From positions 1 to 32,535 of the forward strand of contig NZ_JANQOY010000135.1 of the NCBI RefSeq assembly GCF_028285565.1: 32,535 nt of DNA, given 5' to 3'. Made by a program: the position numbers and the translations under genes. The notes beneath the pieces were generated by a model. It saw only the letters and a list, made by a program, of their open reading frames with translations. It searched no databases and was not told where the DNA came from. Below are positions 1 through 32,535 of the stretch, piece by piece. The DNA comes from Acaryochloris sp. IP29b_bin.148. GTDB lineage: Bacteria; Cyanobacteriota; Cyanobacteriia; Thermosynechococcales; Thermosynechococcaceae. Numbering within the stretch: the stretch's first letter is position 1; every line of letters starts with the position of its first letter.

Positions 1-195
1 GAGACTGCCGCTTTGGGCTGCCCTTAAGCCTCCCAGTAATGTGAGTAATGTTGTCTTCCCTGATCCAGAAGGACCCGTGAGAATCACAATTTCACCCGCC
101 TCAATCTCCAAATTGATATCGAATAAGACCTGCTTCTGGAGCTGGCCTTCGCCAAAGGAATGGTTAAGTTGGTGGGCAATAATAACGTTAGACAT
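1..195 (-). CDS. devA: DevA-type ABC exporter ATPase (N-terminal part, cut by window edge)
   Basis: Reading leftwards from an ATG at 195, about 65 residues are present before the window ends. The sequence runs from a beta-strand and A-loop region into an intact Walker A motif, GPSGSGKTT, followed by LLTLLGGLR, as in the MacB/LolD/DevA family. A GGAG ribosome-binding site lies about 9 bases upstream. It follows the DUF4336 gene by 23 bp and is the last visible gene of the tetR-devB-devC operon, so it should be the ATPase partner of the DevC permease and DevB adaptor. In Anabaena, DevBCA exports heterocyst glycolipids through TolC. In a non-heterocystous strain the cargo is unknown. The DevA name rests mainly on operon context. 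Confidence 0.85.
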   Translation of the reverse strand, partial: MSNVIIAHQLNHSFGEGQLQKQVLFDINLEIEAGEIVILTGPSGSGKTTLLTLLGGLRAAQSGSL

Positions 196-218
196 GGGAA
201 TTACTCCAGAACAAAAGG

Positions 219-932
219 CTATAAGGTTTCGCCCAGCAACCACTCAAAGCCCGCAGTAAATTGGGCTTTACCATCGGTTTCGACGATGCTGCCATGGGCC
301 ATAATGACCCGATCAAAATCCCAGGCCAACACCTGACGAACGGAGGCTTTCACCTGAGCCTTGTCACGGCTGCCCAATTTTTCGAAATAGGACGGCTTCA
401 AGACCTTGTAAGAGCCCATAAGCCGTGCTGCTAACTGGGTACCCCAGGGAAACGTCTCGTCAAAATGAAATGAACTATCCGTAAGAATCAAACTACGACT
501 GGGTCGATGCCAAAAGACCGTTTCATGGGCAAAACAAATACCTCGGGGTAAAAGGGCGCCAAACCCTTCCAACGGCAGGTACTCCATGTCAGGACCAAAG
601 TTGCCAGCCTGATTTAACAAACCGTCTAGTTTCAGATCAGGACGCTTTTCTGCTAATCCCTCTACCCCCCAGGCCTTGGCCTCTGGGTAGAGGGATTGAG
701 CTGGGCCAAAAAATAGGTGATGGAATAGGTTTGGGGCAATCAGATGACTAACAAGCCCCAAAGCATCGAGGGTGGCGCAATCACTGGCTTGGAGTTGAAT
801 GGGAGAAATGAGAAGCAGCTCGCCGCTGTTCAGGCGGACAATCACCATACGAATGCCAACTTCCAAACCTAGATAGCTAAAGGGTTGGGTGGCATTCCAT
901 AGATTTTCGGCAACAGGAATAAGGTTTATCAT
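219..932 (-). CDS. DUF4336 (metallo-beta-lactamase-like) protein
   Basis: A 237-residue soluble protein that matches my knowledge of the DUF4336 family, a metallo-beta-lactamase-like fold common in cyanobacteria. Visible family landmarks are SHLIAPNLFHHLFFGPA near residues 82-98, the YPEAKAW segment just after it, LILTDSSFHFDE near residue 150 and IMAHG near residue 210. The classical HxHxDH zinc motif is not present, so a beta-lactamase or glyoxalase activity should not be assumed. It sits 19 bp after devC and 23 bp before devA, which places it inside the exporter operon. It could act on the exported lipid or on its precursor, but that is inference from position only. Confidence 0.8.
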   Translation of the reverse strand: MINLIPVAENLWNATQPFSYLGLEVGIRMVIVRLNSGELLLISPIQLQASDCATLDALGLVSHLIAPNLFHHLFFGPAQSLYPEAKAWGVEGLAEKRPDLKLDGLLNQAGNFGPDMEYLPLEGFGALLPRGICFAHETVFWHRPSRSLILTDSSFHFDETFPWGTQLAARLMGSYKVLKPSYFEKLGSRDKAQVKASVRQVLAWDFDRVIMAHGSIVETDGKAQFTAGFEWLLGETL

Positions 933-951
933 CAGGTTGAATCGTAAAGGA

Positions 952-2139
952 CTAAAAGATATCGGCTGGATCCGCAGCCCTTAGCTTACGCATGGCAATG
1001 GCCCCCGACATCGAACACATCAGAATAGTCATAATCAAAACGGTGGTTGCCCGTTGCGCGGTCATGGAAATGGGCAGCATGGTGGCCGCAAAGGCGAGTT
1101 GATATAGTCCTAAGGCTAATCCCACACTGGGTAAATATCCGAGAACAGCCAGAAGGAGGGCTTCTTGGATGAGCATCCCCAACAGATAGTTATCCGTGTA
1201 GCCCATGGCTTTCAAGGTGGCATATTCGGGCAAATGCTCAGACACATCAGCATAGAGAATCTGATAGACAATCACGATGCCAACAATAAAGCCCACCCCC
1301 ACCCCAAGGCCAAAAATAAAGCCAATTCCAGTGCCGTTGGCCCAGTAGTCCCGTTCAATCTGGGCAAAGTCTTCGGTGGTGCCGACTAAAACATCGTTGG
1401 GTAGCAGAGCCTCTAGATCGGCCTGGACCTGTGCCAGGTTGGCCCCCGACTGTAGCTGAATCAGCCCTACTTCAATCTGCTCTGGACTCCGGTTCGGAAA
1501 CAGCTGCAGAAAGGTGGAGTCACTGGCAATCACATTGCCATCGGCAGCAAAGGACGCCCCGTTGGTGAACACCCCGTCCACCTGAATCAGTTTGTTATTC
1601 AGTTCGGCGGCGAAATGCCCCTTTTGCTCAAAGGCAGTCGTGGTAAATCCATATTCTGGTCGTCCGGCCTGGTCAAATAAGACGCGATGCAGGGGCTGAA
1701 TTTTATCCTGATTGTTTGTGACGTCCGGGAACTTAAAGGACGGCTCAGCCGGGTCAATGCCCCAGACTAAAATGGCTCGCTCTCGTTTGGTCTCAGGATT
1801 CTTCCACTGTCCGGTGGCAATATAAACCCCATTCACGGACTTGACTTGGGGATGGGCCAGGGTCTGATACAGCCGGGCACGGGAAAAGGCCTTGACGGAG
1901 AACAGAGTCTGCATCTGGGGATTGGTTAAGACTAGATCGGCCTGCAAATTGCGATGGGGCTGGACGGCGGCATCGAATAAAGCCCCTTCAAAACCCATCT
2001 GGATAAAAATCAGCATATCGGCGAAGGCAATACCTGCGATCGCAACCAGTAACCGCGTCCGCTCTCGCGTCACCTGGTGCCAAGCCAAAGGGGTTCTCTT
2101 CAGAAACTTGGGCCGTTTTCGCTTAATCCAACTGTTCAT
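952..2139 (-). CDS. devC: DevC-type ABC exporter permease
   Basis: Integral membrane subunit of a MacB/FtsX-like exporter. The N-terminus has the DevC signature TPLAWHQVTRERTRLLVAIA followed by a first membrane segment that ends in FIQMGF. A large extracytoplasmic domain follows (roughly residues 50-265), and then three C-terminal membrane segments (about 270-295, 320-350 and 360-385). The length (about 395 aa) is normal for the family. I place the start at the ATG at 2139, because GGAAAG lies 6 bases upstream. An in-frame GTG at 2145 would add two residues. It lies 43 bp after devB, and this gap carries a copy of the half-site seen in the upstream palindrome. It should work with DevB and DevA plus an outer-membrane TolC encoded elsewhere. 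Confidence 0.9.
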   Translation of the reverse strand: MNSWIKRKRPKFLKRTPLAWHQVTRERTRLLVAIAGIAFADMLIFIQMGFEGALFDAAVQPHRNLQADLVLTNPQMQTLFSVKAFSRARLYQTLAHPQVKSVNGVYIATGQWKNPETKRERAILVWGIDPAEPSFKFPDVTNNQDKIQPLHRVLFDQAGRPEYGFTTTAFEQKGHFAAELNNKLIQVDGVFTNGASFAADGNVIASDSTFLQLFPNRSPEQIEVGLIQLQSGANLAQVQADLEALLPNDVLVGTTEDFAQIERDYWANGTGIGFIFGLGVGVGFIVGIVIVYQILYADVSEHLPEYATLKAMGYTDNYLLGMLIQEALLLAVLGYLPSVGLALGLYQLAFAATMLPISMTAQRATTVLIMTILMCSMSGAIAMRKLRAADPADIF

Positions 2140-2160
2140 GGCCACTTTCCAAAATCAAAC

Positions 2161-2173
2161 GTTCGTTATAAAA
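2161..2173. promoter_or_regulatory. Possible second TetR-family operator half-site before devC
   Basis: The 13-mer GTTCGTTATAAAA in the 43-bp devB-devC gap is identical to one arm/spacer junction of the palindrome upstream of the tetR gene (4087-4099). No matching second arm is visible here. Binding by the operon's regulator is inferred from sequence identity only. Confidence 0.3.
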
Positions 2174-2182
2174 AATGCCAAA

Positions 2183-3478
2183 TCAAGAGTCATCGGCAAT
2201 TTGGATCACCGTCTGCACCTGCAAATTGCTCAGATTGGCAACCTGTTGGCTGTCCTTTGGCTCAAGGGCAATCTTGACCTCAACCACGCGACGATCCAGA
2301 TTTTCGCCAGGATCGCCACTAAAGACCTGCTGACGACTAATTTGACGGCCTAGCTCCATCACTTTGCCGCGCAGTTCACCAGGAAACCCTTGGCCTCGGA
2401 TCGTGGCGGCCTGTCCCACTTGAACTCGGTGAATATCACTTTGGTAAACTTCTGCCACCACCAACATCTGCTCTGTTTGCCCCAAAGCGACAATGCCGTC
2501 ACTGCTCATCTGCTCACCAGGTCGGGTGTAGATCTTGAGAATCTGCCCATCACTCGGGGCTTTGATGGTGGCTCGATCCAGATTTTTCTGAGCTTTGGTG
2601 TGGGCAACCCGAGCCGATTCCACCTCTGCTTGAGCCATTTGGATATCCACGGAACGGACTTCTGCCACTTCTGCCAGTCGAGATTGGGCCGTTGCCACCT
2701 GAGCTTGCCCGGTACTTTCCAGCCGACCCAACTCAGCCTGGGCTTCTCGGAGACGGCGCTGGGCAATGCCGTCGGTGCGAGAGCGTTCTGCAGTGGCCTG
2801 CTTCAAGGCTTGGCGGGTGGTATCTACACTCAACTGCTTACTATCGAACAAGGATGCAGAAACGGCTCCTGCTTGGTAGAGAGATTGATAACGGGCCAGT
2901 TCTGTTTGGGCTGTGCGCAGTTCTGCTTGTAGTCGTTGAACGGCTGCGGTTTGGGCACTGCGATCGCCCTCGTATTGGGCTTCCAGTCGGGCAATGGTTT
3001 GCCGTTGAATTCGCAATTGCCCCGTTAACTCAGCAGACTCTTGGGAGACCGTTGACCGTTGGGCATTGATGGCTCCCGGTTTAGCGCCTGCTCTTACCTG
3101 GGCTAGCTTGACCTGGGCGACACGGAGCTGGGCTTGAGCTTGGGCCACCTCATCTAGCAAGCGATCGCGGGAATCCAATACGGCGATCGGATCACCTGCC
3201 TGGACGGTATCTCCCAGTTTGACCTTGAGTGTGGCGAGGCGATCGCCGTCCAGGGTCAAGGGGGCGGCGACTTTGACAATCTCACCCGTGGGTTCAAGTC
3301 GGCCTAAAGCGGCAATATTCGGTAAGGTTTTGGGTTGTACGGCACTGGAATCTGCGGAGGTTTGCCAGCCGCTTTGGGCCAGTCCGACAACGACAATACC
3401 GCCACTAGCTGCGATGGCAGCCATCAATGCACCGACTAACCAGGGCTTGGGTTTAAGTTTGAGGGGACAACTGTTCAT
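2183..3478 (-). CDS. devB: DevB-type membrane fusion protein (HlyD family)
   Basis: Periplasmic adaptor of the exporter. It has a short basic N-terminus, one membrane anchor (about residues 14-36), and the first half of a barrel-sandwich/lipoyl-like domain around VKLGDTVQAGDPIAVLDSR (about 86-104). A long Gln/Ala/Arg-rich coiled-coil hairpin follows (about 108-300). The second barrel-sandwich half is around KAPSDGQILKIYTRPGEQ (about 307-324), and a beta-barrel region completes the protein. The 431-aa length fits cyanobacterial DevB proteins. Its ATG overlaps the last 26 bp of the tetR gene, so the two are probably translationally coupled. It would bridge DevAC to a TolC-like channel. Confidence 0.9.
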   Translation of the reverse strand: MNSCPLKLKPKPWLVGALMAAIAASGGIVVVGLAQSGWQTSADSSAVQPKTLPNIAALGRLEPTGEIVKVAAPLTLDGDRLATLKVKLGDTVQAGDPIAVLDSRDRLLDEVAQAQAQLRVAQVKLAQVRAGAKPGAINAQRSTVSQESAELTGQLRIQRQTIARLEAQYEGDRSAQTAAVQRLQAELRTAQTELARYQSLYQAGAVSASLFDSKQLSVDTTRQALKQATAERSRTDGIAQRRLREAQAELGRLESTGQAQVATAQSRLAEVAEVRSVDIQMAQAEVESARVAHTKAQKNLDRATIKAPSDGQILKIYTRPGEQMSSDGIVALGQTEQMLVVAEVYQSDIHRVQVGQAATIRGQGFPGELRGKVMELGRQISRQQVFSGDPGENLDRRVVEVKIALEPKDSQQVANLSNLQVQTVIQIADDS

Positions 3479-4040
3479 GGCTAAGGACCATTTGAATCAT
3501 AAGTTGGCTTTGGTGATGGAACCAGTCTGTATCTTCAATGTCTCGGTTATAGACACATTGAATAATCAGACCGTCAATAAAAATCATTAGGAAGTCGGCT
3601 AACTCCGTATTCGGGAGCTGTAAGTAATCCACTGCTGCATCACGAGTCCCATTCCAGATCTGGCGGAGGAACTGTAGTTCCTCGTCACTACTGGCTCGAG
3701 TGTGTTGATAGAAGTCGACCCATAGCAACATCTGCTGCTGATAGAACTGAAGGCTTTTCAACACGAACGCCATCACGGCCTGTAGACGAGCTTCCAAGGT
3801 TTCTGCCTCAGGAGCTTGGGCAAAGAACCGGGAGATATCTTCTTCACACAGCTCCTGAACAAGCTGCATAAAAATATCTTCTTTGCTCTGGAAATAGTGA
3901 TATAGCGTACCAGTCGAAACACCCAGCCCTTCGGCAATCTGCCGCATGGTGATGGAGCCATATCCCTTCTGGGCGAAGAGTTCCACACATCCATTCAGCA
4001 ACTCTTTTCGATACTGCTTGCGATCGACAACCTTAGGCAT
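3453..4040 (-). CDS. TetR/AcrR-family transcriptional regulator
   Basis: A 195-residue regulator with a canonical TetR N-terminal helix-turn-helix: ELFAQKGYGSITMRQIAEGL followed by GVSTGTLYHYFQSKEDIF (about residues 19-57). A variable all-helical ligand-binding domain follows. It is the first gene of the operon and overlaps devB by 26 bp. A perfect 20-bp-arm palindrome starts 23 bp upstream of its ATG, and part of that site recurs before devC. The simplest reading is an autorepressor that also controls the exporter and is released by a small, probably hydrophobic, ligand. The effector cannot be read from the sequence. Confidence 0.92.
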   Translation of the reverse strand: MPKVVDRKQYRKELLNGCVELFAQKGYGSITMRQIAEGLGVSTGTLYHYFQSKEDIFMQLVQELCEEDISRFFAQAPEAETLEARLQAVMAFVLKSLQFYQQQMLLWVDFYQHTRASSDEELQFLRQIWNGTRDAAVDYLQLPNTELADFLMIFIDGLIIQCVYNRDIEDTDWFHHQSQLMIQMVLSHEQLSPQT

Positions 4041-4062
4041 GGGCAGGAATGCTTGTGATTGA

Positions 4063-4110
4063 GGGGTTATTTATTTTATAACATATGTTCGTTATAAAAT
4101 AAATAACCCC
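4063..4110. promoter_or_regulatory. Perfect 20-bp-arm palindrome upstream of tetR-dev operon (likely operator)
   Basis: The arm at 4063-4082 (GGGGTTATTTATTTTATAAC) is the exact reverse complement of 4091-4110, with an 8-base spacer ATATGTTC. The centre also contains the smaller palindrome AACATATGTT. It lies 23 bp before the tetR ATG. Its position and perfection argue for an autoregulatory operator overlapping the promoter. At RNA level it could also fold into a long AT-rich hairpin. Confidence 0.7.
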
Positions 4111-4361
4111 TTTGACGCTGTATGCAAGGGATTGTCTAGAGTATGGTAGCCAGACTTATTGCCTGAACTAGAAAGTAGAGCTTAGACGGTGTGCCAGGCA
4201 TGATTGATAGGCTAAAAGTTTCTAGCTTACCTATCCAATTCAGTATGGCCGAGCATTAGCCCTTCAATTGCTATATCGGCCTTAAGCTATTACCACATCC
4301 CAAACCATAAAAAACGATAGGTCTCTTCAATTCACACATGCCGAAAAAGCGTGTAACTCAA
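4111..4361. other. Non-coding stretch between the tetR promoter and the GTPase gene
   Basis: Two minus-strand transcription units flank this stretch. It should hold the promoter of tetR on its left side and the 3' end of the GTPase operon on its right. I see no convincing intrinsic terminator, RNA gene or ORF. Confidence 0.5.
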
Positions 4362-4910
4362 TTATGCAGCCATTGTTGCCTGAAGTTGTCCTAGCAATGC
4401 CAGAAGCGTTTCGGCTACTGATGGCCGCTCATTGGCATTCAAGACAATATAGGAAGCGGTAGCTTGATAGTCCTCTAACCCCATCTGAATGTCTTCAAGG
4501 TCCCACGCATCGGGATGATCAGCATGGGTAATGCCAACCACAAAGGGAACATTAGTGCGCTGTTGCATAAACGTTCGAATGTTGCGAGCCTCGCGAATAC
4601 TACCCGGTAGGTGTGCAGGAACCAACAACACATAACCATGGGCACCCTGTATCAGGAGATCCCACATAAAGTCAAAGCGCTGTTGCCCCGGTGTACCGTA
4701 AATCTGCACCCACATCTCATCCCCTAATGTTATCCGGCCAAAATCCATAGCTACGGTAGTACCCGATTTCATTTGAGCCGTTTCATCAGTCGGTTTACGA
4801 TCCGTATCTATTACCTCAATTTCACTAATAGTGCGGATAAATGTTGTCTTGCCTGCACCCACTGGACCCGTCACAACAATTTTGAGAATATTCCGAGTTG
4901 ATTCCCTCAC
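4362..4910 (-). CDS. MglA-like small GTPase
   Basis: A Ras-like GTPase of about 182 aa. Motifs, numbered from the GTG start, are P-loop GPVGAGKT (15-22), the DTDRKPTDET switch-I region (about 35-44), G3 motif GTPGQQRF (72-79) and a G4 motif of the form THAD (128-131) replacing NKxD. The GTPG form of G3 is typical of bacterial MglA-like/Gtr-like GTPases. I prefer the GTG at 4910, which lies 12 bases after a strong AAGGAGG and just before the first beta-strand. A TTG at 4961 with a GAGAGG upstream would add 17 residues. The next genes upstream encode a V4R-type and a roadblock/LC7 protein. In Myxococcus, roadblock protein MglB is the GAP of MglA, so the neighbours are plausible regulators of this switch. 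Confidence 0.85.
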   Translation of the reverse strand: MRESTRNILKIVVTGPVGAGKTTFIRTISEIEVIDTDRKPTDETAQMKSGTTVAMDFGRITLGDEMWVQIYGTPGQQRFDFMWDLLIQGAHGYVLLVPAHLPGSIREARNIRTFMQQRTNVPFVVGITHADHPDAWDLEDIQMGLEDYQATASYIVLNANERPSVAETLLALLGQLQATMAA

Positions 4911-5019
4911 TGAAGCAGTGCTCCTCCTTACAAAAAATGGATATGCTAAAACATTGGGCAAGAAGAGCCTCTCTCCCCTTACCCAATATCTGCACTAGCC
5001 ACGATCTAGTCTAAAATTG

Positions 5020-5490
5020 CTAGCCTAGTGGTGTGTATTCAAAGACATCGTGGGTCCCACCGCGAAGTACGGATTCAATATGCTTGCCTCGGAAACGCTG
5101 GCCCGTGATAGCCTCTAGAGCACCCTGCATTGCACCCAGCGTAAAGGTGCATTGGCGATCTGATCCTTGGGGTTCACCAGCAGAGCAAACGGTTTCCTGG
5201 GTGTAGGCTCTGTAGTTATCGCCGACTTTTTCCAGTTTGTCGAGCACAAACAAGCGAGTGCCATCTTTGCCTAAAGCAAAGGAAACTTTGCTGGTTAATT
5301 CTTCCATCGATAGTTCTTTGCCCACTAAATCCAAGTCTGCCGCAAGATTCTTGCCACGAGTTCGGCCGGCAGAAGTGAGGGCAATTGCAGTTGCTTTGAC
5401 CCCTAAAGCCTCTTCCATTCCTGTGATTACAGCCTTAAAGCAAACAATACTGCTGAAATCGCCCAATTCGGGACGTAATGTTGCTGACAT
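5020..5490 (-). CDS. Small V4R-like domain protein
   Basis: A cytoplasmic protein of about 156 aa whose C-terminal half resembles the V4R (4-vinyl reductase) ligand-binding fold. A Cys (TVCSAG) is followed by DRQCTFTLGAMQGALEAITG and then by a closing strand HIESVLRGGTHDVFEYTP. The usual final Cys of V4R is replaced here (GGTHDVF rather than GxxxCxF). The ATG at 5490 is chosen because GGAG sits 6 bases upstream; an ATG at 5502 has no such site. It lies between the GTPase and roadblock genes in the same direction, so it may supply a sensory or dimerisation input to that switch. The family assignment is by motif pattern and is moderately certain. Confidence 0.65.
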   Translation of the reverse strand: MSATLRPELGDFSSIVCFKAVITGMEEALGVKATAIALTSAGRTRGKNLAADLDLVGKELSMEELTSKVSFALGKDGTRLFVLDKLEKVGDNYRAYTQETVCSAGEPQGSDRQCTFTLGAMQGALEAITGQRFRGKHIESVLRGGTHDVFEYTPLG

Positions 5491-5526
5491 TTCTAACTCC
5501 ATTTGATTTTCTAAATGATCTAAAGA

Positions 5527-5916
5527 CTAAGAAGCACCGAAGGTTGCAGGATTCAAGGCTGCGCTAATCCGCTGAGTCATTTGCTTAATTTCCATAAACA
5601 ACAGGCCTTGCTTAGCATCTTCACTGGCTAAGGTCAGCAACATAGCGTCTTCGCCACAGCTGGTTAAAACACCATAACCAGTTTTACCTTGGACAAAAAT
5701 ACGGTCGATCTCACCTCGAGCTAACTCTGTGCCAATCCGCTCACCCAGAGATAACATTGCTGCAGACATTGCAGCCGTTTTTTCCTCATCCATATTGCCA
5801 GGTAGAACCGAGGCCAAAGGTAGTCCATCAGGTGTTACTACAGCAGCACCTTGCACTGAAGCACTACCTGCCACAAAATTTTGCAATGCACCTTGCAAAG
5901 AAGATAAATTTGCCAT
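5527..5916 (-). CDS. Roadblock/LC7 domain protein
   Basis: A single-domain roadblock/LC7 (MglB-like) protein of 129 aa. The family shows in the alternating pattern GAAVVTPDGLPLASVLPG, then a helix of Ala/Met residues, then DRIFVQGKTGYGVLTSCG and a final helix. Its ATG has an ideal AGGAGCC site 5 bases upstream. It is the first gene of a three-gene minus-strand group with the V4R-like and MglA-like genes (gaps of 36 and about 109 bp). Roadblock proteins dimerise and serve as GTPase-activating or scaffold partners of MglA-type GTPases. That role is inferred here from neighbourhood. Confidence 0.88.
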   Translation of the reverse strand: MANLSSLQGALQNFVAGSASVQGAAVVTPDGLPLASVLPGNMDEEKTAAMSAAMLSLGERIGTELARGEIDRIFVQGKTGYGVLTSCGEDAMLLTLASEDAKQGLLFMEIKQMTQRISAALNPATFGAS

Positions 5917-6414
5917 GTTAAGGCTCCTAATATGACATGTATTGAATCACATAGATACTGAAGCTCAGTCAATGAATAAAAAAGCATAAAATGCAATGTT
6001 TACTAACCAAAGCTTCTAGTGCGATATTGCAACTAAAATTAGAATAAACAACCCTCAAAGAAAGATTGCATAGAAAACTTAGATTGAGTTAATTGCTCCA
6101 ATAATTAAGTTTTAAAATCGCACTATACTAGTATTCCCTAGAATCAAACAAATTAACCATTTAATTAATTTTTTGTATCTGATTTATAACTGGCTTTAAT
6201 AATCAACTATCAATACCTCAAAAAGCCAGAGAAAATGCAATATTTTATACAAATAACAGATTATTCTTCTTTAAGAAGAGCTCTAAAAATACCTCATCGA
6301 TCTTCCATCAGTCCTAATATTTTTGCCGAAGAAAAGCTTGTATATTAATCTCTCACCCCCCAAGGGTTCAATAAAGTCTCTAATAACTCACTCGCTTTTC
6401 CAGAGATGCGCTCA
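5917..6414. other. AT-rich non-coding leader of the roadblock operon
   Basis: About 500 bp, clearly more AT-rich than the surrounding genes, with many short A/T runs. It separates the DUF4388 gene from the roadblock gene on the same strand and must hold the roadblock promoter. I see no tRNA, open frame or convincing terminator. Confidence 0.5.
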
Positions 6415-7308
6415 CTAGCTTACTGATTTCAAGAGCGTTGCTAAACGGCTGAGTAGCGTGGGGTTAACCTCAGAGGCAGGTGGCGGTGGGGAAGCCTCTC
6501 TGTTTTGGGGAGTAGTGGTGGAAGATGCAGAGCTTGATTGTGCCACCGCTACGCTGGGGGGCGAAAGAGGCTTCTTGTTTGGCGCAGGGATAGAGGAAGT
6601 AGAGGCGACAGGTGTTGCCACGATCTCTTCCAGTAATCCCACAGCAACTAAACGACGACAAGCTTTGCGTACCTCTAGCAAATCAGCTTGTATTATTTTG
6701 GCGAGCTCATGTAGCTTGTGTTGTGGGGACGCTTTTTCTAACAGCCCCCACTCTAATGGAGAGAGCTTGAGTAACGGTAGCTCATCGGAGGTAGGTGCAA
6801 AGATACAATCGGGTTGGGGTAAGGTATTTTCATCCTGAAATATTGTTTCAAGATATCGCAAACCTGCGATTGCTACTTCCCTTCCGCCTTTACTCAAGCC
6901 CGTCATTTCTTCATAAGGCATTGGAGCATTGGTGGCAAATCTGAACTGCCCCGATTGCAGCTGAAAAAGCTTATACACTCCAACTTTAATTTGTTGACGA
7001 AAAGCAAGGGCCAGAATTGAGTTATCAATCAGCTCCCGTTTTTTGAGAGATTTACCGATGGGTTCTCTGGGATCTTTTAATGCTTTTATGCATGAAATAC
7101 ATTCAGGGCTGAGGTTCCCCATAGACAGAAGCATTGATTTTAAGTGATATCGATCATCTGGCGCCAAGGTTGCTATAACTCGTCCTTGATAGAACCAAAT
7201 ACGATGAACGCCAGATGGGCTCCAAACCGAAAGTCGCCCCGTCTTACTAGAGCGTTCAAACATTTGCAAAAGTTCGGGCAAGGAAAATTCTGATAGATTG
7301 CCAAACAT
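6415..7308 (-). CDS. DUF4388 (PatA N-terminal-like) domain protein
   Basis: A 297-aa protein that opens with the DUF4388 pattern: LSEFSLPELLQMFERSSKTG, then RLSVWSPSGVHRIWFYQGRV (about residues 5-45). This domain is found in response-regulator and gliding-related proteins, including cyanobacterial PatA-like regulators. A helical middle part (about 100-225) contains a winged-helix-looking segment (LLEKASPQHKLHELAKIIQ, then RKACRRLVAVGLLEE). Residues 235-285 are a low-complexity Pro/Ser/Thr/Ala linker, followed by a short C-terminal helix. No receiver domain is attached. It lies upstream of the roadblock/V4R/GTPase genes on the same strand but is separated from them by about 500 bp, so co-function is suggested rather than shown. 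Confidence 0.8.
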   Translation of the reverse strand: MFGNLSEFSLPELLQMFERSSKTGRLSVWSPSGVHRIWFYQGRVIATLAPDDRYHLKSMLLSMGNLSPECISCIKALKDPREPIGKSLKKRELIDNSILALAFRQQIKVGVYKLFQLQSGQFRFATNAPMPYEEMTGLSKGGREVAIAGLRYLETIFQDENTLPQPDCIFAPTSDELPLLKLSPLEWGLLEKASPQHKLHELAKIIQADLLEVRKACRRLVAVGLLEEIVATPVASTSSIPAPNKKPLSPPSVAVAQSSSASSTTTPQNREASPPPPASEVNPTLLSRLATLLKSVS

Positions 7309-7748
7309 AGCCGAAAGTCCACTTGAGTAAAACAGTCTAAATCGCTATCACTTCATTTAGAACTGAGGCAAACAGCCCTAATCACACTGGTCAATTCCCA
7401 TGTTCAAACATGGTACATACAAGAGGAAATAACTCGTCAATCTAGTTGATTGAGTTGTGGAAAGTGAATGTCATTTGACGTCGCCTCTTTGATACAGATA
7501 GCACCATGTAAAAAAGAGAGAGCACTGCCTGAATCTGCGAGCTAATTTTCGCTTAGGATTTCGATTCCGTTAAGAACTAAAATACATCTGGATAATGGTA
7601 AGTTCAGTATACAATACATTACTTTTTAACAACAAAAAAATTTTTAGGTTAGATGACTCAACCGTTGATGCCCTCTAGAGGTCACGCAAAAACAGACTTA
7701 TCTATTATCTTTAGTTAAAAGAAAAACAACATTCGTAAATATACTGAA
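7309..7748. other. AT-rich non-coding stretch
   Basis: Upstream region of the DUF4388 gene. It is AT-rich with several homopolymer runs, such as the A/T block near 7631-7650. I find no supported gene, RNA or repeat. Confidence 0.45.
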
Positions 7749-7916
7749 TTAAATCTTAAAATACCGCAACAAAAAGTTAGTAACAGCTTGGCTTGTGTGG
7801 TCTAGGTGATGATGACCAAACTGAGCCTTGCAGCTATCGCAGGCATGGCTTTCCAGGCACTTTTCATTAGAGCTGACCATGCCCCGTTCACCAAAACGAT
7901 GGTCCTCTGACTTCAT
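7749..7916 (-). CDS. Possible small Cys/His-rich protein (55 aa)
   Basis: An ATG at 7916 preceded by GGAAGAAGTT opens a 55-codon frame ending in TAA at 7749. The centre of the product reads KCLESHACDSCKAQFGHHHL, so three Cys and four His residues fall within 20 positions, a metal-binding-like arrangement. I do not recognise the family. There is no operon partner, and a frame this short can occur by chance. The good ribosome-binding site and clustered Cys/His are the only positive evidence. It could also be a fragment of a larger lost gene. Confidence 0.3.
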   Translation of the reverse strand: MKSEDHRFGERGMVSSNEKCLESHACDSCKAQFGHHHLDHTSQAVTNFLLRYFKI

Positions 7917-8159
7917 AACTTCTTCCAACGAATAGCATTAGTACATCGTTAGGCAAAGGATAAGCTCGTTGCTTTAGTGGTCCAAATGTCTTTAGCTATT
8001 CATAACCGTAGGGGAATTACCAAAGCCATAAACGCCCCCAGTACCTAACAGCATTGTTCCAAGCATTGATAACTCTATATGTTCGTCCTAAAAATAACTT
8101 GTTATTATCCTGTGACCTTATGATCGGAGTTAATACCCTGTTAGGATGTCTCTTATGCT

Positions 8160-8233
8160 GGGGCTGTGGCTCAGTTGGATAGAGCAAGCGCCTCCTAAGC
8201 GCTAGGTCGGCGGTTCGAGTCCGCCCAGTCCCG
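8160..8233 (+). tRNA. trnR-CCU: tRNA-Arg (anticodon CCU)
   Basis: The cloverleaf folds by eye. The acceptor stem is GGGGCTG/CAGTCCC with one G-T pair. The D arm is GCTC...GAGC, the anticodon stem AGCGC/GCGCT and the loop CTCCTAA. A 5-base variable loop and T arm GGCGG-TTCGAGT-CCGCC follow, with discriminator G. The anticodon at 8194-8196 is CCT, which reads the rare Arg codon AGG. The 3' CCA is not encoded. The gene stands alone. No integrase or duplicated 3' end is visible nearby. Confidence 0.96.
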
Positions 8234-8552
8234 TTGGACCCACTAATCACAAGCATTGTTGACAAGGGGCTATTACCAATCGCTGTGGGCATTACTTCAC
8301 CTGTGCCCAGGATGATTCACATCACTGTGTGGTTTGAGCAGAATAGTGTATTGCGATCAAACGCGGCGGGAATTGAACATAACCCATATGACAGCGTTAG
8401 ATGTCATTGATGCTAGTGCAGATTAATCCCTTTGCTTGGGAAAGCTGAAACTGAAAGAGAAATTTCCAAGCATAACAATATCTATAAAAATCAACAGTGC
8501 ATAAATTGGCCTCCATGAGAGGCGTACGCACCTGTATTCCTTGTCAAATTCT
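8234..8552. other. Non-coding stretch between tRNA-Arg and the hybrid kinase
   Basis: About 320 bp that must include the kinase promoter and 5' leader. A TTGACA hexamer occurs shortly after the tRNA, but no matching -10 box is seen at a normal distance. I see no supported ORF or RNA. Confidence 0.4.
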
Positions 8553-11084
8553 ATGAATAGTCTGTGGAAAGCTTTAAACAATTTGCTATCACCTGAGCAA
8601 TATATACCGCATGGACATTGCTATCTATGGCAAACTCCTTTGGTCGGGTTACATGTGGTGAGTGATTTACTGATCGCTATTGCTTATTTTTCTATTCCTT
8701 TGATGCTAGTCTACTTCGTTTCCAAACGGAGCGATGTTCCTTTTCAAAATATATTTTTGCTGTTTGGGGCCTTTATTGTTCTGTGTGGTACGGGACATTT
8801 ATTGGAAATTTGGACTTTGTGGCACCCCGCCTATTGGTTATCTGGGACTGAGCAAGCCCTGACGGCGCTCGTCTCCTGTGTTACAGCGACCGAGATGGCC
8901 ACTCAATTGCCAAAATTTTTATCGCTAAAAACACCGGAACAATTGGAAGCCATCAACAAGGTGTTGCAACAAGAGATTCGGGAACGACAACGCGCAGAAG
9001 TTGAACTCCGAACCTTGAATGACAGTTTAGAAATATTGGTTCAAGAACGGACCGCCAAATTACAAAAATCTGCTGAGCGAGAGCAGGCATTTTCAGGGAT
9101 TATTCAGCGAATGCGGCAAACTTTGGATATCCAAACCATTTTTGCTGATACGACTGAGGAATTAAGACAGTTTATGGGTTGTGATCGCACCTTAGTGTAT
9201 CAATTTAAATCCGATTGGAGTGGCACCTTAGTGGCTGAATCCGTAAGCCCCAATAGCCCTTCGATCATGGCACTCAAGGCGACAAGACCGGGAGCACAAA
9301 CAGCCGATATTTCCCCAACAGCGGGCATTAAACAAATCCTCACTCAGACCTATCAGTATGAATTTGCCTTGGGAGATACGGGTCAAGCGATGAGTTGCAA
9401 CGTCATTCCTGATGTCAAAGAATTTGGTTTTGATCCTTATACCCTGAAAGTTTTAGAACGATTAAAGATCAAATCATACCTGGTGCTTCCCATTGTCGAT
9501 GGCACTCATCTGTGGGGGTTACTCATGGCCACCATAGATGTTGCCCCTTACGATTGGGATCCATCAGCCATTCAAATTATGACGCAAGTGGGGACGCAGT
9601 TAGGGGTAGCCGTTCAGCAGGCGGAATTATTAGTTCACTCTCAAAAGCAGGCAGAGGCACTGAAAGCAGCAAAAGAGGAGGCTGAAAGAGCAAACCGGGC
9701 CAAAAGCGATTTTTTAAGTCACATGAGTCACGAACTGCGCACGCCACTCAACGCCATTTTGGGTTATGCCCAATTGATGCAGCGGTCTGAACATTTAGCA
9801 AAGCAAGAGGCCCAGTACGTGCATACGATTAATCGCAGTGGCAACCACCTGTTAGCGCTGATCAATGATGTCCTGGAAATGTCCAAAATTGAGGCTGGAC
9901 AACTCCATCTCAAGGCCATGAGTTTTGATCTCTACAATCTCCTCACCGAACTGGAAGACCTGTTTAGTCTCAAAGCCGCCCATAAGCAGCTTCAGCTCTC
10001 GTTTCATGGTCAAGCCCATGTTCCTCGCTATATCAAGGCGGATCAAAGCAAGTTACGGCAAGTTTTAATTAACCTCCTAGGTAATGCCATTAAATTTACC
10101 CAGCAAGGGCAGATTGATTTATATGTTTCTGTGGACTCACAAATCCTATCCTTTGCCATCAGAGATACAGGGCCGGGAATTGACTCAGAGAGTTTGGATC
10201 AACTCTTCCATGCCTTTGAGCAGGGAAATGTGGGTCGGCAATCGAGAGAAGGAACTGGATTAGGACTCAGTATTAGCGAGCAATTTGTCAGGCTCATGGG
10301 AGGTGACCTCACCGTTCAGACACAAGAGGGGCAAGGATCGACCTTTACGTTCAATATTCCCTTAGTCGTTGCCACTGAAGTGATGATGGGCAATGACGCT
10401 ACGACTACCCTGCAGCCAGTTAGTTTAGCACCCGATCAACCTCAGTTTCGTATTTTAGTAGTCGACGATGAGCAAACGAATCGACAACCGCTCGTTGAGT
10501 TTTTGAACATGATGGGCTTTTCAGTGCAAGAAGCGGCGAATGGCCAAGCGGCGATCTCACTCTGGCAAGATTGGCAGCCCCATTTGATTTGGATGGATAT
10601 GCAGATGCCTGAAATGGATGGTTATCAAGCCACTCAGCAGATTAAGGCAGCAGTACAGGGTAAAAACACGATTGTGATTGCTCTTACTGCCAGTGTATTT
10701 GAAGAGAACAAGCAAAAAGTCCTGGACGCAGGATGTGATGACTTCGTGCGTAAACCCTTTCAGCAAAATGAAGTCCTGCAAAAAATGGCAGCGCATTTAG
10801 GCGTGCAATATCTGACAACCTCAGATCATCAGTCCTTAAATGCCCATCAACAGATTTATTCATCTCAGCGAGACAGTCTGAATCCAGATAGCTTACGGGG
10901 AATGTCTCCAGAATGGCTGGAGGAATTTGGCCAACGGGCAAAGCAAGGAAATGATCTACGGCTGCTGCAACTCATTGAGCAAATTCCACCCGAATACCAG
11001 GCGACAGCCAGTGAGTTAACTCACTTAATTGAAAATTATCAATTTGAACAACTGGTCCAACTGATTGAATTCCCTGCCCACTAA
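8553..11084 (+). CDS. Hybrid histidine kinase with ethylene-receptor-like N-terminus and CBCR-like GAF
   Basis: A membrane sensor kinase of about 843 aa. Three N-terminal membrane segments resemble the ETR1 ethylene-binding domain, including FIVLCGTGHLLEIW, where the Cys-x3-His spacing matches the copper-ligand pair of ETR1. A coiled coil (about 125-180) leads to a GAF domain (about 185-360) of phytochrome/cyanobacteriochrome style (CDRTLVYQFKSDWSGTLVAE). The usual chromophore Cys-His is Tyr-Thr here (FDPYTLKVLERLKI). HisKA follows (SHMSHELRTPLNAILGY, about 390), then HATPase_c (N box NLLGNAIKFT, G boxes DTGPGID and GTGLGLS). A receiver with phosphoacceptor Asp is near residue 681 (WMDMQMPEMDG), with a short C-terminal helical tail. 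ATG 8553 is preferred over an in-frame TTG at 8541. The next gene is a REC-GGDEF protein 25 bp downstream. Confidence 0.9.
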   Translation: MNSLWKALNNLLSPEQYIPHGHCYLWQTPLVGLHVVSDLLIAIAYFSIPLMLVYFVSKRSDVPFQNIFLLFGAFIVLCGTGHLLEIWTLWHPAYWLSGTEQALTALVSCVTATEMATQLPKFLSLKTPEQLEAINKVLQQEIRERQRAEVELRTLNDSLEILVQERTAKLQKSAEREQAFSGIIQRMRQTLDIQTIFADTTEELRQFMGCDRTLVYQFKSDWSGTLVAESVSPNSPSIMALKATRPGAQTADISPTAGIKQILTQTYQYEFALGDTGQAMSCNVIPDVKEFGFDPYTLKVLERLKIKSYLVLPIVDGTHLWGLLMATIDVAPYDWDPSAIQIMTQVGTQLGVAVQQAELLVHSQKQAEALKAAKEEAERANRAKSDFLSHMSHELRTPLNAILGYAQLMQRSEHLAKQEAQYVHTINRSGNHLLALINDVLEMSKIEAGQLHLKAMSFDLYNLLTELEDLFSLKAAHKQLQLSFHGQAHVPRYIKADQSKLRQVLINLLGNAIKFTQQGQIDLYVSVDSQILSFAIRDTGPGIDSESLDQLFHAFEQGNVGRQSREGTGLGLSISEQFVRLMGGDLTVQTQEGQGSTFTFNIPLVVATEVMMGNDATTTLQPVSLAPDQPQFRILVVDDEQTNRQPLVEFLNMMGFSVQEAANGQAAISLWQDWQPHLIWMDMQMPEMDGYQATQQIKAAVQGKNTIVIALTASVFEENKQKVLDAGCDDFVRKPFQQNEVLQKMAAHLGVQYLTTSDHQSLNAHQQIYSSQRDSLNPDSLRGMSPEWLEEFGQRAKQGNDLRLLQLIEQIPPEYQATASELTHLIENYQFEQLVQLIEFPAH

Positions 11085-11109
11085 ATCCCACGAAATAAGA
11101 GGTATCCAA

Positions 11110-12207
11110 ATGATTTCTACCCCCAATGACGTAAACAGAGATAGTTTAGACACAGATATAACTGAATATCATGCGAATATCAAAACAGAAATTGCTAGTC
11201 CTGCAACATCTGTACTACCGAGTGACATTCTGATCGTAGACGATACGTTAGAGAATTTACGGCTGCTCTCTAATATGCTGGCCATTCAGGGGTATAGCAT
11301 TCGCAAAGCGACAGGGGGTGAAATGGCCCTCAATTCTGTGGATTCGCTTCTGCCTGATTTAATCTTGCTAGACATTCTGATGCCTGACTTAAATGGCTAT
11401 GAGGTCTGTATTCAACTTAAGAAAAATCCCCAAACAGCTAATATCCCAATTATTTTCCTCAGTGCCCTAGATGACCCATTGGATAAGGTCAAAGCCTTCG
11501 AAGTCGGCGGTGTAGACTATTTAACTAAACCGTTCCAATTAGAAGAGGTTTTAGCTAGAGTTCATAACCAACTGTCCTTAAAGGATGCTCAAGAAAAAGT
11601 CTTGGCCTTAAATGCTCAACTGCAACAGTGGGTGCTTGATCAAAATCGGCAGCTCCATCAGGCCAACAGTCAATTGCTAGAAACTAGTAATACCGACTAT
11701 CTAACGACCCTTCCTAACCGCATCTCGTTTCTCACAAGACTGGAGCAATCCCTCTTTCTAGCCAAGATGGATGAATCTTACCAATTTGCTGTGCTGTATT
11801 TGGACTGCGATCGCTTTAGATCTATCAACCAAACCTTTGGTTACTCCGTTGGAGATAAGCTGTTGAAACAGATAGCGATGGGGTTAACAGAAGTGATTCA
11901 GCCCGACGATATGTTAGCCCGTATTGGTGGAGACGAGTTTGCCATTCTTCTCAACACGCTAACCGATGAGAGCAGTGTCAATCAGTTAGCAGAAAAGGTT
12001 TTCGCACTCTTAGAGCAACCTTTTCAAATCCAGGGTAACGAAATAACCATCGCCGCTAGTATTGGTATTGACTATGGAAGCGCTAAGTATGCTATCGCAG
12101 ATAATATTCTGAAAAATGCTGAAATAGCGATGTACAGTGCTAAAGACAAAGGTGAGGGTCACTACACCATCTATAATCCCTTAATTCAAGGTGGTGGATG
12201 CAAATAA
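11110..12207 (+). CDS. Response regulator with diguanylate cyclase (REC-GGDEF)
   Basis: A 365-aa protein. The receiver domain (about residues 35-155) has ILIVDDT, the phosphoacceptor in LLDILMPDLNGYE and the conserved Lys in YLTKPF. A Gln-rich coiled-coil linker (about 165-195) joins it to a complete GGDEF domain with NTDYLTTLPNR at its start, an intact RIGGDEF active site and the closing MYSAKDKGEGHY. No RxxD inhibitory site is seen upstream of GGDEF. The product should be a phosphorylation-controlled cyclic-di-GMP synthase, probably driven by the kinase encoded just upstream. ATG 11110 is chosen for its AAGAGG site; the longer in-frame TTG at 11065 overlaps the kinase gene. Its last 27 bp overlap the convergent STM4011-type gene. 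Confidence 0.92.
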   Translation: MISTPNDVNRDSLDTDITEYHANIKTEIASPATSVLPSDILIVDDTLENLRLLSNMLAIQGYSIRKATGGEMALNSVDSLLPDLILLDILMPDLNGYEVCIQLKKNPQTANIPIIFLSALDDPLDKVKAFEVGGVDYLTKPFQLEEVLARVHNQLSLKDAQEKVLALNAQLQQWVLDQNRQLHQANSQLLETSNTDYLTTLPNRISFLTRLEQSLFLAKMDESYQFAVLYLDCDRFRSINQTFGYSVGDKLLKQIAMGLTEVIQPDDMLARIGGDEFAILLNTLTDESSVNQLAEKVFALLEQPFQIQGNEITIAASIGIDYGSAKYAIADNILKNAEIAMYSAKDKGEGHYTIYNPLIQGGGCK

Positions 12208-13071
12208 GCGGCCAGATGCTTCGGGAATCCGTTCTAAGAGACCAGTGCCAAACATTTGATCTAACCCTAACTCAGGCATATGGACATAACCAATATGACA
12301 ACGGCAGGTGGCATTTGTGCAGGGCCGCGCATATAGGGCTTGCTCTAAGTCTGGTTGATAGAGATTGCCTATCTGCTCTGGGATAAAATGGCAGCGTCGC
12401 AGATTACCTTCACCATCGACAGAGAGAACGGACTCACCAGCACGGCAAGGATGTCCAAGACTGGGATAGACCTGATTGTTAATCCCAAAGAGGGGATCGA
12501 TGGCCGTAAACTGGGCAATGTCTTCAGAAGTATAGTAATCCGCTTGGCGCTTGTAGGCATTGACCCAGACATAAATCGAGTCTGGCAGGGCTTGACGAAG
12601 AGCTTGGGCTTCTGCTCGATGGGCTTTGAGGCCGACAATGCCGACGCTAAAACGGATCTGTCCTTCAATCAATCTTCGACATTGCTGGAGAAAATGCTGC
12701 CGTTTTACTTCCACGGGATGATAGGTTGTCCACAGGCCAAGTTTAGGTTTATGGCAAGCTTCAACCCACCCTAAAGCACAGGACAGATTAGTTTGAATGG
12801 CCACTTTTTCCACCTGCGGGCAGTGAGTGAGCCGTGCGATCTCACTCTGATACCAGGGATGAATCAGGGCCTCCCCCCACGGTGTAAACAAGACCCGGAT
12901 CCGATCGCCTGCTGGCCGCTGAAGAATCCAGTCCACAAAGCGCTTCAGGGCTTGGCGATCCTGATTGAGTTCGGTTGCCGTTTGCGATCGCTTGGCAAAG
13001 GGGCAGTACTCACAGCCATAATTACAGCTGACCAGTGGTCCCCGATAAAGCAACGTCAAATCTAGGCCCAT
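12181..13071 (-). CDS. STM4011-family radical SAM protein with SPASM/twitch-like tail
   Basis: About 296 aa from the ATG at 13071, which overlaps the STM4012 stop by 10 bp. The radical SAM motif CNYGCEYC places cluster cysteines at residues 16, 20 and 23. The C-terminal part carries Cys 209 and Cys 227 in the SPASM-like pattern CxnGx4C (ending GNLRRC), then Cys 251, 256 and 258 (PCTNATCRC). At least one auxiliary Fe-S cluster is therefore likely. I recognise it as the STM4011 family from its sequence and its place beside the other four families. The reaction and substrate are unknown. Radical SAM enzymes with such tails often modify peptides or catalyse dehydrogenations. An in-frame start at 13116 exists but lies deep inside STM4012. 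Confidence 0.88.
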   Translation of the reverse strand: MGLDLTLLYRGPLVSCNYGCEYCPFAKRSQTATELNQDRQALKRFVDWILQRPAGDRIRVLFTPWGEALIHPWYQSEIARLTHCPQVEKVAIQTNLSCALGWVEACHKPKLGLWTTYHPVEVKRQHFLQQCRRLIEGQIRFSVGIVGLKAHRAEAQALRQALPDSIYVWVNAYKRQADYYTSEDIAQFTAIDPLFGINNQVYPSLGHPCRAGESVLSVDGEGNLRRCHFIPEQIGNLYQPDLEQALYARPCTNATCRCHIGYVHMPELGLDQMFGTGLLERIPEASGRLFASTTLN

Positions 13072-14381
13072 GTGTAGGTCTCCATCCGATCCTGAACTTT
13101 CTGGGAATAGAGCCACGGCCCAATCGTATCCGATTGCTCCAGTCCAGCTGGGTTAAGGCAAAGATGGGTGGCGGTCTGCTCCCCTAATCCTAAATCCAAT
13201 AGCTCTGCTAATTCGGGTAAATCGGTGAATACAGGACGATGGAAGCGATGCTGATATCGCTGTAGATCGAGTCCTGACGACTGCAAGAGGGACTGAATGA
13301 CATAGCGACGGCGCTGATCGTTGGCATCCAGCTCAAACCCATACTCAGCGAATGGGAAGGCGGCGTCTGGACTGTCCATATAGGTATTGATGATGTTAGC
13401 AATCTGAGCCTTGCTCACCGCATATTCGCTGGCGTAGTGGAGCGACTGGGTATAGGACCGTGCCCCACATCCCAAGCCCACCATGCCGTCTTCTTGGCAG
13501 CAATAGACTGGACCTGTCCGATCCGTAGCGACAGGGGTGCGAAACATCCGCATGGACACTTGCTGGTACCCTTGAGCCACTAGCCAATCCCGAGCATAGC
13601 GGTAGTAGGAACGGCGCTGATCCTGCCAGCTTTTAGCGGAGCGTCCCAGACCCGTCAGAGGGCGAACGTAGAGCGGGTATAGATACAGCTCTTCCGGGTG
13701 AAATTGTAAGGCCGTTTCCAGAGAATACCGCCAAGTGTCGAGGGTTTGTCCGGGTAGTCCATAAATCAAATCAATATTGAGGATAGGGAAATCCCCATCG
13801 CGAATCTGGGCCAGGGCCTGTTGCGCTAATTCTGTGGGTTGGGGGCGTCCAGCTGCCGCTGTCTCGGCTGCGACAAAGCTCTGGATGCCGATACTGATCC
13901 GGTCGACATGATGCGATCGCAAACAGGCCAACTTGTCTGGCGTTAAGGTTCCAGGCGACACTTCCACTGAGATCGGCGTACTGGCCAGATCAACTCCCAT
14001 CGTGTTTGAGAGCAGATCAAACAGTGAGGATAACTGGTCGGGATGGAGAAGGGAGGGCGTTCCCCCACCTAGGGCTAAGCGCGCAAACTGGACGTCTCCT
14101 AGGCAGGACTTAATCACGTTTGCCTGACGAGCCAGAGTCTGCAAATAAGCTGCAATCACGTCTGACTGGGCGTGATGCTGGGTAAACAGATTACAAAAGC
14201 CACAGCGCATTTCACAAAAGGGAATATGCACATACAGAAATAGAGCCTGGCGATTTTCCTGAGCCCATAGCTCCTCCAGAGCATAACGTCGACTCAAAGG
14301 CCGATACGCCGTTTTATGCGGGTAGGAGTAGGCATAGGTTTGATAGGGAGCTGCCGACAGCATTGCTTGCAAAGAACTCAT
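13062..14381 (-). CDS. STM4012-family radical SAM protein (HemN/HemW-like)
   Basis: 439 aa. The N-terminal third carries YVHIPFCEMRCGFCNLF with the CxxxCxxC cysteines at 56, 60 and 63. The SAM-binding glycine region is LGGGTPS, and ISIGIQSF and LIYGLPGQT follow. These are the motifs of the coproporphyrinogen dehydrogenase-like (HemN/HemW) branch. The C-terminal part is also HemN-like in layout. It is not an obvious heme-synthesis gene, because it sits inside the STM4011-4015 block. Its ATG overlaps the STM4013 stop by 4 bp (ATGA) and its stop overlaps the STM4011 start by 10 bp, so translation of all three is probably coupled. It may be mis-annotated elsewhere as HemN. The substrate is unknown. 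Confidence 0.9.
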   Translation of the reverse strand: MSSLQAMLSAAPYQTYAYSYPHKTAYRPLSRRYALEELWAQENRQALFLYVHIPFCEMRCGFCNLFTQHHAQSDVIAAYLQTLARQANVIKSCLGDVQFARLALGGGTPSLLHPDQLSSLFDLLSNTMGVDLASTPISVEVSPGTLTPDKLACLRSHHVDRISIGIQSFVAAETAAAGRPQPTELAQQALAQIRDGDFPILNIDLIYGLPGQTLDTWRYSLETALQFHPEELYLYPLYVRPLTGLGRSAKSWQDQRRSYYRYARDWLVAQGYQQVSMRMFRTPVATDRTGPVYCCQEDGMVGLGCGARSYTQSLHYASEYAVSKAQIANIINTYMDSPDAAFPFAEYGFELDANDQRRRYVIQSLLQSSGLDLQRYQHRFHRPVFTDLPELAELLDLGLGEQTATHLCLNPAGLEQSDTIGPWLYSQKVQDRMETYTWA

Positions 14382-15187
14382 GGCTGACGCTCCGGCAGCA
14401 CAAACTCAGCATAGGGAACCGTCCAGACCACAGGATGACTGACCCGGTGGCCCACATACCCCGCCTCACCATAGGCCGTCCCATGATCCGAACAGAGAAT
14501 GCAGAGGGTAGAGGCCCGCTGCTGTAAGGCTGCAAATAAGGGAGGCAGTTGGCGATCAACGTAGGCTAAGGACGCTGCATGGGAGGCCCAAGAGTCGGAA
14601 GTGGCACCGGGCAGATACATATAGTTGGGTTGGTGTAAAGCTGAGATATTCACAAATAAAAAGACCCGCTGCTCAGTAGGTATCCTTTGTAAACAGGTGA
14701 CGGCAAGCTCGATCTGATGAGCCGTTGACTGGGGATCGGTTACGCCTAGAGCAGGAGTCCAATAGCGATCCATAAATAAACTGGGCAACGCCTGCCCCAA
14801 GGGGCTGAGCTGATTAAAGAACCCTACCCCGCCAATGCAGAGGGTTCGATAGCCCACCTGGGCCAGCCCGGTCACGATATCAGGGGCATCAAAGACGTAG
14901 GTGGTGGCATGGGTGGTTTCACTGCCAGGAAATTGGGCGGCAAATAAGCGGGGGTGCTGTCCTGGCGTAATCGGCGTGGGCAAAAAGCCCGCAAAAAAAG
15001 CCTGGTGGGCCGCATAGGTAAAGGTGGCTGGAGAATGGCGTTCTTCCCAGATGCCATCGGGCAGAAGAGAAGCTAGGAAAGGGGTCCGTCCGTCGGTGAT
15101 GCAAGTTTGGGCCACATCAAAGCGGAGGGTATCTAGCGTCATCAGCAGAATATCGTGGCTCCCCACTAGCTGGCACATATTGATCAT
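14378..15187 (-). CDS. STM4013/SEN3800-family hydrolase (alkaline phosphatase superfamily)
   Basis: 269 aa with the sulfatase/alkaline-phosphatase/phosphonate-hydrolase fold signature. A metal Asp lies in LLMTLDTLRFD (Asp 19), and a Thr nucleophile candidate lies in SPATFTYAAHQAF (Thr 55 or 57). LCSDHGTAYGE gives the metal-binding Asp-His pair (234-235), followed by GHRVSH (His 247 and 251). No signal peptide is seen, so it should act in the cytoplasm with its pathway partners. Known superfamily members cleave or transfer phosphate, sulfate or phosphonate esters, and the actual substrate here is unknown. It follows STM4014 by 28 bp with an AGGA site, and overlaps STM4012 by 4 bp. Confidence 0.88.
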   Translation of the reverse strand: MINMCQLVGSHDILLMTLDTLRFDVAQTCITDGRTPFLASLLPDGIWEERHSPATFTYAAHQAFFAGFLPTPITPGQHPRLFAAQFPGSETTHATTYVFDAPDIVTGLAQVGYRTLCIGGVGFFNQLSPLGQALPSLFMDRYWTPALGVTDPQSTAHQIELAVTCLQRIPTEQRVFLFVNISALHQPNYMYLPGATSDSWASHAASLAYVDRQLPPLFAALQQRASTLCILCSDHGTAYGEAGYVGHRVSHPVVWTVPYAEFVLPERQP

Positions 15188-15215
15188 TGGGGTTTCCTGT
15201 CACCCGCCACCCAGA

Positions 15216-16394
15216 TCATAAAGCATTGACCGGAAGCAGCTGCTGCAGCACCGTTTTAATTTCAGTGGTATAGGTATCCAACCCCCGCCAGGTCACCTGA
15301 GGTAATAAATCGCCAAAGGCATTCGCCTCCAAAACTTTGATCCGCCGATGATCCGAGAGCACAGCCACATCAACCCCAAGATGCAAACTGTGAGGAAAGA
15401 GTTGGGCAACCTGCTCACAATACGCTAGGACTTGATCCCAGACTGCCGTTCCCACCCGAGCGATAAGCTGTTCGGGGGAACTGCGTTGGTTGAGTAAATG
15501 CAGATTGGTCATCGGGCTATGACTCAGACGAACCACGGCCTGGCGGGCTTTGCCGCCAATCACCACAACCCGCAGATCACAGCTTTGCTGATTAAGGCCC
15601 ATTTTAGGCACCCAGGCTTCCACCTGCACCCGTTCTCGACAGAGCTGATCCACAATTGCCGCAATGGTGGACAGATCTTGGTACTGCTGAATTTTGCGAG
15701 AATTATATAGCTGTAGGGTTGGCCCTGTAGAGACGACTTCCACCGTTGTCCAGGCTTTAATTTTGGGGCCTTGCAGCGCCAATGCCATCACCCCAGAGGC
15801 AGAGGAACCGTGGGCTAACTTAATAAAAACTCGCCGACAGCCTGTGGCTTGCAGCCGATTGATCAGGGCATCAAAACAGGTGATGCTCCCCAAGGGCTGG
15901 GGGATGGGGATCTGTTGTTGTTGAAACAGCGCTTGGCAGAGAATTTTATCAAATAAGAGGGGGATTTCTGCAGGCGAAGCCATCCATCGGCTCACCCCTA
16001 TCTGGGTGATTTGGGTCTGCAGCTGAGCCAGAACTTGGCAAAACCCTAAATACCACTGCCGAGGATAGAGAATACGACCCGGTTGTTCCGGCAAGGCGAG
16101 GGCTGATTCGGCATCAATCCAGGGAGAGGCTTCAGCGGCAGCGGCGGTCACTCCCTGGGCAAGGATCAGTTTCTCTACGGTGAAATTCCGCCCAGGCGAT
16201 TCAATGCGCAGAATGGTCTGGGGGGTAAGCACGTGTTCTAAGCGGTGTGGCTGGGTCAACCAGTCCTGATAGGCAATCACCGTTGCTGGGGCCAGCCCTA
16301 ACTGTCTTAAGGCCGTCTGAAAATATTGAATCCGGGGACGCTCTGGATTCCCCAGCACCACAAAGTGAGGGGAATGGTCTGCACATCCACCCAC
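15216..16394 (-). CDS. STM4014-family ATP-grasp-like protein
   Basis: About 392 aa. The family is recognised from context and from ATP-grasp-type features. These are a Lys strand with a glycine/serine-rich loop (RRVFIKLAHGSSASGVMAL, about residues 192-210), a substrate strand DLRVVVIGGKARQAVVR, and a closing metal-binding segment LGVDVAVL...IKVLEANAFGD near the C-terminus. ATP-grasp enzymes ligate a carboxylate to an amine or thiol through an acyl phosphate, so this is the likely condensing step of the cluster. The start codon is GTG at 16394, two bases after the STM4015 stop, and no ATG is available near the family N-terminus (FVVLGNPERPRIQYFQ). The acceptor and donor are unknown. Confidence 0.85.
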   Translation of the reverse strand: MGGCADHSPHFVVLGNPERPRIQYFQTALRQLGLAPATVIAYQDWLTQPHRLEHVLTPQTILRIESPGRNFTVEKLILAQGVTAAAAEASPWIDAESALALPEQPGRILYPRQWYLGFCQVLAQLQTQITQIGVSRWMASPAEIPLLFDKILCQALFQQQQIPIPQPLGSITCFDALINRLQATGCRRVFIKLAHGSSASGVMALALQGPKIKAWTTVEVVSTGPTLQLYNSRKIQQYQDLSTIAAIVDQLCRERVQVEAWVPKMGLNQQSCDLRVVVIGGKARQAVVRLSHSPMTNLHLLNQRSSPEQLIARVGTAVWDQVLAYCEQVAQLFPHSLHLGVDVAVLSDHRRIKVLEANAFGDLLPQVTWRGLDTYTTEIKTVLQQLLPVNAL

Positions 16395-16396
16395 GG

Positions 16397-17335
16397 CTAT
16401 TCAGAAACAGCGATATATCGCCAAGTCTCACCATCATATTCGTCAGCTTCCTGGCGATCTGCCACATTAACGGTCAGGGGTAGGGCTTGGAGACGGGCCA
16501 TCATTGCCTCTGACAGATAATGATGATGAAGATCGAGCCTGTCGAGGGTGGGGAGATCAGGGCTAGCCAGTAAGGCTTCGGCCCCACGGTCTGTAAGAGT
16601 GCCCAGGGATAAATCTAGGGTGCTGAGTTGATTCAAAACGGGGGCAGTGGCGAGTGCGATCGCAATTTCGTCTGCTATTTGACTATCCCTTAGCCCCAGA
16701 TAGCGTAGCTGGGGAAAGCGTTCCCCAGCCAAAAGGATGGATAAATCCTCAACGGTCGTATCGCCTCCATAGTTATCTTCCCCCAACCATAATTCCAGGT
16801 GTTCCAGATTGGGAAGTTGGGCGGCACTAATATCTCGGACAACGGCAGCACTTAATCCCCCACTCTCAATCACTAGGGTTTGTAGATGTTCATGGGTGGG
16901 AATACCCAGCCGCAATCCTTCTCCACCGCGCACACCCAGATAGCGTAGCTGGGGATAGGCTAAAAAGAGGGGAGAAATATCCGTTTGCTGAATCCAAGAA
17001 ATTTCGCATTCCTCACCCACAATATCCCCGAGAAACAGTGCTTGGAGGTGGGGGAGTTGATCCTGGGCTGCGACCAAGGCTTCTACGATCGGCCTTGAAT
17101 CCACTTCAAAGCCTTCCCAGTCCCAGAGGCCAATCACGAGGTTCGTGACCTCACTGACGTGGGGCTCTTCAAAGAAAGCGGCCATTCGATCAAAAATTTT
17201 GATCTCAGAATCGTAATCGAGATCAGCGACGGTCAGCCGATACGCCGTATCAGCGGGATTCACTAAGCCTTCGTCAGGATTGTAGTTTTTGACGGGTTGC
17301 CCCATCAGCTCAGTTAAATGGTCTGCAATTGTCAT
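16397..17335 (-). CDS. STM4015-family leucine-rich-repeat protein
   Basis: 312 aa and the first gene of the five-gene block. After an N-terminal region (about 1-60) come at least seven LRR-like strands: VTNLVIGL, LPHLQALFLG, YPQLRYLGVRG, HEHLQTLVIES, LPNLEHLELWLG, FPQLRYLGLRD, LNQLSTLDLSLG and LPTLDRLDLHHH. The repeats are long and irregular. Two of them share an identical 21-base DNA stretch (16695-16715 and 16935-16955), which suggests recent internal duplication or strong codon constraint. The protein is acidic and has no signal peptide, so it is cytoplasmic. It has no visible catalytic motif. A scaffold or substrate-presenting role for the neighbouring radical SAM and ATP-grasp enzymes is inference. 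Confidence 0.87.
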   Translation of the reverse strand: MTIADHLTELMGQPVKNYNPDEGLVNPADTAYRLTVADLDYDSEIKIFDRMAAFFEEPHVSEVTNLVIGLWDWEGFEVDSRPIVEALVAAQDQLPHLQALFLGDIVGEECEISWIQQTDISPLFLAYPQLRYLGVRGGEGLRLGIPTHEHLQTLVIESGGLSAAVVRDISAAQLPNLEHLELWLGEDNYGGDTTVEDLSILLAGERFPQLRYLGLRDSQIADEIAIALATAPVLNQLSTLDLSLGTLTDRGAEALLASPDLPTLDRLDLHHHYLSEAMMARLQALPLTVNVADRQEADEYDGETWRYIAVSE

Positions 17336-17508
17336 AGCCTTTTTTCAATTGTATTGGCGATCAGAGAGGGGGCAATCTCTTGTTCTAAACTCGATACTCA
17401 GCATCATTCAGAGACGATTCGATGCTGATATGGATAGAGGGCGAATGCGAAAGCAGGTTTGCCTAAAGGCTTAAGGCCTCGCAGCCCCATTGCTAGGTCG
17501 CGGCATCA

Positions 17509-17796
17509 TTACTCGGGTCGCAGGGTAAAAGACTCTCCGGCTTTCTGATTAAGACAATCGGCAAAGCTAGGGCCATCTAGGTCTCCCGAGCGCCGACGAC
17601 TGCCCAGATCATAGTTAGCATTAAAACACTCATCAAAATACTGTTTCACGGATGCCGCACATTGACTATCGTCAGCACAGGCCACCAGTAGCTTGCTTTT
17701 GACATCGCTGGCGGTTTGAGATTTGTTATAAAACTTGTAACCCACAACAATCCCTACAGCTAGCGCAATACCACTCACTGCCTTGACCCATTTCAT
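17509..17796 (-). CDS. Small membrane-anchored protein with four cysteines
   Basis: 95 aa from the ATG at 17796, with GAGG about 12 bases upstream; a TTG at 17805 would add three residues. A basic N-terminus (MKWVK) leads into one hydrophobic segment, AVSGIALAVGIVVGYKFY (about 6-23), and then a soluble domain. That domain has four Cys spaced C-x5-C-x10-C-x23-C, a pattern suited to two disulfides outside the cytoplasm. I do not recognise the family. It is on the same strand as STM4015 and 173 bp upstream of it, so co-transcription with the radical SAM block is possible but not shown. Confidence 0.7.
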   Translation of the reverse strand: MKWVKAVSGIALAVGIVVGYKFYNKSQTASDVKSKLLVACADDSQCAASVKQYFDECFNANYDLGSRRRSGDLDGPSFADCLNQKAGESFTLRPE

Positions 17797-17882
17797 GCGT
17801 TCCAACCCTCGTCACTACATCCCGAACAGATAGAATCTTTGACCTGTCAGAATCATCATAACAACCGACTGGGAGGCTTACC

Positions 17883-18353
17883 ATGCGACTTGACATCACC
17901 CGCATTCCCCACCAAACTCACTCCAATTACCCCACCGATTTTCAACCACAAGTGGCAGGCCGAAGCAAACAAAGATTGGGGGATGCAGCTGGGCTCGAAA
18001 ACTTTGGGGTCAACTTAGTTCGGTTAGCCCCTGGTAGCTGCTCGGCGCTGCGCCATTGGCATAGCCGCCAAGATGAGTTTATCTATGTACTGGAAGGTGA
18101 ACTTGTGTTGGCAACCAATGCTGGCCAGGACTTTCTAACCGCCGGGATGGCCGCTGGTTTTCCGGCTGGTGAAGCCGATGGTCACCATTTGTGCAATGCC
18201 TCTGATGCTGATGCCGTCTATCTAGAAATAGGCGATCGCACACCGGATGATCGGGTGGACTATCCAGATGATGACCTAGTGGCTCAATGGGTTGAGGGAC
18301 ACTGGCAATTTACCCACAAAGACGGTACGCCTTACACCACCTCGCAAGACTAA
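17883..18353 (+). CDS. Cupin-domain protein
   Basis: 156 aa, single cupin domain. Cupin motif 1 is seen at LRHWHSRQDEFIYVLEGEL (about residues 56-74), with His 58 and 60 and Glu 65 as likely metal ligands. Motif 2 is near FPAGEADGHHLCN (about 98-110), with the last metal His. The layout matches small cyanobacterial and proteobacterial cupins of unknown substrate. A GGAGG ribosome-binding site lies just before the ATG. It is convergent with the P-loop gene at 18400 and divergent from the small Cys protein, so it is probably monocistronic. No reaction can be assigned. Confidence 0.88.
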   Translation: MRLDITRIPHQTHSNYPTDFQPQVAGRSKQRLGDAAGLENFGVNLVRLAPGSCSALRHWHSRQDEFIYVLEGELVLATNAGQDFLTAGMAAGFPAGEADGHHLCNASDADAVYLEIGDRTPDDRVDYPDDDLVAQWVEGHWQFTHKDGTPYTTSQD

Positions 18354-18356
18354 TGG

Positions 18357-18378
18357 TTTGTCCCCCAAAACGGACAAA
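18357..18378. terminator. Hairpin between convergent cupin and P-loop genes
   Basis: TTTGTCC (18357-18363) pairs perfectly with GGACAAA (18372-18378) around an 8-base loop, immediately after the cupin stop and before the end of the convergent gene. There is no long T-run on either side, so it may be a weak bidirectional terminator. Confidence 0.35.
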
Positions 18379-18399
18379 GCAATCTGTACAACACTGCTT

Positions 18400-18918
18400 T
18401 CAAGTGCTTGTCAGAGCAGCTAAAAATTGTGAGATATCAACCACCGATCTGAGGTGATACACCCTTTGGGTTTTGCTCGCTTGGTGGACAAACTTTCGAT
18501 ATCGTGGCGTCAAGTATCGATGGCATAACCACAAGTTCCGATAGCTATTCAGACTACTTTTGAGGATGGGGCTCTGATCGGGCCAACCTGGGGGCGGGTT
18601 AACAAACCCTGTGAACATCCGCTTGGTCACCCAAGCAAAATGGATAGATAACGGCAAATCCACATAGATCAACGTGTCTGCAGCCTTTAGTCGCGGCCAT
18701 AGCGTCTCCATGCAACCAAACCCATCGATCACCCATGCCTCTTGCAGCAGGATCTGAGCATGGATGTGTTGGTAGGTGGATGGTGGGACTGCTTCTCCAC
18801 CCGTTTTATATTGGATTTTGTCCAGAACGTACAGTGGCAAACCTGTGGCTGCTGCCAGTTGGGCGCTGAGGGTGGACTTCCCCCCACCCGCATTACCAAA
18901 GACGGCGACTTTTTTCAT
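18400..18918 (-). CDS. Small P-loop NTPase (adenylate-kinase-like / FlaR-like)
   Basis: 172 aa. The N-terminus is MKKVAVFGNAGGGKSTLSAQ with a Walker A (GNAGGGKS, residues 8-15). Then come LPLYVLDKIQYK, WVIDGFGCMETLWPRLKAAD and LIYVDLP (Walker B-like). A central Trp/Pro-rich lid region (NPPPGWPD) and a basic C-terminal part with several Arg and Tyr follow. These features match the small 'DNA topology modulation/FlaR-type' adenylate-kinase-like proteins, whose substrate is not established. ATG 18918 is preceded by an ideal AGGAGG, while an in-frame TTG at 18942 lies before that site and is rejected. It is a stand-alone gene convergent with the cupin gene. Confidence 0.85.
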   Translation of the reverse strand: MKKVAVFGNAGGGKSTLSAQLAAATGLPLYVLDKIQYKTGGEAVPPSTYQHIHAQILLQEAWVIDGFGCMETLWPRLKAADTLIYVDLPLSIHFAWVTKRMFTGFVNPPPGWPDQSPILKSSLNSYRNLWLCHRYLTPRYRKFVHQASKTQRVYHLRSVVDISQFLAALTST

Positions 18919-18951
18919 GGCTGACCTCCTGAGTTGCCCCAAAGCAGGCCA

Positions 18952-18973
18952 TTAAAAAACCGCCTTGAGGCGG
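18952..18973 (-). terminator. Intrinsic terminator (minus strand) upstream of the P-loop gene
   Basis: On the minus strand CCGCC-TCAA-GGCGG is followed by six T residues, a short but textbook intrinsic terminator. It lies just before the P-loop gene leader. Some minus-strand transcript from 19000-19200 therefore probably ends here, or the P-loop gene has an attenuated leader. Confidence 0.55.
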
Positions 18974-19050
18974 GATTCTAACTTCTTGGTACAAACGATA
19001 GCGACTCTAAACCCACCACTAACTAAGGAATGGGGATAATAATCAGTCCG

Positions 19051-19173
19051 TTATGGCAAGGGCTGGGAGTCATCAGTGCTGTTACAAAACAAAGGTATAG
19101 AGACTCCTTCACAGGCTAACATGAAGTCCTTGAAGCTGGCCATGACCTCATTTCTAAGTTTTTTAAGACCCAC
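19051..19173 (-). CDS. Possible small ORF ahead of the minus-strand terminator (40 aa)
   Basis: A GTG at 19173 opens 40 codons ending at TAA 19051, about 75 bp before a minus-strand intrinsic terminator. The product has a protein-like composition (for example RNEVMASFKDFMLACEGV), and the frame stays open well upstream without an ATG. It could be a small gene or the 3' remnant of a longer one. There is no clear ribosome-binding site and no family is recognised. Confidence 0.22.
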   Translation of the reverse strand: MGLKKLRNEVMASFKDFMLACEGVSIPLFCNSTDDSQPLP

Positions 19174-19213
19174 GCTACCATTGGGTTGAGTCCAAAATAG
19201 GGGGCAAGCGGTC

Positions 19214-19666
19214 GTGGCTATTGTCGTTCGTATTCTCCAACCGGATGAGGCTAGCGTCCTTGACTGTGTGGCCCTGGATGTCTTCGATTACCCGATTAAC
19301 CCGAGATGGAGTGCTGCGTTTCTAGCCGATCCCCAACATCATCTTGTGGTTGCTCTAGATGGACAGATGGTGGTCGGCATGGCCTCAGCTGTCACATATC
19401 TGCATCCCGATAAGCCTATTCAACTGTGGATCAACGAAGTGGGCGTGGCCCCCAGCCACCAACGAAGAGGGATTGGGCAGCGGTTATTGCAGACATTGTT
19501 TGATGTAGGGCGAGATCTAGGCTGCCAGGAAGCATGGGTAGGGACGGAGTATGATAATACTCCCGCTCGGCGACTGTATGAAGCGGTTGCAGGAAAAGCC
19601 GAGGACTTTGTGATGTATTCCTTCAATCTAGCACCTAGCCATGGTGATGATCAGCGGCTGAATTGA
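19214..19666 (+). CDS. GNAT-family N-acetyltransferase
   Basis: 150 aa. The acetyl-CoA pyrophosphate loop is clear in VGVAPSHQRRGIGQRLLQTL (Q/RxxGxG/A motif, about residues 75-94). It is preceded by a beta-strand region (WINEVGVAP) and followed by WVGTEYDNTPARRLYEAVAG. This order and the final EDFVMYSFNL strand resemble the AAC(3)-I branch of GNAT acetyltransferases, but aminoglycoside modification cannot be claimed without testing. The start is GTG 19214 with a G-rich site about 8 bases before it. No partner gene is adjacent, since flanking genes are spaced by about 200 bp or lie on the other strand. Confidence 0.88.
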   Translation: MAIVVRILQPDEASVLDCVALDVFDYPINPRWSAAFLADPQHHLVVALDGQMVVGMASAVTYLHPDKPIQLWINEVGVAPSHQRRGIGQRLLQTLFDVGRDLGCQEAWVGTEYDNTPARRLYEAVAGKAEDFVMYSFNLAPSHGDDQRLN

Positions 19667-19868
19667 GGATAGGGCCAGTGCCCACACCTATCCACACCAG
19701 ACTGCAGCAACCGCGATTCGTTCTGTGCCCTCCTCTGTTCAGAACTGCAGGCATGAGGGGGGCATGCTCCTATTTCTGCCCATCAGCTTGCATTCATTCA
19801 AATCGGCCCAGTGCTTGCGGTAAGTTGAATCAAGAAGAGTGACACGCTAACCCATTCAGGATAAACCG

Positions 19869-20252
19869 ATGGCTCGATTATTTATGTTCTTAGGTGCACT
19901 ATTTGGAGGGCTGTCTGTGGCAGCAGGTGCCTTTGCCTCCCATGCGCTCAAAGCCCAGCTGAGTGAGCGTTCTCAACAAACCTTTGAGACGGGCACCCGC
20001 TATCAGATGTATCATGCCCTGGCCCTTATGATGGTGGCACTGCTATGGAGCCGGACAGAGGGGAGTAGCTTGCTAACGGCTGCAGGGGTTGCCTTTATCG
20101 TCGGTATTGTTTTATTTTCGGGCAGTCTATATGGCTTAAGCCTCTCTGATATTAAAGGGTTCGGACCGATTACACCCCTGGGTGGCGTCGCCTTTCTCGT
20201 GGGATGGGGATGTCTTGCGATCGCAGCCTTAAAATCAACGCCCATCCATTAA
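19869..20252 (+). CDS. DUF423 (YgdD-like) small membrane protein
   Basis: 127 aa with four predicted membrane segments and the DUF423 signature. LGALFGGLSVAAGAFASHAL lies at the N-terminus, followed by FETGTRYQMYHALALM and then two more hydrophobic stretches with FSGSLYGL and ITPLGGVAFLVGW. The family is widespread in bacteria and its function is unknown. AGGA lies 8 bases before the ATG. The Nudix gene starts 14 bp downstream on the same strand, so the two probably share a transcript. Confidence 0.93.
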   Translation: MARLFMFLGALFGGLSVAAGAFASHALKAQLSERSQQTFETGTRYQMYHALALMMVALLWSRTEGSSLLTAAGVAFIVGIVLFSGSLYGLSLSDIKGFGPITPLGGVAFLVGWGCLAIAALKSTPIH

Positions 20253-20266
20253 TGTAGGAACCGTCA

Positions 20267-20851
20267 ATGTCCTTAGAACGCGCTAATCCGTCCGATCTGG
20301 GTTCTGAAGTACCCCATTATTGTGAACCGGAACGCACCTATCAGGTGGATCGTGACGACCGATTACCCTTAGAGGTTTTCAGCCAAGCGCTGGATCATTT
20401 GGTCATTACCTGTGTGGACCTGGTCTTTACCTATCAGCAGCAGGTGTTGCTCGCGAAACGCTGCACCTATCCCCAAAAATCCTGGTGGGTGATTGGCGGA
20501 CGGATGATTGCGGGAGAGTCTCCCTTGCAAGCCGCACAGCGAAAAGCCGAGCAAGAAGCAGGACTTGCGATCGCAGCCGATCGATTTCAATATCGGGGGA
20601 TCTATTCCACCTGCTTTGCCCATCGGCAACAGTCCCCTCGGGATCGGGGATTACATAGCTTGAACATCCACTACCAGGTGGTGCTCAGTGCCAGCGAACA
20701 AGCACAGATCGTCTTAGAGCGTAAGGAGTATGACGAGTGGCGATGGTGTACCCATGCTGAAGTCCTCACCCTTATTGACGCTGACACTGTCATGAATCAG
20801 GCATTGCTCAAGCTGGTGACAACAGCTCACCAGCACTCACCCGAGCCATAA
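20267..20851 (+). CDS. Nudix-family protein with a degenerate Nudix box
   Basis: 194 aa. The Nudix fold is visible: VLLAKRC, then WWVIGGRMIAGESPLQAAQ, and a C-terminal EYDEWRWCTHAEVLTLID segment. The Nudix box should read GxxxxxExxxxxxxREUxEExGU. Here the first Gly and Glu are kept (GRMIAGE), but the core is R-K-A-E-Q-E-A-G-L, so the REU Glu is Lys and one of the EE pair is Gln. This resembles GDP-mannose mannosyl hydrolase-type (GMM) Nudix proteins, which also diverge from the box. Hydrolase activity is plausible but uncertain. It follows the DUF423 gene by 14 bp. Confidence 0.85.
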   Translation: MSLERANPSDLGSEVPHYCEPERTYQVDRDDRLPLEVFSQALDHLVITCVDLVFTYQQQVLLAKRCTYPQKSWWVIGGRMIAGESPLQAAQRKAEQEAGLAIAADRFQYRGIYSTCFAHRQQSPRDRGLHSLNIHYQVVLSASEQAQIVLERKEYDEWRWCTHAEVLTLIDADTVMNQALLKLVTTAHQHSPEP

Positions 20852-20873
20852 ACTGCGGGAGGTGAAGTGAAAC

Positions 20874-21131
20874 CTAAGCAGCCACTGGCGTGTAGCTGTC
20901 ATCGCTATTGCCTGAGTACTCGGCTAAAAGTTCTTCATCATTATCAGACCAATCGAAATCAGAGTCATCGTGCTGCAAAAAGCGGCCATTGTCCTCTAAC
21001 CAGTCATACAGGGATGTATTTTTGCGGGGGGCAACAATGGTGCTGACTTGGAAACGATTTTCTTCGGTCAAAGAGGGATTATGCATGTGTGCGTACCTGA
21101 GTAGAACGGGGTTGTATACAATGTGCCCCAT
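20874..21131 (-). CDS. DUF3134 protein
   Basis: 85 aa from ATG 21131, which has an AAGG upstream, or 70 aa from an internal ATG at 21086 (MHNPSLTEENRF), where many homologues appear to begin. The family features are the NPSL opening, the segment TSLYDWLEDNGRFL and a strongly acidic Asp/Glu/Ser tail. DUF3134 proteins are small, soluble and essentially limited to cyanobacteria, with no known function. The gene is divergent from modA with a short shared upstream region, and convergent with the Nudix gene (22 bp between stop codons). Confidence 0.82.
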   Translation of the reverse strand: MGHIVYNPVLLRYAHMHNPSLTEENRFQVSTIVAPRKNTSLYDWLEDNGRFLQHDDSDFDWSDNDEELLAEYSGNSDDSYTPVAA

Positions 21132-21257
21132 CTAAAACCCTTATTCCTCGGTATTTATAACGATTTCGATTAGAGAAAAATAGGAATGTTCTCCTTGAAT
21201 TTACACACATCTCCCAAGGAGCAGTTTAGAGTAGGCACATCCCCCAATCGCAGTGAT

Positions 21258-22040
21258 ATGGCAAGTCTCTCTATTTTGAAGCTGATTGCTTGCTTGAATT
21301 TGGTCTTGATTTTAGGAGGATGTCAAACCTCTTCGCAACCTCGTCGTCTGACGATCTCGGCTGCCTCCAGTCTCCAAGATGTCTTAGAACGCCTCGAACC
21401 CCAATTTGAAGCCCGCTATCCCCAGATCGATCTCAGCTTTAACTTTGCGGCATCCGGCGTTTTGCAACGACAAATCGAGCGGGGTGCCCCCGTTGACCTC
21501 TTCTTCTCTGCCGCCACCCAACCGATGGAACGGTTGACTCAGGACGGTTGGGTTGTCCCCCACTCTCGCAGAGATCTGATCACCAATCGTCTGGTGCTGA
21601 TTGTGCCTCAACACTCGCGGCGGTTTTTGGACTCCTTTGAGCAACTACCGTCTGCCCATATTCGCAAAATTATGGTGGGGGAATTTTCGACGGTGCCAGC
21701 CGGGCAATATGCACAAGAAGTCTTATCCCGCTCTCATCTACTGGCCAAGGTCCAACCGAAGCTTATTTTCGCAAGCAATGTTCGTGGGGTACTTGCCGCT
21801 GTCGCCAGTGCGAATGTGGATGCAGGAATCGTCTATCAAACGGATGCGCAACAGTCCTCTCAGGTGAAGCAAGTGGCAACGGCTTCTGTCCTGAGCCATT
21901 CCCCCATCGTTTATCCCATTGCCATTGTCACCACGAGCGCTCAACCTCAAGCGGCTCAATCCTTAATCAATTTTCTATCCACACCCACAGCGCAGCAGAC
22001 CTTCACCCAGTTTGGATTTGGCAGGGTGATCAAGGAGTGA
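21258..22040 (+). CDS. modA: Molybdate ABC transporter substrate-binding lipoprotein
   Basis: About 260 aa from the ATG at 21258. This start gives a compact lipoprotein signal (KLIACLNLVLILGGC, with lipidated Cys at residue 22). An upstream ATG at 21186 would give an unusually long leader. The mature part has ModA hallmarks: TISAASSLQDVLERLEPQFE, FNFAASGVLQRQIERGAPVD, LFFSAATQPM, a central GEFSTVPAGQYAQEVL and DAGIVYQTDA. It binds molybdate or tungstate oxyanions outside the cell and delivers them to the ModBC fusion encoded 10 bp downstream. Molybdate is needed for nitrate reductase and other Mo-cofactor enzymes. Confidence 0.93.
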   Translation: MASLSILKLIACLNLVLILGGCQTSSQPRRLTISAASSLQDVLERLEPQFEARYPQIDLSFNFAASGVLQRQIERGAPVDLFFSAATQPMERLTQDGWVVPHSRRDLITNRLVLIVPQHSRRFLDSFEQLPSAHIRKIMVGEFSTVPAGQYAQEVLSRSHLLAKVQPKLIFASNVRGVLAAVASANVDAGIVYQTDAQQSSQVKQVATASVLSHSPIVYPIAIVTTSAQPQAAQSLINFLSTPTAQQTFTQFGFGRVIKE

Positions 22041-22050
22041 GGGCAAGCCT

Positions 22051-23883
22051 GTGGATCTGACACCGCTATGGACATCTTTGAAGATTGCGGCGATCTCAAC
22101 CAGTATCACCTTTGTGTTAGGGGTAGCAACGGCCTACACCATGCATCGCTATCAAGGCAAAGGCAAGGCTTTGATCGAGGGCCTGCTGCTCGCGCCCTTG
22201 GTCTTGCCGCCGACGGTGCTGGGGTTTCTGCTGCTGTTTCTCTTAGGAGCCAATGGTCCCCTCGGTCAACTGCTGACCCCTCTGGGACTGAATCCAGTGT
22301 TTACCTGGTATGCTGCCGTGATTACGGCAACGGTGGTGTCCTTCCCTCTCCTATACAAAACGGCGCTCGGTGCCTTTCAGCAACTCGATCCGGATATTCA
22401 AGCAGCGGCCCGCACCTTGGGGGCCTCGGAATGGACTCTCTTTCGGCGAATTGTCTTGCCCTTAGCGGGTCCGGGACTGGTTGCAGGCACCAGCCTTGCC
22501 TTTGCCCGGGCCTTAGGAGAATTTGGCGCCACCCTAATGTTGGCTGGGAATATCCCCGGACAGACTCAAACGCTGCCGATGGCCATTTATTTTGCGGTTG
22601 AAGGGGGCGCGTTTACGGATGCGCTCTTTTGGTGTGGGGTGACCTTAGTCCTCACCTTAGGGAGCCTGATGGGGATTAATCTTTGGCTGGCGCGTGGTTG
22701 TGTCTGTAGTTCTAGACCCAAACGATCTCGCCGCCAGCCAGGTCGTAAATCGAGGCAACAGCGCTTATCTCATCCTCCAGGAGCAGAGCGAGGACTGTCG
22801 GTGGATCTCCAAAAACAGGTGGCGGGCTTTCAGCTTAAGATCGCCTTTCACACCCACGACACAACGCTGGGGATATTGGGAGCTTCTGGGGCTGGGAAAA
22901 GTATGATTCTCCGCTGCATTGCTGGGATTGAAACCCCAGATGCGGGCAGGATTGTCCTCAATGGCCGCGTCCTGTTTGATTCAGACCAGGGGATTAATGT
23001 ACCGAGCTGCGATCGCAACATTGGCTTCCTATTTCAGGACTATGCCTTATTTCCTCACCTCAGTGCAGAAGAGAATATCGCCTTTGCGCTCTCCTCTGGG
23101 CAATCGCTTGTAGCCTCCACCGCCTCTTCCCATTTAGCTGCCCTGCACCTCTCGGATTGGGCACATCACTATCCTCACGAGCTATCGGGGGGACAACAGC
23201 AACGGGTGGCGCTGGCTCGGGCACTGGCCAGCCAGCCCCAACTGCTCCTCTTAGATGAGCCCTTTTCGGCCTTGGACACTCACCTGCGCAACCAAATTGA
23301 AAAATTTATGGTTACCCGCCTCTCCACCTATGAGGGGATGACCCTATGGGTCACTCATAATTTAGAAGAAGCCTATCGCCTCTGTGATCCACTGATGGTG
23401 GTTGAGCGAGGACAGCGGTCAACCCTACGGTCCAAACACCAAATCTTGGCACAACCTGAAACGGTTAGTATTGCCCAACTCACCGGCTGTAAGAACTTTT
23501 CGCGGATCCAGCGGCAAGGCCCCGGACAAGTCCTCGCCCTTGACTGGAACTGTCGCCTCCACATTGTGGAACCCCTTGGATCTCACCCCACCCAAGTGGG
23601 CATTCGAGCCCATCAAATCCGGTTCTTCGACCTAGAGCCTCCAGGGGAACGACCGATCAATACCTTCCCCGGGTGGTTAGTGATGACGCGGGAAACACCT
23701 CACCGCATGACCCTCTACCTGAAGCTCCAGGAACCACCCACCCATGCCGACGATTATCAACTTCAGGCCGAGGTTTTCAAAGATAAATGGCGTCAACTTA
23801 AAGAGCATCCCTTCCCGTGGTCTATTACCCTCGATCCAATCCGGATTATGCTGCTGCGTGAATCCGCTGAATCCCACTCCTGA
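22051..23883 (+). CDS. modBC: Fused molybdate permease-ATPase (ModB-ModC)
   Basis: 610 aa in one frame. Residues 1-215 are a ModB permease with about five membrane segments and the EAA loop (AARTLGASEWTLFRRIVLPLAGPGL). A basic linker (about 220-250, many Arg/Lys/Ser) follows. The ABC ATPase has Walker A GASGAGKS near 277, Q-loop FLFQDYALFPHL, signature LSGGQQQR near 377 and Walker B LLLLDEPFSALD. The last 120 residues occupy the position of a TOBE/Mop-like regulatory tail but are divergent. ModB-ModC fusions are known in several cyanobacteria, so this is not an assembly artefact. The start is GTG 22051. It completes a two-gene molybdate uptake operon with modA. Confidence 0.93.
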   Translation: MDLTPLWTSLKIAAISTSITFVLGVATAYTMHRYQGKGKALIEGLLLAPLVLPPTVLGFLLLFLLGANGPLGQLLTPLGLNPVFTWYAAVITATVVSFPLLYKTALGAFQQLDPDIQAAARTLGASEWTLFRRIVLPLAGPGLVAGTSLAFARALGEFGATLMLAGNIPGQTQTLPMAIYFAVEGGAFTDALFWCGVTLVLTLGSLMGINLWLARGCVCSSRPKRSRRQPGRKSRQQRLSHPPGAERGLSVDLQKQVAGFQLKIAFHTHDTTLGILGASGAGKSMILRCIAGIETPDAGRIVLNGRVLFDSDQGINVPSCDRNIGFLFQDYALFPHLSAEENIAFALSSGQSLVASTASSHLAALHLSDWAHHYPHELSGGQQQRVALARALASQPQLLLLDEPFSALDTHLRNQIEKFMVTRLSTYEGMTLWVTHNLEEAYRLCDPLMVVERGQRSTLRSKHQILAQPETVSIAQLTGCKNFSRIQRQGPGQVLALDWNCRLHIVEPLGSHPTQVGIRAHQIRFFDLEPPGERPINTFPGWLVMTRETPHRMTLYLKLQEPPTHADDYQLQAEVFKDKWRQLKEHPFPWSITLDPIRIMLLRESAESHS

Positions 23884-23898
23884 TAACCTGGCCTGATC

Positions 23899-23936
23899 TG
23901 TGATCAAGATCACCAATTTAGGTGATACTTATCACA
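23899..23936 (+). promoter_or_regulatory. Two tandem CRP-type palindromes
   Basis: Two 16-bp sites of the form TGTGA-N6-TCACA are seen at 23899-23914 (TGTGATCAAGATCACC) and 23921-23936 (GGTGATACTTATCACA). Their centres are exactly 22 bp apart, two helical turns. They follow the modBC stop by about 15 bp. Cyanobacterial SyCRP1 and other CRP/FNR proteins bind such sequences. With the TATTAG at 23960-23965 as a -10 box, the second site would sit near -42, a class II activator position. Factor identity is inference. Confidence 0.55.
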
Positions 23937-23971
23937 CTATCTCCCAGTCATTGCAGCCATATTAGAGAAGA

Positions 23972-24047
23972 CTTAGTGCTATCTGAGTCGTCATTGGGGA
24001 ACACACATACGTCCGACAGGTTGGTTCAGCTTGTCGGTGTTTTTTTG
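23972..24047 (+). ncRNA. Candidate CRP-controlled small RNA of about 75 nt
   Basis: Transcription from the inferred promoter (TATTAG at 23960-23965, CRP-type sites at about -42 and -64) would start near 23972. It would run into a strong intrinsic terminator at 24013-24047 with no ORF in between. The terminator could instead simply end the modBC message. The boundaries are estimates. Confidence 0.3.
24013..24047 (+). terminator. Intrinsic terminator downstream of modBC
   Basis: CCGACAGG (24013-24020) pairs with CTTGTCGG (24030-24037), eight pairs including one G-T, around a 9-base loop. TG and seven T residues follow. It is 130 bp past the modBC stop and isolates that operon from ppk2. Confidence 0.8.
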
Positions 24048-24216
24048 GGAAAAAACATCCGGATAAAAAAGCATCCGTATAAATACGGAACTTTCTGACA
24101 CCGCTCTAGCCTCATTTCTAAAAACTGGCCTTTCTTTGTTCTTAAGGGTAAATTCACCCGATTAATCTCAGTAATTTCGCGGTAGGACCTCAGTTTTGAC
24201 TCGCTATACAGTAATA

Positions 24217-24330
24217 CCACTGTGTGTTCACCACCGGTCCTAGGTCAGTAGTTGTCCTGGCAACTCCTAACCTAGAACTGAATACAAATCCCTAAATGGC
24301 CCCATGATTAACAGCGGGGCCATTTTCTTT
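24217..24330 (+). ncRNA. Candidate structured small RNA before ppk2
   Basis: The stretch ends in a strong terminator. Upstream of it are nested helices: CTAGGT (24240-24245) with ACCTAG (24270-24275), enclosing AGTTG (24250-24254) with CAACT (24261-24265). There is no ORF. The 5' end is only a guess from TATACA at 24205-24210. It lies between two terminators, so the transcript would be independent of modBC. Confidence 0.3.
24295..24330 (+). terminator. Strong intrinsic terminator upstream of ppk2
   Basis: AATGGCCCC (24295-24303) is perfectly complementary to GGGGCCATT (24316-24324), with a 12-base loop and a T-rich tail (TTTTCTTT). It is about 195 bp before the ppk2 start and does not follow any annotated gene directly, which is why a small RNA is suspected upstream. 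Confidence 0.75.
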
Positions 24331-24524
24331 GGATTCCTACCGTTTATTCTCTCATGACAGGGAGAAGATCGGTATTGCAGCTCTCTCAAGGACCGTACGC
24401 TACCTATCACAGAGAACTTTTGGGGCTGCGCAGGTCTGAACGCCGCAGCTTGGCAAAATCGATATTGTCCTCCCTTGACTAATATGGATGTACGATGTTG
24501 CGCTCTGAAGTGAGACTTTGAGTG

Positions 24525-25484
24525 ATGAAACGCAATGGCAAGCAACAGGCTTCTCCTAAAATCACTGAAACCCCTCCCGTGAAAGCTAAGACAAAACAGA
24601 AGGCTCAATCTAAGAAAAGGAAGAAGCCCAATAAGCAAAAAAAGGGGAGCCAAAACTCTTCAGAACGCAGAGTATTTCACTATATTTCAGAGGCAGAGGG
24701 TAGCTCCAAACTCCCCAAGAAAATCTATGAGAAAGAACTGGCGCGTCTCCAGCTCGAACTCGTGAAGATGCAGTACTGGGTTAAACATACGGGCACGCGC
24801 ATTGTGATTCTGTTTGAAGGCCGGGATGCAGCGGGTAAAGGCGGTACGATCAAACGGATTGTCGAGCCTCTTAATCCACGGGGATGCCGAATTGTGGCCT
24901 TGGGAACCCCAAGCGATCGCGAGAAGACCGAATGGTACTTTCAGCGCTATGTTGCCCACCTGCCTGCCGCTGGGGAAATGGTTTGTTTTGACCGCAGTTG
25001 GTATAACCGGGCTGGCGTCGAACATGTAATGGGATTCTGTACGGCAGAGCAGTATCAGGAATTTATGCAGACCTGCCCCGAATTTGAACGGATGTTGGTC
25101 CGATCAGGCATGATTTTGCTCAAGTATTGGTTCTCCGTTAGTGATGAGGAACAAGAGCGGCGTTTTCAGTCCCGAACAACAGATCCCGCTCGCCGCTGGA
25201 AGTTAAGCCCAATGGATCTAGAGTCCCGCGATCGCTGGGTTGAGTACTCCCAAGCCAAAGACCATATGTTTGCCCACACCAATATTCCGGAAGCCCCCTG
25301 GTTTACGGTAGAAGCAGACGATAAGAAGCGAGCCCGCCTCAACTGTATCAGTCATATCTTAAGCAAAATTCCCTACGAAGATATGACACCAGAACCTATG
25401 AAACTTCCACCACGGAAACAGGCCCCTGCGAAGTATGTGCGCCCACCCCTGAATGAACAATTTTTTGTCCCCCAACGGTATTAA
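24525..25484 (+). CDS. ppk2: Polyphosphate kinase 2
   Basis: 319 aa from ATG 24525 (a GTG lies directly before it). A very basic, Lys/Gln-rich N-terminal extension (about 1-50) precedes the PPK2 kinase domain. The domain has Walker A in FEGRDAAGKGGTIKR (about residue 100), Walker B in CFDRSWYNRAGVEHVMGFC (about 155), and a lid/substrate segment with RRFQSRTTDPARRWKLSPMD. PPK2 enzymes use polyphosphate to phosphorylate nucleoside mono- or diphosphates, or the reverse. The subclass cannot be fixed by eye. The gene is flanked upstream by a terminator. A broken, internally deleted copy of it lies about 1.2 kb downstream. Confidence 0.95.
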   Translation: MKRNGKQQASPKITETPPVKAKTKQKAQSKKRKKPNKQKKGSQNSSERRVFHYISEAEGSSKLPKKIYEKELARLQLELVKMQYWVKHTGTRIVILFEGRDAAGKGGTIKRIVEPLNPRGCRIVALGTPSDREKTEWYFQRYVAHLPAAGEMVCFDRSWYNRAGVEHVMGFCTAEQYQEFMQTCPEFERMLVRSGMILLKYWFSVSDEEQERRFQSRTTDPARRWKLSPMDLESRDRWVEYSQAKDHMFAHTNIPEAPWFTVEADDKKRARLNCISHILSKIPYEDMTPEPMKLPPRKQAPAKYVRPPLNEQFFVPQRY

Positions 25485-25539
25485 TAGCCACCAGAGAACG
25501 ACAACCTTGTAGCCCTCGACTATTTGAGATGTACTGCAA

Positions 25540-25713
25540 TCAATTTGGCTTGCGTCCAGAAACTAAATACATCGTTGCTCCACCCCCTTCATGGAACTGC
25601 TCATCAAGAAGCGTTTGTTTGACTAACTGATTTCTGTGCAAAATCTGCATCCAATGCGATTCAAACGCTTGTTCAGTACCACCACCAGCCAAATAAAATC
25701 CCTGTTTTTTTAA
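25540..25713 (-). pseudogene. C-terminal remnant of an unidentified gene
   Basis: A minus-strand frame without a start codon encodes a convincingly protein-like C-terminus (LKKQGFYLAGGGTEQAFESH ... EGGGATMYLVSGRKPN). The MYLVSGRKP ending is reminiscent of SAM methyltransferase C-termini. Upstream the coding signal continues in another frame (RPIDWVVMK) across a run of seven A residues and then breaks. This looks like the decayed tail of a lost gene. The rest of the 25485-25851 intergenic region holds nothing else I can support. Confidence 0.4.
25691..25709 (-). repeat. 19-bp inverted repeat, left copy
   Basis: AAAAACAGGGATTTTATTT on the minus strand, inside the gene remnant. The identical 19-mer occurs on the plus strand at 26670-26688, so the two copies flank the methyltransferase gene in inverted orientation. 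Confidence 0.6.
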
Positions 25714-25851
25714 CCTTCATCACTACCCAATCAATGGGCCTGAGAACAGTCTGAATACTCTCTCAGAAAGGCGATGTACTCCTTGTGAGTATGCCCTTAT
25801 GATAGTGAGATATAAAAATAGAATGATGTACAAAAGTCTTCACTTACCAAA

Positions 25852-26586
25852 CTACTTGCAACAATAGAAAATCAACCGTTTTCCCTGAATGCCAAGCTTA
25901 TTCAATTCAGATGGAGCAAGAAAATCATTGGCACGAATAGTTTTGGTTTGGAACCCGACATCCTTCATTCTATTAATATAATCGGGTCCACATTTACGGA
26001 CATGGTTCCAATAACCAAAATGCTTCTTCCGCTCTTTGGGTGATGTGATACTAAAGTCTTCGTAAGTTTTTTGTGCACTGATAGGTACTTGAAGCATTGC
26101 CCATCCACCAGTCTTTAGCACTCGGTACAACTCACTAATGGCTTTCCGATCATCTGGAATATGCTCCAGTACATGACTACAATATATCGAAGAGAAGGAT
26201 TCGTCTGGATAATGGATATCGGTAATATCCATCCTCTCCATTGCATGAGGACTGTCAAGATCAACACTTAAATAGTTAAGATTAGGAATACTTTTGAACT
26301 TTTGAGCTAAAGATGCTTCTGGTGCAACATGAAGAAGTGATTTTTCAGCATTTTCAAATAGATTTGTTTGCTGCTTTAAAAAAATCCAGTCAAGACGATG
26401 GCGTTCTAGCGAATCACAGTATGGACATTGCGCGAACGGTCGTGGAGGATTCCCAAATGGATAGAATCGCCGTAAAGAATTTTCACAAATTGGACAGTAG
26501 TAGTCACCTTCTTGTTTATTGATTTGATGGAGAATACGTCCAGGGCTTTTAAGCTGTTTTTTAATAGTGGAAACTAAATTGTTCAT
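25852..26586 (-). CDS. Class I SAM-dependent methyltransferase with N-terminal zinc ribbon
   Basis: 244 aa from ATG 26586 (a TTG at 26607 would extend it by 7). Residues about 30-65 contain CPIC and CPYC pairs, a probable zinc ribbon. The methyltransferase domain follows with LLHVAPEASLAQKF as motif I in place of the usual GxGxG, LSVDLDS as the acidic loop, and SSIYCSHVLEHIPDDRKAI, LYRVLKTGGWAMLQVP of the Methyltransf_11 type. The substrate is unknown, though genes like this occur in glycan and surface-polysaccharide loci. The DNA is visibly richer in A/T than its neighbours, and a 19-bp inverted repeat plus ppk2 copies flank it. It was therefore probably acquired by transfer. Confidence 0.85.
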   Translation of the reverse strand: MNNLVSTIKKQLKSPGRILHQINKQEGDYYCPICENSLRRFYPFGNPPRPFAQCPYCDSLERHRLDWIFLKQQTNLFENAEKSLLHVAPEASLAQKFKSIPNLNYLSVDLDSPHAMERMDITDIHYPDESFSSIYCSHVLEHIPDDRKAISELYRVLKTGGWAMLQVPISAQKTYEDFSITSPKERKKHFGYWNHVRKCGPDYINRMKDVGFQTKTIRANDFLAPSELNKLGIQGKRLIFYCCK

Positions 26587-26669
26587 AGTGATAGCATATA
26601 GAAACAATTTATTTTTTATTGTAAAGCAGGATACATGGAATCGTTAAGCATTTAGCAGTAAAGGCGTGC

Positions 26670-26688
26670 AAAAACAGGGATTTTATTT
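26670..26688 (+). repeat. 19-bp inverted repeat, right copy
   Basis: Exact inverted match to 25691-25709. It sits between the methyltransferase promoter region and the start of the ppk2 pseudogene. No transposase or target-site duplication was recognised around it. Confidence 0.6.
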
Positions 26689-26714
26689 TCTCCTAAAAAA
26701 GCAATATTCTCCTG

Positions 26715-26980
26715 TTCTAAACTCCCCAAGAAAATCTATGGGAAAAAATTGGAACGTCTCCAGCTCGAACTCGTGAAGAGGCAGTGCTGGGTTAAACTAC
26801 GGGTACACGTATTGTGAGTCTGTTTGAAGGCTAGGATGCAGTCGGTAAAGGCGGCATGATCAATACGAAGATATGACACCGGAACCTATAAAGCTTCCGC
26901 ATCAAAAACAAGCCCCTAAATGAAATTGTCCCCTAATGGCATTGATAGCCCCCAGAAAACGACTCAAGACCATCGACTGA
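26715..26980 (+). pseudogene. Internally deleted, decayed copy of ppk2
   Basis: The DNA from about 26715 to 26862 closely follows 24705-24852 of intact ppk2 (the KLPKKIYEKELARLQLELVK region through Walker A). It then jumps, at about 26863, to the sequence matching 25375 onwards and continues past the ppk2 stop into about 30 bp of its 3' flank. Some 520 bp of the gene are missing, together with the 5' end. A one-base deletion (CATACGGG to CTACGGG) breaks the frame. The Walker A Arg codon is a TAG (EGRDAAGKGG becomes EG-stop-DAVGKGG). It is a non-functional duplicate. Confidence 0.88.
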
Positions 26981-26982
26981 GA

Positions 26983-27723
26983 TTATAGGATTTGAGACAG
27001 GAACAGCTTCGTGCGATCTTCCTGAGGATGCTGGAAAAACTGTTCGGGTGGGGCTTCTTCCACCACGGTGCCTTGATCCATCAGTAAGATTCGATGCGCC
27101 ACTTCTCTGGCAAACCCCACCTCATGGGTGACCACCACCATCGTCATTCCTGATTCGGCCAGCGATCGCATCACCACTAACACCTCTTTTACCATCTCTG
27201 GATCAAGGGCCGAGGTGGGTTCATCGAATAGCATAATTTTAGGTTGCATGGCTAGGGCACGTGCGATCGCAACCCGTTGTTGTTGTCCTCCCGACAATTG
27301 CCCTGGATACTTATGGGCTTGTTCTAAAATATCCACCCGTTCTAGCAATTGCATGGCCACTTCTTCGGCCTTGGAGCGGGGCCACCGCCGAACCCAAATC
27401 GGTGCCAGCGTAATATTCTGCAATACCGTTAAATGGGGAAATAAATTAAATTGCTGAAACACCATCCCCACTTCTTGGCGAATGGCTTCAATATTGCCGA
27501 GATCAGCAGACAGTTCCATGCCATCAATCGTAATTTGACCTTGCTGAAAGTCTTCTAAGGCATTGAGCGTCCGAATAAACGTCGACTTACCCGACCCCGA
27601 TGGCCCCATCAGCACCACCACTTCCTGACGTTCGACGGTTAAGTTCACCCCTTGTAAAACGTGAAAGGTGTCGTACCATTTGTGAACCTCTGTCGCCACA
27701 ATGATGGGGTTGGTTTCAGTCAT
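26983..27723 (-). CDS. Polar/basic amino acid ABC transporter ATPase (GlnQ/BgtA-like)
   Basis: 246 aa, the usual length for PAAT-family ATPases. It has Walker [10 protein letters not shown] near residue 40, Q-loop [17 protein letters not shown], signature [16 protein letters not shown], Walker [17 protein letters not shown] and the H-loop [10 protein letters not shown]. These match GlnQ/AapP and the cyanobacterial BgtA/NatA type. It lies 55 bp after the NatH-type permease gene on the same strand and should energise the NatG-NatH permease pair for uptake of acidic, neutral or basic amino acids. Its 3' end abuts the ppk2 pseudogene. Confidence 0.93.
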
Positions 27724-27778
27724 TGTTTTTCATCTCAAACGAACAAAGCTGCTTTGACAAGCGGAAGCGACCTTTGTG

Positions 27779-28981
27779 CTATTCCACCCCTAACTGGCGC
27801 TCTAGATGGCGGCCGCCGACAGAGATCAGATAGCAGACGAGCCAGTAGATCAGTCCAATAAACAAATACACCTCAGCATACCGACCAATAAACCGGGGTT
27901 GGTTGATCACGGTTCGCGAGATCCGCGTTAACTCTACCAAGCTAATAATGTACAGAAGGGAGGTGTCCTTAAATAAACCAATACATTGCCCCACAATCGT
28001 GGGAATCACCGAGCGCAGAGCTTGCGGCAAAATAACGAGCCACACCACCAAAAGGGGAGGAAGCCCTAAGGCTTTCGCCGCTTCAATTTGGCCTTGGGGA
28101 ACGGCCTGTAATCCCCCTCGCACATTTTCCGCCAGATAGGCCGCACTAAACAGCGTTAGCCCACAAATGGCCCGGACCAGATCATCTAATTGAATATGAC
28201 TGGGTAGGATCAAGGGCAGCATAATGCCCGCCACAAAGAGGATGCCAATCAACGGTAACCCTCGAATCACCTCAATGTACACAATACAAAGCGTACGAAT
28301 CACGGGTAAGGGGCTACGACGCCCCAAGGCTAGCAGCACGCCCAGCGGAAACGACAGCCCCATACTGATCACTGCCGTCAGCACCGTCAGCAAGAGTCCC
28401 TGCCATTGCTGAGTGCTAATCGGGCTAAATCCCCACCCTCCTAAGAGCAACCACAGCAGACTCAAGAGGGCCAACACCCAGAGGGTTACCATCCCCCGAG
28501 ACAGCCGCTGAGAGGGGAGGCGAGCCTTCAACATCGGTCCTAAACCTAAGTTAACAAGGGCCATACTCCCGATGGCTAACACCCAGATTATGTCTGAGGA
28601 TTGCCCTTTGAACAGCGGTACTAGGCCCACCGCACCCGCCGTGACCAAGCCCACGCCCATCAGTCCCCTGCGGCTAGATTGTAGAATTCCTGCAGTCAGG
28701 CTAGTGACTGCTGCCATCATCAGCACCACCAGCCACACTCGCCACAGCTGATCGACGGGAAATCGCCCCACCAGAAACAGGCGGATATTGACTTGCACGA
28801 CGGTCCACTGGGCCTGACTAAACATCCAAACTAATAGCCCTCGTCCCCCCTGATAGACGACCCAGAGACTGACCAAGGTCAGCACACTGTTATACCAAGT
28901 GCTAAAGAGATTGCGGCGCAGCCAGGTTAGCGCGGATTTCCAGGACGGGGGAGAAGGGCGATTCGGCTGTGTCAAACTCAT
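27779..28981 (-). CDS. natH: Amino acid ABC transporter permease (NatH/AapM-like)
   Basis: 400 aa. A long N-terminal part with several membrane segments (about 25-195) precedes the HisM/GlnP-type permease domain (about 200-390). The domain contains the conserved EAA loop around GGLQAVPQGQIEAAKALGLP and VILPQALRSVIPTIVGQ. The extended N-terminus is typical of the AapQ/AapM and NatG/NatH permeases, which are about twice the size of HisM. It starts 4 bp after the natG stop and so is in the same operon. It forms the heterodimeric channel with NatG. The Nat name is by family resemblance. Confidence 0.9.
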   Translation of the reverse strand: MSLTQPNRPSPPSWKSALTWLRRNLFSTWYNSVLTLVSLWVVYQGGRGLLVWMFSQAQWTVVQVNIRLFLVGRFPVDQLWRVWLVVLMMAAVTSLTAGILQSSRRGLMGVGLVTAGAVGLVPLFKGQSSDIIWVLAIGSMALVNLGLGPMLKARLPSQRLSRGMVTLWVLALLSLLWLLLGGWGFSPISTQQWQGLLLTVLTAVISMGLSFPLGVLLALGRRSPLPVIRTLCIVYIEVIRGLPLIGILFVAGIMLPLILPSHIQLDDLVRAICGLTLFSAAYLAENVRGGLQAVPQGQIEAAKALGLPPLLVVWLVILPQALRSVIPTIVGQCIGLFKDTSLLYIISLVELTRISRTVINQPRFIGRYAEVYLFIGLIYWLVCYLISVGGRHLERQLGVE

Positions 28982-28985
28982 GGGC

Positions 28986-30182
28986 CTACCGCTCCACCAA
29001 CTGAATGCTGCGATTATAAAGATTCATCAGCGTGGCAATGATTAAACTCATCGTTAAGTAAACGGCCATCAGCACCACCACAATTTCCACCGAGCGCCCC
29101 GTACTCTCTAGCGAGGCGGACGCGACGTAATAAATATCGGGATACCCGATCGCCACCGCTAAACTGGAATTTTTGGCCAGGTTCAGATACTGGCTGGTCA
29201 AAGGAGGGACAATCACGCGGAGGGCTTGGGGAAACACCACAAATCGCATCACAAAAGCGGGCTTGAGCCCCAACGCCTGGGCCGCATCCCACTGGCCTTT
29301 GGCCACAGCCATAATCCCCGCTCGCACAATCTCGGCAATAAAGGCGGCAGTATACAAGGTTAGCCCCAACAGCAAGGCGGAAAACTCAGACGTGAACTGT
29401 ATGCCGCCTTCCACCACTAAATTCTCGATCACCTGGGGGCGAGTGATCCAAAAGGGCGGTTGCTGGGTGGTCAGTGCTGCCAGTCCACAGAGTCCAGTGA
29501 GCAAGAGTAACGGCCATAGCCAAGGTTTATTCGCCGTTCCCTGCTCAATTTGTTGACGAATTAAAAATCGCCAAAGCCAGAGTGAGACAGCGCCCCCCAA
29601 ACCCAAGGTGATTAACCAGATCATCGTTGCTGAGTTTGGCTGTAGCCAGGGAAAGGCGACGCCGTTTTTACTCAGATAGATCGGCCCCGGTAGTTGAATT
29701 CGGTTTTCAAAGCTAGGGAACTTCAGAAAAACGGCCAGATACCAAAACAACAGCTGCAGCAGCAGGGGAAAGTTCCGGAGTGTCTCGACATAAACGGTGG
29801 CCAGTTTCTTGACGAGCCAGTTATCGGACAGCCGAGCCATCCCGACGAGAACCCCCACCAGGGTTGCCCAAAGGATTCCCAACAGAACAACCCGCAGGGT
29901 ATTGAGGAGGGCCACCCCAAAGGCCCAGGCAATCGAATCGGTGTCGGAGTACTCAATCAGCGTTTCGCCAATACTGGGACCCGACTTGGTGAACAAAAAA
30001 TCAAAGCCGAAGGGAATCTGTAGGCGCTGTAAGTTCTGGACCAGATTGGTTCCAAAGTAAGCAATAGCCAGTCCTACAACCAGTAAAATCAAGCTTTGTC
30101 CGATCCAGCCTTGGACCGTTCTGTTGCGAAGCTTCCGAAGATAGAGCTGTGTCCACCCTTTTCCTTGACGATGCTTAGGCAT
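28986..30182 (-). CDS. natG: Amino acid ABC transporter permease (NatG/AapQ-like)
   Basis: 398 aa, first gene of the transporter operon. The N-terminal segment contains the pair-typical region FGTNLVQNLQRLQIPFGFDFL and SDTDSIAWAFGVALLNTLRV. The first half of the permease domain includes LVGMARLSDNWLVKKLATVY and ETLRNFPLLLQLLFWY. The EAA loop is at GIMAVAKGQWDAAQALGLK and VVFPQALRVIVPPLTSQYLN. Together with NatH and the ATPase it would form a polar amino acid importer. The periplasmic binding protein (NatF/AapJ-like) that usually precedes this gene is not present in the 317-bp upstream region, which leads to a divergent metallophosphoesterase gene. Confidence 0.92.
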   Translation of the reverse strand: MPKHRQGKGWTQLYLRKLRNRTVQGWIGQSLILLVVGLAIAYFGTNLVQNLQRLQIPFGFDFLFTKSGPSIGETLIEYSDTDSIAWAFGVALLNTLRVVLLGILWATLVGVLVGMARLSDNWLVKKLATVYVETLRNFPLLLQLLFWYLAVFLKFPSFENRIQLPGPIYLSKNGVAFPWLQPNSATMIWLITLGLGGAVSLWLWRFLIRQQIEQGTANKPWLWPLLLLTGLCGLAALTTQQPPFWITRPQVIENLVVEGGIQFTSEFSALLLGLTLYTAAFIAEIVRAGIMAVAKGQWDAAQALGLKPAFVMRFVVFPQALRVIVPPLTSQYLNLAKNSSLAVAIGYPDIYYVASASLESTGRSVEIVVVLMAVYLTMSLIIATLMNLYNRSIQLVER

Positions 30183-30499
30183 AAATTACTCGTTCACAGA
30201 ATAGTCAATACAGTCAGTGCCGTTGACTCTGAGCCAAAATTGGCTGGCCTTGAGGCTGACCGCAGTAAACCCATAGCCATGACTCTAACTTACGCCAGGA
30301 ACCCAGTCTACTCCGCTTTAGTCAGGGGTGATTGTATAACGATCAGGGGGGAGTCTGATCTATCCTTACTGATCTATTTTTTGATTTTACAAACCGCTGG
30401 TTTAATCTGAATAACGCGCGATGAGAGGTCATCGCCCGTTTAAGATATCGGCGAAAGCCGCCCCCGTCAGCCCCATGGTCCAAGTGGTCCTACATCAGC
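30183..30499. other. Divergent promoter region between natG and the metallophosphoesterase
   Basis: 317 bp serving two divergent genes. I see no binding-protein remnant or RNA gene. Short hairpins are possible, for example around CGGCGAAAGCCG near 30450, but none has a terminator tail. Confidence 0.5.
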
Positions 30500-31705
30500 A
30501 TGAAGCATCTAACACATACACAGTCCCTTGAAGACAGGAAACAGGTTACCCCCCCGCAGGCGATGAAAGTGAAGACGGCTCAACTCTGTATGGTTATCAG
30601 CCTCTTGGTGGGTGGGGTTGGTGCATCGCTGAGCCTTTATCAGTGGCAGTTACAATCCTCCAACCCGAATCTTTCAGGGTCACAGCCTGCTCCTGCCCCA
30701 TCGCCGCTGCCCCCATCGCCGCTGCCCAGTTCCCAGCCCTCGCAAGGTGAGGCGATCGCACCCTCAGGGCTATTTGCACCCCCAAGAGGAGACGTGCGCT
30801 TAGTGGTGATCAGTGACCTCAATAGCCAATATGGGTCTACGAGTTATGCGCCGGAAGTCACTAAAGCGATCGCATTAATTCCAGGGTGGCAACCAGATCT
30901 TGTGTTAGGTGGGGGAGATATGGTGGCGGGACAGTCCCGCTCTCTCAATCGGGCACAGGTACAAGCCATGTGGGCGGCCTTTGATCGCAGTGTGGCCGCC
31001 CCTCTTCGCCAGGCCCAACTCCCCTTAGGGTTCACGATTGGCAATCACGATGGCTCAGGGGCCTTATCTCCGGCAGGTCGCTACATTTTTGGCCAGGATC
31101 GGCAAATGGCATCGGCTTACTGGCGTCAGCGCCCATCCAATCTCCCCTTTGTGGATCGGGCTCAGTTCCCTTTTTATTACACCTTTGCTCAGGACGATAT
31201 TTTCTACCTAGTTTGGGATGCCTCTACCGCTAAGATCACGCCAGAGCAACTGGCTTGGGTGGAGAACAGCCTCGCCAGCCCAGCGGCTCAAGAGGCTAAA
31301 CTGCGAATTATGATTGGCCATCTGCCGCTGTACGGAATTGCGGTTGGTCGCAATAAGACCGGCGAGTATTTACACAATGCGGAGCAGTTGCGATCGCTGA
31401 TGGAACGCTACCGAGTTCATACCTATATTAGTGGGCATCAGCATGCCTACTATCCCGGTCGTCGAGGCCAGCTGCAGCTGCTCCATAGCGGGGCGCTAGG
31501 TGGCGGTCCCCGTCAGTTAGTGGGGAGCGATCGCACTCCCCAGAAAACCTTAACGGTGGTGGATATTGACTCAGCGGCCTTATCCACCACCTACACCACC
31601 TACGATATGAAAACGTTACAGGTGATCGATCATCAACAACTACCGCGCCAGATTGCCGGACAGAACGGCACTGTTTATCGCCGAGACATCAATCCCCCCA
31701 ATTAA
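30500..31705 (+). CDS. Membrane-anchored metallophosphoesterase
   Basis: 401 aa. One N-terminal membrane segment (about 30-47) is followed by a Pro/Ser-rich linker (about 55-95) and a calcineurin-type phosphoesterase domain. The metal motifs are SDLN (Asp 106, with Asn 108 where DxH is usual), GGGDM (Asp 140), GNHD (182-183), GHLP (His 274) and SGHQH (His 313 and 315). The DxH to DxN change is tolerated in several exported members. The enzyme should face the periplasm and cleave phosphate esters, but the substrate is unknown. An internal ATG at 30563 would give a shorter N-terminus that still includes the membrane segment. It is divergent from natG. Confidence 0.88.
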   Translation: MKHLTHTQSLEDRKQVTPPQAMKVKTAQLCMVISLLVGGVGASLSLYQWQLQSSNPNLSGSQPAPAPSPLPPSPLPSSQPSQGEAIAPSGLFAPPRGDVRLVVISDLNSQYGSTSYAPEVTKAIALIPGWQPDLVLGGGDMVAGQSRSLNRAQVQAMWAAFDRSVAAPLRQAQLPLGFTIGNHDGSGALSPAGRYIFGQDRQMASAYWRQRPSNLPFVDRAQFPFYYTFAQDDIFYLVWDASTAKITPEQLAWVENSLASPAAQEAKLRIMIGHLPLYGIAVGRNKTGEYLHNAEQLRSLMERYRVHTYISGHQHAYYPGRRGQLQLLHSGALGGGPRQLVGSDRTPQKTLTVVDIDSAALSTTYTTYDMKTLQVIDHQQLPRQIAGQNGTVYRRDINPPN

Positions 31706-31716
31706 AGCGATCCCCT

Positions 31717-31734
31717 CGGACTGGCCCCAGTCCG
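31717..31734. other. Perfect short hairpin after the phosphoesterase gene
   Basis: CGGACTGG and CCAGTCCG form an 8-bp perfect inverted repeat with almost no loop, 11 bp past the stop codon. There is no T-run, so an intrinsic terminator is not supported. It may be a Rho-dependent or 3'-stabilising element. Confidence 0.3.
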
Positions 31735-31808
31735 TTGCCAAGCGGGGGGGCCATCCAACAGCCGCAATGGGTATGATGGGAAGCGGTTGTCACCCTGCCT
31801 AGCTACGC

Positions 31809-32535
31809 ATGGAGTCATCGCTAATCTACCCTCACCAGCTCTACGATCCACATCCTGCCATTACGCCCACTCGGATCGTCTTTTTGATTGAAGAACCGCT
31901 GTTCTTTCGTCAGTACCCCTTTCACAAACACAAGATTATTCTGCATCGGGCATCGATGCAGAGCTATGCCCATCGCTTGCAAGATCAAGGCCATACCGTT
32001 CGATATTTAGACAGTCAAGAACTGGATATGTCCGCCACAGTCCTCGCTATCCTGCACCGCCAAGGTATCCAAGCTGCTCATACCTGTGAAGTAACCGATG
32101 ATTGGCTAGAACAGCGCCTTAGCCAAGCGGCCGAAAAATATGACATCCATCTGATTTGGCATCCAACGCCCAACTTCTTAACCCCAACCTCAGAATACGC
32201 GTCTCTGTTACCGGCCCATAAATCCCTGCGGATGAATTCTTTTTATATCAAACAGCGTCAGCAACTCGGTATTCTGCTTGAGGGCGAACATCCCGTGGGT
32301 GGGAAGTGGAGCTTTGATACGGATAATCGCAAGCGTCTACCTAAAACCATTGACCTCCCCTCCATTCAATGGCCCACCCCCAACCGCTATGTCCAGGAAG
32401 CCCTTGCCTATACCCAACAACACTTCCCAGACAATCCAGGTAGCAGCTATGCCTTTAGATATCCGATTGACCATAACAGTGCGAGAACGTTTTTGCACCA
32501 GTTTCTCGACACCCGGATTGACCAATATGGCACCT
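31809..32535 (+). CDS. Cryptochrome/photolyase-family protein of the FeS-BCP type (N-terminal part)
   Basis: An open frame from ATG 31809 runs to the window edge (about 242 residues). The N-terminus reads YPHQLYDPHPAI, then IVFLIEEPLFFRQYPFHKHK, which is the opening of the deoxyribodipyrimidine photolyase-related family (Fe-S bacterial cryptochromes and (6-4) photolyases). The family hallmark GGKWSFDTDNRKRLPK is present near residue 163. The FAD-binding domain and the four Fe-S cysteines would lie beyond the window. The expected role is light-driven repair of (6-4) photoproducts or blue-light sensing, and these cannot be separated here. Confidence 0.9.
   Translation, partial: MESSLIYPHQLYDPHPAITPTRIVFLIEEPLFFRQYPFHKHKIILHRASMQSYAHRLQDQGHTVRYLDSQELDMSATVLAILHRQGIQAAHTCEVTDDWLEQRLSQAAEKYDIHLIWHPTPNFLTPTSEYASLLPAHKSLRMNSFYIKQRQQLGILLEGEHPVGGKWSFDTDNRKRLPKTIDLPSIQWPTPNRYVQEALAYTQQHFPDNPGSSYAFRYPIDHNSARTFLHQFLDTRIDQYGT

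Follow-up and report, generated by a model that had tools for sequence, protein, structure and literature searches.

What does the five-gene STM4011-STM4015 block make, and what part does a leucine-rich-repeat (LRR) protein play beside the four enzymes encoded with it? The window, that is, the whole 32,535-nucleotide stretch of DNA from Acaryochloris sp. IP29b_bin.148 that was analysed, carries one such block. Literature searches found no paper on what the block makes, none combining radical SAM, leucine-rich repeat and ATP-grasp, and nothing for DUF6745 or for 'STM401x family' names, and three of the five families bear the NCBI label 'hypothetical equivalog' only. Two articles mention these genes in passing: PMC3844500 places STM4013.S among sigma54-bound sites, and PMC2784778 lists STM4015, giving for Typhi a q of 0.0693 in a branch test. 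The features of the block are as follows.

16397..17335, minus strand: STM4015-family LRR protein, 312 aa, the proposed tail substrate or carrier (NF038076, 366.2 bits against a cut-off of 275)
16400..16420, minus strand: C-terminal tail of STM4015, RYIAVSE, the last residue being the conserved Glu312
15216..16394, minus strand: STM4014, predicted ATP-grasp ligase, 392 aa, GTG start (NF038074, 385.2 against 175)
14378..15187, minus strand: STM4013, hydrolase of the alkaline-phosphatase/sulfatase superfamily, with Thr57 at the nucleophile position (NF038075, 411.6 against 250)
13062..14381, minus strand: STM4012, HemN-like radical SAM enzyme (NF006067, 602.9 against 380)
12181..13071, minus strand: STM4011, radical SAM enzyme with SPASM/twitch-like cysteines (NF038073, 402.7 against 200)

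The original prediction had described five minus-strand genes spaced, in STM4015 to STM4011 order, by a 2-bp gap, a 28-bp gap, a 4-bp overlap and a 10-bp overlap, and this layout proved exact on recheck. The accompanying match to the STM4011-STM4015 families was likewise confirmed, as all five proteins score above curated NCBIfam cut-offs. Downstream, the block is bounded by a convergent response-regulator/GGDEF gene (11065-12207, plus strand), which overlaps the 3' end of STM4011 by 27 bp; upstream lie a 98-aa frame without a Pfam match and a cupin protein. No Rfam families were found inside the block, and promoter-like and terminator-like sites within it show no excess over shuffles.

The five families travel together. 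In an even sample of 292 genomes from the phylum of the window, the genomes scoring above cut-off are identical for every family, namely G000, G024, G042 and G125; in three more, all that was found is a distant relative of STM4013, which at 155-163 bits stays below cut-off. A genome scan by STM4013 yielded at least 575 confirmed relatives, and at the best 80 of these loci, which were analysed further, all five families are present in 63 cases, several of the remaining 17 loci running off contig ends. The same gene order is found on plasmid records of Methylobacterium, Deinococcus, Paenibacillus, Salmonella and Streptomyces, which, together with the frequency of complete loci, argues that the block is not a chance association. 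Among 86 genomes from the family to which a Streptomyces genome belongs, STM4015 is present in 41 and STM4011 in 38, all of the latter within the former; one of the 38 (G312) carries STM4011 in pieces and below cut-off, and in G306, G323 and G363 STM4015 is present with no STM4011 match. The five-gene block is a real, conserved unit, and the profile searches bear out the earlier notion of a dedicated set of five families, which are not mostly found apart from one another. Complete sets occur in nine phyla, several of them known in this respect from metagenome bins: Cyanobacteriota (the window), Actinomycetota, Myxococcota, Planctomycetota, Chloroflexota, Acidobacteriota, Pseudomonadota, Deinococcota and Bacillota. 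On a Bacteroides finegoldii plasmid STM4015, STM4014 and STM4011 are present, and STM4013 and STM4012 are represented by fragments alone. At megablast sensitivity none of 5,426 E. coli genomes gave a near match to the Salmonella version, viral contigs yielded no STM4013 relative, and only three phage records, labelled Salmonella/E. coli, contain one. A search for defence systems with PADLOC returned generic radical SAM matches only, to pVip and PDC-M51A.

This unit is composed of two modules, STM4015-STM4014 and STM4013-STM4012-STM4011 (the trio), the predicted ligase being the specific partner of STM4015. The idea of a single five-gene system consequently stands as far as the conserved unit is concerned and gives way to a bipartite arrangement within it. 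Three observations lead to this two-module view. STM4014 is never found without STM4015 in the best 80 of at least 575 loci; in myxobacterial and planctomycetal loci the STM4014-STM4015 pair lies on the strand opposite to the trio; and among six unlinked STM4015 copies inspected, four (L120, L121, L123 and L126) have STM4014 beside them, away from the trio, with no STM4014 within the short stretch available around the other two (L122 and L124). In the same best 80 loci, STM4014 directly follows an STM4015 on the same strand in 64 of 68 instances. Of the four exceptions to this adjacency, L083 can be put down at least in part to an open-frame artefact. Where the trio stands alone at loci searched genome-wide (L026, L036, L062 and L075), STM4015 matches are found elsewhere in all four genomes, as is also the case for a locus with STM4013 alone (L047); the genomes of L020, L041 and L046 gave none. 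STM4013 occurs without the other families at 5 of 86 loci, and no STM4015 was found in three of the five underlying genomes or records searched by genome, which counts against the tail-based proposal set out below.

The occurrence of the same set in a cyanobacterium and in enterobacteria had been taken to indicate spread by transfer. For the window genome such transfer is a possibility and no more: a concatenated tree of the trio groups largely by phylum, with seven changes over seven groups where the minimum is six (eight in another run), and union of the window with five other cyanobacteria was not rejected in an AU test from which 28 of 74 rows, comprising four long branches and 24 close relatives, had been dropped beforehand (p-AU 0.356). 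The patchy distribution and the plasmid copies fit gain and loss, without proving transfer into the window genome. Separately, the STM4015 copies of G125, a class-mate of the window genome, are nearly identical to those of a Nostoc locus (L028), and it is on this resemblance that the analysis took the window to be cyanobacterial.

What is new in this analysis is the near-universal terminal Glu of STM4015. The last residue is Glu in 112 of the 115 closed STM4015 matches scoring at least 150 (L029, L038 and L042 being the exceptions), and further distinct copies end likewise in 11 of 12, 4 of 4 and 23 of 24 cases (score at least 150, picked regions). The usual tail resembles RYxAVxE, with Val or Leu at -3 (92%), Ala or Ser at -4 (80%), Tyr or Phe at -6 (94%) and Arg at -7 (76%). 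As controls, STM4011, STM4013 and STM4014 have no dominant last residue, that of STM4012 is also biased (Arg or Lys in 63 of 77), and neighbouring mechanical open frames, a rough background, end in Glu in 82 of 1835 cases (4.5%). The linker that precedes the tail is variable both in length and in sequence. In the alignment position 312 never varies but, because the rows of the 70-row and 61-row alignments were hand-selected and the three non-Glu copies of the 115 are absent from them, this invariance is no independent count, and 112 of 115 is the figure to be used. Two to four STM4015 copies accompany one enzyme set at 32 of the 80 loci (best 80 of at least 575), and up to six in tandem share one; in that several copies often share a single enzyme set, STM4015 behaves as substrates do. 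Its AF2 model has a pLDDT of 95.2, and the closest solved fold is 2ra8 (Q64V53, Bacteroides fragilis; Foldseek E 7.8e-23, 32% identity). This protein shares the STM4015-type LRR fold (profile E 2.2e-72) and is an uncharacterised structural-genomics entry; no paper naming 2RA8 was found.

The constant neighbour of this tail, STM4014, is predicted to be an ATP-grasp ligase of the LysX/ArgX/RimK type. When its AF2 model (pLDDT 93.7) was compared by Foldseek with 350,542 PDB chains, ranks 1-22 were all ArgX, LysX, PsnB or RimK chains, the first two being ArgX from the complex with LysW and most of ranks 3-16 PsnB with its precursor, and D-Ala-D-Ala ligases followed from rank 23 (2.4e-10), discrimination being modest at a TM of about 0.54 and 11-15% identity. 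Profile searches placed LysX first (3.4e-4) and biotin carboxylase next (0.0024), and the RimK model TIGR00768 was not among the matches at E 0.01. The ATP-grasp core nevertheless aligns with a RimK profile of nine proteins (hhalign probability 79%, E 1.8e-6; one profile, run without a control profile), pairing TNLHL with RSNLH and D342, E356 and N358 with the D, E and N of RimK. Ten residues (D149, K150, K192, D273, R275, R289, T296, N297, D342 and N358) are invariant in 43 of 43 STM4014 rows, and the GSWGR motif, which reads EDWGE, occurs in none of the 43.

Such ligases have a bearing on proteins that end in Glu. ArgX and LysX load carrier proteins whose C-terminal residue is Glu, joining an amino acid to the gamma-carboxyl of that residue (PMC10433800). 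The LysW/LysX and ArgW/ArgX system thus likewise places a Glu-ending carrier beside an ATP-grasp ligase of the same fold as STM4014. However, the carriers differ: LysW has an EDWGE ending and a zinc ribbon, whereas EDWGE is found in none of 70 STM4015 rows, the window STM4015 has a single Cys and no CxxC where LysW has zinc-binding cysteines, and the candidate carrier here is a 312-residue LRR protein. The enzymes of the amino-group carrier system are a kinase, a reductase, an aminotransferase and a peptidase, instead of which the block encodes two radical SAM enzymes and an alkaline-phosphatase-type hydrolase. RimK, an ATP-grasp ligase acting on the C-terminal glutamate of ribosomal protein S6, resembles STM4014 in its ATP-grasp core, but no radical enzymes belong to it.

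The conserved Glu end lying beside a LysX/ArgX-like ligase forms the core of our proposal, and we lean slightly towards the view that the block serves maturation or biosynthesis and has the C-terminal tail of STM4015 as its platform. The observed linkage, the two-module architecture, the terminal Glu and the superfamilies and active-site residues of the enzymes provide the frame into which the following steps, and their order, are fitted. STM4014 would phosphorylate the carboxylate of Glu312 and join to it an amine, probably an amino acid. The group thus attached, or else the RYxAVx residues nearby, would next be modified by STM4011 (SPASM/twitch-type) and STM4012 (HemN/NocN-like). STM4013, as a metal- and Thr-dependent phospho- or sulfohydrolase, would carry out a finishing or release step, in which a Cof-type HAD phosphatase may sometimes join it. 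The product could be released, STM4015 acting as a carrier, or could be kept on the LRR protein, which would itself be the modified end product. A RiPP pathway, in which linked enzymes modify a gene-encoded substrate, is a conceivable frame for the conserved tail and the multiple copies of STM4015. A dedicated pathway with the LRR protein as its scaffold or modified substrate had been suggested from the outset; the five-family unit behind that suggestion is established, and the putative substrate role gains weight from the Glu end and the LysX/ArgX/RimK-like partner.

The chief rival explanation, which is considered unlikely, holds that the product of the enzymes is a free small molecule, that STM4015 does no more than dock or regulate them, and that its terminal Glu caps the structure or forms a docking contact. 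In support of this model, LRR proteins are classic binding modules, and in the alignment conservation extends over much of the LRR surface of STM4015, the loops that follow the strands on the inner face included, as would equally be expected if the protein acted purely as a scaffold. AF2 packs the tail and keeps it ordered, with a mean pLDDT of 95 over residues 301-310 and of 83 over the final two, so that the tail may form a structural cap and not a freely extending arm. Moreover, the orphan STM4015 copies of G306, G323 and G363, three genomes with no STM4011 match, all end in Glu, so that absence of the enzyme does not entail immediate loss of the tail. However, a cap is a poor explanation for a chain that almost always finishes precisely at Glu behind a linker of variable make-up, for a constant partner, STM4014, that belongs to ligases with close relatives acting on just such an end, and for the presence of one to six STM4015 copies per enzyme set. 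A 'variable recognition face' was also considered for the LRR and is unsupported, many of the loop positions after the strands being conserved.

It is improbable, though less easily dismissed than the models discussed below, that STM4014 instead forms esters or amides between side chains within STM4015, with no separate amine. The graspetide ligases PsnB and MdnC, ATP-grasp enzymes acting on peptide substrates, share the fold of STM4014, and the precursor-bound PsnB chains among the fold matches speak for this scenario. Against it, ArgX-LysW ranks above them, and the terminal Glu is the one near-universal residue of the tail, in which no conserved Thr, Ser or Lys partner was seen. The window block also departs from graspetide systems in that a short precursor peptide was not seen next to it and a folded LRR protein is the candidate acceptor.

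The remaining enzymes can be considered against the preferred tail-based proposal. That two of them are radical SAM enzymes, as first predicted, is confirmed at the family level by the NCBIfam cut-offs and cysteine motifs. The SPASM/twitch motif consists of CxxxCxxC, CX9-15GX4C and a later Cys, and enzymes with SPASM domains act mostly on peptides. In STM4011, CxxxCxxC and CX4CXC are present in 39 of 39 rows and CX9-15GX4C in 38, all three being found together in 38; these SPASM-like cysteines are in keeping with a substrate that is a peptide or a protein. SkfB-type SPASM/twitch maturases have the radical SAM core, CX9-15GX4C and further Cys in common with STM4011, which has a weak profile match to SkfB (E 0.0095, residues 202-267), and none of the named SPASM families reaches its cut-off.

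STM4013 matches the Pfam Sulfatase family (30.4 against 25), and T57, D19, D234 and H235, which correspond to an alkaline-phosphatase-type site, are invariant in 42 rows. It is very improbable that STM4011 is an anaerobic sulfatase-maturating enzyme converting a Cys or Ser of STM4013 to formylglycine since, despite the sulfatase-superfamily score and the linked radical SAM enzyme, the nucleophile position is occupied by an invariant Thr, in the context FTYAAH, where formylglycine sulfatases require Cys or Ser. Formylglycine chemistry on STM4013 was rejected on this ground. In Bacteroides finegoldii STM4011 and the Cof-type HAD phosphatase form one fused protein; in Salmonella the phosphatase is encoded by the adjoining gene, and in Deinococcus by one close to the set. 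HAD proteins, one of which was tested by Pfam, are also found beside six other loci.

STM4012 carries CxxxCxxC in 43 of 43 rows and matches HemN (1olt, E 1.4e-57) and NocN (9p2u, E 2.8e-38) in the PDB. It has the HemN architecture and this motif in common with HemN, HutW and NocN, while an N-terminal motif, YP.K.AY (38 of 43 rows), is its own. On sequence grounds it is HemN-like yet lies outside the HemN, HemW and HutW families, with bit scores of 143 against 324.95, 133.8 against 205.4 and 139.4 against 400, respectively. The clear homology to HemN and HemW notwithstanding, there is hardly a case for STM4012 being an ordinary HemN/HemW and the block a part of heme metabolism, as it scores far below those cut-offs and far above that of its own family, travels with four non-heme families and is missing from 288 of 292 genomes.

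A more specific version of the tail-based proposal is put forward tentatively, as a possibility rather than an expectation. STM4015 LRR proteins may serve as a tail or carrier platform in a class of biosynthesis not described before, the Glu being loaded by the LysX-like ligase and reworked by the two radical SAM enzymes before the hydrolase frees or finishes the product. This would give rise to a cofactor, a signal or an antibiotic, or else leave a chemical group built into the LRR protein, and different LRR copies, up to six in tandem, would share one enzyme set. If correct, this would assign a mechanism to five families that co-occur in nine bacterial phyla, including in Salmonella, and STM4015 would, to our knowledge, be the first LRR protein to serve as a covalent platform for radical chemistry.

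Two loci carry tandem arrays of STM4015, the leucine-rich repeat protein of the five-family STM4011-STM4015 set, with six copies in L163 (genome G301) and five in L160 (G329), each array lying ahead of a single STM4014-4011 set. Every copy in both arrays ends in glutamate, the residue at which the chemistry has been proposed to occur. A second group of proteins with conserved ends is found beside the system. In the same 42 of the 86 loci compared, the STM set has next to it both a DUF6745 protein and a protein of ~100 amino acids, the latter belonging to phrog_27831, a family of unknown function, and carrying the motifs TGHxH, HEEH and QREY. The DUF6745 proteins of these loci terminate in T in 41 of 42 cases, preceded by E or Q, whilst their small partners all end in D (42/42). 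These ends are additional conserved C-termini next to the STM system. The pair is also present twice in the window's own genome (G000), both times away from the STM block:

L008, 5504-6829: pair, example of the 42 loci
L115 (G000, contig C48), 2768-4301: pair
L116 (G000, contig C89), 2055-3663: pair

Across an even sample of 292 genomes from the phylum of the window, DUF6745 occurs in 23, among them three of the four carriers of the STM set.

STM4013 is found without the other four families in L011 (9001-9795), L041 and L046, and a lone STM4013 gene in Streptomyces albidoflavus lies next to one for a NUDIX hydrolase as well as one for a transglutaminase-like lasso B2 protein. In L159 (G312), STM4011 is split over several separate frames, with the rest of the set present, and is probably a broken copy. 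The record L030, titled Comamonas sp. KCTC 72670, is placed within Myxococcus in the tree of the concatenated STM4013-4012-4011 trio, reflecting a mislabelled record, contamination or recent transfer.

A Cof-type HAD phosphatase accompanies the set in three settings:

L127 (Bacteroides finegoldii), 10216-11781: one chain with STM4011
L012 (Salmonella), 11877-12611: gene adjoining the set
L009 (Deinococcus), 13410-14237: close to the set

Seven Actinomadura loci (L061, L068, L086, L088, L091, L092 and L093) possess an NlpA-type lipoprotein gene close to their STM4015 genes, at a median of 19 bp from the nearest core frame; the Pfam check of this assignment covered L061, one of the seven. A methionine importer here would be in keeping with a demand for SAM.
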